NCBI GenBank assembly: GCA_003116975.1
Contig: BGKB01000092.1
Span: 124,001-188,000 of the forward strand
Reading direction: 5' to 3'
Source: Aurantiochytrium sp. KH105
Taxonomy: Eukaryota; Sar; Bigyra; Thraustochytrida; Thraustochytriidae
DNA: 64,000 nt
Part shown: in pieces, positions 1-64,000 of the stretch
Position numbering within the stretch: position 1 is the stretch's first letter
How the letters are laid out: each line of letters begins with the position of its first letter
The notes under the pieces: generated by a model
The model's input: only the letters and a program-made list of their open reading frames with translations
Told to the model about the DNA's origin: nothing
Database searches by the model: none
Translations under genes and position numbers: made by a program

Positions 1-779
1 AGCTGGGTTATCTCTGCACCTGGCGCGCTGCACTCCGCCACCTCTTCGGCCATTTGCAAGCTGAAGAGCTTGTCCACGGATAGCTGCGAGCCAGACGCGG
101 GCTGCTCGTCCGTGTCATCGCCGATCGTCGTCCCCAGATAGGCTCTCGCAAAGGACTTGTACATAGACCACGACTTGATCTCGTTAGCGCCACACCACAA
201 TATGGTTCCTTCGTTTGGCGGCTTCTTGGAAGGGCCCTTTCGCTTCTTGATAGCCTTGAAATGCTTTTCGAAAGCATGTGTCAGGTCGTACTGATCCCCG
301 AACACGACCAGCGCGAAGCGAACGCCAATGCACTCGAGAAGTTGCACGTCGTGCACATGTCCAAGGCCGTTGATCTCGCCAACGACATCTTTATCCACCA
401 AGTACTCCATGAAGAGCCGCATACCTTCTCCGGCCTTCGGGTTCGCCATCCCGCAGTCACTCGTTCCGCGAGTATACATCTTCTCCTCGATCATGCGCAG
501 TAAGGTTGCAAATATGACGAAGATGTTGTAAGTCTTTGGATTCTCCATCCTTTTCTTCTCTTGCATCTCCGCCAGTCCCACCAGCGAAGTCGGGTTGGGC
601 GAAAGGCAGTCGATCGGAATCGTAAAGTAGTAGACGCGACGATTGTCGCGCCAGGGTTCTTCCGACCCGGGCTCTTCCGATTCGGGCGCATCGCGGTACA
701 CCTTTTCGTTCAGGCGCTCGGGCAGCTTCGTCACATCGCGGGTGGTCGAGTTGATGGGGAGAGAGTACGCGAAAGTCAT
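1..779 (-). CDS. Unrecognised protein, 5' part of a gene running off the left edge
   Basis: An open frame on the minus strand starts at ATG 779 and continues without a stop past base 1, giving at least 259 residues. The start has a strong context (gccgcc before ATG), and an in-frame TGA lies four codons upstream, so the 5' end looks real. The visible protein is soluble. It has an acidic patch near residues 31-41 (DAPESEEPGSEE), a hydrophobic stretch TYNIFVIFATLLRMI around residue 85, the segment GHVHDVQLLECIGVRFALVVFGDQYDLTHAF near residues 140-170, and a lysine-rich KAIKKRKGPSKK. I recognise no family. No signal peptide or clear membrane helix is visible. Introns cannot be excluded, but none is needed to keep the frame open. 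Codon use resembles the neighbouring real genes, which supports it being coding. Confidence 0.6.
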   Translation of the reverse strand, partial: MTFAYSLPINSTTRDVTKLPERLNEKVYRDAPESEEPGSEEPWRDNRRVYYFTIPIDCLSPNPTSLVGLAEMQEKKRMENPKTYNIFVIFATLLRMIEEKMYTRGTSDCGMANPKAGEGMRLFMEYLVDKDVVGEINGLGHVHDVQLLECIGVRFALVVFGDQYDLTHAFEKHFKAIKKRKGPSKKPPNEGTILWCGANEIKSWSMYKSFARAYLGTTIGDDTDEQPASGSQLSVDKLFSLQMAEEVAECSAPGAEITQ

Positions 780-2237
780 GGCGGCAGGCTTTCAATTCGC
801 GCAGAGTCAGATCTCGCGCCTGGTCCTTGGCTCGTAAGAACTCTCGCTCGTCGAAAAGACAAGGATGATGGCTTGTGTCCTCGAGGGGTTCTTGTTACTG
901 CACGAGCTCCAGCTGTTTCGGGTCTGCTGACGAAGGAGCATAAAAATGATGTTTCGTTGAAGAAAGTAGGCCCTAAAGCTGCCTCCGATAAACGTCATTG
1001 ATGCGACCGACGACGTCACGCTCGCGCCAATGAACAGCCTGCTCCGACCGTACGGACACCGACCACTGTCGTGTGTTGAGGTCAGAGTGCCTGAGAGGCG
1101 GCAAGTTGGAGGTCATGCTCTTTTCTCCTCTAGTGCCGAACCTCCAAGTTGTCTCGTGCCCCTCCTATATCCTCTGCACAATGAAAAAAAGTATAAGACT
1201 AGGCCCATGTGTAGAGGTAGTCCATCGCTGGCAGACCCGAGAATTCCGAAGTCTCTCGTGCTTGAAACGCACGTTCACATTGTCGTCTTCATTTCAAACT
1301 CCTAGTCTTGGGCCCCAGCCTCCGCCAAGGCCGAAGATCGGGTTGCTGTGGCGCCGAGGAACAGCTGCCTTTCTTTACCACGTCTCTCTCCCTTTCCCGC
1401 TGACCGTGAGTCACGCGCACTCTCTCTCCGAGTCATTCTCACCCTGAGATAAGATCCTGACGAGATCCTGGTGAGAGCGCAGAGCCTGCATCTTCCATCT
1501 TTGGAATTGGGGACACAAGGTATCTTTCTCCTCTGAGTCAAGCCTCGTGCGGAATGGTCGAGACCGACGCGGCGGACACTAGTGGCCTGCTCCCAGCGCG
1601 GACACTTTATCGAAGATCGATAGCGCGTCATCGCGGACGCGCCACGAAGACGCGCCTCTCACATAGTAAGCGTGCTGAAATGATCTTGTGCCTTTCTTCT
1701 GTCGTTGTCTTGAGTTTCGAGCGACGCGCCCAGGCAAAAAATCTGTCGAAACGTCGTCACATTTGCGATCCTATGCGTTGGGCCGGCCATCAAAAGGAGT
1801 TCATTTCGTCAAAAGTGCGCTCTACCTGCTGCATTCAATTCTGGCTACTTTGGAGTGCTTGTCTCGATCAGCAAAGAGGGGGCCGGATCACGTTGTGGAG
1901 AGCAAGCAAGCCTCGATCGGCTCTCATGTTGATTCAATCAACGAGCAGAGATCATGATTTAGAATGAGATGAGTCAAAGGAAACTTGTTCTCATTTGCGC
2001 AAGTTTCCGGCTGGATGCACCGCGATGGCTTTGATAATCAACGTGGCAAAAAAGAACGAATGAAGTTGACGGCAGATTGGCCGTCAAGGGTGATCAAAAG
2101 AGGGTCGGAGCTCATCATTAACCGACACGCTGAGGTCTCAGTGCACAAAGAAGAAGATCGCATTTTGTCGTCGGGGACAAGAGAATCCAAGCTCTCTTCT
2201 GCTTGAGTAATTCTCAATCGAAGGTTTTCTTGTTCGA
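780..2237. other. Intergenic, 1.46 kb, no supportable gene
   Basis: Only short overlapping frames without family signals occur here. The sequence is mixed-composition unique DNA. It lies 5' of the partial gene (minus strand) and 3' of the ARM-repeat gene (minus strand), so it should hold the promoter of the former and the terminator of the latter. I see no repeat, RNA gene or conserved motif in it. Confidence 0.5.
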
Positions 2238-3275
2238 TTAGGGTGTCCATCGAAGACGATCAAGTGCTTCACGGACTGCTGCTACGATTCGAGGGCCGGG
2301 CTGAAGATCTTCAATGCAGGAAAGTGTCTGTACAAGCGAGATCATCTCCTTGCGCGAGCGCGCGTCACTTGCGAGCGTCGAAATAGCGTGCATGGTGAAG
2401 AGACCGAGATCAACTTGGACTGTTGGCAACGCGCCATCGTCTGCTGCGCGTAAGAGACCAAAGAATGTTGCCAGCAAGCATGAGAGTAGATGAACAGCAT
2501 TTGCCTGAATCGCTTCATGTTTGGCCTTGTGGCGAGGGTCTTGCAGCAAGTTGTTGAGGATGCCAATAGCAGGTGCGCGTAAGCGAAAGGACAATTCATT
2601 ATCTGCCGCAAGGTCCATGACGAGCGCCACGCCGCCTTCTTCGATGGCCTCATTTCTACCTTTTGGAAAGTACGTTGCTTGCAGGAGAAATCGGAGGGCA
2701 GCCACACGCCGGTCTTCGGCAACATTTGGTGCAGACAAAAAGTTAACACAGGCTGGCACTGCGCCTTCGCGAATTGCGGCCTCTGGAACTCGCTCAAGAA
2801 TCGCGAAGCGAGCATGACGGGTGAGAAAATCCAAAAGCTTGGTCGTCTGACGCACCGTTTCAATCCACGACTGACTGCGACTCATTGACTCTACGATGCT
2901 GACCAGAGACTCATCGTTTGGAGACGCGTAAAGTGCATCAAGAATCTCATTAAAATAGTCTGCGGCGAGAGTGTCGAGCACTCGAGGGTGAAAGCGGGCA
3001 CCTCTTGCGATAATATCCTTGCAAATTTGCGTTTCCTCGATATTTTTGTCTTGAGGGTTTGCGAGCCTTTGAACCGCGATGCCGAGAAGCGGCGAGTCCA
3101 CAAGGGTTTTTGCAAATCTGCTAGACGACGAAAGCTTGGATTGGATCTTTTTCAGTCCCTCGAGCCGCGTTTCTAGGTCAGCAGACTGGATCTCCTCTTC
3201 CAGGTTGGCGGTCATTTTCCGAGGACCATTTCGATTGTCGCGGATTTGCGACTCGTATCGACTGAAATGGTCCAT
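2238..3275 (-). CDS. Armadillo-repeat protein, possibly radial spoke RSPH14-like
   Basis: This single-exon gene encodes 345 residues from ATG 3275 to TAA. The protein is almost entirely alpha-helical, with ARM/HEAT-type repeats: helices recur with motifs such as AIREGAVPACVNFL, RRVAALRFLL, EEGGVALVMDL and APAIGILNNLL. Length and repeat character match radial spoke head protein 14 (RTDR1, about 350 residues), a flagellar axoneme component. HspBP1/Fes1-type exchange factors and PSMD5-like proteins share the fold, so the exact identity is inference. No membrane segment or signal peptide is seen. It is transcribed divergently from the phosphatase-like gene at 3844, with 568 bases between start codons. 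A flagellar role would fit an organism with zoospores and the Tctex1 light chain at 43 kb. Confidence 0.75.
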   Translation of the reverse strand: MDHFSRYESQIRDNRNGPRKMTANLEEEIQSADLETRLEGLKKIQSKLSSSSRFAKTLVDSPLLGIAVQRLANPQDKNIEETQICKDIIARGARFHPRVLDTLAADYFNEILDALYASPNDESLVSIVESMSRSQSWIETVRQTTKLLDFLTRHARFAILERVPEAAIREGAVPACVNFLSAPNVAEDRRVAALRFLLQATYFPKGRNEAIEEGGVALVMDLAADNELSFRLRAPAIGILNNLLQDPRHKAKHEAIQANAVHLLSCLLATFFGLLRAADDGALPTVQVDLGLFTMHAISTLASDARSRKEMISLVQTLSCIEDLQPGPRIVAAVREALDRLRWTP

Positions 3276-3843
3276 GCTTGATTACTTGACGTAAAACTGC
3301 GATGCGTCACGTCGCAAGCGGTCGATACTTGCGTTGCAAGCAAAACAGAGATGAAAGCAACGCTGTGTATCGATGACTTTGCTTGTTTCCGTTCCTTGTC
3401 GATATATTGCAGGCCTCGCCTCGCACTACGTAGCAAAGAGGAGTACGGTACGCAGACACCCTTCTGTCAGTCTGGCCGCCTTCGCCCCTGTCAGCCGCGG
3501 CGTTGCCACACGATATGCTCGGCCGTCTTTGACGCTGCTCTGGATTGGCAAAGCTGTGAGTCTCGAAGACTGGAAAGAACGGATTTGAGCGGAACGCAAA
3601 AGTAGGCATTGAAAGGGCTTGATTGACTGTCAATGAATGAGTGTTGTTGAGGAGAGCAAGCCCAAACAAAGGAAGCGACGAAGAAGGAGGGGGAGGAGAG
3701 TTTGCGCGCACCAGGGAGGCGACGATACCGTCTGTCAGGATCGTCTGCGACAAGAGCATCGTGGGTCTCCTCTAGGCCGAAATCCCGGACACAGAAAAGA
3801 TTCGTTTGCCCGCGAGAAACGGAGGTGACTTTGAAGGAGGAGG
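3276..3843. promoter_or_regulatory. Divergent intergenic region (ARM protein / PFA-DSP-like)
   Basis: These 568 bases separate two head-to-head start codons and must contain both promoters if both genes are real. No TATA box or repeated motif stands out. The stretch just before ATG 3844 is purine-rich (gaaggaggagg). Confidence 0.45.
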
Positions 3844-4488
3844 ATGGCGTCGACGCCCGGGCGGCTTGTGCAGGTGCCTCCGTTTCGTTTTGCGGTGGTG
3901 AGCTGCGGCCGGACCTCAGATCGAGACGAGTGTCTTTACCGTGGCGCGTACCCTTCATTGCGTAATTTCCCCTTTCTTTCCGGCCTCGGTCTAGCCTCGG
4001 TGGTGAGCATCGTCAAAGGTGGACTCTCCGGCCTGACCGTGGACCTCATTGAGTTTTGCAAGCATGAGCGCATTCGGCTGATCGTCATCAACCTGGGCGA
4101 GGAGTCGAAAATACCCTCGGTTGCATCCGTGACCCGGGTCCTTGGTCTTTTAGCAGACCGCCGGAATCTTCCGGCATATGTACACTGTGTCGATGGGGGT
4201 CTCGCCACAGGGGTCTTTGTCATGTGCTTGCGCATGATGCAGCACTGGTCAATCGAGAGCATGAGCGCGGAATACTCTCGCTTTGTCAAGGAAGGGAATG
4301 TTCCGAGTGAGGTGAGAAATTTCGTCGTGTCGACTTTTCGAGCGTCCAACGTCGACTTACCGGTTGCCAAAAAAGCGTCTTCCGAGGGCGAGAATGAAGA
4401 CGACAACGTCGCAGGAGATGATGCTTCTTCTACAATGATAGCGTCATGGGTCACGTTCAAGCCTTTTGCTGATGCCAGCTCGGGTTGA
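3844..4488 (+). CDS. PFA-DSP (Siw14/Oca-like) phosphatase-fold protein lacking the catalytic arginine
   Basis: The protein has 214 residues. Residues 14-55 carry the N-terminal signature of plant-and-fungi atypical dual-specificity phosphatases (FRFAVVSC near 15-21, then YRGAYPSLRNFPFLSGLGL at about 32-50). This family includes yeast Siw14, which cleaves 5-diphosphoinositol phosphates, and the Oca proteins. The P-loop reads HCVDGGLATG at residues 114-123. The nucleophile Cys115 is present, but the essential CX5R arginine is Ala121, and the usual basic K/H residues are Gly/Leu. The protein is therefore probably a pseudophosphatase or a binding protein, as proposed for some yeast Oca members. 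The C-terminal 40 residues are acidic and low complexity. The start ATG follows a purine-rich leader, and the frame is intact with no sign of decay elsewhere. Confidence 0.85.
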   Translation: MASTPGRLVQVPPFRFAVVSCGRTSDRDECLYRGAYPSLRNFPFLSGLGLASVVSIVKGGLSGLTVDLIEFCKHERIRLIVINLGEESKIPSVASVTRVLGLLADRRNLPAYVHCVDGGLATGVFVMCLRMMQHWSIESMSAEYSRFVKEGNVPSEVRNFVVSTFRASNVDLPVAKKASSEGENEDDNVAGDDASSTMIASWVTFKPFADASSG

Positions 4489-4686
4489 CTCGAGACAAGA
4501 GGCCAATGGTCTTTGGTGACGGAAAACTGGAGTCTATTTACAAACAAGGTCGGGCAAGAGATCTTTCTTTGCTCATACGAGCACCCGTGGAGATTGAGCA
4601 ATACGAAATTTGACAATGGTAAAAGGTTTACAATAGAATAGTGGAAAGGGGCCCACGGCGGACGTGGGATCGTGATGATGGGTGTC

Positions 4687-5652
4687 TCACAACGTGGACT
4701 TTAATGATGCCTTTTGATCTTCTGAGAGCGATTTGGGAAACTCAACGTCTAAGACGACGATGAGATCGCCCGTGTGGCCCTTGCGACGCGAGGATGGCAT
4801 GCCTTCGCGAGGAATGCGGCGTGTTGTGTTGGGACAGATGACGTCGTCCACGCGCAAGTTAATGTTACGGCCGTCGAGATGCTCAATGTCGAGGGTAAAG
4901 CCAGTGAGGGCCTCTTTGAGCGAGACTGTATGCCTGTACAGCAGGTCGGAGCCTTGGCGCGTGAAACGGGGATGGCTTCGCTCCGTGAGAATAAACATGA
5001 CGTCCTGAAACTCGCCGGGCCTGATCTCGTCGCCAACACCGGTAAAGGTGATGCGTGTGTTTGCCTTCCAGCCAGGTTTGACGTCAATTTCGAGAACTTC
5101 GGCGTCGGGTCGTGAACTCTGAATATTTCTGCGTCTAATTTTCATTCTCTTTTTGGTACCAGCGTAAAGCTCTTCGAGTGTGCATTGTAGCTCGGCCTTG
5201 ACAACGCGAGGAACCATGTGGATGCCTCCAAAGGCTGCTGCGGGTCCACCTCGAGGACGAAAGCCGTTGCCGCCGAGAAACTCTCCAAAGGGATCTCCGC
5301 CGCGGAAATGGGCTCCAAAGATGCCGTTGCTGCCGCCAAAGCCTTGAAAGAATTTGGCAAAAAGTTCGTGCGGGTCCACATTGGCAAAGGGCGGGCCGCC
5401 ATCCGCTTCGGGGCCGCCCATATCGCCCGAGAGGCCTTCCTCGCCAAAGTTGTCGTACACTTGTCTGCGTTCCGGATCGCTCAAGACGTCATACGCCTCG
5501 GCGACCTCTTTAAATTTGGCTTCGGCTTCTTCTCTGTTGTTCGGGTTCTTGTCTGGATGGTGTTTCATGGCCATCTTTCGATATGCCTTTTTCAGTTGTT
5601 TTTCGTCGGCATCTCGGGCAACGCCCAGGATGCTGTAGAAATCTCTGCCCAT
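4687..5652 (-). CDS. DnaJ/Hsp40 co-chaperone, class B (DNAJB1/4/5-like)
   Basis: The protein has 321 residues and stimulates Hsp70 ATPase while delivering clients. The J domain spans residues 1-70, with HPD at 32-34 and helices typical of the family (FYSILGV, KKAYRKMAMKHHPDKN). A Gly/Phe-rich segment follows (about 75-145, with FGGSNGIFGAHF and GGDPFGEFLGG). Two beta-rich C-terminal client-binding domains follow (VKAELQCTLEELYAGTKKRMKI, then DLLYRHTVSLKEALTGF, ending GDLIVVLDVEFPKSL). No zinc-finger cysteines occur, so it is class B. There is no EEVD or membrane tail, so a cytosolic or nuclear location is likely. The frame is open upstream for 251 more codons, but homology begins exactly at this ATG, so the longer frame is rejected. 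It is divergent from the small ORF at 6110. Confidence 0.95.
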   Translation of the reverse strand: MGRDFYSILGVARDADEKQLKKAYRKMAMKHHPDKNPNNREEAEAKFKEVAEAYDVLSDPERRQVYDNFGEEGLSGDMGGPEADGGPPFANVDPHELFAKFFQGFGGSNGIFGAHFRGGDPFGEFLGGNGFRPRGGPAAAFGGIHMVPRVVKAELQCTLEELYAGTKKRMKIRRRNIQSSRPDAEVLEIDVKPGWKANTRITFTGVGDEIRPGEFQDVMFILTERSHPRFTRQGSDLLYRHTVSLKEALTGFTLDIEHLDGRNINLRVDDVICPNTTRRIPREGMPSSRRKGHTGDLIVVLDVEFPKSLSEDQKASLKSTL

Positions 5653-6109
5653 CGTGAGGTAACTGTTGTGACTTTGGTGAAGCGGCGAGGGGCGGGAAAG
5701 GTGTAAAGGTAGACAGACGGGCACTCTGGTCCGACGACGAACGACGTGACTGACTGATTGACTGTGAGCAAGACTGCCTCCGTCACCCGAGCAAACTTGG
5801 CTTGTTGCGGGCGCAAGTCGGCGCAGGCGTGAAGCTCGAGCGCTTGCACGCACCGACGCGCCCGCACTGCGCCGCGCCGCGCAACGGTCGAGCTCTACGG
5901 CTTTGGCGAATTGAATTGGATCAAAGACGCGTCTCCCCCTCTCTTGTGTTGCGGGAAAAGAAGGAAGAGGGGGCATGAGAGGAGGACTGTGCAATTCCGC
6001 TCTGCATCTTTGTTGCTCGCAATACGTGAAAATTGTTCCATTTTGTGCAAAAAGTAGGTGACCTGCCCCTCTGAACGGATAGTCACGAGCGCTCTTGGTT
6101 GTCTTTAGA
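5653..6109. promoter_or_regulatory. Upstream region of the DnaJ gene
   Basis: These 457 bases lie between the DnaJ start and the small plus-strand ORF. The part near 5840-5890 is very GC-rich (gcgccgcgccgcgc). I looked for heat-shock-element arrays (alternating nGAAn units) and found no clear one. Confidence 0.35.
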
Positions 6110-6355
6110 ATGGGCAGCAGATGGGCAACAACACAAGGGGAAGCCACGATGGACGTCAAGGCGGCGCGCGGGTACCGCAAGTTTGGCCAGCTGCCGACGG
6201 ACATAATTCGTACGGAAGACTTTTCCGTGGAGGCCAAGCGAAAGCTGCTTCCATTGTTTCTGGAGGCGCGCAGAAATGGGTCGTGGCGAGAGATGCACAA
6301 AGTCTCGGAGAACATGATGAAACAATCCACCAAAAGTCTTCTCCTTTCGCCCTGA
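6110..6355 (+). CDS. Possible small protein of unknown function
   Basis: The ORF encodes 81 residues from ATG 6110, or 68 residues if translation starts at the in-frame ATG 6149. The product is charged and predicted helical, for example EAKRKLLPLFLEARRNGSWREMHKVSE near the middle. It has no repeats or low-complexity sequence, unlike most spurious frames here. I do not recognise a family. It lies head-to-head with DnaJ and tail-to-tail with the DHHC-type gene (246 bases between stops). It could be a genuine small gene or one exon of a longer one. Transcript data would decide. Confidence 0.4.
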   Translation: MGSRWATTQGEATMDVKAARGYRKFGQLPTDIIRTEDFSVEAKRKLLPLFLEARRNGSWREMHKVSENMMKQSTKSLLLSP

Positions 6356-6601
6356 TACGATGGAAACCTTATCACGGATTTTTCGGACGTTCTGTGTGTT
6401 CTCATGTATAGCCTACATAACCCTTTGCTTTTGCGTTGTCATCAGAATTTTAACATTCAAGTTGGATGTTTCCTTGCTCGCCAGCATAGCAAAAGATGTA
6501 GAGAAAATGAAGAAAGAAAAAAGTGGAGTAATATAAATTGCATCGAATCATGCGCACGGTTTGCTTATTTCATGCGTGCGGTGGATTTTGTAAAAGGACT
6601 A

Positions 6602-8061
6602 TCATACTTGTATTGGGGAGAGATCCTCGTGGTGGTCTCTGTCGAGATCTCGATGACCCCCTTGGGACTGCAAAGGGTGGGTGGCTCGACCTGAGCTAGG
6701 ACGAGAAACGGGGCGAATCGATGCAGGAAGGCAATCTGAAAGGAGTGGAGAGTCAACATCAAGATCTGCGACCCGGCTCCGTGGGATGGGCCCACAAAGG
6801 AATTGCCAGACGTTTCGCAGACACCCCTGTGTGCGCGCGTGAAAGAGACGAGATTTCAAAGCGATCGAGTCAGCAAACCAGCCGTTTTGATTTTGCGCGC
6901 AGTACAACATAAGACGTACCTGGTCGTGTGGATTGCCTCCTCTCCCGTACGTGTTTTTGAGAATTTCGTTTGTTGTGAGGTTGCTTGCAATGGCACGCAT
7001 ATGGAACACACTGAAAAAAAAAGGAGGCAAGCCTGTCAGTCAGAAAAAAGGACTCACGCTTAAGACGCCGCAGAAAAAGGTAGAGAAACGTACAAGAGGC
7101 CAAAGAGAGAAAAGAGCATGAGGTAGCCGTAGCTCCCGAGTACGGTTTCTGGAATGGACTCCTCGATGGTTTTGAAAACAGTCAAGTGATTGCGCTCAGC
7201 CTTGATGACAAGTAGAGCAGTACACGAGCCCGCGAGACCAATGGATAGCAACAGACACAACCCGAGAAAGAGTACAAAGTAGCGATAATTACGCTTGCCA
7301 ATGACGGCGCCAGTCCATCCGCAAAAGTGGTCGAATGACTCGATGCAATTGCCCGTGTACCTGGAGAACTTGGCACGGAACTCGCGGAGCTCGTACTCTC
7401 GGCCATCGAGTACGATGCGCTGCGCATGTCACAAAGAAAACGAAAAGTAAGGGAATGAAGCAAAAGTTGCAAAATGCGCGTTAGTTTCGACTGTCCGTCA
7501 CTGGCTGGCTGGCTGGCTGAATGCTTTGCACATGGAACACCTTGCGACCTCTCATTAATTATCAAATGAAAACGTACCGAGACGATGCGCACGGGCGCTG
7601 TGGAATCCTGCTCGTCATACTCCTCATACGTGATTGTAGGGAGAATACCAGGTTCCGTGAACATGATGAGAAGCAGGTCAACAAGCGTAAAAACGACAAT
7701 GGCGATCATGACGACGGGAACGATCGGGCTGATAGCTTGACTGTGGAGTGATCATGATGGCGAGTATGAAAAGGTGAGAATGAATGAATTGTGCAGGAAG
7801 AGAGGAAGTGCGATGAGCGGAACGACAACAAGACCAAAACGTACGCTGCTTCATCGCGAAGAAAGACAAGCCACAAGCTGAATGGGATGAGGAGCTGCGA
7901 TGTTCGAGAATGGTTAGTGCGCGCACTTGTATTTCAAGGCGACTGATGTCAATTTGGATTTTGAAACGTACCATGCAGAGCGTCACGGGCGTGAGATTGT
8001 CCCATCCGGTGTGAGCAACGAGGCAGGTACCTCCGCAGCATGGTCTGTGCATTCGCAGCAT
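6602..8061 (-). CDS. DHHC-type multi-pass protein with degenerate catalytic domain (6 exons)
   Basis: Exons on the minus strand are 7972-8061, 7845-7894, 7578-7740, 7420-side exon 7094-7419, 6920-7010 and 6602-6826. They join in frame to 314 residues. All five introns start GTACGT and end CAG. The layout is that of palmitoyltransferases: two N-terminal membrane helices (about 26-45 and 54-77), the EPGILP motif after the second, a central domain followed by the GKRNYRYF motif, two further helices, then a TTNE motif at 222-225. The cysteine-rich domain is badly eroded. The signature reads DHFC (131-134) instead of DHHC. Only two cysteines (126 and 134) remain where the family normally has about seven zinc ligands, and the segment is shorter than usual. 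Catalytic Cys134 persists, but zinc binding and activity are doubtful. The start at 8061 is the best available ATG. Confidence 0.8.
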
Positions 8062-9047
8062 CGCTGACTCGTCAGTTTCTCTCTCTATACGGTTCTCATG
8101 CCGTCTACGCTACCCATACGCGGCAACGAACGACGTGTGCCGCTATTTCGTTGGTTCGTTCGTTCGCTCGCTCGTTCGTTCGTTCGTTCGTTCGTTTGTC
8201 TGTCTGTGTCCATGCGCGCAGGCATTCTCCTTCTTCGCTCGTACCTGTGCTTCCCGTGCGGTGTCTTGAAGCTGCGTTTCCACATGGCGTCTGCCCGCGG
8301 CCGCGCTCCCGGCGCCGCGCGCTCCGGGCCTCCCTCTCTCCCCCGCGCGCGCTCGCTCGCCCGCCCGCTCGATCCTCGCGGTCGGGGTCTGCTCCGCGCC
8401 GAGAAGAAGACAGAGCCGAGGCAGCAGGCGCAGCAGGCTCTGCAAAGAAGGGGCCGGCGATGATGGACCGCGCCTCGACGCAACGACTAGCCTGGCCTGG
8501 CCTAGCCTCCCGACCAGGCCAGCGAGTCTGGCTGCACGCGATCGCGCCAGCGGCCCCGCCGCCCAGATCTCAACGCCAGGCCAAGTCCAGCCGGGCCGGG
8601 CGGGCGCTGCTCAGCTCTTGCCCGAGGAGAACGAACTTGCCGCGGATGGCGTGAATGTCTGAAAGGACCTCTCCAGCCAAGTCGAACTCGCGTGAAGAAT
8701 AGAAAGGAGGACCAGGAGGACGATGAACGAAGGGCCAAAGCAGGCAAGCTGAGCAAGCGAGCAGCAGCAGCAGAACGCCAAGGCAGGCTTGGCCGGGCCG
8801 TGCTTCAGGAGAGCGAGCGCGAGCGCGAGCGCGAGCACGAGAGGGGGGGGGGGGACTCGCCCGGCGGAACGCGCGCGCGCGAGAGAGAGGGGGCTTGCGA
8901 GCCGTCTGTCTTTGCCTGCGCGCGGCTTGGCGAGGCAAGCGCGGTGACGAGGACCACCCTCCTTCAATTCCAGCAGTCAGTCTGATCAACTTGCTTGCTG
9001 CTCCGTCGCTTCGGTCCCGTCGCGGTGGTCTCTCGCTCTCTTGTTCG
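8062..9047. promoter_or_regulatory. Divergent intergenic region (DHHC-type / ALG13)
   Basis: These 986 bases lie between two divergent start codons. The region is strongly GC-rich and holds a TTCG tandem array (8155-8196) and alternating purine-pyrimidine CG/GC runs near 8813-8885. Open frames here are low-complexity artefacts. Confidence 0.45.
8155..8196. repeat. TTCG tetranucleotide array
   Basis: About ten tandem copies of TTCG/CTCG occur just upstream of the DHHC-type gene. Confidence 0.85.
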
Positions 9048-9857
9048 ATGGGTCGCAAAGAGGGGGACGCGGAGCCCGCGCGCGAGGCGAAGCCCGTGTT
9101 CGTGACGGTGGGCACGACGAGCTTCGACGCCCTCGTGGAGGCCCTCGACGACGAGAGCGTCGTGCAGGCGCTCCGGCAGAGGGGGTTCACGTCGCTGACG
9201 ATTCAGGTAGGTCAGAACAGCCAGAAACAAGAGGGCGGCGCGTAAGCAAGCGCGAGAGCGCGTGCACGACGCCGATGAAGAGGGGGGGGAGAGGAATTGG
9301 GCACGCACGGAAAGAGGAGGAGAGGACGAAAGGGCGGGGGGGAATGGCATGGTAGGAGGAGGAGAAGGAGGAGGAGAGAGAGATGAAGAATGTGTTGCTG
9401 ACGCGGCGAATCTTGGTGACGACGATGACAGATTGGCAGGGGCACATACGTGCCGAAGCGCATCGGTGCCGTGGAAGAAGGCTCTGCGGAGGCCGCAACC
9501 CAGCCAGCGGCGTCGGCAACGTTTTTCCCATGCCGCTATTACAGGTTCAAGAGCACGCTGGAGAATGACATGAAGTCCGCGGCTCTCATCGTCTCGCACG
9601 CAGGTGCAGGCTCGATTATGGAGTCCTTGCGGCTAAAAAAGCCGCTCGTGGTTGTCGTCAACGAAGACCTCATGGATAATCATCAAGAGGAGCTCGCCGA
9701 GGCCATGGAGGCCAAGGGCGTCTTGCGCAAGACGCGGCCCGCTGATGTCGTAGCGCTCTTGGGGGATGCAGACCTCGATCACTTCGAGGTTTATCCTCCG
9801 CGAGACGCAGGTCTTTTTCCTGCGTTGCTCGACCAGGAAATGTACGCTGACGTATGA
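9048..9857 (+). CDS. ALG13: ALG13, catalytic subunit of UDP-GlcNAc transferase (2 exons)
   Basis: Exon 1 is 9048-9206 and exon 2 is 9432-9857, giving 194 residues. The intron 9207-9431 begins GTAGGT and ends GACAG. Splicing joins ...SLTIQ to IGRGTYVP, which restores the conserved IQ-IGRG junction of the family. The N-terminus has FVTVGTTSFDALV (18-30). The C-terminal half has VISHAGAGSIMESL, PLVVVVNEDLMDNHQEELAE and the usual ending. In the family, ALG13 pairs with membrane-bound ALG14 on the cytosolic face of the ER and adds the second GlcNAc of the dolichol-linked N-glycan precursor. Length agrees with yeast Alg13 (about 200). A modest insertion follows VPKRIGAVEEGS. ALG14 is not in this window. 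Confidence 0.93.
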
Positions 9858-9901
9858 TCTATACCAACATCTTGCTGACCATCATTTTACTCTTCTTGTT
9901 G

Positions 9902-9938
9902 AACAAACAAACAAACAAACAAACAAACAAACAAACAA
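9902..9938. repeat. AAAC microsatellite 3' of ALG13
   Basis: Nine tandem AAAC units lie about 45 bases after the ALG13 stop codon, probably within its 3' UTR. Confidence 0.9.
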
Positions 9939-10074
9939 TCAAATAATCAAAATCTGTATACCTTTCTTTTCTTGTTCGCAAGATCATTGCACAAGATGCA
10001 AAAAATAGGGAGCCGAGGAAAAAGGGAAAAGGTTGTGCTGGAGGGAGAATCGTGTTGTGCTCGTTGTGCGATTA

Positions 10075-10161
10075 GACCAAATGCTGGCACTGTCGCTTAT
10101 CTAGATTAAATGCTGGCGCTTATCAAGACCAAACACTTGCACTTATCTGGACCAAATGCTG
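10075..10161. repeat. Degenerate ~27-base tandem repeat
   Basis: Four imperfect copies of a unit resembling gaccaaatgctggcactta follow one another, with substitutions and small indels. Confidence 0.65.
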
Positions 10162-11120
10162 AGTCAAGCAAGCTCAATACCTATATAGTGAATGGCCTCG
10201 GTCGTGTTGACAGCAACGAAAAGCCCTTGAGTATTAATGTTGCACGCCACCAAGGAGCTTAGCTTCGCTCGAGCATTCACACACACACTAGGACTGATTA
10301 TCTCAATGATTCTGAGCGCCTTTGAAAAAGAACAGAGGAAGTCCAGTCTTCCACACGCAGCACCCTAAAACTCCCAATGAGAGCGGCTTTTATGTCTGCA
10401 CTTTTCGAAAGCAGCGCACAAGTGAAAGCCTCTTTTTAGAAAGTCGGTGAATTCAGATGAAAAGCTTCTTGGGCAGTGCATACGCCAAGGCTGTGTACGT
10501 GAAAACCTGCGGTGTCACAGAGACTGGTGTTGCTCGCGGAGAGCTTCATCGGCCCAAAGAGAGGTGGCTCACTCTCTAATCAGATAAATCAGCAAGAAAG
10601 CAAGTAAGAAATCCCCTCCCTCATTTTGCAAACAAAAAAGGGTGTTGGATCACTCCAAGTGTCCGCAAGACGTCATTTTCGTAACGCAATAGATGTCGCA
10701 CAAGGGAGAAATTTCTTCTCCCTTCGCATGACGGATGAATCGTAGAGAAATTCTGCGCGGCAGTCGCGAAAAGGCCATGTTCACACCAGAGCAGATGTCG
10801 CCAAGGATGAAGACGCGAAAATGTTGTGGCATGGCGCGGCGCGGCGTGGCACCTACAAAGCACAGCTGCTTGCGCGTTGCTGGAGCTTTTTCCAAGCTTT
10901 TCGTAAATACTCAAATTGCTCACGTTTATCAACGTGGAATTTGAGTACGGAGAGTCTCACAGTCAGTCGATAGCAATCAATGCGGGCCTAATTCCCTCAT
11001 CCAGAGCGAGTACGAGTGAGGAATAGGAAAAAAGGATCCATTCGTCGCCAGTTTGTAAAACATCAAGCGGGAGCGTGTCGAATGAGTGCATGCAAAGCAC
11101 AAGAGTGTTGCATCATCTGT

Positions 11121-11250
11121 GGGTCCAGTTTGCAAGGGCAGGACCGGTTCACCGGCTCAAATCCATTTTCCATGGACCAAGTTTTGCAAAGGCAGGATTG
11201 ACTCACCGGCTCAAATCCATTTTGATGGACCCAGCTTTGCAAGCATGATT
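11121..11250. repeat. 53-base tandem repeat, about 2.5 copies
   Basis: Copies start at 11121, 11174 and 11227 with an exact 53-base period. They share caccggctcaaatccatttt and a ttgcaa core. The last copy is truncated. Confidence 0.85.
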
Positions 11251-11343
11251 GTACAATCTCGCATGGCGGAGCAAGAAGGAGTGGCGCAAAGCCAGTTCCG
11301 TTCCGTCTTTCTCTCTGTGTCCTCGCAGCCTCGCACCTGCGCG

Positions 11344-11344
<1 letters not shown>

Positions 11345-11397
<53 letters not shown>
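11345..11397. repeat. TGCC tetranucleotide array
   Basis: Thirteen or so tandem TGCC units. Confidence 0.92.
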
Positions 11398-11754
11398 AGA
11401 AGTGGATTCCATCCACACACTGCTCGCATCGTTCTTTCTACACTGTCTCTCCAGTGCAGTGCACACCTTTTGGGGGAATTTTTACCTGGCAGCACGAATC
11501 CACTTTGCGAAGCTCATCCTACTACAAGAGCCGCCGCAGGTCCTCCTCCTCCTTCTTTTTCTTCCAGGCTCCCCTCGCCAGCCGCAGCGGCTCGACCGAC
11601 TCTCGAAAGTTTGCGTCCAACGCGGCGCCCGTCGTGCCCGCACCGATGCTATCTATATCTATCTTTCTCACTGCGCTGCGACCACGAAACCTGCACTTTT
11701 TGCGAGCGAGAGCACCGTCGGTCCGGCGCTGCGATCCTGGCCCCACTCCGCCTT

Positions 11755-11787
11755 GACATGACATGACATGACATGGCATGACATGAT
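11755..11787. repeat. ACATG pentanucleotide array
   Basis: Six ACATG-type units, one with an A-to-G change. Confidence 0.85.
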
Positions 11788-12584
11788 GCGCGTCGGGGCT
11801 GACTTCGCAGCTCGCTGCACTGCGTCCATGCAGCCGGCGCGGCGCGATGGGCCGCGAGCCGATCCGGTCGTCCTCGAGTCAAGACTCTCTCGGACGTTAG
11901 TTAGGTTTCGTTGGAGCTCTCTCTCTCTGTCTCTGACGCAACAGCGCCGCTGGACTCGGACACGCGCGATCGATGATGCACACGACTCAACACGGACGGA
12001 CGCACGCGCTCCAACGGCCGGTCGCCCAGAGCTCAACTTCCTCGCGTCGCAGCCGCTGCCGCAGCCGCTTCCTGCCGCCATCCCGCGCGCGCGCGAACGC
12101 GGCGCTGCTGACTCCATCCACTCCGTCTCTGCTGTGCGGCGGGGCTCGACTCCGCAGCCAATGCCTGTGCTGCCTGCACTGCTGCAACCGCCGAGGTCTT
12201 TCATTCTTTCATTTCCACTCTTCCATTCTTTCTTTTTTTCATTCTTTCTTTCCAGTTTTCTTGCTCTGGCTGTGGCTGGCGCGGCCGTGCGTGTGTGCCA
12301 CGGTGAGTCCTGAAATATCCACAATGGCGACCTCGCGGCCACGAGCATGAACGCGGGTCCGCAGCCCGCGCCAGCCGCCGCCGTGCGAGCCAGCCGCCAC
12401 GGCCAGGCCAGCCGAGCCGCCTCGGCCCAAGTCTCTGCCTGCTGCGACTTTCTCGCGACGGCCGCGGTCGCAGCTTCGGCCGCAGGCGTCAAGGCATCAC
12501 ATCTCCGACGGTCGGTCTCGGCTACCCGGGGCGAAGTCACCTGTGTCTGTGTTGTGTGCTGCAGCCGCGCGCGGCGCGACTGAA

Positions 12585-12621
12585 CGATCGACCGAATGAT
12601 CGACCGAATGATCGACCGAAG
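12585..12621. repeat. 12-base repeat (gaatgatcgacc)
   Basis: Three tandem copies of a unit containing GATCGACC. Confidence 0.8.
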
Positions 12622-12920
12622 GAGGGACGAAGGGAGGGAGGGAGTCTCGACTCGATCGCATCAGCAGGATCGAGGTCGCATCGCGGCAGCAGGCATGCAG
12701 CAGCTGCAGCACAGATGGCCGCAGCCGCTTCTGGGGAGGAAAGCAAGAAGGAGAGCCCGCTGGTTGATGTCTGTCGCATCGCGGAGGACGCAGCGCGTGG
12801 CGGCCGCGGTCCTGGCGGTTTGGATATACAGATAATAAGGTCAGGGTCTCGTGAAGTGCCGAGGTCACACAAGGGAGGAGAGGAAACTCTTGACATGTGA
12901 GTCGAGAATGCACTGCAGCT

Positions 12921-12957
12921 CTTTTCTTTCTTTCTTTTTCTTTCTTTCTTTCTTTTT
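12921..12957. repeat. CTTT polypyrimidine array
   Basis: Repeated CTTT units with T-rich interruptions. Confidence 0.85.
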
Positions 12958-13175
12958 CCCCTCCGCTCTTCTCTCTCGCGCGTTCGCATCCTTCGCTGTC
13001 GCTGGACGCGACAGCGACCAGTGGCATGTGGCACGGCCACTGCGGCGACCGGCGCTGCGACCGCGAGGCGAGGCGTGAGTGCCACGGCAGCTGAGCGGCA
13101 GCCCGACACGACCGGCGACTGTTTGTTTGCATGCGGAGCAGCAGTGGCAGGCACCAGCCAGCTGCAGCGGCCAGG

Positions 13176-13183
13176 CACACGCG

Positions 13184-13224
<41 letters not shown>

Positions 13225-13264
13225 GCACGCACGCACTCACGCACTCACGCACGCACGCGCACAC
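13176..13264. repeat. Compound microsatellite, CA then CGCA
   Basis: A (CA)n tract up to about 13220 passes into CGCA/CTCA units to 13260. The alternating purine-pyrimidine run is a Z-DNA candidate. Confidence 0.92.
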
Positions 13265-13947
13265 CTCGGCCGCCACCGGTGACTCAGCCAGAGTGAGCAG
13301 CAGCCATGGCAGCACAGCAGCTGCAGGCACATCCTGCCGGTCTCGCCGGGACAGACTGGCCGGGGGACGGGACAGGACAGGACAGCCGGGCCCGCCGGGC
13401 AGTGAGTGGCCGCACCGGCCGCCCTCGGCACCGCCAGCGCACGGCGGGATCTCGGGGACGCGGCGCGGCAGACAGCTCGGGAGGAAGGGGCTGGCGCGCG
13501 ACGCGGTGCTGCGCGGTGCGAGGCGATGCGAGGCGAGCGAGCAGTCTCGGCGGTCACCGCCAGTGCCAGCTGCCACCACTGTGGGCGCGCGCATGGCGTG
13601 GACCGCGACCAGCGTGACAATGAATGCACGCTCACTGTGTCAGTCACAGCGCATCTCTCTGACTGTCGGTCTGCCATGTCTGTCTCCCCAAGAGATGGGG
13701 GCTTGCCAGGCCGAGCATGGCGCAGCTGCTGGCAGGCTGGCTGGTGTGGCTGCAATGCGGTCATGATGCCATGCCACGCCACGCCATGCCCACGCCATGC
13801 CATGCGTCGCAGTGCGCGCGGGTCGATTCATTAGTTGCGCTCGTGGCAGCCACCATGGCCAGCCGCCACAGCCACCGTCCCTCCGCCCACACCTGTCGGG
13901 CTATTTGTCTGGACGGCAAGGCACGGACGGATCGAGGACGAGCTACG

Positions 13948-14011
13948 CCAATCCAAGCCAAGCCAATCCAATCCAAGCCAAGCCAAGCCAAGCCAATCCA
14001 AGCCAAGCCAA
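13948..14011. repeat. CCAAG/CCAAT pentanucleotide array
   Basis: About thirteen five-base units alternate CCAAG and CCAAT in an irregular order. Confidence 0.9.
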
Positions 14012-14599
14012 CTGCAAGCCGTGCTGGCCCCGCGGCAGTTTGGACTTTTTGGGAGCGAGACAAGATAGATGGACTGGTGACACTGCAACCAATCAATGGC
14101 CGCGGCGCGACATTCTTGCTTCGGGATCTTCCTCCGCCAAGGACAGGAAAGAAGAAAGAGCGGGACGGCAGAACTCGGAAGATGAATCGATTGTTGAGCT
14201 TGCAAGATCAAGAAATCGCTGTAGCCGCAGACCGACTGCGACGCGCAGGAGAGCAGCAGCCGTGCCGCACCGCAGGTTTCAATTTACGCGCGAGGTGGCT
14301 GAGCCGGCTGACCTTCCATGCGAACAACCAGCCCGGCGGCCCAGCACACGTGGGAACTCACGCGGTGTTGTCTCGTCTGTCGCTGCTGCTGCTGCTTGCA
14401 GTGTTGCTTGATCGACCGATTGATTGACATTGGATCCTGCTGCATGCTGCCGCCGCTGCGCTCCGCAGCCGCTGCCGCGTTGCAGAATCCATTAACAGCA
14501 GCAGCGCAGACTGTTTGCGGTGCGCTTGCTTCCGCCTGCAGCCGGCGGGCACCCGTCGATCTCGCGCGCCCTCGTTGCAGTCAGCTCCGCCAACTTACT

Positions 14600-14627
14600 C
14601 ATCCATCCATCCATCCATCCATTCATT
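14600..14627. repeat. ATCC tetranucleotide array
   Basis: Six ATCC units ending in ATTC. Confidence 0.85.
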
Positions 14628-15314
14628 CCGCCGCCTGAGCCGCACTGCAGCACGGCCCTGCGCCTGCTTGGCCTTCTGCGGCGCGGCCTCCCTGCGACGC
14701 GGGACCAGCAGCGGAGGCAGGAGATCGAAGAGCCGCGCCTTGGCTCCCTCCAGTTCTCCCCCTTTCTCTCCCCGCGGCTTCCACACCAGGCCGCCAGCTC
14801 CCGCTTCCTGCCCCGCCTTCCCCCTCGCTTCCTCCTCGGTGCCCGCTCTCCGCGGTCGATCTCGGGCCCCGCGGCGACGCTGCTGTCGACAGCGGCACTC
14901 CGCTCGACCGACGCCGGCGCCGACCGAGTGCGGCCGGCCAACCTCTGCGCCGCCCCGCTTCTGACGCGCGGCAGCAGCGGCGCAGAGGCAGCGGCGTCTG
15001 TCTCGGCCCCGCCTTGCTCAGGATCCGCGGCCTCGCGCGCTGTCTTTCGCACGCCACACCCTGGACTGCCTGCAGAGGCGGCGGCTGCGTCTGTTGTTTG
15101 TCTGTTCGTTCGCGCGTCCGTCAGCCTGACTGTCTGTCTGCCTGTCTGTCTGTCTGGCAGCCTTCTCTTCCCGCGGGCGCCGATCCAGCAGCGCCCGCAA
15201 AGCAGGCAGCTTCTGCTGCTGGCGAGTCGTGATCGAGGGAAAGCAAGCAAGCTTTCGCTTCAGCAAGCAAGCAAGCAACGAAAGCACCGCACGCCGAGAC
15301 AGCGCAGCCAGGCA

Positions 15315-15366
15315 GACAGCCAGACTGACAGACAGCCAGACTGACAGCCAGACTGACAGCCAGACG
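15315..15366. repeat. 12-base repeat (cagactgacagc)
   Basis: Four tandem near-identical copies. Confidence 0.85.
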
Positions 15367-15486
15367 GCCGGCCGGCCCCTGCGGAGCTTGCTTTTGGCGC
15401 GCGCCCCGATCGCTCGGCGGCGCTGGGTGCGTGCGAGCCAGCGTGCGTGCTTCGAGCAGCTGCAGCTTATAAGGAGGCAGGCCCAG

Positions 15487-15538
15487 GCAGAGCAGAGCAG
15501 AGCAGAGCAGAGCAGAGCAGAGCAGAGCAGAGCAGAGC
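15487..15538. repeat. AGCAG pentanucleotide array
   Basis: Ten perfect units. Confidence 0.93.
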
Positions 15539-15610
15539 GGGCTTTCTTTTCGCGCGGCCGCGCTCTTGACCGCTCGCGGCAGCGGCGGTCGAGGCGGCGC
15601 GCGCGAAGAT

Positions 15611-15661
15611 CCAGCCAGCCAGCCAGCCAGCCAGCCTGCCTGCCTGCCTGCCTGCCTGCCT
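15611..15661. repeat. CCAG array joined to CCTG array
   Basis: Six CCAG units switch directly to six CCTG units at about 15636. Confidence 0.92.
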
Positions 15662-16279
15662 CGCCAGCCCGACACGAGCGGACGCGGCCACCGGGGAGTG
15701 AGCTCGGACGGCCGGAGAGAGCAGGAGTAGACCAGGGTGCCAGGCAGGCAGAACAGGTCCGCAGCCAGGCCAGCTCGTCGCGTCTGGTCTGGGCTGGGCG
15801 GGGCGACGCTGCTGCTCTGGACACAGTATAGTCACTAACTCACCAAACATACTGGTAGGAGGCCTACTAGTTTTTATCCGTGCTGCCGGAAAGGAGAGAG
15901 GGGGCAAGAGAAAGGAAAGGGCGCAAGCAGGGCACCAGTTCGTAAACAGGGTGGCGGTGAACGCCGCCGCCGCCGTGCTCGCCACCGCCGCCTCCGACGA
16001 CAAGCGCGAGTGGACGGCCGGCCGGCCGGCAGGCACGAACGGCAGGCACGAACGGCAGGCACGCGCGGTACCTACGCGCAGCGCAGTGGCAGCGGAGCCC
16101 CAAGCGGGCCAGCGCAAGGAGCGAGCAAGAGAGCGAGAGGGAGCGAGCGAGCGCATCGCCGCCCTGCTTGCTCTCTCTGCCTGCACCGCCCAGCCTGCCT
16201 CGCGCGGGGTCCCCTTGCTCGGCCTTCCTCCCTCCCTCTCCCCGGGGCGAGGTTGGACAGACAGACCGCCTTCCCGCCC

Positions 16280-16325
16280 CCGCGCAGCGCAGCGCAGCGC
16301 AGCGCAGCGCAGCGCAGCGCAGCGA
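16280..16325. repeat. CGCAG pentanucleotide array
   Basis: Nine perfect units. Confidence 0.92.
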
Positions 16326-16435
16326 CGCGAGGCCGCGCGCGCGTGCTTGCTTGCTTGCGTCCCGGTCGCGGGCTCGCAAGGCGTCCGAGAGAGCCGCCGC
16401 GCAGGCCGCTCCGCCTCCTCCTGCTTGGCTGGCTG

Positions 16436-16493
16436 CGCTTGCTTTGCTTTGCTTTGCCTTGCTTTGCTTGCTTCGCTCCGCTTTGCTTCGCTG
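16436..16493. repeat. Degenerate GCTTT array
   Basis: Irregular copies of GCTTT/GCTTC units. Confidence 0.75.
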
Positions 16494-17366
16494 GCCCGGC
16501 CCGGCCCTCGCCTTCCTTCCCTTCCGGCGCCCTCGGCCTCGCTGTCTCTCTGCCTGCCTCCCTCGCCCTGCAGGCGGTCGATTCGATTGCGAGGCGCGGA
16601 GCCGCGCGCGAGGGCGGGAAGCGGCGCTGCGCGAGGCGGGCGGGCGAGCGGCGGGCACCACACGTGGAGCCGGCTGGAGCTGGCGACCGGGGAAGCGGTA
16701 AGAGCGGGCGGCGAGCTTGACCGGACCTGCGGCGAGCGAGGCTAGCGTAGCGTTGGGGCGTCCTGCGTGCATTCGTGCGACGAGGCGAGGGGCGCGCACG
16801 CCCGCGCAAAGCCTGCGTGCACGCCGCTGCAGCTGCAGCGCGAGGAGGCTCGGCGGGCCCGCCTGAACGAAACAAGACCAGGAAGAGCCGTGGGCACGTG
16901 CGGCGGCCTCCCCCCGAGTTTCTTTTCTCGTTTCCTCGGAACCCCCGAACTCCTGCGGTAGGCGACGCCGACGCTGCGCAGCTCCGCACCGCACCGCATC
17001 GCACGCGGGACGCGCGGTACGGCACCGCGCTGCACGGGCCGGCCGCCCAGCAAGGCGAGAAGAGGCGCGGCAAGGCGAGGCAGTCTTTCTCTCATTCTTT
17101 CTCTCATTCTTACCCTCTTTCTCTCCAGCAAGCAAACACCAGCTGCACGCGCGCGCTCGTACGAGGGAGGCCTAGTCCGCGGCCACCGGAAACGGTAGGA
17201 GGCGGGCGCGCCGAGGTGGGACAAGACTGCCGTCACGAGCCTTTTTTCTTTCTTTCTTTTTCCCTGTCAAGGCTTCTTCCTTCCTGCTTCCTCCCTCGCG
17301 GTAGACGGGAAAAGGCGCGGCCAACGACGCGCGTCCGGCGAGGGGAGCCAGCGGGCGGAGCACACT

Positions 17367-17391
17367 GCGTGCGTGCGTGCGTGCGTGCGTG
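17367..17391. repeat. GCGT tetranucleotide array
   Basis: Six tandem units about 110 bases upstream of the Myb start codon. Confidence 0.85.
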
Positions 17392-17502
17392 CACCGCGGC
17401 CGCGGGCCGGACTGTTGTTCGCGCGAGGCGAAGCACCGCAGAGCCCCGAGCAAAGCAGAGCAGAACAGAGCAGAGCACAGAGAGAAGTAGAGCGACGCGG
17501 CC

Positions 17503-19439
17503 ATGAGCTTGAGCATGAGGGAAAGGCAGCAGCTCGAGGCCAAGGCGGAGCAGCTCGCCAGGGAACGCGAGAAGATCGTGGCGCTGCTCAACGAGAAGGA
17601 CGCCCACCTCGTCGGCCTGCAAGAACAAATCAAACAAGTGCAAGCCCACCAGCAGTCGACCGGTCTCCTCTTCGGGACGGAAGCCTCCGCAGCGGCGGCG
17701 GCAGCAGCAGCAGCGGCGGCAGCCTCCGCAGCCGCCAACGCCAATCCAAACCCTGCTCTCGCTTCTTCTTCTTCTTCTTCTTCTTCGTCGTCGTCGTCGT
17801 CATCGTCGTCTTCTTCTTCTTCCTCGGCTGCATCACCGTATTCGCGCAGCATGTACGGCGCAGGACCTCTTCTCGGGTTCAACGCGCGAAGTGCGACGAA
17901 TGCGCTCGCCTCACGAAACGTCGACGACCTCACGCAATCCTTTCAACGTCTCAACAGCGACAGCAACCTCAAGCACTCTCTGCATTTCGAGTCCCAGGGC
18001 CAGAAATCAGCCGCCATTGCAGGTCTCGTGCGCAAGGCCTCCGCTTTGTTTCCAGACGATAAAGCCTCCAAGCAGCTCGTCAGTGCCCTCCTCTTGCACA
18101 ACGATCCCGAAACGCACCGAGCGCTCGGCCATGCGGACCACGACAATGGTGCATTGTTGCGTCGTGTTCTCGAATATCGGGTCACAGAGCATGCCCGCGC
18201 CGACGCCGTCCGTAAACTGCAGGAAACAGAGGCCGCCGCGCGCCATGCCATGCAGCTTTCTGTCACAGGTCTCAGAACCGCAGATCCAATGCGAGATATT
18301 GTCCACGACAAAGTCAAACAGGAAAAGGTCTCCAAAAAGTTGCAGAGGCTCAACAAGACCCAGGGCCAAGCGCAAGCGCAATCGCCCTTTGGCTCGCCAC
18401 TCGGACCCACGTCCTCCGCACCGGGTGGACCCATGTACACTGCTGGTGGTTTCCAGCCCAGTATCTTTCAGCCATCATCCTCTACTTCATCTTCATCGTC
18501 ATCGTCATCGTCACCACATTCATCATCGCTGTCTTTCCAGCATCAACAGCACCAACACCAGCCCCAGCATCTTGATCGGCAACAACAACAACAACAACAA
18601 CAAGGTCGAGGACCTCACGCCTCGGCGCCTTCGCTCGTGCCTCCACCGCAACCATCTCAGTCACATCAGCAACTCTCCAGCCAGTCAACTTCGCCAAACG
18701 GACCCTCGTCGAGCTCGCCCATCACGGCGCAAGCACTCGCGCAAATCCAAGCTCTCTTGACCAAGTCACAACAAGCCCAAGCACCTCAACAAACAATGCC
18801 ACCCCCGGTGCCCCCCTTGCCACAGCACTTGCAGGAGCAAAAGCAGCAAGACGAGTCGCAGCAGGGTCTTCCATCAGCAGCTCGTAGAGGAGAAATGCCG
18901 CTATCTCAGCCCGTCGGCCTGGTGCCAACCTTTTCAAATCGATCGTCGTCGTCATCTTCATGGACCTCACAAGAGGCTCTCGAAGCACTCCAGAATGTTT
19001 TTGCGCAGCAACAACTGCAGCAGCAACATCAACAGCAAAGCGTTCCAAACAAAACCTTTTCTGTCCCGACGCTCTCGCCGGGCGTGGCAATGCCGCCTCC
19101 TCCTCGACCTGCAGGACGCAACTTTTCAACTTCCTCCTCCTCATCTCTGTCTTCGTCCTCGACGCCGTCTACATCGCTGCCCGTGTCTCCGACTCTCTCT
19201 TCATCTCCGCTGGGAAGCGTTCATTTCACCGCGGCCTCCGCAAGTCGCGGTGGTGGCGGCGACATGGGTTCCAAGCGCTCTCGACCTGAGAGCATGCAAC
19301 GTTTTACCACTTTTCGCGATGCGAATCGTACTCGTCTGGAAGAGGAAATTCGTCTTCTCACCGAAAAGGCGAACTTGTCCGAACCAGATCTTGCGAGGGC
19401 TATGCAAATGTGGAATGGACCCAACTCTCAGCTCCTTTT

Positions 19440-19470
<31 letters not shown>

Positions 19471-20268
19471 CAACAGCATCAGCAACAGCAGCAACACCGA
19501 CCACAACACCAACCGCAGCAGCAACAACATGGCACAACCTCCTTTGGCTCCCCGCCCCCCCATGACCTTGCTTCCATGCCCCATCCCGCAAACCTTGTCA
19601 TGCAATCATCAAACATTGGCGTGCGTGGGGTGACCGAGGAAAGTCATGAAAGCAACAGCAGCTTCGACGGCGGGTCGCCCTCCCCAGAAGCGAGCCCTCT
19701 TCCTGGCTCAGCCTCAAGCGATTGCGGTGGAGATTCTTCGCGACCAGACATTGCGGTCAAGACACGCGAATACGCGCGCTCAGAAAAACCGACCGCCGTT
19801 CCGCGTCGCTGGACCGATGACGAGGACGAACTCTTGCGTCGCGCCGTCGAGCGGCACGAGAAAAAGAACTGGAAAGCAATCGCCGCTGAAGTTCCGGGAC
19901 GCAGCAACGTACAATGTCTGCAACGCTGGAAAAAAGCCCTCGATCCTCGAGTCGTAAAGGGTCACTGGACGCCCGAGGAGGATCAGCGCCTCTTGATGCT
20001 CGCTGCCCAAAACCCCAAGAATTGGGGCTATGTTGCGCGTGAAATTGAGGGGCGCAATCCGAAACAATGTCGGGAAAGGTACACGAATCACCTCGATCCA
20101 AGCATCAAAAAGGGATCGTGGACTCCCGAGGAGGATCAAATCATCGTTGAAAAGCAAAAAGAACTTGGCAATCGATGGGCTGTCATTTCAAAGTTTCTCC
20201 CCGGCCGTACTGAAAACAGCGTCAAGATTCGCTTCAAGAGCATCCAGCGACAGACGAAGAAACCGTGA
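17503..20268 (+). CDS. Three-repeat (R1R2R3) Myb transcription factor
   Basis: This single-exon gene encodes 921 residues. The C-terminus carries three tandem Myb SANT repeats (about 768-817, 819-868 and 870-918). They have regularly spaced tryptophans and the segments RRWTDDEDELL, GHWTPEEDQRLL and GSWTPEEDQIIVE, ending PGRTENSVKIRFKS. This is the 3R-Myb arrangement of c-Myb and plant/protist cell-cycle Mybs. Here the DNA-binding domain is C-terminal rather than N-terminal. The N-terminus (3-50) is a coiled coil with regular leucine/glutamate spacing. The middle is low complexity: poly-Ala (about 63-78), poly-Ser encoded by tct/tcg runs (about 87-108), poly-Gln at several places, and proline-rich stretches. 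These are typical activation or phase-separation segments. The start ATG has a good context (cggccATGa). It converges on the aspartokinase gene. Confidence 0.93.
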
Positions 20269-20791
20269 GCGCCGACATTCTCCACATAATCGGTCGTGGA
20301 GGATTTGGCACACGCTCGCGCATGTGTGCGTATATGTGACGTTGTTACTTCTTGCCGTCTGGCATGTCATGTATAACCAACCTCTTAAGCTCTTTCTTCC
20401 GACAAGGGCCGTACGGACGACCGGCCGGCCATTCATAGTGTGCCTGCATCCGTAGGTCGAGAGAGATCGAAAGAAGAGGGAAATAACAACGCGGACTTCA
20501 ATTCCGTAGCTCCGGTACTCTATTTTGTCTCATCAACATCTGTCGCTTCGATGCGAAAAAAAAGGATGCGACGCTTTGCACTTGTGATTGCAAACAATAG
20601 AAAGAAAGTATATTTTGTGTGTGATGTTTACGCGAAAGGGAAATCGGAGCAATGCAAATCTCCTTGTTGCCGTGAAAGAGAGTATTGCAAGCAACACACA
20701 AAGCAGATGTACACGAAGAAAAAACGGAGCAATGCAAATCACTTGTGGAGGTAAGATCAGGACTATGTCATCGAGTTTAGGGATTCAAAGC
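20269..20791. other. Convergent 3' intergenic region
   Basis: These 523 bases lie between the Myb and aspartokinase stop codons. A 15-base direct repeat (ggagcaatgcaaatc) occurs at about 20648 and 20728. A short frame with a Cys/His pattern overlaps it but lacks convincing coding support. Confidence 0.45.
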
Positions 20792-23377
20792 TCAGGCAAA
20801 GCGAACAAATTCTGCGACAGGCTGGCGCGTCTGAGTGTCAAATGGCGTCGAGGGAACGCCCACGAGCGCGATGCGGCCAGGCGTCGAAATCAAACCTTCC
20901 GAGGAGACCTCCGCTTCCTCGTCGTTAAAGACGAGAATCGAGTCGAGAATCTCTTGGTCGACCTGAAGGGCCTGCACGCGCTTAATGCCTGCATCCAAGC
21001 CCGAAACAACGTGCACGCGCTGATTGGCCACGCGAGTGCTGAACCAAACATCAATGGTGGCCATGGGGGCAGCCTCCTCGATGATATTCGCCACAACAAC
21101 GCGCGCGCCGCCGAGCACGCTCTGTGCCTTGACGATGGCCTCCTCGACCGGAGCCTGCGACACGAGCGTGACGCCAGACGGAACGTCTTCACCCGCACCC
21201 GCGAGCAAGAAGACCTGGATCTGTGTGCCAACAATCGAGCAAAGGTTCATCACCTGCGCCGCGCTGCGGCACATGAACGTTACACCAGGGTTCTCCGCAA
21301 GAACCGTCCGCAACACCGCAGGCTGCTCGCTCCAGGAAAGCGGGTACACAGAGAGATTGGCGGCAGCCCTGCGCACGGACTCAAGGTCAATAATGGAGAA
21401 CGGCCGCGCCTGCGACTGGTGCCTGGCAACCTCAGCCTCGAGCCAGATCGCCGAGCTCCCAAGGCTGAGATCCGTGGAACGCGAGCTCGCCACGGCCTGG
21501 GCCGGAAGCTGCCAGTACTGCGTCGACGAAAACGAAGCCGCACGCGTCTTACCAGCCGCCGGGACGGCAGTGCTGCTGCCACCACTGCTGTTGCGCTTGT
21601 GCAGCTGGAAATCCCTTGGGACCCCGGCTGCGGCAGCTCCGAGCTCGATGGCCGAGACCGGTCGCGGACCCGGGGGCGAAAGGTTGTTGGGACGCTCAAG
21701 AAGAACATAGTGCAACTTGGAGACGAGCTGATCAATGGCCTCCTTCGAGTCCTCGCCTATGACAAAAGACATGTTCAGGTCCTCGGTGGACTCGCTCAGC
21801 AGCAAGAGGTTGTACTGCTCAAGCTCCTTAAAGGCGTCCGCCATGCCGTGCAAGAGCGCGCGCAGCTTGCGACCAACAATCGAAACAACCGTGCAGTCTT
21901 CCTTAACGGTGACATCGCCCTGGCGGTCGAGCGAGCGAATCAGGGCAGAAAAGGCCTGGCCACGCGTTCCACCAGGAATGTCCTCCAATGTCATGCTCAC
22001 GGCGTACTGCGAAGTGGCAATCAGATCGACAGAGATGCCAAGATGCTGAAACGGCGCAAAGACACGGCTCAGGAAACCGGCCTCGCCCCACATGTCGACC
22101 GAAGTGATGGTGAGCAGAACCTGGCCCGAGCGTTTGGTGATGGCCATCACGGCGCTTTCCTTGCTGTGCGGGATGAGGTCCGAACGAAGAATGCGCGTGT
22201 GGTGCTCCGAGTCCGGCTTCATGGTGTTGCGAATCTCGACGGGAATCCTGCCAAAACTTGCAGGTCCGAGACAGCGCGGGTGCAGCACTTTGGCGCCCAT
22301 GGCTGCCAGCTCCTGGGCCTCGCGGTAAGTGAGCTCCTCGATCAGGCGCGCGTTCTTGACCTGGCGCGGGTCCGAGGAGAACATGCCGTTGACGTCAGTC
22401 CAGATCTCGAGCTTTTCGGCCGCAAGCGCGGCTGCAAAAAGAGCGCCCGAGGTGTCACTGCCACCACGGCCTAGCACGCATGCCTGGCCCTCGGGCGTGC
22501 TTGCAATAAACCCTTGCGTCACAACGACGCGCTTGTCCGCAAAGAGGAGGGCACGTCGGTCGAGCCCGCTCGAAGCGTACGATCCGCGGCTCCCGCGCTC
22601 GAGGTCGGCCGGGACGGCGTTGGTGCTGCCCGTCGTCTCCGAGTCGAGGCAAAACGGGATCACGTCTGCGTTCAGGTACTTGTTCGAGGGATCCTCGACA
22701 GCACCATCGCCGCCGTTGCTGTTGCGTGCGGTGGTCACCAGGACGTCGCGGGCGTCAATAATGTCGGTGTACTCGGCTTCGCCTTCTTCTTCCATGGCGC
22801 GGCGCACAAACTCGACGCCGATCGTGCTGCTCATCAGCTCACCGTATCCGAGGATGCGGGCGCGAAGACGCGAGGAGGTGGATTCGCCGGTGAGACGGAT
22901 GCCATTGACGAGACGCTTGAGCTCCTCGAGGTAGGGCTCGACACAGCTGAATTCGACGCCAAGCTCCTCGCAATGCTTTTGGTGGCGCTCGCAAAGCCAG
23001 GTGAGTTCGTTCTCGACAATGTTTGCAGGCGCCATGCCGGTCTCTGCCTGCTGTGCCATGGTGGCGACCGAGGGGTTCGAGGCGATGGCGCGCATCTTCA
23101 TGGCATTGGTCTTGAACTGCTTGGAGGGGCTCAGGGTGCCTCCTGCGACGGCCTCGGCCTCGAGGCCCGCGGCGAGGGCCACGAGGTGGTTCGTCGTCTG
23201 CGACACAGCCGAGAGCACCAGGCACACGCGCTTGCCATCCTTGCGCAGGTCCTTGACGCGCTTCACGATCACGCCCCAGGTCTCGGCGCTGCTCACGGAG
23301 GTGCCTCCGAACTTGCACACCACCCACCTGCCGCTGCCTGCGCCGCCGTCGCCGGCCGTCGCCGTCTCGCTCGCCAT
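20792..23377 (-). CDS. Aspartokinase fused to a decayed diaminopimelate decarboxylase-like domain
   Basis: The protein has 861 residues from ATG 23377. The upstream in-frame GTG is rejected. Aspartokinase makes 4-phospho-aspartate, the entry to lysine, threonine and methionine synthesis. The kinase core spans about 17-400, with KFGGTS at 22-27, GRGGSD at 303-308, IWTDVNGMFSSDPR near 325-338 and GAKVLHPRCL near 361-370. Two ACT-type regulatory segments follow (about 422-562), normally the sites of lysine or threonine feedback. The last 200 residues resemble the first part of LysA: FSIIDLESVRRAA, then YPLSWSEQPAVLR (678-690), aligning with the LysA YA-K-AN-PAVLR motif, then GVTFMCRSAAQV. The PLP lysine is Ser681, and the rest of LysA is missing. 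The kinase resembles bacterial AK/LysA fusion proteins (about 870 residues), suggesting transfer of a bifunctional gene and later loss of decarboxylase activity. Confidence 0.9.
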   Translation of the reverse strand: MASETATAGDGGAGSGRWVVCKFGGTSVSSAETWGVIVKRVKDLRKDGKRVCLVLSAVSQTTNHLVALAAGLEAEAVAGGTLSPSKQFKTNAMKMRAIASNPSVATMAQQAETGMAPANIVENELTWLCERHQKHCEELGVEFSCVEPYLEELKRLVNGIRLTGESTSSRLRARILGYGELMSSTIGVEFVRRAMEEEGEAEYTDIIDARDVLVTTARNSNGGDGAVEDPSNKYLNADVIPFCLDSETTGSTNAVPADLERGSRGSYASSGLDRRALLFADKRVVVTQGFIASTPEGQACVLGRGGSDTSGALFAAALAAEKLEIWTDVNGMFSSDPRQVKNARLIEELTYREAQELAAMGAKVLHPRCLGPASFGRIPVEIRNTMKPDSEHHTRILRSDLIPHSKESAVMAITKRSGQVLLTITSVDMWGEAGFLSRVFAPFQHLGISVDLIATSQYAVSMTLEDIPGGTRGQAFSALIRSLDRQGDVTVKEDCTVVSIVGRKLRALLHGMADAFKELEQYNLLLLSESTEDLNMSFVIGEDSKEAIDQLVSKLHYVLLERPNNLSPPGPRPVSAIELGAAAAGVPRDFQLHKRNSSGGSSTAVPAAGKTRAASFSSTQYWQLPAQAVASSRSTDLSLGSSAIWLEAEVARHQSQARPFSIIDLESVRRAAANLSVYPLSWSEQPAVLRTVLAENPGVTFMCRSAAQVMNLCSIVGTQIQVFLLAGAGEDVPSGVTLVSQAPVEEAIVKAQSVLGGARVVVANIIEEAAPMATIDVWFSTRVANQRVHVVSGLDAGIKRVQALQVDQEILDSILVFNDEEAEVSSEGLISTPGRIALVGVPSTPFDTQTRQPVAEFVRFA

Positions 23378-24260
23378 CCTTGCTGGCGTGGTCTTGTTTG
23401 CAGAGTCAGCCACCACTAGTTGGTGATTTGTTTCGATCTCTGCGGCGAGGCGCGATCGCCGCCGCCGCTGCCGCCGCTCTGCTCTGCTCTGCTCTGCTCT
23501 GCTTGCTCTGCTTGCTCTGCCCTGCTCCGCTTTGCTCTGCTCCTTGCCTGCGCTCGCGAGCTCGAGTTCGCGGTCGCGAAGCCGGATTGGCAGCCGAGGT
23601 CGCGAGGATGTGCGGCCAGGGCTCGCCGCGCCTCCTCCTCCTCCTCCTTCTTCTTACATGTAAAACTAGGCAGACAGACAACGCGCCTCGCCTGCATAGA
23701 AATGCCGGGCGCTCTGCTGCACAAGCCTCCGCACTTTGGCTTGAGAACAAGCCTCGGCAGCCAACGCAACGCAAGTGGAACAAGGCGAGGGAGGGGCGCT
23801 GACACATTGGCCGCTGCAGCTGGCTGCTGCAGCTCGTGCACTGCGACTGCGAGCAGCGGCAGCATTAGCATTAGCAGCAGGAGGAGAGCCGGGAAGGAGG
23901 CCCGTCCGTCATCCTGGAGAGGCAGGCGGGGCTGGATGCTGGGCGGCGAGGGAGAAGCCGACAGCGCGGCGAGCTGGCTGGCTGGTTGGCTGGCTGGCTG
24001 GCTGGTCGCACGCACGCTGGCTGGAGTCACAAAGGCAAGGCTTGGCGGGGAATGACTCGGAGAGGAGTAGAAGAAGAAGAAGAAGAAGAGCCGGAACATT
24101 TCGTCTCCACGGGCACGCCATTCGGAGCAAGTAAGCAAGAAAGCAATTTTTGTAGCAACCAATGGCAACTAGCAGTCATATGCGTGCCACTGCCGATGGT
24201 CGACCATGAAATGGCAGCAGCAGCAGAGGCAACAGAGGTTATGGTATACCTCAAGATGAG
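23378..24260. other. Upstream region of the aspartokinase gene
   Basis: This 880-base GC-rich stretch has short TGCTC (23478-23530), CTGG (23970-24003) and GAA (24064-24090) tracts. Frames through it are low complexity. It should contain the aspartokinase promoter. Confidence 0.45.
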
Positions 24261-24375
24261 CAATCAAAGAGAAGAGTCTCGGAGTGTGTGTTGTGAGTGA
24301 TTGCGAAATGCACGGGATGGCTTTCAGCCGTCATGGATGATCAGGCGGTCTTGGAGACTGGAGAAAGTGTCGGAG
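24261..24375 (-). pseudogene. Truncated tandem copy of the DUF1295 gene 3' end
   Basis: This segment duplicates 24398-24546, the last codons and 3' flank of the adjacent gene. On the minus strand it still encodes APTLSPVSKTA and a stop. The stop has changed from TAA to TGA, and the only other change in these codons is synonymous (TCG to TCT). The flanking 3' sequence (gagtgtgtgttgtgagtga and gatggctttcagccgtca) is shared too. Confidence 0.8.
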
Positions 24376-24397
24376 CCACAAGTGGTCAAGGAAAAGG

Positions 24398-24546
24398 AAT
24401 CAAAGAGAAAAGCCTCGGCAGCGGAGTGTGTGTTGTGAGTGATATACTACTACTTGTGATCTGATCGAAACTTCAAAATGCATGGGATGGCTTTCAGCCG
24501 TCACACATAGTTAGGCGGTCTTGGAGACTGGCGAAAGTGTCGGGTT
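24398..24546 (-). repeat. Second copy of the duplicated 3' end, overlapping the DUF1295 stop
   Basis: This partner of 24261-24375 carries about 33 extra bases (24442-24477). It overlaps the functional gene's terminal codons. Confidence 0.8.
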
Positions 24547-25329
24547 CGGCAAAAGCAGAGGCGTGCGAGCATGGTAACGCTGCCAGACGGGATCGTCTCC
24601 CCACTTTTGACGCGCATGACGCTGCAGGAGAGGGACACCGCTCACGAAGCGCAACAAGCAAATGTTGAACAGCGGGCACAGCACCGTAGCGTACTCAAGA
24701 CCTTGCATCTGGGACGCGCTTGAGATCCAAACTCCGACCCACATGGCCATCTCGCCAAAGTAGTTGGGGTGCTGCGACCATGCCCAAACGCCGGTGGTGA
24801 TGAAGCTGTCTTTGTTGGCCGGATTCGCGCGAAATGCGTGCTTTTGGCTGTCGGCGGTGACCTGCAGCGCAAAGCCAAGGATCCAGCATGTCCAGCCTAC
24901 AAGATCGAGCGCCGTGATCTCACGAGCGCCCTCTGGATCTTCAGAACGCTTAGCGTTGATGAGGTACACCGGAAGACCCGTGACCACGGTCCATAGGCCC
25001 TGCATGACCCAGTACACCAGGAATGCCGCCGGCTTGGTGCGGACCTTGTCAAAGCGACGGTCCTTGCCGTCCTTGAGGATACGCCGCACAAGAAAGCTGC
25101 CAAGACGGCCTGACCAGAGCAAGACTAATCCGCTGTTGACCCAATTCCGGAGGAGCTTGTCCTTTCTGGCCAAGAGCGAACGAATCGTCAACCACCAGAA
25201 CGTAGCCGCGCCCGTCGCATCGTAGAACCTTTCCGTCTGGAGCGTCGCCGCTACGGCCCACGCGGCCACCTGGATCCCGAAGCCGTCGCGGACGACGGCT
25301 GCGAGCGGTACGCTCGAGATGGCCCCCAT
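24511..25329 (-). CDS. DUF1295 / steroid 5-alpha-reductase-like membrane protein
   Basis: The protein has 272 residues with about six hydrophobic helices. The family hallmark is near the C-terminus: SFITTGVWAWSQHPNYFGE followed by MAMWVGVWI, and a final conserved block PLLQRHARQKWGDDPVWQRYHART. DUF1295 proteins belong to the superfamily of steroid 5-alpha reductases and isoprenylcysteine methyltransferases. Substrates of this subgroup are mostly unknown, and the HPNY motif region is thought to bind NADPH. The N-terminal part has FWWLTIRSLL and NSGLVLLWSGRLGSFLVRRI, also typical. It is likely in the ER or another endomembrane. The start ATG 25329 yields full family length. The 3' end has been tandemly duplicated just downstream. 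Confidence 0.9.
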   Translation of the reverse strand: MGAISSVPLAAVVRDGFGIQVAAWAVAATLQTERFYDATGAATFWWLTIRSLLARKDKLLRNWVNSGLVLLWSGRLGSFLVRRILKDGKDRRFDKVRTKPAAFLVYWVMQGLWTVVTGLPVYLINAKRSEDPEGAREITALDLVGWTCWILGFALQVTADSQKHAFRANPANKDSFITTGVWAWSQHPNYFGEMAMWVGVWISSASQMQGLEYATVLCPLFNICLLRFVSGVPLLQRHARQKWGDDPVWQRYHARTPLLLPNPTLSPVSKTA

Positions 25330-25769
25330 GGGATGAACGGGTGCTCGCTCGTCTCACTTCTCCTAGCTCGCTCAAGTCGTACGCCAACGTTTCCAGAGCG
25401 CCAGGCTTGGCGGTCTGCGCGTGGCGCGCGGCGAGCGATAGCACCGGCGGCAGTAGTAGCACCAAGTTTGGGGCGCGCCAACTCCGTCGTTTGGAGGAGT
25501 TCCGCTTTTGCTTCGGGTGAGGCGAGTGCACTGACGCTCAGAGGATCGGTCCCAGAATAATTGACAGTGAGGAGGTGCTCAAAGCCTTTCTCGCGTGAAA
25601 GAAAGAGCTTTTGTACGTATAAGAGGCATTCAGATTCGAAGCAGCTCAGCTGTGCATGCGACTATGCAAGAAGTGCGTTTGGCTGGTGGATCGAGACTTC
25701 CTTTCGCATATTTTTATGACCCTCCAACTTGAGCGACGACACGCAAAAGTTCGCAACAATCTTATCATC
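25330..25769. other. Intergenic between two minus-strand genes
   Basis: These 440 bases hold the DUF1295 promoter and the 3' flank of the secreted-protein gene. No repeat or motif is evident. Confidence 0.4.
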
Positions 25770-26567
25770 TTACGGAATCGAACCATAAACCTTCATGTAG
25801 GCATAGCCATCCTTACTCCAGGTCATGAGCATGTCGGGCAGAAAGGAAAAGGTCTTGTCGGGGTAGCTAGGTGCATAGTAGTGAAAGTTTTCCTCCTCAA
25901 TGACGCGAGCGGGAAACATGAGCTCGTAAAATACGAGACTTCCGTCATAAGTGCCCTGGATAAAGACAGGCTCGTCCCAGTCCTCAGAGGCAGGAAGATC
26001 ATGGTCGTACCAGTGCGTTCCCATGTTTTGCACGCCATGATCGTCAATCGTGAGGCCCTCGGCCAGATTGCCCGCCTCGACGCCCTCGGGAGCGTAGAAC
26101 CACTCGGGGTCGTCGCAAACAAAGTCAAAGGGATAGCCTTCAGGGGGCGTGCAAACGACCGAGTCATCCTGAGGATGGAATTCCGTGGTCTCCGAGTCAT
26201 GGTACCAGTGAATGTCAAAATGGGGAATGTCCCATTTGGTCTGGGGCGGGTGCCCACACGGATTGAAGTCAATCTCAACGAGATACACCTTCGTCAATCG
26301 TCGAATGCGGGAGTTTGTCTTGAAGTAGGCCCGCTGTGGCTCTGCGTTTACCGGTAGGCCCGTGTTCGGGTCGATAGTGCACGCCGGTGCGCCATCCACA
26401 AGCTTGAACTTGGTCACGGCCGAAAACCTACCACCAGGTTCCTTGCTCACCTCCATATCAATGGATCGCTCAAGTCGCTGAAGGTAGCTGCGTCTCGCGT
26501 CTGCGAGCTGCGCGACCATACTCATTGCAAGCAGCATCACGACGGCCAGCTTCGCTGCCCCCATCAT
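25770..26567 (-). CDS. Secreted protein resembling the bacterial DUF5602/TTHB210-like family
   Basis: The protein has 265 residues. A clear signal peptide covers about residues 1-24 (MMGAAKLAVVMLLAMSMVAQLADA). The mature part has VYLVEIDFNPCGHPP and then DIPHFDIHWYHDSE near residues 95-125, a pattern I associate with DUF5602/TTHB210-like proteins, where GH-P and PHFD-H-Y are conserved. Several cysteines (CTIDP, PCGHPP, VVCTPPE, FVCDDPE) could form disulfides. The function of the family is not established, and the histidine/aspartate cluster suggests metal binding, which is inference. If the match holds, a bacterial origin is plausible because the family is mainly prokaryotic. Two adjacent ATGs (26567 and 26564) could start it. 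Confidence 0.7.
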   Translation of the reverse strand: MMGAAKLAVVMLLAMSMVAQLADARRSYLQRLERSIDMEVSKEPGGRFSAVTKFKLVDGAPACTIDPNTGLPVNAEPQRAYFKTNSRIRRLTKVYLVEIDFNPCGHPPQTKWDIPHFDIHWYHDSETTEFHPQDDSVVCTPPEGYPFDFVCDDPEWFYAPEGVEAGNLAEGLTIDDHGVQNMGTHWYDHDLPASEDWDEPVFIQGTYDGSLVFYELMFPARVIEEENFHYYAPSYPDKTFSFLPDMLMTWSKDGYAYMKVYGSIP

Positions 26568-29108
26568 TGCGAGGAGCTGGTTCTTCTGCCTGCACTAGCG
26601 GCTAACTGCTTTTGAGTTCAACGTTGAGCTGCTTGGTTCTCGTGCCTCGAGGTTTCCGATTTGGTTGCCAGCCAGGACGGGCCTCGAGCGCAGCGATACG
26701 CCCGCGACTGTGCGCGAAGGTATGTCGCGTGCGTCTCGATCTTTTTTCACACCGTCAAGACACCTTTTTCGCAGGGCAGTGGCCAGTCAGTCAGCCACCT
26801 GGGCTATCAGTGGCAACCAGGCAGTCGGCAAGCGTAAAGTGACTGACGCACGTGGACGATGCAAGATCAAACCAGGCATTTGGGGCACGGCACGCTGAGC
26901 TCGACGCAGTTTCTGGAAGAAAAGCTGGCCCATTCTTGAGGAGTCTTCGTCTCGTTGTGAGAGCGAGTCGGTCGTTGTGCCAAGGCGGCGTGCTCCACTT
27001 TCAGGCCCTCTCTGATTACTTGCGGTATGGCCTCGTGAGCAAGCAGACAGACGCAAGTTCTCCCTCCTTCAGGCTCTTCCAACAGGCTGCAATTGTTTGT
27101 CATTTGCCCCTATTGCCTGCCTGGCTGGCTGGTTGCCAGGGAGCTTGCTGCTTGGTATAGGTGGCTGGCTCGCACCTCGCCAAACCCTCGCTCGGATTCG
27201 GGACGGTGCTGGCCGCCTTTGCCCAGCGAGGACGGCAACAGAGGAGAACCGTCCATTGTTCTGTCGTCCGCCAGAGGTCGTTGGCGGGGCGTTGGGGTAG
27301 CGGCAGCTAGCTGGCCGTGGTGGCCGATCAGAAGACCGACATCACAACAACCCTTGGTCTTGATCACAGCGAATAAGAGGCCGCAGCGCAGTGATTTCCG
27401 GTGTCCCTCAACGGGTTGGACTGGGCTGGACTGGCCGCGTGCCTGCAAAAGCTCCCGAGCGTCGAGATCGAGAAGCGCAACGGAGTGGCGGCAGCGACCA
27501 GTGCAATTCACCTGTGTCTCGTTTCCGCTCGTGGCAGGCAGTGGCAGATAGCTCGCGCGCGGGCACTTGGCCTAGAGAACCCGCCCTCGGTCGCACGTAT
27601 GTATACGTAGTACATTTACGGGCTGCAAAGCTGTGACTGCGCTTTGTAGGGGACTTGCGGGGACTCACGCGCCAAGACCTTTTCCCTCGGGCTGTGCGGT
27701 CCGGCGAGGCAGCGTCGACGACCCCGGCCTGGCCTGGCGCGGCGCGGCCACTGGCACGTCTCCGCGGCGTGATGAGGGCCAGCGCGAGCGGGCAGCAACA
27801 TTGCCGCAGCGCCGCGACGCGACGCATCGCGACTCGCAAAAGGTCGCCGGCGGAGTGCGCGCGCCGGCACCCGTGATGGAAGTGGGGTCGCACACCCCCT
27901 CCCCTCAGCAGCGAAGAGAGCGGGCGAGATGAAGTAGAGAGAGGAGAGGAGAGAGCAGCGGCAAGGACGGGTGAGCTTGGCGAGGGACGCAGTGGCGGGG
28001 CAGACGCGAAGCAGCAGCCTGCTGGTCGCTGCCACGGCGTGCGTCGATGGTGATCGCGCAAGAAGGGCGGAGGGACTGTCGCAGACCGGACGCGAAGCAA
28101 TCGCATGGGTCCTCGCAAGACGGGCCAGGAAGTGCGCGCGCGGGGCCGTCTCCATCGTCGGAGAAAAACATACTATAGTATTAACCTGGGTAGTAGACGG
28201 GCTGCGTCGCGCATGGACACGCATCATGGCTGGAGGTGATGAAAATGCGATTCGCAGCGTGAAAAACGGGGAGTGGCATTTCGCGAGGCGATCGGTTATT
28301 TGAGGGAAATCTTTCAGGGCGGGTGGCTGGATCGATTGCTGCGCATCGCGGTTTTGACTGACGTTAACCGGGGGAAAGGAGGAGGACATTCTCATCCTCC
28401 CAGCCGGCATTTTTCCGATGGTGTCTCGACGAAGTTGTAGCACAAAATGGACGAGTTTGAAGAAATGCAGTCGTTTGGGTGGCGTCGCCAGAGCACAGCC
28501 CCCCCCCCCCTTGATCGACAATTTGCCCAACCCGCCCGTACCAACATTCTTGGCTGGTCGCTTGACTGCTTGTTTGGTTGCTTGCTTGCTCAATTGCTTG
28601 CTCAATTGCTTGCTCAATTGCTTGCTCAATTGCTTGCTCGGATACAAGATGATGGATTTTGTATTTAAGGCCTAGTGATGATGCGGATGGGAATGATCCA
28701 GACACACTCTTTACTCGTTTGCTAATCTTGCACGTTTGTGTAATACACGACAGTCTGGCAGACGAATAGGCCATGGTTGTCGAACACTTGCACGACATGA
28801 CTGGAAGCAGGAGTATACATCTCCTTCCTTTTCTTCAAAAGCACAGCAAGATGAGAACAAATGCGATATCGGTGGCTTTGAGGCGATTCTGCCATCGAGA
28901 AGGACTCGTGAGTTCTGGTGACATTGTCGTGATAATGTGCCTCGAAAAGTCTTATCTCCAGAGGCAACGATTTAGCCAATGTTCAAAAACAAGAGTCTTC
29001 TTTCGACGAGAATTTATCGATGTCAGTCAATAGGTATGCGATTTAAGACAAGGATCGACTCTTGTCACTCGCACCCCCTTTCGTCTTGTATAGCCTTTTC
29101 TTGAAAAG
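26568..29108. other. Intergenic, 2.5 kb, no supportable gene
   Basis: This region lies between two divergent genes. It contains frames of poor composition, a poly-C run (28500-28510) and a 12-base tandem repeat near 28580. The frame at 28364-28798 that seems to encode repeated AIEQ/LSKQ units is simply that repeat read in two phases. Confidence 0.5.
28580..28639. repeat. 12-base tandem repeat (gcttgctcaatt)
   Basis: Nearly five perfect copies, readable as four-residue periodic peptides in several frames. Confidence 0.9.
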
Positions 29109-30860
29109 ATGATAAAAACTTCGGGCTTCTCTCAAATCAAATCACGATTTTTGACAGCAGAGAGTGATTTTGCGCGCGAGAAAACGATGAATGAGATACC
29201 GGCACCGCCAGAGCCAGGCGCGGATGCGTCAGATGGCCGGTCTCTTGGCACGATGGAGGCGCTCACAAGCCAGATCGACGCGGCGCCTTACGACGCGCTG
29301 GTAGATCTTGATGCCGGCTTTGGCATCGACCTCGACTTGGACCTTGAGGTCGACCTCGACCTCGACCTTGACCTTGACCTAAACCGGAGCGGGGGCAGCA
29401 GCGACGGAGGCGGGCACGAGGGCAGTCGAGGTGCGCCGTCCATGGCGACCACCTTGGCAAGCTCATCCTATTCGCCAGCAGCAGAGCCCAGAACTCACGG
29501 AGTTGGCAGCGACGGTGCTAAAAACGTGAGGGAAAACACATACGCTGCCCGACGCAGACGCAACGCAGCCTCGAGCCGGAAGGTGCGCGAGAAACGCAAG
29601 GCCGAACGCGACGCCCTCGCACTCCGCGTGTCAGAATTACAGCAAGACAATGAATTACTGCTTGAGCGAATTGCAGTGCTCCAAAACGAAGTTCAAGCAC
29701 AACGCTTCAAGGACGGTGGAGCAGGTCTTGAAAAGGAAAATGCCTTGTTGCGTGCCGAAATTAAGCGCCACAAGGCGTTCATGGAGCGAATCGTTCGTGT
29801 CGTGCACGATCACGACACCGATCAAGACGAGACCGTGCAACGCACGTACCTTGCAAGTGTGCGAAGCAGTCTCTCGCGCGTCATGGGCATGCTGTACACG
29901 AGCGCCCACGATCCGAGCTGGAAGCCACAGCCCATCTCGTCTCTTTCCCAGACCTCGGCGACCGTGTCTTGCTTTTACGCTCAGACACTCCCGCTCGGCG
30001 TACCCACCGAACGCGCCAAGGTCCTCAACATGCGGATCGACGTCGATGGCGTGCCGCTTTCCCCAAAGAGGGCCCTGGCGCGCGCTCAGCGCATGATGAC
30101 TGATGCTTTCACAACCAATGCAGTGTTTCGGCTCTTTCAGCAACTTCAAGAAGATGAGGAGCGTCGTCAAAATCTACGCATCAACGAATTCACCTCCCCT
30201 GGCCTTCGCGGGGTGCAACAGGCTCTCAAGAAACAAAATGAAGAGCTTCATATCTTTTCGTACGCGGACAACGTCTTTGAGATCCTCGTCTCCATGTCTT
30301 CCTGCACTTCACAGCTTAACCTTAGCGCGCTTGGTCCGCGAGATGCGTCAAAAGACACAGATGATGCCAGCCCACCATCCATACTTGAAGCTGATGTCAT
30401 GCTCACTTCAACGCTCTCGCACATGCTCAGCGCAGCGATATTGCCGTCCGAGGCAGATTTACCTCATTCAACATCCACAGACAAAAAGGAGGATAACGTG
30501 ATGGCTGCTGATTTGCTCGAGGGCATTGTCTTTTTCACCCGCGACGGGGCTCCAGCCGACGAATCAAGCTTCATCTTTGTCTCCACGATGCCAATCAATA
30601 CGCACATGACCATTCTCCCTCGCAATACGCATGACAAGGATGGTACTGTTGCAACGACAGTGCGTCAGCAAATGACCATGTTCTGCGAATGCGTAGCAAT
30701 GGCACCGGAGCTCGATGTTGAGGCTTGGGCAGCCATGTTGCGCACGCTCGCTGCCCGTCAGCAGGAGCAAGCACAGGCAAAGGCAACTTCGTCATGCTCA
30801 ACCCCCGCTTCGACGTCAGCTTCCTCGTCCTCCCCCTCCTTCTCTTCTCCGCCAGAATGA
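29109..30860 (+). CDS. bZIP transcription factor with acidic Asp-Leu repeat
   Basis: The protein has 583 residues from ATG 29109, or 557 from the in-frame ATG 29187. The bZIP lies at about 145-200. Its basic region is RRRRNAASSRKVREKRK, including the conserved N-x7-R spacing, and it is followed by a leucine zipper with heptad leucines (LRVSELQQDNELLLERIAVL). Before it, residues 66-92 form a run of Asp-Leu dipeptides, an acidic-hydrophobic array likely to act as an activation segment. After it comes a 300-residue region (about 235-540) without recognised motifs but with folded-protein composition, followed by a serine-rich low-complexity tail. Such large C-terminal domains on bZIP factors are frequent in stramenopiles. 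It converges on Mad1 with 173 bases between stop codons, so the 3' UTRs probably abut or overlap. Confidence 0.88.
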   Translation: MIKTSGFSQIKSRFLTAESDFAREKTMNEIPAPPEPGADASDGRSLGTMEALTSQIDAAPYDALVDLDAGFGIDLDLDLEVDLDLDLDLDLNRSGGSSDGGGHEGSRGAPSMATTLASSSYSPAAEPRTHGVGSDGAKNVRENTYAARRRRNAASSRKVREKRKAERDALALRVSELQQDNELLLERIAVLQNEVQAQRFKDGGAGLEKENALLRAEIKRHKAFMERIVRVVHDHDTDQDETVQRTYLASVRSSLSRVMGMLYTSAHDPSWKPQPISSLSQTSATVSCFYAQTLPLGVPTERAKVLNMRIDVDGVPLSPKRALARAQRMMTDAFTTNAVFRLFQQLQEDEERRQNLRINEFTSPGLRGVQQALKKQNEELHIFSYADNVFEILVSMSSCTSQLNLSALGPRDASKDTDDASPPSILEADVMLTSTLSHMLSAAILPSEADLPHSTSTDKKEDNVMAADLLEGIVFFTRDGAPADESSFIFVSTMPINTHMTILPRNTHDKDGTVATTVRQQMTMFCECVAMAPELDVEAWAAMLRTLAARQQEQAQAKATSSCSTPASTSASSSSPSFSSPPE

Positions 30861-31033
30861 ATGAAACGTTGATAACAAGTAAAATACTGGTAGCTTGCTG
30901 TGTCGCCAGCTTTTGCGTTTGACACGTGATCGCCACTCTGGGTTTCCCTTTTTTCTCTTCGCGAGCATGACATGACAAAAATATACCCCCAAAGGACAAG
31001 TACATAAGAAGCGCACTAGCCTTCATAAGCAAT

Positions 31034-33472
31034 TTAAGTCTGCACGGTCTGTCGAGAAAAGAGATCTGACTGCAACGACGCCAAAAAGGCTGGCACAGAC
31101 TTGAAATTCGAAAGGTAGGCAAAGACATCCTCGTCAATGCGGCGCGCAAATTCCGTCTCGAGCAGCTCAAGAGCGTCTGACTCCGTGTTCCAACGAAATC
31201 GCAGCTCGTCCGAACCCCGTTCAGCAAACATGGACTTTGCACGAAGGATCTTGATGCCTGAGCCCGCTTGCGCGTCATTCTCCATCATGTCGATCTTGAG
31301 CCCCGTCAGCAAATAAACAGCCTCCTTGAAGGTGCGCGTCCATTCCATGAACTTCTTTTTCAGACGCTCATGCCGCTTGATCGGATCACCGACGCCGCGT
31401 CCGCCGTCGCCGCCTCCCGCTTCCTTTAGCTGCGCCTTGAGATCCGCAATTTCGCTTCGCAGCACCTCCACAATCGCAGACTCGTCCTTGGCACCGGCAC
31501 TTGCATCGCTGCTTGCACCCAAGGCGCGACGCTCCGGGTTAAAGGTTAAATGAAGCACCTTGGTCTTTGAAGGATTGATCACACCTGCGGCCTCGTCGTG
31601 CTCGAGCTCGGCAACGCGATCAAGCGCCTCGTCAAGACGCTTCTCCAGCGATCTATTTTCCTTTTGCAGCGCCTCGACACGAGCCTCGGTGGATTCGAGC
31701 TGCTTGTTGCGCTGTCGTGCAATAGCCGGCGACATGCCTTGCACGCGATCCGAACGCGCCGCCGACTCGAGTTCGCGAATTCGTTCGTGCGCAGCCGCAA
31801 GGTTCGCCTTGAGACCCTCCAAATCGGCACGACGGGCCTCACGGTCCTCGGCCAGCTCAGCCTGCTGTTTCTTGCTCAAGGTTGCATAGGGTTCGTCGCT
31901 CACGGTATCAATGACGCGAAGCAGGGACTTTCGTTCGCTCTCCAGAAAGACGGTCTGGCGCTCGAGCGCTTCGGCGCGCTCTGTCGCCGCAGTCAGGTCG
32001 CGCTGCGTCTTGGCAAGTTCGCGCTCAAGACCCAAGACAGAATCTGCAGCAGTGTCGCGGGCAGCCGTCATCTTAGAGGCCTGAATCTGTGCCGCGCTCA
32101 GCTGACGAGCAATTTTGCGTTGCTCCGCCTGCAGCTCCCGCACCACGCCCATGACCTCAATGGGCGCCACGTCTCCGTGGGCCTCGAGCAGCTCACCAAA
32201 GAGGCCAGACCACTCGCGCCGTTCTGCCTTGAGGGCATTGTACTCGGCCTCCATTTGGGTCAGATCATCGCGCTGCGCCTCGAGCTTGCGAATCTGGGCA
32301 CGGAGCGCCTCAACCATGAGCGAATCGTCCTCGCGTGACTCGAAGCGCTTTTGCAGCTCCGTCAGCTGGTTGCGCAGGCGGGACTCGCGCTCTTCAGCCC
32401 GGTGCAAAGCGCTGTTGAGTTCGCCGACACGTCCACTCACGGCGGAGCCTTCGTGAAGCGCGCGAATCTCGACGCGTTGGTCCTCAACTTGAGCACGGGC
32501 ATCCTTCAAGGAGGTCTGTGCACCTTGGAGTGCAATCTGCAAACGTTGCACTTCTTGCGCGCTAGCACGCGCGGCGCGAAGGGCCGCTTCCCTGCTATCA
32601 CCCGCGGTGCTGTCATCCTCGGCGTCCTTGGCTTCGTCGCGCTCCTCGATTTTGATTTCGAGCGCTTCACGCAGCGTTCTGACTTCCTCGGTGAGGTCCT
32701 TGATCTCATCCTCGAGAGTCTGCATTTCCGCGTGCTTGGCGTGCTCCAGATCGCGCACTTGGCGTCGGGCCCGGTCCATGGCAGCGTCGTTGCTTTGGCG
32801 GGTACGCACAGCCTCCATTTCCAAACGTTGCTTCTCGCGCCGCAATCGAGCAATTTCCTCGTCGAGGTCGCGAGCGCGACGAGCCTCTTGCTCTGTGCGC
32901 GTTTTTTCCTTGCGCAAATCGCGCTCTGCGCGAATGTGCTCCTGCTTGGCGCGAAGTTGTTCGGTCTCGAGCTGCCTGCGCAGCGTCGACAGCTGACTCC
33001 GCAGCTTGACTACATCTCGCGAGTTTTGCTGCTGATTCTGTGTTGTCTGCGTGTGCGCCAAGGTGAGCCGGCTGGTGTCCTCGTCAGGCTCCTCGCTCGA
33101 CCGCGGCCGCTTCTTGCCGGCAGACTCGGGCACACTAAAGAGGGGCGCGCCGCTGCCGCCGCCGCCACCAAGGAAGTCCGAGGACTCGTTGAGGCCCTTG
33201 GCGTCGCGCAGACCAAAGTAGTCGCCCTCCATGAAGGCGCTGCGGTCGCCCACGATTGGAGTCACGCCTCCCGTGAAGGGCGCGCTCGTCCCGCTCGTCC
33301 AGCGCGCGCCCGTCGGCTGCGCGGGCGTCGCGGGCGCGAGCTCGTCCAAGAAGCCGCTCGTCGACGCCATGCTGTTCCACCCGCCGCCGCCGCCGCCGCC
33401 GCTCTCTGTGCGAGGCCGCGACTCGAGCCGCTCCTCCCCAAAGGTGAACCCGCTCTTACGTCCCGACGCCAT
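31034..33472 (-). CDS. MAD1: Mad1-like spindle assembly checkpoint protein
   Basis: The protein has 812 residues and recruits Mad2 to unattached kinetochores. Residues 1-135 are disordered. About 150-630 is a continuous coiled coil rich in E, R, Q and A heptads. The Mad2-interaction motif follows at 638-646 (KVLHLTFNP; human Mad1 has KVLHMSLNP). The C-terminal RWD-like domain (about 697-812) begins with an RLK motif (703-705), implicated in Bub1 binding. It has AVYLLTGLKID, then LELLETEF, and ends PAFLASLQSDLFSRQTVQT, very close to the animal C-terminus. The start ATG 33472 has a good context (gccATGg). It is expected at nuclear pores in interphase and at kinetochores in mitosis. The combination of motif, RLK and C-terminal fold makes this call firm despite coiled-coil divergence. 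Confidence 0.95.
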   Translation of the reverse strand: MASGRKSGFTFGEERLESRPRTESGGGGGGGWNSMASTSGFLDELAPATPAQPTGARWTSGTSAPFTGGVTPIVGDRSAFMEGDYFGLRDAKGLNESSDFLGGGGGSGAPLFSVPESAGKKRPRSSEEPDEDTSRLTLAHTQTTQNQQQNSRDVVKLRSQLSTLRRQLETEQLRAKQEHIRAERDLRKEKTRTEQEARRARDLDEEIARLRREKQRLEMEAVRTRQSNDAAMDRARRQVRDLEHAKHAEMQTLEDEIKDLTEEVRTLREALEIKIEERDEAKDAEDDSTAGDSREAALRAARASAQEVQRLQIALQGAQTSLKDARAQVEDQRVEIRALHEGSAVSGRVGELNSALHRAEERESRLRNQLTELQKRFESREDDSLMVEALRAQIRKLEAQRDDLTQMEAEYNALKAERREWSGLFGELLEAHGDVAPIEVMGVVRELQAEQRKIARQLSAAQIQASKMTAARDTAADSVLGLERELAKTQRDLTAATERAEALERQTVFLESERKSLLRVIDTVSDEPYATLSKKQQAELAEDREARRADLEGLKANLAAAHERIRELESAARSDRVQGMSPAIARQRNKQLESTEARVEALQKENRSLEKRLDEALDRVAELEHDEAAGVINPSKTKVLHLTFNPERRALGASSDASAGAKDESAIVEVLRSEIADLKAQLKEAGGGDGGRGVGDPIKRHERLKKKFMEWTRTFKEAVYLLTGLKIDMMENDAQAGSGIKILRAKSMFAERGSDELRFRWNTESDALELLETEFARRIDEDVFAYLSNFKSVPAFLASLQSDLFSRQTVQT

Positions 33473-33922
33473 GGCTCCCGCGCCGCGCCCGCGCGAGCCC
33501 TGGCGCGAGCGAGCTCAACAGGTTTTTGCCTTGGCTTGGCTCGCCTTGGCAAGTTATACTTTGGCTTGCCTCCTTGTGGATCGCACCCAGGATCGTCGTT
33601 GGACAAAGGCTCTGCTCAGCCATTTCGAGGCCCCTTCCGCTGGCTGGGGCCATCGACAAAGAATGTGGTGCTTCCAGAATGAGGATGGCGAGCAGACAAC
33701 TTTGTCGCGAAAGCATTGGCTTGTCGTGATAGTTGCCAAAAAGAACCGAAAAAAACGTCATGGGCCCAGACGACGAACACGACATCTCGCCAGCAACTTG
33801 TTGCAAAGGCATCTCAACTTGTCTTGCTCTGCTGAATTCCAAAAGTAGAAAAATAACGTTGTGCATGCGCACCAGGATGACGACCGAGGGTCTCTGGCAA
33901 GTGCTTATCTTATAAAATTCTT
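33473..33922. other. Intergenic between FATP-type gene and Mad1
   Basis: These 450 bases contain the Mad1 promoter and the FATP gene 3' flank. No repeat or clear motif. Confidence 0.4.
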
Positions 33923-35761
33923 CTAAAGCTTGACGCGCTGGCCGGCGAGAGCATCGTAATCAGCCTGCGTGAACGGCACGTAACGCGAGCCAGAAAGCCA
34001 AAAGAGCTGGTCTCCGGTAGCCGAAACAGCCGCCGGGTCAAAAGCTTGCTTTCGCAGCGCAACCTTTTGGTGCTTGAAGGTCTGCGTCGTCGCTGTAGTG
34101 AGCTGCACGCGAATGAAGATGGGACGCGCATACGAGGGCAACGAGCGAGCAGCGTGCTCGGCAAGCTGATCAAGTGCCTCGGGAACCTTTTCCGCGAAAG
34201 CCTCGCGCAAAACGATGGCAGCCATGCCAAAACGACCCTCCGTGTGCGGGACCTGGACGCCGTAAACGTTGGCCTCAAGGACGACCGGACAAAGGTTGAG
34301 AGCCTGAGCCACTTCGGTCGTGCTAACATTTTCACCCTTGCTGCGAAAGGTATCGCCGACGCGATCTACGAACTGAACGTAGTCGTCCTTTGTGACGACC
34401 AAGAGGTCTCCAGAACGCACAAACGAAACGTCGCCGTCTTGCACAAGTTTCTTCTTGGACGCCTCGGGGTCCGAGTAGCCAACAAACTGGCTCGAGGGAA
34501 TGTCTTTGCGCTGCGGAAAGAGCAGCTCGCCCGGCTCACCGACTTCGCAGTCGACGAGACGACCGTTGGCGTCGCGAACGAGTTCGTCCGTGTCAACGTC
34601 GTAGCGCACAAAGCGAGCCATGAGGGGGTTACTGCCGAGCTTGCCGACTGCGCCTACAGCACGATGATCGCCCCGTTCGAGGTCGGCGAGCAAAACATCG
34701 TTCTTGAAGGCACCATTGCCTTCGGTGGCGCCGTAGAACTCCCGAATGGCATCAATCTTGAAGCGCATCTGGAAATCGGCCCAAATCTCACGGCTGAGGC
34801 CATTGCCCGCCGCAAGCTTAAGACGGTTATCACCATCTTGCGGGGTGGGCGGCTGACTGAGCACGTAGCGACACAGTTCACCAATGTACTGCACCATGGT
34901 GGCCCCGGTGCGACGGACATCGTCGAGCCATGCCGAGGCCGAGAAGCGCTTACGGATCACCTGGCAAGCACCATAGTGAAAGACCATGCCTGTACCAATC
35001 GCGCCTGCCGAGCTGTGGTACAAGGGCATGCCCGAAGAGTAGACAATGTCGTTTTCGGTCATATACTTGCTGTACCCGGATGCAAAGGCCCACTGCTTGG
35101 CGTGTGTGACATTGACCGCCTTGGGGAGACCTGTGGTTCCACTCGTGTAGACGTAGCCAAAGACATCGCCAAACTTGACGCCACCGCGAGCCTCTTCGCG
35201 GTCAAGCCGCTCCGAACTGCGCTGCGACAAGGGGGCATCCATTGATCGAGCAAATCCGACGGGACCTCCCCAAGCCACAGCCTCGATGCCGTGTTCGCGA
35301 ATCAAGGTGCGAAAGACTTGCTCAATGCCGTCTGCGACTTCTACGCCAAAGAGAACGAGGCGCGCATTGGAGATTTTGATGGAGTGCACGAGGGATTGCA
35401 AACGGATAGTGTTGTTGATGAAAGCAGTCTTGATGCCAGCCTTGCACAGTCCGTACCAGGCCACAATGTACTCGAGGCGGTTTTCCATGTACAGCGCTAC
35501 GCAGTCCCCTTTTTGCAGGCCTTCAACCTCGCGCGCCCAGCGTGCGACTTGGTTCGCGAGTCCATCGAGCTCGCGAAAGCTCAGCGTCCTTTCCGGAAAT
35601 CGCTCGCAGCCCACGTAGTGAAGCGCCGGTCTCTCTGGGAACCTGTCTACCGTGTACTCGAAGAGGTCCGCGATGGAGTATCCGTGCGGGTTGTCGTACG
35701 CCGCGTTCATATACACGCGGGAGTCTGTCCTCCCTTTGGGCATGGCCGCTTGCGCCGCCAT
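33923..35761 (-). CDS. FATP/very-long-chain acyl-CoA synthetase (SLC27-like)
   Basis: The protein has 612 residues from ATG 35761. The in-frame GTG two codons upstream is rejected. This AMP-forming ligase activates long or very long fatty acids to acyl-CoA, often coupled to uptake. The ATP/AMP motif is GYVYTSGTTGLPKAVNVTHAK. The FATP/VLACS signature includes REFYGATEGN, SGDLLVVTKDDYVQFVDRVGDTFRSKGENVSTTEVA and YARPIFIRVQ. The N-terminus has FRELDGLANQVARWAREVEGLQKGDCVALYMENRLEYIVAWYGLCKAGI, conserved in the family. Length agrees with SLC27A proteins (about 620). In an oleaginous protist it could feed polyunsaturated fatty acids into lipid synthesis, which is inference. No strong N-terminal membrane helix is visible, so it may be peripheral to the ER or peroxisome. 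Confidence 0.94.
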   Translation of the reverse strand: MAAQAAMPKGRTDSRVYMNAAYDNPHGYSIADLFEYTVDRFPERPALHYVGCERFPERTLSFRELDGLANQVARWAREVEGLQKGDCVALYMENRLEYIVAWYGLCKAGIKTAFINNTIRLQSLVHSIKISNARLVLFGVEVADGIEQVFRTLIREHGIEAVAWGGPVGFARSMDAPLSQRSSERLDREEARGGVKFGDVFGYVYTSGTTGLPKAVNVTHAKQWAFASGYSKYMTENDIVYSSGMPLYHSSAGAIGTGMVFHYGACQVIRKRFSASAWLDDVRRTGATMVQYIGELCRYVLSQPPTPQDGDNRLKLAAGNGLSREIWADFQMRFKIDAIREFYGATEGNGAFKNDVLLADLERGDHRAVGAVGKLGSNPLMARFVRYDVDTDELVRDANGRLVDCEVGEPGELLFPQRKDIPSSQFVGYSDPEASKKKLVQDGDVSFVRSGDLLVVTKDDYVQFVDRVGDTFRSKGENVSTTEVAQALNLCPVVLEANVYGVQVPHTEGRFGMAAIVLREAFAEKVPEALDQLAEHAARSLPSYARPIFIRVQLTTATTQTFKHQKVALRKQAFDPAAVSATGDQLFWLSGSRYVPFTQADYDALAGQRVKL

Positions 35762-36503
35762 CTTCACTCACTCCCTCAGTCTGCACCACGACTTCTGCTC
35801 GCGTTCGTCTGCGGTGCGCTGGACTCCTCGAGCGCGCTCTGCACCTCGCGCCGCCCGACGACGTGTGGCTGGCGAGCGATCGCAGGTGCTGCGTTGCCGG
35901 TCTGCAGCTCGCGTGAGGCAAGACTTGGTTCTTGCAAGAACCGCCTGAGCTGGTCCGACGCCCGCTGCGCAGTCCGCTCCGCCGTTGTCTTGGCACCGAG
36001 CCCGCGCCGCTCCTTGCCGTGGGGGACCTGCTTCGCGCCATGCACAAGAGGTACTACGAGGGCAGAAGCCAAGCGTGGAGGCCGCAGGCCTAGACAACGG
36101 TGCGAGCGTGAACAGCCGAGCAGAAGGTCTGTTCCTGCGACGTCGAAGACATGGATGGTTTGGTAGGATCTTTGCACAAGTGGGGACAATCTTGAATGCA
36201 CAAGGAGCGAAGGCGGCGGAACGAGTTCGAGTCGGACTTTGGTTTTCGACACAAGCTTGCGATGAACGAAATTGATCTGCCACGCCAAAACAAGGAGGGC
36301 CCCGAGAAATGTTGCGAAAAGAATGTTTTGTTCTGTTGATAAGACTAGAGTATGACGTTTTTGCGCCTGTCGACGAAATGCCTTGATTCGTCGACTGCAA
36401 CGTGAAAGGGAAAAATGGCAAAATAGACGCGAGCGGCCCGGAAGATATAAATGTTCAAAATTGAGAGAGCGAGAAAGAGAGAAAGACAAACAACAAAGAG
36501 CGA
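35762..36503. other. Intergenic upstream of the FATP-type gene
   Basis: These 742 bases lie between two minus-strand genes. Open frames here are antisense or leader extensions with biased composition. A purine-rich gagagagcgagaaagagagaaag tract sits near 36461. Confidence 0.4.
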
Positions 36504-38522
36504 TCATGGTCCTCCGGTAGCAACCGAACCCGCGTCATCGACATCCAAGCTCGTGGCAAATGCTTTGACAAAACTTGCCATATCCAGTGGGGTGTTGATG
36601 CCTTGAAGAGAAGATTTTGCATTCTCGTGGTGGGCGCGAAGAACATCATAGGCATGGCGCTCAGCGCTGATAGCGTGCTTAATGGCCCGCTGCTGTTCCT
36701 CAAGGCGATGAATTTCCAGAGCTTCGAGCTTGTCGAGCGATTCGATAATGCGATCGTCGAGCTCTTGAACGGTGCGCGTGACCGCCATCTCGAGCATGGG
36801 AATGCGATGATGTGCATTTGTAATTTCCTCGTCGACCTCAGCAAGGGTGACGTTGTGTTGCTTGAGAATCGGTTCCACCTCGGGGTGGTCAGGGTCGTCC
36901 ATGTTGCGGTATTGCGCGACGACACGAAGATCCTGCTCACGATGATGCATTTGATCAAGCGCTTCACGGGCCTGCTCGAGCTTGCGCATGACGACCTGAT
37001 CACTGCTAATGAGGGTCTCAAGCTGAAGATCGACGGTTTTTTGCAGCCAGCGAAGGCGAAAGATGACAGACTCGTCGAGCTGGCGGCGGAACTCATCGAG
37101 AGCCTGGAGACGGACACCGTCCGAGCGGTAGAGCGTAAGCAGCGCCTTGCGCGTGGTCGTCTGCGAGGGCACGGCGACATCGTGAGAGATGCGCAGCGCG
37201 GCCTTGAGAGCGCCCTCTTGAGCGTCGACCTGGGTGGCGCGCAGCTCATAGGCTGCGAGAAGACGTTGCATATCCGTCTTGACGAGACCAAAGTGACCCA
37301 CAACGGCCTCGTAACCAGCGAGTCCATGCTTGCCAAAAAGAGAGGAAAAGCACCCCGTTTTGCGCATTTCCTCGCGATAGAAGCGGAGAAAGTAGTTGGT
37401 TTCCATGAGCAGAAAGATCTCGTGTTTGGCCTTGGCAAAGACGTCCGGGGTGACTGCAGCGTCGCCCTTGGTCCTGAAGGCGTCGACGATTTCCGTGCGA
37501 GCGCCATTACTGAGATTGACTTGCTGCGGCGTATTTTCGGCGACAAAGGTATCAAGAATTTCGTGCGCGAGCAGCTTAATGTCCTTGGGCATGGCCACCT
37601 CGCTGAACTTGGGCGGGGGAAGGCCACGATTTTGGCTCATGCGGCGCAGACGTTCCGCGAGCTTGAGACCGCCAATGGCTCCGCCGGGGCTGCTCGTGCG
37701 CGAAAGCACGCCCGAGTTACGTGCCTTGGCGACCATGACCGCGTCGACCTTGGCCTCGAATTCTTCGACCTTTTCGTAAAAGAGGAGGTTCTCGGCACCA
37801 TGACGGAACTCGCAGAATTGAGCAAAGTGGCGGCGGTGCGTGGGTGACTCGAGCACGCCTTCGAGGGTTTCTGGACATTTGCCCATGTCGGGCTTGCTGG
37901 TGGATCGGCGCAGACTTTTGTATGGGGAAGTCGAGTGCTGCCGATTCTCCCATTTCCAGAGATCCTTGATGGCACGTTGCATGGCCTGGTACCATTGTCC
38001 GGCGGAGAGCTTTGTCTCGGCTGGTGTGCCCTTTTCGATGGGGCGCATAAAGAATGATTTTCCGGGCACGACGATGCGGATTTCGTTGTTGGGGAGCAGG
38101 GAGATTTCGGTGGTGTCCGTGAGCACGATGCGCCCGCGCATGAGCTGATGGTTCATTTCATCCTGCCACGCGGCTCTGGCCATGGCGAGAAGATCGCTCT
38201 GCGATGCGCGCAGGGTGTCCTTTTCGCGCTCGTAGACGGCCTCTCGCGCCAGGTAAAAGAGGATGGCGCGGGGGGCGGTACCCGTCTTTTTATTGGCGGG
38301 CTGCGTGGTGAGGACAAAGTAGCGCTTGCGTTCTTGTCTGCGGAGGAGCAGCGCTTCGAGCCTGCTTCCGCTGGGCGTGATGGCGGCCGGCATGGACTCC
38401 AGCGACGGCTCGCCCTCGCCCTCGCCGTCGAGCTCGTCCTCGACGCCCGCGCGCCGCTTCAGCAGCCATCCCTCCATCTGCACAACCTCGCCCTTGCGCA
38501 GGGTCACGATGGCGTCCGCCAT
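36504..38522 (-). CDS. PH-domain, RGS-domain protein with long helical C-terminus
   Basis: The protein has 672 residues from ATG 38522. The upstream open frame of more than 370 codons is low-complexity leader and is rejected. A PH domain spans about 11-190 (VVQMEGWLLKRR, ERKRYFVLTTQ, ending GQWYQAMQRAIKDLW), with a long loop after KRRAGVEDE. An RGS domain spans about 218-385 (TLEGVLESPTHRRHFAQFCEFRHGAENLLFYEKVEEF, then TNYFLRFYREEM) and is interrupted by a roughly 55-residue Ser/Arg-rich insertion (260-312). The remaining 260 residues are helical and may form a BAR-like or coiled-coil dimer module (about 410-640). RGS domains accelerate GTP hydrolysis on G-alpha. PH plus possible BAR suggests membrane phosphoinositide targeting, which is inference. 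No seven-helix receptor portion is present. Confidence 0.85.
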   Translation of the reverse strand: MADAIVTLRKGEVVQMEGWLLKRRAGVEDELDGEGEGEPSLESMPAAITPSGSRLEALLLRRQERKRYFVLTTQPANKKTGTAPRAILFYLAREAVYEREKDTLRASQSDLLAMARAAWQDEMNHQLMRGRIVLTDTTEISLLPNNEIRIVVPGKSFFMRPIEKGTPAETKLSAGQWYQAMQRAIKDLWKWENRQHSTSPYKSLRRSTSKPDMGKCPETLEGVLESPTHRRHFAQFCEFRHGAENLLFYEKVEEFEAKVDAVMVAKARNSGVLSRTSSPGGAIGGLKLAERLRRMSQNRGLPPPKFSEVAMPKDIKLLAHEILDTFVAENTPQQVNLSNGARTEIVDAFRTKGDAAVTPDVFAKAKHEIFLLMETNYFLRFYREEMRKTGCFSSLFGKHGLAGYEAVVGHFGLVKTDMQRLLAAYELRATQVDAQEGALKAALRISHDVAVPSQTTTRKALLTLYRSDGVRLQALDEFRRQLDESVIFRLRWLQKTVDLQLETLISSDQVVMRKLEQAREALDQMHHREQDLRVVAQYRNMDDPDHPEVEPILKQHNVTLAEVDEEITNAHHRIPMLEMAVTRTVQELDDRIIESLDKLEALEIHRLEEQQRAIKHAISAERHAYDVLRAHHENAKSSLQGINTPLDMASFVKAFATSLDVDDAGSVATGGP

Positions 38523-38576
38523 CCTGCCCTCCTCCGCAAGCCGCGCTCCGCTCCCGCTCCCGCGCGACGCGACGCG

Positions 38577-38630
38577 ACTCCGCTCGGCTCGACTCGGCTC
38601 GACTCGGCTCGACTCGGCTCGACTCGGCGC
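38577..38630. repeat. Decamer array (ctcgactcgg) in PH-RGS leader
   Basis: Five tandem copies start about 55 bases upstream of the PH-RGS start codon, so probably in its 5' UTR or core promoter. Confidence 0.88.
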
Positions 38631-39164
38631 GGCGGAGACCAGCAGGGAAGCCGCTTTGCCCAAAAGTCTGCGTCGTGGAGGGGCGGGCGAGCGAGCGAGC
38701 GAGCGTGCGAGTGCCCAGCCAGACGCCGAGGAAGAAGGCGGCGCGTGTGACGGTATCGCTCGCCGGCCAGCCAGGCAGGGCAAGGCAGCCGAGGCAGTCC
38801 GTCTCCGCGCGCACGACACGCGCGGCCTCTGAGGAAAAACCTGGACACGAAGCGAGGCGAGGCGAGGCGACCGGTGAGGCCGCGCAGCTTTTACGGCGCG
38901 TCCTCGCCTCGTGGAGACATCGATCGACCCAACTCGCTCGCCTGTGTGTGGAGTAGTATGATTGTGTAGTAGTAGGCCTAGTGTAGCAGCAGCAGAGTGA
39001 GGACAAGCAGGAGCTGCACGCGCGCACACGGCCTGCACGCGCCCTCCCGCCGCCGCCGGCTCGCTCCCGGCCCGCCCCACGTCGAGCCCTCGCAAGCCTG
39101 CAGCCGGCCGGCCGGCTGTCCAGCCAGCCGCAGCCCCGCGGCGCGCGGCTTCGCGGCTTCGCAG

Positions 39165-39219
39165 GCGCAGGCGCAGGCGCAGGCGCAGGCGCGGCACGTG
39201 CGGCAGGTAGGCACGTGCC
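39165..39219. promoter_or_regulatory. GCAGGC array followed by two CACGTG (E-box/G-box) sites
   Basis: Five GGCGCA-type hexamers run into two CACGTG cores at 39195-39200 and 39212-39217. The second lies in the ten-base palindrome GGCACGTGCC. They are about 680 bases upstream of the PH-RGS start. bHLH and bZIP factors bind such cores, but function here is unproven. Confidence 0.4.
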
Positions 39220-39862
39220 GCAATTATTCGCCCTGCCTCGAGGAGATAGACCGCCGCGTGGCTGCTGCCCGCGCCTGTGTGCACCTCCCGCCGCCTCGAG
39301 CTGCTGCTGCTTCCTTGCCTCGCCCTCCCTGCGCCCTCGTCTGACTCGACTCGACTCCACTCGCCTCGCCTCGCCTCGCCTCGCCCCGCGGGCGTGGGCT
39401 GAGTCGGGACGAGTTGAGATGAGACGAGATGGGATGAAGTCGAGGTGACCGCGACGGCTCCCGTGGGCCCGGGCGGCGGCGTCCGGACCCAAGCAAAGCT
39501 AGCTAGCAAGCAAGCAAGCAAGCGAGCGCAGCGTGTCGACGCGAGTGGCCGCGCGCTGTGCTGTGCTTCGCTCGGGGCGGCACCGCGCGCGTCGGGAGGG
39601 GCCAAAGCGGGCGCGCGCCATCTCCGCGTACGCGTCCGGATGTACGAAGTGGGCACGCTTTTTGGGTAGAAGAAGAAAGATCACGGTGTGCAGGGTTAGG
39701 CGGAGAAGGTATAAGAGCGAGGGCGGGGGCAGCCTGGCCGGGGGCGGGCGCAGCTCCGGGTTGTAGGAGCCGGTTGTAGCGGATCTTTTGGAATGATTGG
39801 GAGAGATGGAGTTTCTACTCGTTGGGACATGAGCCAGAGACAGGAGAATGATGGATTAGCAG

Positions 39863-39920
39863 CAATGCTTGGAGTTTGACAAGCTTGGGAGGCTGAATTG
39901 ACAGTGAGTTCTCTTTCGTC
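39863..39920. repeat. Diverged direct repeat, copy 1
   Basis: Shares a roughly 57-base alignment with 40030-40087, including gagtttg, agcttggga and gttctcttt blocks in the same order. Confidence 0.6.
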
Positions 39921-40029
39921 CACATCATGGGTACTACTTCTTCTCCTTTTTCTTTTTTAGAAGTTCAAGAGCTCCCGATCAGTCAGAGCATTTGCTGAAA
40001 CGAGCATTTGACTTTGGGCATGGTGGCTA

Positions 40030-40087
40030 CAATGATGTTTGAGTTTGCCGAGCTTGGGAAGTTAAAATAAATCATGTTCTCTTTCAA
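40030..40087. repeat. Diverged direct repeat, copy 2
   Basis: Partner of 39863-39920. Confidence 0.6.
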
Positions 40088-40492
40088 GAACTCAAATGAC
40101 GCACGGCCAAGGTAACCTTTTTTATCTTGACAAATGAGAGCCAAAGGATGGATTGAGAATGAGCATTTCGATCATAGATTGAGTAAGAGACCTTTCGTCT
40201 TTTCATGCTTCTGATCATAACAGATCAGGCCCGGAGTATGTAAGATGAGGCTTCTCCTCTTTCGTTTGTTTGACCCCCAAGACATACGCGGGTACTGAAG
40301 CTTCTTGTTTCCATCTAAGCTCACGCACACGCACACGCACACGTACACACACACAAACTAGCACGCACGCACGCACGCACGCACGCAATGCAAACAGGGA
40401 AAAAAGGGCAAAGGATAGAGTTGTTAGTTGTTGTTGTGGTAGTAATTGTATTTTTGCATTCGGTGAACAGGAAGAGAAAACGACGACCAGGC

Positions 40493-41200
40493 CTACTCGG
40501 TCTCATCGAGGTAGTCGCGAACCTCCGCAGGGGTGAGGACACGGAACTTGCGGGACTCGTCAATGATACCGATCTCAATGTTGTGCTCGGTCATCTCGCC
40601 CTCAAAGCCCTCGCGCATGGTGAGAAGGGCAGTGTGAATGGCATCCTCGAGCTCCATGTCGTCGCTGAAGCGCTTCTCCAAGAACGTCTTGGCATTGACA
40701 AAGTCCTGTCCAATAGCCGTGGCCTTCCATCCGAAAAAGGCGCCCGAAGGATCAGCCTGGTAGAGCTGCGGACCATCGTCGTCAAAGCCGGCAATGAGGA
40801 GCGACACGCCAAAAGGGCGGACACCACCCTGCTGCGTAAATTCCTGCATAATTTGTGCAGTCATACGCGTGAGCTGCTCGGTTGGGACCGGGTCCTGGTA
40901 CTGCCTAAAGTAGGTCTGGGCCTGCTTTCGTGCGCGCTTTAGCAAAAGGCGAAAGTCCGGACCCATGCCGGCGTAGACCATGCCAATGCTGTCTGTGACA
41001 TTGTTGACCTTTTGAAAGTTGGTCAGATCGACAAGACTGGCCACCTTCTTGGAGGTCGCCAGCACCACGCCGTTCGTGGCGCAGATTCCCAGCGAGGTCT
41101 TGCCGCGCTTGTTCACAGCGTTGAGCGCATGCTCGATCTGCAGCAGCTTGCCCGTCGGGCTGAAAGTCGTCAGACTAAACGAATACGCGCCGTCACCCAT
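40493..41200 (-). CDS. PSMA2: 20S proteasome subunit alpha-2 (PSMA2/PRE8)
   Basis: The protein has 235 residues, full length for the family. The N-terminus [26 protein letters not shown] is the alpha-2 signature. The common alpha-subunit helix sequence has His where most species have Tyr (QIEHAL versus QIEYAL). Other family blocks are [33 protein letters not shown] and [40 protein letters not shown]. Alpha subunits form the outer gated rings of the 20S core and are not proteolytic. The start is preceded by a GAA-rich tract on the sense strand (41216-41245), likely 5' UTR. Confidence 0.97.
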
Positions 41201-42292
41201 GGTGTATCTCTCTCTCTTCTTCTTCTTCTTCTTCTTCTTCTTCTTTTACTCTCCCTCTCCGCCACGTCCACCTCGCTCGGCTTGCTTGCCTCGCTCAGGT
41301 CCTCGTCGTTGCCGCCGTTGTAGCCGCGGGCAAGAAGCAGATCCTAGCTCTCCCTCGCCTCGCGTCCGCTCGCGACGGGCGGGGAAACCTGGCGCGCGTC
41401 GGGGCTGCTCGGGCGGGCGCGGCGCCTGTCTGTCGGTGCGTCTCGCGCGCGGGCTCGGGCGTCTCTCCAGCGCGGGCGGCGGCGGTCGCGGGTCTGGCGC
41501 TCGGGCTCGAGAGGATCGAAACGAGCTTCTTTCGCCTTCCCCGCGCTGTTCCCCGCGTTCCCGGGTGAGCGAGGTTGGGCCGCTTTGCGCGCGGTCGCGG
41601 CGCGACGCTCACGTTAGGGCGCGAGATTAAAATGGGTTGCGTACGAGACCGAGTGTGCACCTGACTATGATGATGATGATGATGGGGAGAATGGTTTTAG
41701 TGATGCGGAGGTGGTTTGCTTCGTCGGGGTGGTTGGGCTGTGAGGAGGAAGACGGGATGTCGTCGTCGTATGCCTCGGCGTCATTGATTGCAAAGTTCTG
41801 AGGGGGCGAGGAGAGAACAGGAAAAGAAAAAAGAGAATGGAAAATTGCCTCAGCAGAGCGGCGCGGACCCCTCTCGAGTTGTATGTCCAAGTCAAAGTCT
41901 GTTGCGATCAATGTTGACAAGTATAAATCAAGCTCTAGTTTCTAGGACTTGGTTCGCGTGTGAAGCCAAGCAAGCGCTGCTCGCCACGCCACGCCACGCC
42001 GTGTAGACAGAAGGCAAAACCAGAAACCAGCTTTGTCAAGAAAATCAAAAGGAAGGAAGGAAGGTGACGGAGCCAAAATCACAACTTGGAGTCGTAGAGG
42101 TGCCGCGATCGAGCGTCCGCGCCGCCAGCGAATCTCGAGCTTTGCGCTGCGTGCCTCGCACGTCGCCAGCCTAAATAGAGCAGCAAGCAAGAGCTCGCGC
42201 GCGCAACGTCGCAGCGGTGCAAGGCGCAGCACAGGCCTTGCCGTCCGAGAAGAGAGAGAGAGAGAGGAAAGAGAAAGGGAGACGAAGAAAGC
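41201..42292. promoter_or_regulatory. Divergent intergenic region (PSMA2 / BAG-like)
   Basis: These 1.09 kb lie between divergent start codons. A (CTT)n tract (41216-41245) is next to PSMA2. A minus-strand frame at 41627-41920 has low-complexity (Ile and Ser runs) content and is not accepted. An (AG)n tract (42250-42266) precedes the plus-strand gene. Confidence 0.45.
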
Positions 42293-42682
42293 ATGAGCGC
42301 CGCGAAAGAGGGCACGCAGCTGCGCAGGCAGGTGAGCGCGCGCAGCGAGGCGGCGGTGGTCAAGCTGGAGGCCCTCGAGGCGGAACTTTCCGGCTACGAG
42401 GAGTCATTTAAGAACATGGTCATCAAGGCGAGCGCGGGACCAGAAATCGCAGAAGTTCGCAAGATCAAGGACGAGCTTGCTCTCCTTAATGGAAAGGTGG
42501 ACGCCCTGCAAATGCGCGGCATCGACGCTGTCCAAGTAGGAGAGCTCAGCTCGGGACAGCAAGAAGCTCGCGAGAAACGAAAGGGACTCACTAAAAGGGT
42601 TACTTTGCTTAGTGAGCGCATTGTCAAGCTCCACGAAGCGATCATGGAGCATTTGAAGGAGGTCGCGCAGACTGCCCCATAG
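42293..42682 (+). CDS. Small helical protein, BAG-domain-like
   Basis: The protein has 129 residues and is entirely predicted helical, with three long amphipathic segments. The second and third (KIKDELALLNGKVDALQMRG, then EKRKGLTKRVTLLSERI) follow a pattern like BAG-domain helices 2 and 3, where a leucine-aspartate helix, a short charged link and a basic RK-L-RV-LL helix bind the Hsp70 nucleotide-binding domain. The resemblance is moderate, and a generic coiled coil is the alternative. There is no ubiquitin-like domain and no membrane segment. If it is a BAG protein it would act as an Hsp70 nucleotide-exchange factor, a partner class to the DnaJ at 4.7 kb. The start context is good (gcATGagc), and a purine-rich leader precedes it. 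Confidence 0.65.
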   Translation: MSAAKEGTQLRRQVSARSEAAVVKLEALEAELSGYEESFKNMVIKASAGPEIAEVRKIKDELALLNGKVDALQMRGIDAVQVGELSSGQQEAREKRKGLTKRVTLLSERIVKLHEAIMEHLKEVAQTAP

Positions 42683-42859
42683 TTGGTTCGGAGGACGCTG
42701 CCACAAAACGTCATCCCGCGAGGGTCTTCTCTTTTCTTTTCTTCTCTTCGCTTTACTTGCTTTTCACGGGATGTGCCGCCGAAACGACCCAGGCTTTTCG
42801 GTTCGCGTACAGCTCCTCTGGAACCTGCTACGCTGTGACCGGCAGGGTTTGCCGGCACA

Positions 42860-43570
42860 TTAGTGCACGTACATGCCAATGATCACGATGCAGCACCACA
42901 ATGAATCCTACGTTTCCCGATCCAATGACAATGATAGCAACAACAAAGAAGATGAAGAAAGGACCAGAGCACTCAAGCGCAAAATCGTCAAAGCGCCAAA
43001 GGCAAAAGCAAAAGTTTAACGGGTCACGGACCGTGGGTCAGTCGCTCGTTCGCTCGCTCGCTCGCTCCTTTGTCCGTCCATCCGTTCGTCCAGCCAACTG
43101 GCCTCCCAGCCAGCCAGCCTGCCTGCCTGCCTGCTTGCCGACCTGCCAGCACAAATTCCCCTTTCTCCTTTTCTTTCCTCTCCCCATTAACACACATTTA
43201 ACCATGTCATACAACGTACCGACTGAAACTTGATCTCTGCCGTGCTATCGAGGCTCGATTCCCATAGACAGTGCGAAACTACGCGCACGGTCTGGTCGCA
43301 ATTTTCACCGAGGTTTGTCTGCACCACAACCTTGTACCTCGAGAGATTGAGCTCCCTGATTTTCTCCATGACAAGGTTCGTCACGGTCTGCGACATGTCT
43401 GAATTAATCTCCTTCTCCTCGCTCCAACGCTTGCCCTCAAGGTACTCGTGCACCACGGGCGTGCATAGTTCTTCGACCGAGTTCTTGGTAAACCTCCCGT
43501 CCAGCACGGGCTCGGTCTCGTACGTGGGCTGCAAAATGCGGATGACCCGCGTGCCTCCTGACTCCTCCAT
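42860..43570 (-). CDS. Tctex1-family dynein light chain, DYNLT2B-like (2 exons)
   Basis: Exons are 43220-43570 and 42860-42907, joined in phase to 132 residues. The intron 42908-43219 begins GTACGT and ends GTAG. The second exon encodes only 15 residues, DSLWCCIVIIGMYVH, which supplies the last beta strand (family: NDSLFC-V-V-A-Y). Exon 1 carries RYKVVVQTNLGE and VRVVSHCLWESSLDSTAEI, the family core. The N-terminal RILQPTYE resembles the ILRP region of TCTEX1D2/DYNLT2B, a light chain of dynein-2 in intraflagellar transport, so that subtype is favoured. Without splicing the open frame would end in an unrelated tail, which supports the intron. Homodimerisation on dynein intermediate chains is expected. 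Confidence 0.88.
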
Positions 43571-44069
43571 CGCGCGACTCTGCGTGAGTCTGTGTCTGTG
43601 TATATATGCGCGCGCGCGCGCGGAGATGCCCTCTCGCGGCGCCTTCCTCTGCCTTTCTTCTGCCTCGCCCCTCGGCGCTCCTTGCTGCTCGCGAGGCCTG
43701 TCCGCTGTTGTTCTGCTCTTGCTCTCGTCACTCGACCGTTGAGCTGGCTGGCAAAAGAGGCAGACAATACAGGGACTGTGAACATGGTGCAAGCCACCAT
43801 GGCAGGACAGATGGTCAAGCCTGGCGGAAAAGGAGAGCTGGGTGGGTGACACGTCGTAGGGGCGCGCTTCTCTTGTCTTGCCCGACATCATTTGCCTGCT
43901 ATGAGGGTTGAAAACAACATCACCGCCGAATAATAAAGCTTGACTTGAGACTTTGGCATGAGGCCGTGCTGGTCGAGCAAAAAGAACAAGTAAATGACAC
44001 GGCAAAATCAATGGAATGACGGGGACACGGGAAATAAATGTTTATCTTTGAAGAAGATGGAAAGCAAGT
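43571..44069. promoter_or_regulatory. Upstream region of the Tctex1 gene and 3' flank of LEU1
   Basis: A TATATA element (43601-43606) sits 31 bases upstream of the Tctex1 start, directly joined to an alternating CG tract (43608-43622) that could adopt Z-DNA. A TATA-like element this close to the ATG would imply a very short leader. Confidence 0.4.
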
Positions 44070-46265
44070 TTAGATCCATGGGCGCTCAACAGAGATGCGG
44101 TCCTCGTAAGCCTTGATGGCATCCTCCTTCTGGAGGGTAAGACCAATATCGTCGAGGCCGTTGAGGAGGCAGTGCTTGCGGAAGGGGTCGACGTCGAAAG
44201 AGATCTTGTCGCCGCCAGCACAGGTAATGGTCTGGGCCTCGAGGTCGACAGTGAAGTTCTCGACCTTCTTGGCAGCGGCCATGAGAACATCGACGTCAGA
44301 CTGCGGGAGAACAATGGGGAGAATGCCGTTCTTGAAGCAGTTGTTGAAGAAGATGTCGCTAAAGGAGGTGGAGATAACGCAGCGGAGACCAAGGTCCAGC
44401 AGACTCCAAGGCGCGTGCTCGCGCGAGGAGCCGCAGCCAAAGTTGTCGCCAGCCACGAGGACCTTGGCGCCACGGTACTCGTCCTTGTTCAACACAAAGT
44501 CAGGGTTCTCGACGCTGTTGCCGTCCGTGTAGCGCAGGGCCGAAAAAGCGTGCTTGCCAAGACCAGAGCGCTTGATGGTCTTGAGGAAGCGCGCGGGGAT
44601 GATAATATCCGTATCAATGTTGGGACGCGGCAGCGGGGCAGCGACACCCTCGAGCACGGTAAAGGGCTCCATGCCGGCGCCCTGGGGCTTTTGCGCGGCG
44701 GGGGCGCTGGAAAAGGCACGCGTCTGCTGGCCAGGGGGCTTCATGAGGTTGCGCACGTCGGTGAGACGACCCGTGATGGCGGCAGCAGCAGCCATGGCCG
44801 GGCTGACAAGGTGGGTGCGGCCACCAACACCCTGGCGACCCTCAAAGTTGCGGTTGCTGGTGGAAGCGCAGCGCTCACCGGGCTCGAGCTGATCGGCGTT
44901 CATGCCGAGGCACATGGAGCAACCAGGCTCGCGGAAGTCGAAGCCAGCCTCGCGGAAGACGGCATCGAGACCCTCATCGACGGCCATGCGCTTGACGAGG
45001 CCCGAACCAGGAACAATCATGGCGTGCTTGATGTTGTCAGCGACCTTCTTGCCCTTGACGACCTCGGCGACAGCGCGGAGATCCTCAATGCGGCCGTTAG
45101 TGCAGGAGCCAACAAAGATCTTGTCGACGGGAACACCGTCAAGGTCCTGGCCGGCCTCGAGACCCATGTACTCGAGGGCGCGCGTCATGGCGTTACGCTG
45201 GTCCTCGGTCTCAGCGTCGGCCGGGTTGGGGACCTTGCCAAAGATGGGGGCAACCATCTCAGGGTTGGTGCCCCAGGTGACCTGAGGGGCAATGTCCGCA
45301 GCGTTGACGACGACTTCCTTGTCGTACGTGGCGCCCTCGTCCGAAGGGAGGGTGCGCCAGTACTCGACAGCCTTGTCCCAGACCTCACCGGTGGGGGCCA
45401 TGGGGCGGTTCTTGAGGTAGCGGAAGGTAGTGTCATCCGGGGCAACAAGACCAGCGCGGGAACCCTGCTCAATGCTCATGTTGCACAGGGTGGCGCGGCC
45501 CTCCATGGAGAGACCGCGCACGGCCTCGCCAGCGTACTCGACGACGTGGCCGTTGCCACCGGCCGTGCCAATGACGCCAATGATGTGGAGAATGAGATCC
45601 TTCGAGGTGACGCCAAAGGGAAGGCTGCCGTTGACGGTGATGCGCATGCTCTTGGCCTTGCTCTGGATGAGCGTCTGGGTGGCGAGCACGTGCTCGACCT
45701 CGGACGTGCCGATGCCAAAGGCCAGCGAGCCAAAGGCGCCGTGCGTTGAGGTGTGCGAGTCACCGCACACCATGGTGCATCCGGGCAGAGTAAAGCCCTG
45801 CTCGAGGGCGACAACGTGCACGATGCCCTGGCGCTTGTCGTTGAGGGCAAAGTACGGCAGCTGGTAACGCTTAGCGTTCTCGTCGAGGGTCTCGACCTGG
45901 AGAAGAGACTCCGGTGACTCCCCGAGCTGGCCGTCAAGACGCTCCTTGCCGGTGGGCACGTTGTGATCAGGGGTGCACAGCAGACGCTGCGGTTGCCTGA
46001 TCTTGCGTCCGGCGAGACGCAGGCCCTCAAAGGCCTGGGGCGAGGTCACCTCGTGGATCATCATGCGGTCGATGCCAATGAGACAGGTGCCGTCCTCCTG
46101 GGTGTGGATGACGTGATCGTCCCAGATCTTCTCATAGAGCGTGCGAGGACGTCCGCTCGCGGCGCCGGCGCTGGCGCTCAGCCGAGCGATGCGCTGCACC
46201 TGGCCGCTGGAGCGAGCGGCCAAGGCCACACGCTTTGCGGCGCCGCTCATGACGGTCGCCACCAT
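44070..46265 (-). CDS. LEU1: 3-isopropylmalate dehydratase, fused LeuC-LeuD (LEU1)
   Basis: The protein has 731 residues and isomerises 2-isopropylmalate to 3-isopropylmalate in leucine synthesis, using a 4Fe-4S cluster. The first 40 residues are rich in Arg, Ser and Ala with no acids, consistent with a mitochondrial or plastid presequence. The large subunit follows: [30 protein letters not shown] and [13 protein letters not shown], with cluster cysteines in VGSCTNGR and [10 protein letters not shown] linker of about 40 residues leads to the small subunit (about 535-731: [30 protein letters not shown]). Separate subunits are usual in bacteria and plants, while fungi and several protists have the fusion seen here. 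The upstream region contains four GTGCAC palindromes shared with the divergent ARMT1 gene. Confidence 0.96.
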
Positions 46266-47456
46266 TTTGCCTCCTCTTCCTCTCGCTGGCGCTGTTCACG
46301 TGCCTCTTCGCTCGCTCGCCCGCGCGCTGCGCTGACACGTCCCGCGACAGGGCCGTGTCTCCTCTCGCTGCAGCTGCGCGCGCCGCCGGTGCGCGATTCT
46401 AGTTTGCTGTCTCCCTTGCAGTGCAGTCAGTGGTCGCTTGGTGCTGCCACTGGTGCGACACGAGCCGCTCGCTTCCGCCCCACTTGCGCCGCGCATTCCC
46501 GACTTGCCGCGCCGCATTTTCCACTTGCGCGCCGCGTATTCTGCACTTCGCCCTCCGACGCCTCCGGTGTCCCTGCTCGTTACCCCTTACTACTACTACT
46601 ACCACTCTGGCCCTGCGAAGAGAGAGAGAGAGAGAGAGACATAAAAGCACGCTTCGCCGCCCCTTTCGCGCGCCCTGCGCGCGCCCGCGCCGGAGCGGCG
46701 CGCCACCGCTGCCCACCGCGCTGGTGGCCTGGCCCCTTCCGAGCCCTCCGCGTCCCCGCGCCGAGTGGCCGCGCCGGCTCGCAGCAGCAGCAGCTGCAGC
46801 AGCAGCTGCAGCCGCAGCGACACGGGTGTCACCCATGGTCCCGACCGCATTCAGGGTGCACCAACTTCTCGTGCACGATAACAAAACCGATGTCCCCTCT
46901 CTCTCTCTCTCCCGCGAGAGGTACCGTGCACGGTACCGCCACTCGATACCGTGCACGGTACTAGAGGGGAGGAGACATCGTGCACGGTACGGCGAAACGG
47001 GGCGCGCTATCTATCTATCTATCTATCCATCGATCACTGTCAATCCGTCAATCTCGGGCCTCGCTCGCAGCGGCGCAGGGCGGGCGGCGACGGGCGCGAG
47101 GACCGCGCGCGCGCGAGGCGGCAGGCGCGGCGCGCTGCGCTGCGCTGCGAGGAGAAGAGCCCGGCCGCCGATCCGCAGGGAGCGGAACGGAGGGAGGAGA
47201 AGCGGCAGAGCGCTGCGAGCACGGCGCTTGACCGACCGCCGCGCGTCGCGCGCTGCCTTGGCGAACAGGAGCGACGAGCTGGCTGTTGCGCGCCGCAGCC
47301 AATCGTGGGGGAAGCTCGACGCAGCACGCTACCTGCCTGCCTGCCTGCCTGGGTCTGCAGAGCAAAGAATCGTGGCGTCAGCATCGAGGAAAACAAAACG
47401 CAGGAGCACTGTGCAAATAACGTCGCTTGGCCTCCATCCAAGGGCGGTGAGGAAGA
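46266..47456. promoter_or_regulatory. Divergent promoter region between LEU1 and ARMT1
   Basis: These 1.19 kb between two divergent start codons contain an AG tract (46620-46640), a TCTA array (47009-47033) and the palindrome cluster at 46869-46990. Open frames across it have biased composition. Confidence 0.6.
46869..46990. promoter_or_regulatory. Cluster of four GTGCAC-centred palindromes
   Basis: Copies are TCGTGCACGA (46869-46878), GGTACCGTGCACGGTACC (46920-46937, a perfect 18-base palindrome), TACCGTGCACGGTA (46947-46960) and CGTGCACG followed by GTAC (46979-46990). The shared consensus is (T/C)CGTGCACGGTAC. Such spacing and symmetry suggest sites for a dimeric regulator. Confidence 0.65.
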
Positions 47457-48677
47457 ATGAGAAGCCAAGCGCATGTGCCCCCCTTGCCTGTGCCGCTCGT
47501 CGGGCGCACAAACCATGACTTTGTGCAAAAGAGCGTGACGTCAAGGCTGCCCAGCATCCTGCGCGACCTCGTGGCGCGGCACGAATCCGTCAAAGAGGCG
47601 CCCAAGGCCAAGATCGAGGCCCTCGCTCTGGAACTCGAACAGCAACGCCACCACATTGTGCCGCTCGATGGCTCGGATGGCGGGCCTGACTGGCGGTTCT
47701 ACATGGAAAATCGAGCTGGCATGAACGCCATGGACGTAGAGTGGTTCTTCTTGGAAAACTACGTGTATCGACTCGTCCTCTCCTGGCTAGAATTTTTCGA
47801 GGACGAGGACGCACCGGACCCCTTTGCGGCGCAAAAGGAGGACGCCTTGCGCCACGCGCTGCAGTCGATGGCCTTGCCAGTGGACCACGCCAAAGATGGC
47901 ACCGGGTTCCGTGAGCTCGTCCTTGGCTCGCTCTGGGGAAATCAGGTCGATTTGTCGTTTTCCTCTGGCAAGATGACTGACGCTGACGCTGAAGATCGCG
48001 AGGTCGTGGTAGACGATATTGCTGCTTGCTGGACGACTATTTTCGAGCCGTTGATTAGCGACGCAAGCGTAGAGCCTCGCATCATCATCATCTTGGACAA
48101 TTGCGGCGCCGAGCTGGTCAACGATCTCATCCTCGTCGACTTTCTGCTCTGCCTCATGCCGGGACTCTCCGTCACCTTGCACGCTAAGGCGCACCCGGTC
48201 TTTGTCAGCGACGCCACTATTCCGGATGTGGAAACGCACATTCGACGCATGGCCGAAAACGAAAAGCTCGAGGCTGTAGGCAAGCGTCTGCAAGAGGCGG
48301 AGGCCGGTGGGCGGGTGCAGACCTTTGCGCACGACTTTTACACCTCGCCTCTCCCCTTTTGGCAGGTTCCTGCCGGTCTGCAGTCCATGTACGGCGATGC
48401 TATCCTCACCATCACCAAGGGCGACGCCAACTATCGGCGCCTCATCGGGGATCGTTTCTGGCCGAGCTCGCTTCCGTTTACGAACTTTATGCAGTATTGG
48501 GGTCCAGGTTCGCTTCTGACCGTGCGCACCTGCAAGTCGCCGGCCATTATTGGTGTCTCGCCCGAGAGGTTAGCCCATGGATTTTCAAGCTCGGACTGGA
48601 CTTGCAATGGCAAGAACGGAGTGGTCTCCTTTCGTCGCGGTGATAATGTCCTTGTTGAGGGCACTTCTGCTATGTAG
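47457..48677 (+). CDS. DUF89/ARMT1-family damage-control phosphatase
   Basis: The protein has 406 residues. The DUF89 family comprises metal-dependent phosphatases acting on damaged phosphometabolites. Eukaryotic ARMT1 members were also reported as carboxyl methyltransferases. Conserved blocks appear in order: LWGNQVDLSFS (metal Asn/Asp, family GN-CDLS), IIIILDNCGAELVNDLILVDFLL (family DN-G-E-D), ITKGDANYRRLIGDRFW (family KGD-NYR-L) and a final SLLTVRTCKSPAIIGV (family LRT-K-D). The N-terminal domain is helical with the usual WFFLENYVYRLVLSW. Full family length. Head-to-head with LEU1. A cytosolic location is likely because no targeting signal is visible. Confidence 0.93.
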   Translation: MRSQAHVPPLPVPLVGRTNHDFVQKSVTSRLPSILRDLVARHESVKEAPKAKIEALALELEQQRHHIVPLDGSDGGPDWRFYMENRAGMNAMDVEWFFLENYVYRLVLSWLEFFEDEDAPDPFAAQKEDALRHALQSMALPVDHAKDGTGFRELVLGSLWGNQVDLSFSSGKMTDADAEDREVVVDDIAACWTTIFEPLISDASVEPRIIIILDNCGAELVNDLILVDFLLCLMPGLSVTLHAKAHPVFVSDATIPDVETHIRRMAENEKLEAVGKRLQEAEAGGRVQTFAHDFYTSPLPFWQVPAGLQSMYGDAILTITKGDANYRRLIGDRFWPSSLPFTNFMQYWGPGSLLTVRTCKSPAIIGVSPERLAHGFSSSDWTCNGKNGVVSFRRGDNVLVEGTSAM

Positions 48678-48911
48678 ATTACACAACTTCATTTCTGGCT
48701 GCTGGCTGCAACTTAAAAAAAAAATCTTCTTGCTGTGAGAATGAGAAAAGCGCAGTCCACGACTTTGTTGCGAAACAAGATCAAGAGAACCTGATATTTA
48801 TCAATGTTTGCCCACGAAATTCTCGAGCAGTAGATACGCCCTCACTTCAAGTTTGCCGCCGCAGCCGCATGTAGGCAAACTCGCAAGAACAACGATGTGT
48901 AATGAAACATA

Positions 48912-50174
48912 TCATACCTTTGGTGATTTGCAGAGAATTCTCTTGCCCGTCCGTGTCTCGACCTCGCGAAGACGTAGCATGAACTCCTCCACGGAGGCCT
49001 CGTAAAATTCATTGTCGGCTTCAACGAGCTTGTCGATCTTAGCCAGTTGCTTCGCCGAAAGGTCGGAGAGCGAATGCGGCGGCACACCGTGGACATCTCT
49101 TGCCATGCGTGCTCGCTTCACATTACTGTCACAGTCGCAATACGCTGGTAAAACATGCGTGTATTGATATTCCAACATGCAGAGAGACTCGTGCATCATT
49201 TCCTTGATTCCAATGTGCCACAAGGAGCGCATGTTGGAGATGGCTTGCGAGACGTCGGGTGTCAAGTACTCGTCGCGCATGATTCCATGCAACCAGTCCC
49301 AAGAGCCATAGCACGTTAGCGCGCGAACCTGCATGGAAAGCGGGTGATAACAGCCGAAGAAACCCTTTTCGAGGTACCAGTCATCGAGAAAGTGGTCTAG
49401 CCATATGTCGAGGCCTCGAACGGCCAACCTGTACACCCGGTCAAATCTCCTTTGTGCGCTTTCTTTATCGGTTTCGGGCAATTTTGGGTTTTTGAGTTTC
49501 TTCCATGCGTCTTCCAAATCGCCCATTTTCAATCCTCCTGGACGTCGAAGCTTGACAATCTCATGTTTGCAGAGAGCTATGAAGCCGTGAAGGCACATAA
49601 AATATTGCGAGAGCACATGATCTCTTGGAGAGCGGAAAACAGAGCTGGCATAATTGATCTCTGGGTCGTAAGAAGGCCACGTCTTGGACCTACCAAGAAG
49701 ACAGCTCTCTTTTGATTGGACTGTTCCGTTCATCGCAAGCGTGATTTTTTTGGCTTCGGTGGTGAAGGACGAGCCTCCAGTCTTGGGAATGTGAACAATG
49801 CGAAAAGGATTCGTATTGCGCTGGTCGGAAGGAAAAAGCTTGACGCGATTACCCTCGCTATGCTGCTCGTCAACTACAGAGATCGGATTAGAAGGGACTT
49901 TGTAGGACTTGCCATTCTTGAACCGGACGTGCCACGTTTCGCTGACAAAAGGGCTTTTCGTCAAATCTCTTTCCTCCCCTTCTTCTTCTTCTTCTTCTTC
50001 TTCTTCTTCGAGAACTTGGGCTATCTCTGTCCCTTCTTCTTGCACGGAAGCCGATCGTGCCAAGAGATTGGGTGTTGACTCGAGCGCCGCGCTCCAGCGC
50101 CAATTCATGTAGAAGAGCGAAAAACATGCGATCAAGCACCATATGTAGAAGGTTTGTTTTCTCCTGGGCAACAT
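48912..50174 (-). CDS. Type II membrane sulfotransferase
   Basis: The protein has 420 residues from ATG 50174. A TTG-initiated extension of 32 codons is rejected because the ATG places a short basic tail (LPRRK) directly before a signal anchor (FYIWCLIACFSLFYMN, about 9-25). A poly-Glu stem follows (about 56-66). The PAPS 5'-phosphosulfate motif is HIPKTGGSSF (128-137), and the 3'-phosphate motif is VFRSPRDHVLSQY (179-191), both standard for Golgi carbohydrate or tyrosine sulfotransferases. The rest is cysteine-containing and diverged, so the acceptor is unknown. Golgi-lumen orientation is expected. Labyrinthulomycetes make sulfated extracellular polysaccharides, a plausible but unproven substrate. 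Two genes with similar anchors follow at 51.7 and 57 kb. Confidence 0.87.
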   Translation of the reverse strand: MLPRRKQTFYIWCLIACFSLFYMNWRWSAALESTPNLLARSASVQEEGTEIAQVLEEEEEEEEEEGEERDLTKSPFVSETWHVRFKNGKSYKVPSNPISVVDEQHSEGNRVKLFPSDQRNTNPFRIVHIPKTGGSSFTTEAKKITLAMNGTVQSKESCLLGRSKTWPSYDPEINYASSVFRSPRDHVLSQYFMCLHGFIALCKHEIVKLRRPGGLKMGDLEDAWKKLKNPKLPETDKESAQRRFDRVYRLAVRGLDIWLDHFLDDWYLEKGFFGCYHPLSMQVRALTCYGSWDWLHGIMRDEYLTPDVSQAISNMRSLWHIGIKEMMHESLCMLEYQYTHVLPAYCDCDSNVKRARMARDVHGVPPHSLSDLSAKQLAKIDKLVEADNEFYEASVEEFMLRLREVETRTGKRILCKSPKV

Positions 50175-50757
50175 GACGGTCGATTTACTCTGCTGCCTGC
50201 TCGGCCGGGTAGCAGCAGCCTTTCGTTTCTCTCTGCACGCTGCAGCTGCGTGCGCTGCCTGAAAACGCAATCCGTGTCACCTCGATCTTTAACCGCGGCG
50301 AGAAGATAGAGAGAAATAAGGAGGGGCGACCAAGCAGCGCGCGCGCACGTGGCGCGGAGCGACGCGGGAGAGTGATACCCCGCAAGCAGCCGCCCCTGCT
50401 CAGCTGTCAAACGACAGCGGCCTCGTCACGAGCTCTGCATTCACTTTACCGTGACCGAACGTTTGCCGTTCCTTCTCTGTAATCGACTTTTCAATAATGC
50501 AACCCAAGCAATTGATGCGACCAGAGAGTGTGTCATCTTGCACGAAATCACACAAGCTCCTTCGTATCCTGACACTTGGTCGCTGCTCCGTCGTAGCTGC
50601 CAGCGAGTGTGACAGAAAATCCCACGCACGGACGCTGCTCTTGCTGCTGATGGTGGGAGCGACTTTTCTTTCGCTCAGAACGTGAAGGGGAAAACGAACA
50701 CAAAGGATGGCTAGATAGATCTCAAGATTGTTCGAATGTGCAGCCACCATGGCCAGA

Positions 50758-50819
50758 GACAGCCAGTGACAGCCAGTGACAGCCAGTGACAGCCAGTGAC
50801 AGCCAGTGACAGCCAGTTA
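50758..50819. repeat. Decamer array (gacagccagt), six copies
   Basis: Six tandem copies, the last ending in gttag. Confidence 0.93.
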
Positions 50820-51278
50820 GCCAGTCAGACATGTATATTGCACGAACCACGTTTGGCTGGATTTTTAGCTTCAGCAAATTGCGCTGCGAGTATAGTCGAA
50901 AGGGACCGAGACAGTTGGTTTGCATCACGGCCACAAAGACCTCGGAAGCGTCAATGATGCTTGAACCTTCTGCGCCGCCTGTGGAATTCCGGACAATAGC
51001 TTTACTTGCTTGATCGAGGTCGATGTAATGCGAGGTCCAACTCGATAACAAGGGCATACACAGGGTTTCTACAACCAGACCCGCGCGAATCTCTCTCCCT
51101 GTTATATAGAAAGGCATTTTTTCTGTCTCTTGTATCCATGACATCTTTGTCCCTGCTGGTGGCGGATGGATTCCTGCTCTGCCCCAACCGTTTCCAACCA
51201 GGATTAGCAGTAAAAAAGAACCTCACGCTTGAGTGGCCGCCGCGGCCAGCGGACGAAGCCCTCCTTCCCACTCGTACG

Positions 51279-51309
51279 CCCCCTCCCCCTCCCCCTCCCC
51301 CTCCCCCTC
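51279..51309. repeat. CCCCCT hexamer array
   Basis: Five tandem units about 365 bases upstream of the JmjC start. Confidence 0.9.
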
Positions 51310-51672
51310 GTTATCCAGGCAAGCTCGGCGTCCCTCGCTGCCTGCCAGCCAGCCCGAGGGTAAGAGCGGGGTAGGGCTTCTGCTACGCACTACTGACCCA
51401 CCTTTCGCAGCACAACGGTCCACTGATACGATACATTTGGGACTTGTTCCTCCGAGGAGGCTCAATAAAAGCGGTTGAATGAACTCGGGCATTGCGTGCC
51501 CTTCGGGTTGGTCGGCAAGTGTCTGAACTGAAACGAGCTACCTTCGGACGCAGACGCTAGCAGAATAGCTGCAGCACAGACTGCAGTCTGTTAACTCCGA
51601 CGGTCGGTGGCGGTGGCGGTGACGACTGCGACTTCCGCACGAGCTCTGTCCATCCTCGAAAGGAAAGAAGCG

Positions 51673-53883
51673 ATGGCATCATGTCGGCGGCCTGCGATGG
51701 TCGTGCTTGGCCTCGGAGCCTTGCTGCTCGCGACGTTGACGCTCATGTGGATGGAAGAACGCGCCATGGCCATGACGAACGAGAATGCAGAGGTGAACCT
51801 CGACCACTTGGATGAGTTCGCCAAGATCGCAAGCCTGCAAGAGCGCGTGGAGAGCATGCGCGAGCGCGTCTTGGCCGAGTATGGCCTTTCTGGAGACGAG
51901 GAGTTCTCTTCGTGGGAGACCTTTCAAGAGATCATCGGTCACCAATGTTCGCCTTTGCGTCATTGCGGTCACAAAATCATGGACGGCGAAGTCTATTTCT
52001 TCGGAGGCGGTCTGTGGAACGCAAGCATCTCGAAACCGAGCTTTAGCCCGTACCCGTGCTGGATGTATCAGGTCCAGGGTTCGGAGCCCTGGATCTCGGC
52101 CATGCTCGAGGCGGGTCACTTGGCAATTCTGATGGATATTGGCGATGCCAACGGCGATGATTTCAAGGCCGACAATCGCTTCATGCGACTCAAGGCTGCG
52201 TTTCCTCGGTCTGCCGCGGACGAGACATCCATGCGTGCTCAAGTGATTGGCGCCATTGGGTCCGCGCCAATAAAGATTTCGCGACTCACCTTGGTGGTAC
52301 GCTGGCACGAAACATTTGCCGACAAGCAAAGCGCTGTTGCAGCGAGTCGCGTCATGGTACGTCTTGCAAATCGGCTGCCTGTATCGAGCGCAGAGGTACT
52401 CTGGGTAAATCAAGCCTTTCGCGCGGCTTCCCTAGACGCGGACATCGATTCGAACGAGCTCGTCACGTCTGCGCTCAAGAGCGTCTCCACCTCAGAGCTG
52501 CAGCCACCGAGCTATAAAGCCATTGGAAAAGAAGAAATTGTGGCCTCGCAGCTCCGCGTTCTCGCAGGATCAGAAAATGAGACTTTTCAACTCAGTGCCG
52601 ACGAGATGCTCGAGCGATTTCGCAGCGACGACGACGCCAGCGTTCTCTTTGTAAATACTGGCACTCAGGAGAGTGAAATGAGCTTTGGGACCGACATTGC
52701 AATTGAATTGGGGCGTGCACGCGCCGTGCAAGGCTGGACGCCCAATGTTCATTCGGACACGACAATCGTACTGGCTGGGCCTGACGCGCAGCATGTGCGA
52801 GCCTCGCTTCGACGTGCCGGCTTCTCGAGCGTCTGGACAGCAGAGGGCCAGGGTCTGCTCGATGCAGCACGGCGGCTAGAGAGCGAGGGCAAGGTGATTG
52901 ACCTGCGTGCAACAAGTGTACTCATGGGCGGTCTTGATGTCTTCGGGCCGAGTTTAGCAGCCCCTCGAGATGCGGACCCGCTTGCCTTTGCCCATATTTT
53001 TCTGGAAAATGCAGTATGGAATGTGATGATGCGTAAGTACATTATGATGTCATCTTCTTCGCGCGGGGCAGACCACATTTGTGCGGTGAAAGAGGACTGC
53101 TCTCCTTGCACGCCTGTTTTGGGCGAGATCCCTTCGTCGCGTGTGACAAAGAAGCTCTTGCTCGAGTACCTACGCGAGCGCAGCACACCCAACAAGATTG
53201 CTCTTCTCGAAAGTGAGCACGTGTACAAAGGGACATGGGCCTCCCTTGTGGCCAGGAACGGCGATGCCAAGCTCAAGGTGCGCAGCAATTATTTGCGCAT
53301 CAAGACCCGTCGATTCACTACATTGACGCTCAGGACGTATCTTCGCAACACTGGAATGTACGTTGGCGAGGGACGAGGGGAGCGAACGGCTGACGAGGCA
53401 GCTCTTCCGGCTTATGCTGGCAACAATCATCTTTTGCCAAAGGACATGGCCAAGTTTAATTTCAAGTATCCCAGCTGGCTTTCGGTGGCGCAGATGCAGA
53501 GACCCAGCCTATGGCTCGGTCCTGCGCGAAGCATGAGTCCAATCCACGTGGATCACACCAATGGCGGCAATCTCGCATACCAGGTTTTTGGCGCAAAGAC
53601 ATGGGTGCTCTTCCCCCCTTCGGCAGACCCGCTCATGTATTTGCGAAACGCCAAGACGCCGGTTGTTTGGTCGGCCTTGGACAACCCTTGGGCCTACGAA
53701 AATTCGCAGCCAGCAATGGAGGCGTATCCCGACTTTCGATACGCCTTTTGTCTGTCTGTACCCGTCGACCTGCGCGCAGGCGAGGTGCTTTTCAACCCCT
53801 ATGGATGGTGGCATGCCGTCCGCAATGATGAAAACTCGTTGATGCTCAACTTTTGGATCAAAGCTCAAATCGTCGATCTCTGA
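51673..53883 (+). CDS. JmjC/cupin-8 domain protein with N-terminal signal anchor
   Basis: The protein has 736 residues from ATG 51673. A GTG-initiated extension is rejected. Residues 9-25 (MVVLGLGALLLATLTLM) form a signal anchor or signal peptide. The C-terminal 130 residues are a JmjC/cupin-8 Fe(II)/2-oxoglutarate dioxygenase domain: SPIHVDHTNGGNLAYQVFGAKTWVLFPPS with metal ligands His625 and Asp627 and the 2OG-type lysine in GAKTW, then AGEVLFNPYGWWHAVRND with His714. The catalytic triad is therefore complete. About 560 residues in between (cysteine-poor, with SSWETFQEIIGHQC and EEDCSPC segments) show no family I know. A lumenal hydroxylase, comparable in location to JMJD8, is the working inference. 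Neighbours on both sides are also anchored enzymes. Confidence 0.85.
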   Translation: MASCRRPAMVVLGLGALLLATLTLMWMEERAMAMTNENAEVNLDHLDEFAKIASLQERVESMRERVLAEYGLSGDEEFSSWETFQEIIGHQCSPLRHCGHKIMDGEVYFFGGGLWNASISKPSFSPYPCWMYQVQGSEPWISAMLEAGHLAILMDIGDANGDDFKADNRFMRLKAAFPRSAADETSMRAQVIGAIGSAPIKISRLTLVVRWHETFADKQSAVAASRVMVRLANRLPVSSAEVLWVNQAFRAASLDADIDSNELVTSALKSVSTSELQPPSYKAIGKEEIVASQLRVLAGSENETFQLSADEMLERFRSDDDASVLFVNTGTQESEMSFGTDIAIELGRARAVQGWTPNVHSDTTIVLAGPDAQHVRASLRRAGFSSVWTAEGQGLLDAARRLESEGKVIDLRATSVLMGGLDVFGPSLAAPRDADPLAFAHIFLENAVWNVMMRKYIMMSSSSRGADHICAVKEDCSPCTPVLGEIPSSRVTKKLLLEYLRERSTPNKIALLESEHVYKGTWASLVARNGDAKLKVRSNYLRIKTRRFTTLTLRTYLRNTGMYVGEGRGERTADEAALPAYAGNNHLLPKDMAKFNFKYPSWLSVAQMQRPSLWLGPARSMSPIHVDHTNGGNLAYQVFGAKTWVLFPPSADPLMYLRNAKTPVVWSALDNPWAYENSQPAMEAYPDFRYAFCLSVPVDLRAGEVLFNPYGWWHAVRNDENSLMLNFWIKAQIVDL

Positions 53884-54221
53884 TGAGCTCTGCGGTTGCT
53901 GCCACTGATAACTACGCCATTTCTGCTTACCCTATTCATTTTTCTTGTTGTTTGGAAGGAAGAAAATTCAGTCGCGAGTCGAGGAGTGCTTAAAGGCTGT
54001 TTGACCACAAAGGTGGAGTGGGTAGTCTCAGCGAATCGTCAACTAAAGGCCTACCTTTTACGGAAAATGACGCATCGCAATTATGCGGAACGCAATCCTT
54101 TTCCAGCAACCTAGAGTTAGCAACCAGCAACCAGCTGTAAGGTGCGAGCCAGCTAGTCTGCGACATTGGCTCGCGGTCTCAAAGTCGGTTTCTAGGTCAG
54201 TGGTAGGCGTGGGCTTTTGCT

Positions 54222-54258
54222 TGGGTGGGTGCGTGGGTGCGTGGGTGCGTGGGTAGGT
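54222..54258. repeat. GTGGGTGC G-rich array
   Basis: Several GGG runs at close spacing make a plus-strand G-quadruplex possible. Confidence 0.8.
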
Positions 54259-55841
54259 TGGTCGTCACGCATGTCCCGCGTGTTTAGTGTTGTTGAAAAT
54301 CAGAAGTTTTACCGGCCGCTTTAAGACCGCCTCTTTCATGATTGCTTTAAGTGACGGCAAGATGATGGGGCGCGAAAAGAGTAGAGCAGAGCAGACGCCA
54401 TCTTGCTAAAATTGACGAACCGTGCGCTTCTCATCGCGAGGGCGACGACCAGCCTGAGATTCGACTACGAATGTCATGTGCGCGAAGCGAAATCAGTCTC
54501 ATGCAAGGACGATTCGCTTTGTGCGAGCGCGACGATGGGCGCGCGCTGGAAAGACAGGCGACGTCTTGGAGTGCTTGTGCGTCTGCTTTGCAGTCGGTTC
54601 CTGAGAAGTCGCGTGCGTAACTAATCGTGACGGCAGCGGCAGTGGTAGCGGCGCGTAGCTGGCTCAGCTTTTCTCTGAAAAATCGTGGCAGTGAGTGGCA
54701 GCGGCAGTGGGCGATTGCGGTATGCCTTTGGACTCTATGCCTTTGTCCCCGGGTGCGACGAGAACGAAGAACTCTCGGAGATTACCTTGGTGTAAAAGCA
54801 CGCGTGTAGAGCGTTCGTTCTTGCGGCATCACGTCCGCTGCCGCAAGAATGCTGCTCAAAGAGCATGCAAACAATCAAGCATTTCTTTGGGCGGCCCCCA
54901 TAATCTTTCTGCTCTTGCCACGGACAGTCTTCTAGTTAGTATCGGAAGAAGACCGAAGTGTGTGGGCTGCGTCTTTTGCTGTTGCTGTCAAAGGCCGGGA
55001 CAAAGCCTTGCTCCTGCGTGATGCAACTTTTTCGGTTCGCGACCTTGCTCGCGACACATCATTCATTACCAATCGCAAGCCCCACCACCCCTTGTGCAGC
55101 GGCGCCTCAAACTCATCATGCAAGCATCAGCAGCAGCTGTTGCTGCATGCGCTCAAGATCAACGTGGGCGGCCTTGCGAGATCTGTCTCGGGCGTTGGGT
55201 CCTCGGCAGCTTCTGTAGTGTCCCGGCTGCATTGTTCGCGTCATTTTTCTGCAATTTCCGAGAGGTGCGGGGCGTGCGTGCGTCACCGTGCTATCAGTGA
55301 GCGAGCGAGTGGGTTCACGGTGGTTCAAGGTGGGTGCGTGGATGCGCTCTCTCGAATCACCCCGAGCATTACAAGTTGCAGCCGGAAGCCGGCTCCGACG
55401 CTTTTGGAAACTGCACTACGATGGTCTCTCCATTCGTTTGTGCTAAATCACGCCCGCCATGCCGCGTCCGCTGCCGTCCTCAAGCAGCCAGGACCACCAA
55501 ACGAACGAACGAACGATCGATCGAACGAACGAGCGAATGATGGCGCGCCGCGCCCGCGCTGCAGCTGCTGCTGGTGACGCGGCCGCGAGCCCGAGCACGA
55601 TTGCTGGTCGCAGCAGCAGCAGCAGCGTTGGCGGCGAACGAACGTGTGCTTCTTACTAGCTTGCTGGCAGTGGCAGGCAGGCTGGCTGGCAGCGGCGGCA
55701 ACGCTGGTGCACGCTTTCACTCGCTTGCGTGCGCGTCTCCTCGCAGTGCGCGCAACTTTGTGACGGCCGACGGCCTGGCAATTGCAGCGATGGACTGATA
55801 AACAGGATGGAAAGAGCGCGGCCCAGACAGCGCTTTCCGGA

Positions 55842-55856
55842 GGGGGGGGGGGGGGG
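55842..55856. repeat. Poly-G run (15)
   Basis: Fifteen consecutive G. The exact length may be affected by sequencing error. Confidence 0.85.
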
Positions 55857-56128
55857 AGACGGGCCTTGCATGCGCCGCATGCGCACTCCTCGACGGCGGC
55901 CTCACCCACCGCTGCTGCTGGTAGGCAGGCATTCCTGCCGGTTTTTGCTGCGCTGGTCCTGGCCGTGATCAACTTTCGTTGGCGCCGGTGAGAGAACGAC
56001 GGGCTCGGCGGCTCGAAGCGGCCGATCGAAAGATGATGCACGAAGTGATTAGAATGGACGGCGCAGCAAGTGAGGGCGGTCACACAGCACAGCAGCTGGC
56101 CCATCATGCCGTTGCTGGTTGGACGCAT

Positions 56129-56213
56129 GAATGGATGGATAGGTGGAAGGAAGGAAGGAAGGAAGGAAGGAAGGAAGGAAGGATGGATGGAAGGATGGAT
56201 GGATAGATGCATG
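56129..56213. repeat. GGAA/GGAT purine array
   Basis: Ten or more GGAA units flanked by GGAT units. Confidence 0.92.
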
Positions 56214-56861
56214 CATGCTGACACGGCCAGTGAAAACATGATGGATTTTTTTTTTCTCTTTCTCTCGTGCTTTCTGGGGTGTCGCTGTCGGTTCGCAGCC
56301 AAACCGTGCGTGAGGCTCGCGTCCCGCGGGCACTCGACGCCGTCCCGAGTCCATGCGCGCGGTGTCCAGGCAGAGACTTGGCCTCGGCCTGCGCGGAGGA
56401 GGGCGAGCTCGAAGCGCGGTACGGGAGCTCAGCTCCGGCGGCAGTGGCGCCACAGTGAGCGAGCGCAAAAAAATGGCGAGTTTCTGCTTCCTGGTCTCTG
56501 CTTTCCTTCCCCCTTCTTCCTGTTTCTGTGCGGCGATAAGTGCGAGCAAGGAGAAAGAAAAGGAGAAAGCAGAGAAAGGACGAGACGGTCACTAGGAGAG
56601 AGGAGAGAAAATGGACGAGGTCCCATCGCGCGTGCTCTGCTCTGCTCTGCCCTGCTCTGCTCTGCTCTACCTCGCGCTGCCTCGCAAGCCCGGCCTGGCT
56701 CGACTCCCGGGCCGGACGTACGGCTCGGCTGGCCACGAATTCGCGAGGAGGGAGGCAGACCCCGATCGGCTGCGCGCAGGACCCTTGGAAAGAGGCACTC
56801 ACGCGCTCTCGCCCTACTGAGTGCCGAGATCGCGGCACCTTGGGGGCGGAGGCGGAGTCGC

Positions 56862-56890
56862 GCAAGCAAGCAAGCAAGCAAGCAAGCAAG
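56862..56890. repeat. GCAA tetranucleotide array
   Basis: Seven units about 160 bases upstream of the TTL-like start. Confidence 0.9.
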
Positions 56891-57048
56891 CGACGAGGCA
56901 AGCGAGCAGACCCACATAGGCGAGCGAGCGAGGCAGGGAGCCCGCCTGTGTGGCCGCGCTGTGCTCGCTCGACCGCCTCGCCCGCCCGCCTCGCCCGAGC
57001 CAGGGAGCGAGCGAGCCAGGCAGCCGGCCCGGGCAGGAGGAGGAAAGC

Positions 57049-58992
57049 ATGCTTCTGTGGCGCCATGAAAAGCTCGTGGTGGCGTTCTTTATCGCCACGC
57101 TCGCCGGGTGGAACCTGTCGACCATGTTCGCGAGGAGCGAGCAGCTCCTGCGCAACGAGCTCGCCATCCACGCGACGTACATGGCTCGCAACGAGTCGCC
57201 CATGTACAACATGAACCTGCTCGCAGAACTCGACCTCGACCCGAGCTTCGAGTCGAACCAGCGTGAAGCGGGCGACGTTCGTATCGAGCTCATCGCCATC
57301 GACAGGAGGAGGAGTTCGAACGTTGCAGCAAACTTGCGGAGCAACGCCAATGATAGTGATGATGGCGAGGCGCATGAGCCCAACTTTCACGCTGACGGAA
57401 CCCAACCGATGCACGATTACTCGAATATTGACTCATCGCTGGAGGACCGGCCCAGCGAGAATGAGAATGATGAAGGCGGCCTTGAAATCGAAATCGACGA
57501 GATTTTGGCAGAAGAAAATAACAGCGTTCACACACTCACGCTGCTGACGGGCACCTGGTACGAGGAAATGTGGGCCAAAAGTGGTCTCGATACGCGGGTG
57601 CAGCGAATCGAGGAGAACATGTCGTACTGGGCTTTCCGCACGAGCGAAAAGGTGGTCCTCGTATGGGGCGCCTCCAAGCTCATGGCGCGTGACCAGCAAA
57701 TGTACCTTCCCACGCTCGAAGGCGCAGGATGGGGCGTGCAGCGAATGAAGGGGGACGTGCCCCTCACAAACCGCGCACTGAGTCAAGTGTCGAACGCTTT
57801 TCTGCTCTGCATGGCTCCGCAAGAGAATTGTCTCTTTGCGAACTGGCCAAACCACGTCAAACGATATCAACGCGTGAATCGCGTGCCTGGACTCCGTGAG
57901 ACGCTGTGGAGCAAGGACAGCTTTTGCCGAACCATGAAACAAGCCATTCGTGGGGACCCGCGCTTCGCCGAAGACGTCTTTGAATGTTGGGTGTTTCCGG
58001 GCGAGTGGCGAGAAGCGCATGCGTATGCGACCGCACATGAAGAAGTATCGTTCATCAGCAAGCCGCTTGCGAGTTACGGCGGCATTGGCGTTACTGTGTT
58101 AAATGGCGCGCGAGATCTGCGGCGCGTGCATGGGAGCTCTCGCATTTTGCAGACGTACCTTTCGCGCCCGTACCTGATTCATCAGCGCAAGTGGGACCTG
58201 CGCGCCTATGTATTGGTGACTTCGACGGTCCCGATGCGTGCATATGTGCACGAGCGCGGAATCGTGCGCTTTGCGTCGCGGGATTACAACGAGCAGGCAC
58301 GACGAGCGAACCAGGTGCTTACAAACACGCACGTGAATAAGCAGTTTGCGAAACAAAACGTGACAAGCATCACATGGTCATTCAAGGATCTTCGGGATCA
58401 ATTGACTGCGGACGGGCATGACGCCGATGCCCTTTTTCTTGACATGCAAAAGTCAATTTCTACCGTTCTTCTGAGTGGCGAAAAGGCGTGGCAGTCGTTT
58501 TACCAATCAAAGCAACAAGCCGAGTGCGTCAATTGTTACCAGATTCTTGGCATTGATTTGATTGTCGACGAGAACCTTAAAACTCGCGTGCTTGAGGTTA
58601 ACGCGCAGCCGAGCCTCCGCATGTCAGATGACGAGCAAGATCACTATAGTCAGACGAAGCAAGTGATGATTGCAGATACTCTGGGCATGTTTGTAGAGAC
58701 GAACAGTTCTGAGGCAAAAGAGCTTCTCGACGCCGTCAAGGGTATCGACATGGATGTGCTCAAGGCATTGGAAACGCGCCATTGGGAGTACCTGATCTCC
58801 TACATGAACGAGCGCAAGCGTCCGGGCGGGTGGAAGATGGTATACCCGAATTTGACTTTCGAAAAGCACCACGATGCCTTTTTAGATCATCTCGAATCAA
58901 CGCGGGCTCGATTTGCTTTGCAACGCGTGCTTATGCACCTCGAGAAGAAGTTTGCGGCGCAATCGCAAGAGACCTCGCCTGATTCTTTGTAA
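57049..58992 (+). CDS. Tubulin-tyrosine-ligase-like (TTLL) protein with N-terminal signal anchor
   Basis: The protein has 647 residues from ATG 57049. The upstream frame is low complexity and rejected. The TTL ATP-grasp domain occupies about 200-560, with family blocks in order: SKPLASYGGIGV (ATP-binding KP-GGI), SRPYLIHQRKWDLRAYVLVTS (family P-LI-RKFDLR-YVL), ERGIVRFASRDYN, LTNTHVNKQ and ILGIDLIVDENLKTRVLEVNAQPSLRM with the catalytic Glu and Asn. TTLLs ligate Tyr, Glu or Gly to proteins, typically tubulin, in the cytosol or cilium. Residues 9-26 (LVVAFFIATLAGWNLSTM) look like a signal anchor following a short basic tail, and residues 85-160 are acidic and low complexity. A lumenal ligase would be unusual, and an ER/Golgi-anchored cytosolic orientation is the alternative. 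Confidence 0.87.
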   Translation: MLLWRHEKLVVAFFIATLAGWNLSTMFARSEQLLRNELAIHATYMARNESPMYNMNLLAELDLDPSFESNQREAGDVRIELIAIDRRRSSNVAANLRSNANDSDDGEAHEPNFHADGTQPMHDYSNIDSSLEDRPSENENDEGGLEIEIDEILAEENNSVHTLTLLTGTWYEEMWAKSGLDTRVQRIEENMSYWAFRTSEKVVLVWGASKLMARDQQMYLPTLEGAGWGVQRMKGDVPLTNRALSQVSNAFLLCMAPQENCLFANWPNHVKRYQRVNRVPGLRETLWSKDSFCRTMKQAIRGDPRFAEDVFECWVFPGEWREAHAYATAHEEVSFISKPLASYGGIGVTVLNGARDLRRVHGSSRILQTYLSRPYLIHQRKWDLRAYVLVTSTVPMRAYVHERGIVRFASRDYNEQARRANQVLTNTHVNKQFAKQNVTSITWSFKDLRDQLTADGHDADALFLDMQKSISTVLLSGEKAWQSFYQSKQQAECVNCYQILGIDLIVDENLKTRVLEVNAQPSLRMSDDEQDHYSQTKQVMIADTLGMFVETNSSEAKELLDAVKGIDMDVLKALETRHWEYLISYMNERKRPGGWKMVYPNLTFEKHHDAFLDHLESTRARFALQRVLMHLEKKFAAQSQETSPDSL

Positions 58993-59575
58993 CCTCTTGT
59001 TCGTGAGTATTTTTCCTGAAAGGAGGTGATGGTGTCCTTCTTCATGATCCATTCTGTGTCTGATGACCAAGATTTTGATAGAAAACTTATTCTTATTGTT
59101 CGTGCCAGTCGTCTTCCTCTCCTTTTTGCCAGAGATCTGTTTTGGTACACTCGTGGGCGCACTACCCTTTGCGTTTGAGATCGCCCTTTACATGGCTTGC
59201 ATGGGCTTGAAGAGCTAGCTATTTTGCTGTTATTGAATCAGAGGCTGTATGTGTGTGTATAAACATTGCGTTGCGGCGAAACGATTGCGTTGCAAAACAA
59301 TTGCGTTGCGGCGAAATTGTGTTGCGGCCGAACGTGGGCAGTCCCATTATGATTTCTCTGAGCGAGGTGGTTTGCGGATGAGAGATTATTTTCTCTCATC
59401 TCGAGTCTCAAGACGGATCATCCAATAAAAGGTTCGGTTCGATGTTATATCCAAAATAGTTGGAAATTCAGAGTCAAAATGAGATTTCATCGATCTCTTT
59501 ACAAGGCAAGCCAATGCACCACAGTCTCACGTCTGCCAAAAGGGCGCCAGGGTTTTTTCTCGATGGTGCTAGAGT
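58993..59575. other. Convergent 3' intergenic region
   Basis: These 583 bases lie between TTL-like and AP2 stop codons. They contain a degenerate 16-19-base repeat at 59265-59333. Confidence 0.45.
59265..59333. repeat. Degenerate repeat (attgcgttgcggcgaa)
   Basis: Four copies of 16-19 bases, with the second and fourth diverged. Confidence 0.8.
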
Positions 59576-60505
59576 CTAATACGAGTTGGTGCGCCGTGAT
59601 TTGTTTCTGTTCGGGCGCTGTCTTGGTGACGGCATCGACGCTGCAATGTTTGTGGTATTTGGGTCTGCATTTGAAGGCGATGGTGTTTCATTGGTCTGGT
59701 CTTGTGCGAGACGCAAAAGCGCCTCGTCCAGTTTTTCGGGTGTCAGTGCCGCAAGTTCTTCATCGCTGGCTTGACTACATGCCCACAAAATGCGCGCGCG
59801 GTCATTTGGAGAGGGAAAATTGAGGTCGGGAAAGGAGGCTCCAAAGAGAGATTCTGCATAGGCGTCAAAGGCCAACGCAGCGCGAATTTCTGTGGCAAAG
59901 GGACCGAGGACCTCGCAGCGGCCATGATTCCATATTACAGCGATGAAAGAGCGGTCCCTTCGAACATACTGGACACCGTTATACTTACATTGGACAAAGA
60001 TGTCTTCGGACTCGTCGTCGGAGGGACCGCCTCGATTTCCGTCACTTCTACCACTGCCCCCACTGCTGTAGCCGGTCTCTCCTCGGAATCTGTCTGTGCG
60101 AACTGATATCGATGAATCAGAACTTCCATGCGTGCCGGGGGAATCTTGACCGCTCGAGCTGGCGTCTGATCCTGGACGCCTTGGCACAAAGGGTAACGTG
60201 TCGTTACGAAGGCGGTCGAGTACGGATTCAACATGAATGCGCTGAGATTCCGCACTTGCTCGCGAGTCTTGTCGTCGCCTGCGGCGTCTATGCGTTGTTC
60301 CGTGATGTCGGTCGCTCTCGTTACCGGTTGTGTTTGAGTCTGTAGCGGTAGTATTTTCGTCGTCGTCGCCGCCGTTTTCGTCGATGATAATGATGGTACT
60401 TGCGTTTGCAGGCCGACTATTTGAACAGGAAGCATTTGCAGAGTGTCCTTGATCAAGAACAAAGGAGACGCGGGGATCGCCATAGTCCTGCGAGTTGGCG
60501 TCCAT
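59576..60505 (-). CDS. AP2/ERF-like DNA-binding protein
   Basis: The protein has 309 residues from ATG 60505 (context accATGg). A TTG-initiated extension is rejected. A single AP2-like domain lies at about 172-232: YNGVQYVRRDRSFIAVIW on the three strands (plants: YRGV-R-W-A-I), then GPFATEIRAALAFDAYAESLFG (plants: G-F-T-EAA-AYD-AA-G) and FPDLNFPSP. The domain is somewhat diverged, with no WLG element; its equivalent reads VLG. The N-terminal half is acidic, Asn/Ser-rich and disordered, with a basic RRRRRRQ stretch near residue 76 that could be a nuclear signal. The C-terminus has a basic RQRPNRNKSRR tail. AP2 domains occur in plants, apicomplexans and other protists, and single-domain proteins like this one are usually transcription factors. 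Confidence 0.82.
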   Translation of the reverse strand: MDANSQDYGDPRVSFVLDQGHSANASCSNSRPANASTIIIIDENGGDDDENTTATDSNTTGNESDRHHGTTHRRRRRRQDSRASAESQRIHVESVLDRLRNDTLPFVPRRPGSDASSSGQDSPGTHGSSDSSISVRTDRFRGETGYSSGGSGRSDGNRGGPSDDESEDIFVQCKYNGVQYVRRDRSFIAVIWNHGRCEVLGPFATEIRAALAFDAYAESLFGASFPDLNFPSPNDRARILWACSQASDEELAALTPEKLDEALLRLAQDQTNETPSPSNADPNTTNIAASMPSPRQRPNRNKSRRTNSY

Positions 60506-62950
60506 GGTGTGAATCCTGGCAATGGCGAGACGTAGCAAACAGGGGTTTGGGTGCTTGAGTCTGATTGTCTAACAAAGGCGAGGAGCAATAGGAGGGCGAG
60601 GAGCCGCGACCGACCAGGGCACGTTGACGCGCGAGCAGGAGGGCAGGCGTGGAGGCCCAGCAGGCAGGCAGGCGGGAGAGAGAGCCGCCGCCTTTGCTCT
60701 GTGCGCGCGCGCGGGCGCAAGAGGGAGGGAGGGAGTGCAATCGTCTCCTTTCTTGGCCAAGTTTCACGCGTTTCGTTCGCGCCGCTTGCCTCCCTGTCTC
60801 TCTCTTTCGCTCGCTCGCCACCGCTCGCCGCGCTCTCTCTTCTTGCCGGTCCTGCGAGGCCTCGGCCCGCGCGCGGGGGCGCCTGGGACGTCGAAGGCGC
60901 GCGGGCGGTCGAGCAGGGCGAGGGGAAGCGCAGCGGCGTTGGAGAGGAGCGGGGAAAGAATGGCGTCTGCTGGCCAGGCCAGCGAGCCTGCTTGCCTGCC
61001 CCACAGCGCCCCGCCGCCCGGCGCCGCGAGCCTCGGTCGCCTCCACTGGGTTTCCACGCCCCTTTCCCGCAGCTCAAGTTGCCCTCGACAGACCCGCGCG
61101 GGAGCAGTGGCAGAATAACTTGACATTGGGTCTCGCTAAGCCCCCGCCACGTCCTTCGTGCCCCCCTCCTCTGGGCCGAAAGTGTGGAGTCGCTGTGGTA
61201 GGTGAGAGTCAATGAGCATCGCGAAGCGGGTCTTCTTCGAGGTGCGGAGCCACAGCAGACACCGCCAACCCAAGCTTTCGAAGGCTGCGGGCGCGTTGCG
61301 TGGCGCGAGGCGAAGCGTGAAGAGGATCCGCAAGCACAGGCACCGACAGCGATCCCACAGACACCGCGAAGCAGCTCGATAGGCGGGCGGCTCGAACGCC
61401 CCCTCACAGCAGGACATCTCCCACCAGCCACAGCGACGCGGGACGAGCACAGAGGGAGAGGGAGACGCTCAGCCAAACACGCAGATCGAGCCAGCGCCGC
61501 ATGCCGGCGGCGTCCGGACGCCACGCCGGCCGCACCGCCGCCGGCCGCACCGCCGCCGGATCCGCGAGGACGCCCCCCGGAGCGGCCAGCCGCAGCCGGC
61601 CTTGCAGGCCACTGCCGTTGCCCCTGCCACAGCCACTCGCAACATCGCCGCCTGCCTCGTTCGGCAGAACGTGAAGGCCTGGCCCACCATCCGCGCCGGC
61701 GTCTCCGGGGGCTGGATGCGGGAGGCCGGATCGGGCCTCACGGCGACTTGCGACGCCGAGGGCTCGTCGGCCGCTCCTCGTCCCTGCCAGCGGCCGCGGG
61801 CGCCGCCGGCTGGCGCTCGCGGCTGCTGCGCGCGAGGCCGGCCACGCCATGGCGTCGCGGCGGCTGCCTACCTGCCTACCTGCCTGCCTGCTAGGGGAGA
61901 GAGGAAGGGAGGGAGGGAAAGGATGGGGGAGGTTCGTCGTCGAAAGAGGGAGATAGCGACAGGGGGAAGCGCAGCCCTGGGGAGAGAAGGGATTCTCACA
62001 ACGGTGAATAGCAGTGGCGAAAATGGAGGCTGCGGGGAACGAGGCAGAGGGGCGTGGGCGCACAGAGGAGGTATTCCGAGCTTGAGGACGGGGGAGGGCT
62101 GTTCTGTGGAACCTTAGCTGTGGTATTGCAAGAGTGTCTGAGGGCGCTGCGCGATTAATTCTTGATTTTTCGTCAAGCCACTGACTGTGAGGGAATATTT
62201 TGCTAGTGGCAGCGTGGTGGCGGTAACCTGCATGGCCCCCGAAAGTTTTCCGCTGTGTTGGGGAAATAAAATCTCAAACCAGCGCTGTTTGGCGCTGCTG
62301 CGGACCGCAAGTCAACTTAACGGCATGTGCTTTGCGATTCGGCCCCGCTGCTCGAGCGCTCCAGCGCTCTGTTGAAGGCGGCCAAGCACCACAAAGCGCA
62401 GCAAAGCGCTACTTTGCCCCTGCCGTCGGCCCCGCATCTATCGCTGCCGGCAGCGGAGCGCGCGATGCCCCTCTCCGCCCTACGCGCGTACGTTCGTTGG
62501 CGCGGTGCGGGAGAGATAGACAGACAAACTAAACAAGCAGACCAACTGACGCGGGGGGGGGGGTGGTGGTAGTCAGAGAGTAAGGCAAACAGCGAGGGCG
62601 GAAGGGAGAGAGAGAGGACTCGGTGGTCAGAAGCAAATGGACGACCAGAAGCGATTGCGACGCGCGTGTTCGTCTCCAGCCGTCTCGCTCCCTTTCCCTC
62701 TCCCTGTCTCCCTCCGCGTCCGCACCGCAGTGGGGACGAAAGGGTTTTATACTGGGTCTTAGAGTCTTATGGCTAGCTATGGGAAACCCCTTTTTTTCTA
62801 AAAATAAAATAAAATTGATGCCTGATTCGAGGGACGTTGAGACGGGGTGCGTTCTTCGTAGCTGGTACTTACGAGTCTTTTGCGGACTGCTTCGCGATGT
62901 CGCGGCCGCGGGCAGTGCGAGGCAGGTTTCTGACTGGAGCTAAGCTGCAG

Positions 62951-63070
62951 GGTCATGCGATCGCCCCGGCAAGATGCCTTGCTGACTGTGCAGGTTCGAA
63001 TCATTGTGTTCGACGGCGGCGATGGCGGTTCGTTGGAGGAAAGCACGTAGGACTGTTGCTGTTTCATCAA
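62951..63070. repeat. Diverged duplication, copy 1
   Basis: Aligns with 63134-63270 over shared blocks (cctgacaagatg-type, ttcga-ccattgtg, gacggcgg) in the same order. Confidence 0.6.
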
Positions 63071-63133
63071 ATCATTTACGAGCGATTTCGGCGAGTAAGG
63101 CGCGTGTTTTTCTTGCATTGATTTGATCTCAAG

Positions 63134-63270
63134 TCATGCATTTGCCCTGACAAGATGTGTTGCTGTCTGTGGAATTTCGAGCCATTGTGTGCGTTTGCGA
63201 AGACGGCGGCTCGCGGACGGCGGGGGCTCTATCGTTCCAGGAACGCACGCAGAAGTATTGCTATAGAAGC
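63134..63270. repeat. Diverged duplication, copy 2
   Basis: Partner of 62951-63070, offset about 185 bases. Confidence 0.6.
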
Positions 63271-64000
63271 ATATTGAGCAGGAATGAAGGTCTCTAAATA
63301 CGAACGCTTGGACAAACAAGGTGGTCTGTCTCTTGCTTTAAAATTTTAAAAACTAAAAAAGAAATTAAGTGTAAGTGAAATCTCATTAGGATGGAAGCTC
63401 CACCCGATTTAACTGCTCTTTTTGCTTATCAAACGACTAATGAGCACACATGTGGCTGCAGCCTAGTTCGAAAAAGAGAGCAGAGGCTGAATTATAGACG
63501 AGACATGAAGGACAGGAGAGACCAATAAATTGTCCAGGATACGAAAGCCTTTGCCATGGGGCAAAGGCGGTTTTCTCTTGTTAGGAACTCTACACACGAG
63601 CGACCTCGATAAGCCCAGCGATCAAGAAAGCTCGCAGCCTTGTTTAAAATTAAAAGTTACTCAAGAGAAGATTGAAAGCTATAAAAGAGAAGAGGAGAAG
63701 GAGGACGAACTATCCACGACCCGTCTTTCCAATGGCAATGTAAAGGTTACCTTCGCCAGAATCATCTATTGAAAGAGGAACAATCTTGCTGTAAAGTGGA
63801 ACATGGATCAGAAGCATACATATCATTAGGCTTTGAGCCGTTGCTATAGGCTCAGCGCGAGAACGCACGTCTCCGCATTCACTTTGCCTCGCTACAAAAC
63901 TAGCGGATGTCGTGACTTTACCCCCTATCAATTGTTTGAAGAGGCTTCTCGCAGCAGAGAGCGACCAGCAGCAAGGGGAGGCGAAATGGCGCTGCTGCAT

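Follow-up and report, generated by a model that had tools for sequence, protein, structure and literature searches.

The window, a stretch of 64,000 nucleotides from Aurantiochytrium sp. KH105, carries on its minus strand an aspartokinase (AK) gene made up of a single open frame, running from the ATG at 23377 to the TGA at 20792-20794 and encoding 861 residues (Table 1); the sequence-only reading, according to which the frame is intact to a normal stop, was correct on this point. The kinase domain features the motifs KFGGTSV, GELMSS, TQGFIA, GRGGSDTS, EIWTDV and AKVLHP. In the ACT region the best ACT_9 stretch spans residues 424-463, and the segments MW..(A)GFL.RVF and SVDLIATS can be recognized. 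The alignment of the 861-aa AK with E. coli LysC suggests that the ACT segments responsible for lysine binding in the latter are conserved, and ordinary lysine feedback is therefore plausible. The C-terminal tail (residues 561-861) starts with a linker lacking detectable homology to the profile of diaminopimelate decarboxylase (LysA), the score of segment 561-640 being matched by 86 of 150 shuffles.

Table 1. Parts of the 861-aa AK gene and their positions in the window
Feature	Residues	Positions	Strand	Basis or remark
AK gene with C-terminal tail	1-861	20792..23377	minus	single open frame, 861 aa
Kinase domain	18-400	22178..23326	minus	Pfam AA_kinase and alignments
Kinase insert	~73-118	23024-23161	minus	absent from bacterial relatives
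Kinase insert	~240-265	22583-22660	minus	absent from bacterial relatives
ACT regulatory region	401-560	21698..22177	minus	Pfam ACT_9 and alignment with LysC and fusions
Linker	561-644	21446..21697	minus	longer than the linker of bacterial fusions
LysA-like stub	~645-724, strongest 657-717	21206..21445	minus	profile-profile and constrained alignment
Ser in place of the PLP lysine	681	codon 21335-21337	minus	alignment
Rest of the tail	~725-861	20795..21205	minus	constrained; residues 718-861 without sequence match to LysA, Pfam or PDB

Most loci inspected in the genome (76 Mb, 367 contigs) form near-identical pairs, and the genome was for this reason treated as consisting of two haplotypes. The second haplotype of the gene (L015) also encodes 861 residues, and differs by 27 substitutions and no indels. 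A convergent open frame of 921 aa resides next to the AK gene (17503-20268, plus strand), and contains long homopolymer tracts and, by reading, Myb-like repeats; its glutamine tracts vary in length between haplotypes. Homopolymer-rich genes are a feature of this genome. A match to a PfaA-like polyunsaturated fatty acid synthase was also found in it (930 bits, cut-off 1010), sub-cut-off matches to the same model being present in 11 of 14 control genomes as well. The two features would point to a thraustochytrid-like stramenopile.

The kinase and its bacterial relatives

An AA_kinase domain with the KFGGTS and GRGGSD motifs is followed by ACT domains, and residues 1-560 are recognized as aspartokinase by both Pfam (AA_kinase, 148.9 bits vs. 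a cut-off of 24.9) and NCBIfam (TIGR00657, 279.8 vs. 208.7). The best NCBIfam model is PRK08961, bifunctional AK/LysA, which scores 387 bits as compared to 294 for LysC3; the score stays below the curated cut-off of 802. Among plasmid records, AK/LysA proteins provide the top two matches (E 3e-58 and 2e-55), while none of the other 28 listed, of 128, goes below an E of 2e-35.

Relatives are encoded by at least 577 of 588 candidate stretches in genome contigs. The best 80 were kept and, along with the two plasmid loci, examined. A kinase frame was found in 80 of these 82 loci; 67 of the 80 feature a strict YA.KAN-type lysine motif, and all but one of the 13 which lack it have EPGR after the kinase. 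The two loci devoid of a GRGGSD frame, and two more too short for the profile, were left out, and 78 were used. In the phyla of the nearest relatives strong matches were detected in 25 of 396 and 22 of 395 genomes. Of 40 loci drawn from the genome searches (three of which repeat L025-L027), 37 have a kinase frame, the remaining three being left out of the counts; the LysA lysine motif is present in 16 and absent in 21. The six closest readable kinases, 52-54% identical over residues ~272-564, come from Acidobacteriota and Gemmatimonadota, and all are fusions featuring YSMKAN or YAMKAN, and EPGR. A seventh close match (47% identity) sits at a contig end and was not readable.

The 861-aa AK groups with the fusions, apart from the other aspartokinases, in three trees (support 100/99, 100/100 and 100/100). 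In the first two trees the others are LysC, ThrA, Bacillus-type and Bacteroides-type enzymes, and the second aspartokinase of the same genome; the set is smaller in the third, which is made up of 24 of the 42 rows of the second tree plus six reverse-strand loci, the genome's own second aspartokinase, Bacillus, Bacteroides and both ThrA rows being among those dropped. Fusion kinases included were 28 of 80 in the first tree, 22 in the third. The position of the AK relative to the fusions varies. It falls outside them, with weak support, in the first two trees, where the fusion-only clade reaches 56/46 and 79/78, bootstraps being unsettled. In the third it is nested beside an Acidobacteriota fusion, within an Acidobacteriota/Gemmatimonadota subclade supported by 89/93, and of 200 bootstrap trees only 4% recover a fusion clade without it. 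The AU test does not reject the other placement, in which the AK is sister to the whole set of sampled fusions (p = 0.20), and the nested position is tentative.

Profile scores and trees place the kinase in the bacterial bifunctional AK/LysA lineage. Both the ancestry and the tree grouping by which the sequence-only reading proposed to check it are borne out; an organelle origin, also envisaged there, finds no support in the bacterial set searched, the nearest kinases being those of Acidobacteriota and Gemmatimonadota.

Two other aspartokinases deserve mention. The second aspartokinase of the genome (L020, G000:C337:7500-12434) is distant, corresponds to a 533-aa open frame on a short contig, has the general asp_kinases model as best NCBIfam match, and groups apart from the 861-aa AK. 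An AK/LysA fusion in a MAG titled Klebsiella pneumoniae (L073, CAMAWH010000003.1) groups with a Myxococcota MAG, and the title may be a mislabel.

The LysA stub and the rest of the tail

When the 301-residue tail (two haplotypes) is compared by hhalign with the decarboxylase domains of the 78 bacterial AK/LysA loci, residues 657-717 match LysA positions 24-91 (score 35.5, E 3.1e-4). The score is reached by none of 300 shuffles, which peak at 23.8. Segment 617-720 alone scores 36.6 (E 3.5e-5), a value found neither in 150 shuffles nor in 400 pieces of other open frames of the bacterial loci, the best of which scored 24.0, and constrained profile alignment of residues 657-717 gives z = 8.0. A single full-length profile alignment spans residues 12-717, and the tblastn match itself continues to residues 709-718 in 10 of the best 80 bacterial loci. 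The stub reads W-L-E ... PFSIIDLESVRRAAANL ... VYPLSWSEQPAVLRTV ... GVTFMCRSAAQV, the LysA counterpart being WWE ... YVYDLxTVRxxA ... YAxKANxHPxxLR ... GFECVSxGE. Searches of the tail against Pfam and NCBIfam gave no match, and plain hmmsearch with a profile of the 78 fusion LysA domains gave 2.0 bits only, and among 2,200 controls, either shuffled or reversed-shuffle, five scored higher and one was tied. A profile of the six nearest fusions matched the full tail more weakly (24.4, 1 of 100 shuffles as good), and segment 617-720 with a score of 24.8 (0 of 100).

The similarity to the LysA motif noticed at first is real by these measures. It is very improbable that the match arose by chance, in a tail by which a eukaryote extended an AK/LysA-type kinase with unrelated sequence: the shuffles, the fragments and the z value all speak against it, and the match sits at the sole place, and in the order, predicted by the bacterial fusion, so that this alternative is largely refuted. 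Residues ~657-717 are, as judged from the alignments, a LysA remnant. The counterpart of the Schiff-base lysine in the YA-x-K-AN motif is Ser681, as had been claimed, and this serine is shared by both haplotypes; the Y-A-x-K-A-N lysine of diaminopimelate decarboxylase and PLP fold III enzymes is lacking.

The LysA signal stops near residue 717. For residues 718-861 (144 aa) similarity to LysA was detected neither by hhalign, whose score is equalled by 131 of 150 shuffles, nor by constrained alignment (z -0.7, equalled by 218 of 300), nor by comparison with the six nearest fusions (equalled by 45 of 100); these residues have neither Pfam nor PDB sequence matches. No counterpart of the C-terminal LysA domain, marked by conserved CES and GAYG columns, was found in the tail. 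The relic domain had been put at some 200 residues, which is an overstatement: about 60-80 are demonstrably LysA by alignment, and no such origin can be claimed for the final 144. Since the PLP lysine is lost, the C-terminal domain is missing and residues 718-861 lack similarity to LysA, it is very unlikely that the tail is a working decarboxylase.

A frameshift and a displaced LysA remainder were looked for by scanning region 20000-21750 in six frames with the LysA profile. Only the real frame was hit (0.6 bits), one further match having a negative score. A frameshift origin of residues 718-861 finds no support here, though one of old date would no longer be visible; no LysA piece was found past the stop, and the convergent neighboring frame ends at 20268. 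With the tail as sole query, by which no more than close relatives can be reached, 40 pattern matches were obtained in genome contigs and six in viral contigs, none of them relatives. In its own genome it matches the gene itself and the second haplotype only.

The single-sequence AlphaFold model of the tail has a pLDDT of 35.5, and shows alternating strands and helices on to residue ~767, at very low confidence. When 41 of 76 fusion LysA rows (alignment A2) were supplied, block means rose to 77-96 over residues ~640-739, fell below 50 at residues ~755-849, and were 72-79 in the last dozen residues; this model is biased by the rows supplied, and the fold comparison is weak. The strand-helix order at residues ~640-739 is the one to be expected at the start of a fold III barrel, and the model is compatible with such a start, without being proof of it.

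The tail may be a mosaic, in which LysA is the source of residues ~645-724 only, and selection protects a newer part, residues 725-861, made up of new coding sequence or of a captured fragment joined on once the domain had been truncated. This is quite possible, and in line with the lack of LysA, Pfam and PDB similarity downstream of residue 717 and with the low pLDDT of residues ~755-849 in the alignment-fed model. Rapid decay of a released barrel would give the same picture, however, and the strand/helix alternation of the single-sequence model, of very low confidence, goes on beyond the stub.

Selection on the tail and the separate LysA gene

The two haplotypes differ in the tail by 8 nonsynonymous and 13 synonymous changes (dN/dS 0.20, neutrality rejected at P = 0.0005), and in the kinase by 19 and 24, respectively (dN/dS 0.25); the constraint on the two parts is no different (Fisher P 0.79). 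Nucleotide divergence is 2.3% in the tail and 2.6% in the kinase, both without gap columns, as compared to 6.1% in the 3' intergenic region and 10.3% in the 5' flank (500 bases), each with 30 gap columns. The same stop is kept in both haplotypes. The tail is maintained by purifying selection, the comparison of one haplotype pair bearing on recent constraint only. Residues 721-861 alone are constrained (4 nonsynonymous, 7 synonymous changes, P = 0.008), as also expected of a mosaic tail; in residues 617-720 (3 and 4, P = 0.07) changes are too few for a decision.

The tail might be neutral debris, an in-frame leftover not yet lost. Most of the LysA signal is gone, a sign of extensive decay, and the stub segment taken alone is not significantly constrained; yet the tail as a whole is constrained like the kinase and free of indels, between flanks which diverged by 6-10% with indels, and this reading is quite unlikely. 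Far less likely still, some catalytic or PLP-dependent activity may be carried by other residues of the tail. Nothing beyond conservation speaks for it; Ser681 replaces the PLP lysine, the C-terminal LysA domain has no counterpart, and barrel motifs are not recoverable. The stretch left over being still under selection, it probably does something non-catalytic. The features of a pseudoenzyme domain are found together (homology of the stub, loss of the catalytic residue, and significant constraint when the entire tail is considered, of which the stub segment by itself falls short), and the proposal that the decarboxylase half was dismantled while being kept is supported in part.

The search of the genome with PF02784 revealed six PLP decarboxylase loci, apparently three haplotype pairs. 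The L009/L010 pair is, by reading, ODC-like. L022/L014 is LysA, L022 scoring 283 bits with TIGR01048, just under the cut-off of 298, and retaining, by reading, its lysine; the separate LysA which the sequence-only reading advised to look for is therefore at hand. The third pair, L021 (G000:C16) and L013 (G000:C41), is made up of divergent LysA-like sequences (TIGR01048 168 bits for L021); L021 is on a long branch, and its placement is unsure. In a LysA tree including 17 fusion LysA rows, L022 clusters with Agrobacterium and Ruminococcus LysA (100/99), the fusion LysA forming a clade of their own (98/100). L022 cannot be the lost LysA half of the fusion, as it groups with monofunctional LysA. 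The genome apparently hosts, at a different locus, an intact LysA of separate origin, as judged from this tree.

DapB is present in the genome. Neither DAP epimerase nor DAP dehydrogenase was found, and none of 24 aminotransferase matches was over the DapL cut-off; these absences are provisional, because six-frame searches match exon by exon. An apparent LysA is present in a genome in which, provisionally, no enzyme forming meso-DAP was detected.

Origin and possible role of the tail

The probable explanation is that an AK/LysA fusion was acquired, and its decarboxylase half turned into a non-catalytic module on the kinase. A bacterial bifunctional gene would have been taken up by an ancestor of the eukaryote; the lineage is that of the trees, while transfer from a bacterium, and its direction, we infer. 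The kinase and ACT domains retained their motifs. In the decarboxylase half, which lost the PLP lysine and the C-terminal domain, the sequence past the first strands and helices diverged beyond recognition, or was replaced; the mosaic tail is a version of this explanation, not an alternative excluding it. Decarboxylation would have passed to the separate monofunctional-type LysA, whose gene is present and whose activity is presumed, making the fused half redundant. In the one haplotype pair, selection preserves the amino-acid sequence of the tail to much the same degree as that of the kinase, and the tail most likely would be a non-catalytic module which packs on the kinase, assembles it, or tunes it allosterically. 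Alternatively, the stub may have preserved the part played by the ancestral domain in the complex, docking the separate LysA, or sensing lysine, and in this way coupling the final enzyme of the lysine pathway with the initial one. This is distinctly improbable; if true, it would be a rebuild in trans of the feedback unit which the bacterial donor held in one chain.

The 861-aa AK shares with bacterial AK/LysA proteins (PRK08961, NF006515; Xanthomonas, Legionella, Rhodothermota, Acidobacteriota) the kinase lineage, the domain order and a LysA start in register. It differs from them because devoid of the PLP lysine and the C-terminal LysA domain, unrecognizable after residues ~717-724, and provided with a longer linker and two kinase inserts. 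Morris et al. (2009, PMC2705460) reported that oomycete aspartate kinases cluster with bacterial AK/LysA, and that DAP epimerase was not detected in oomycetes; it was not found in the genome analyzed here either. The oomycete kinase compared is Ps144305 of Phytophthora sojae; in the parts of that report consulted, which allow comparison by description rather than sequence, no LysA remnant is mentioned (PMC2705460). Given the grouping of the oomycete kinases and the lack of DAP epimerase described there, the acquisition may be older, and shared with oomycetes.

Catalytically dead relatives of enzymes may be kept as regulators, as is the case for antizyme inhibitor. The same is described for a deoxyhypusine synthase paralogue of trypanosomatids, to go by the part of the source consulted (PMC3663545). 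Both are separate proteins; unlike them, the dead part of the 861-aa AK appears to be a shortened domain within the same chain as an enzyme which is probably active. No aspartokinase with a dead LysA remnant was reported in the titles and abstract openings surveyed, subscription journals and preprints being outside this scope. AK/LysA-type kinases in oomycetes are already known, as far as described in PMC2705460; the retained LysA stub may be new.

The gene offers, in a eukaryote, a traceable conversion of a bacterial-type bifunctional enzyme into an enzyme with one activity and a retained dead stub, in the reaction which opens the synthesis of lysine, threonine and methionine. Should the kinase be tuned by its tail, this would be a new layer of feedback in a possibly oil-producing protist.
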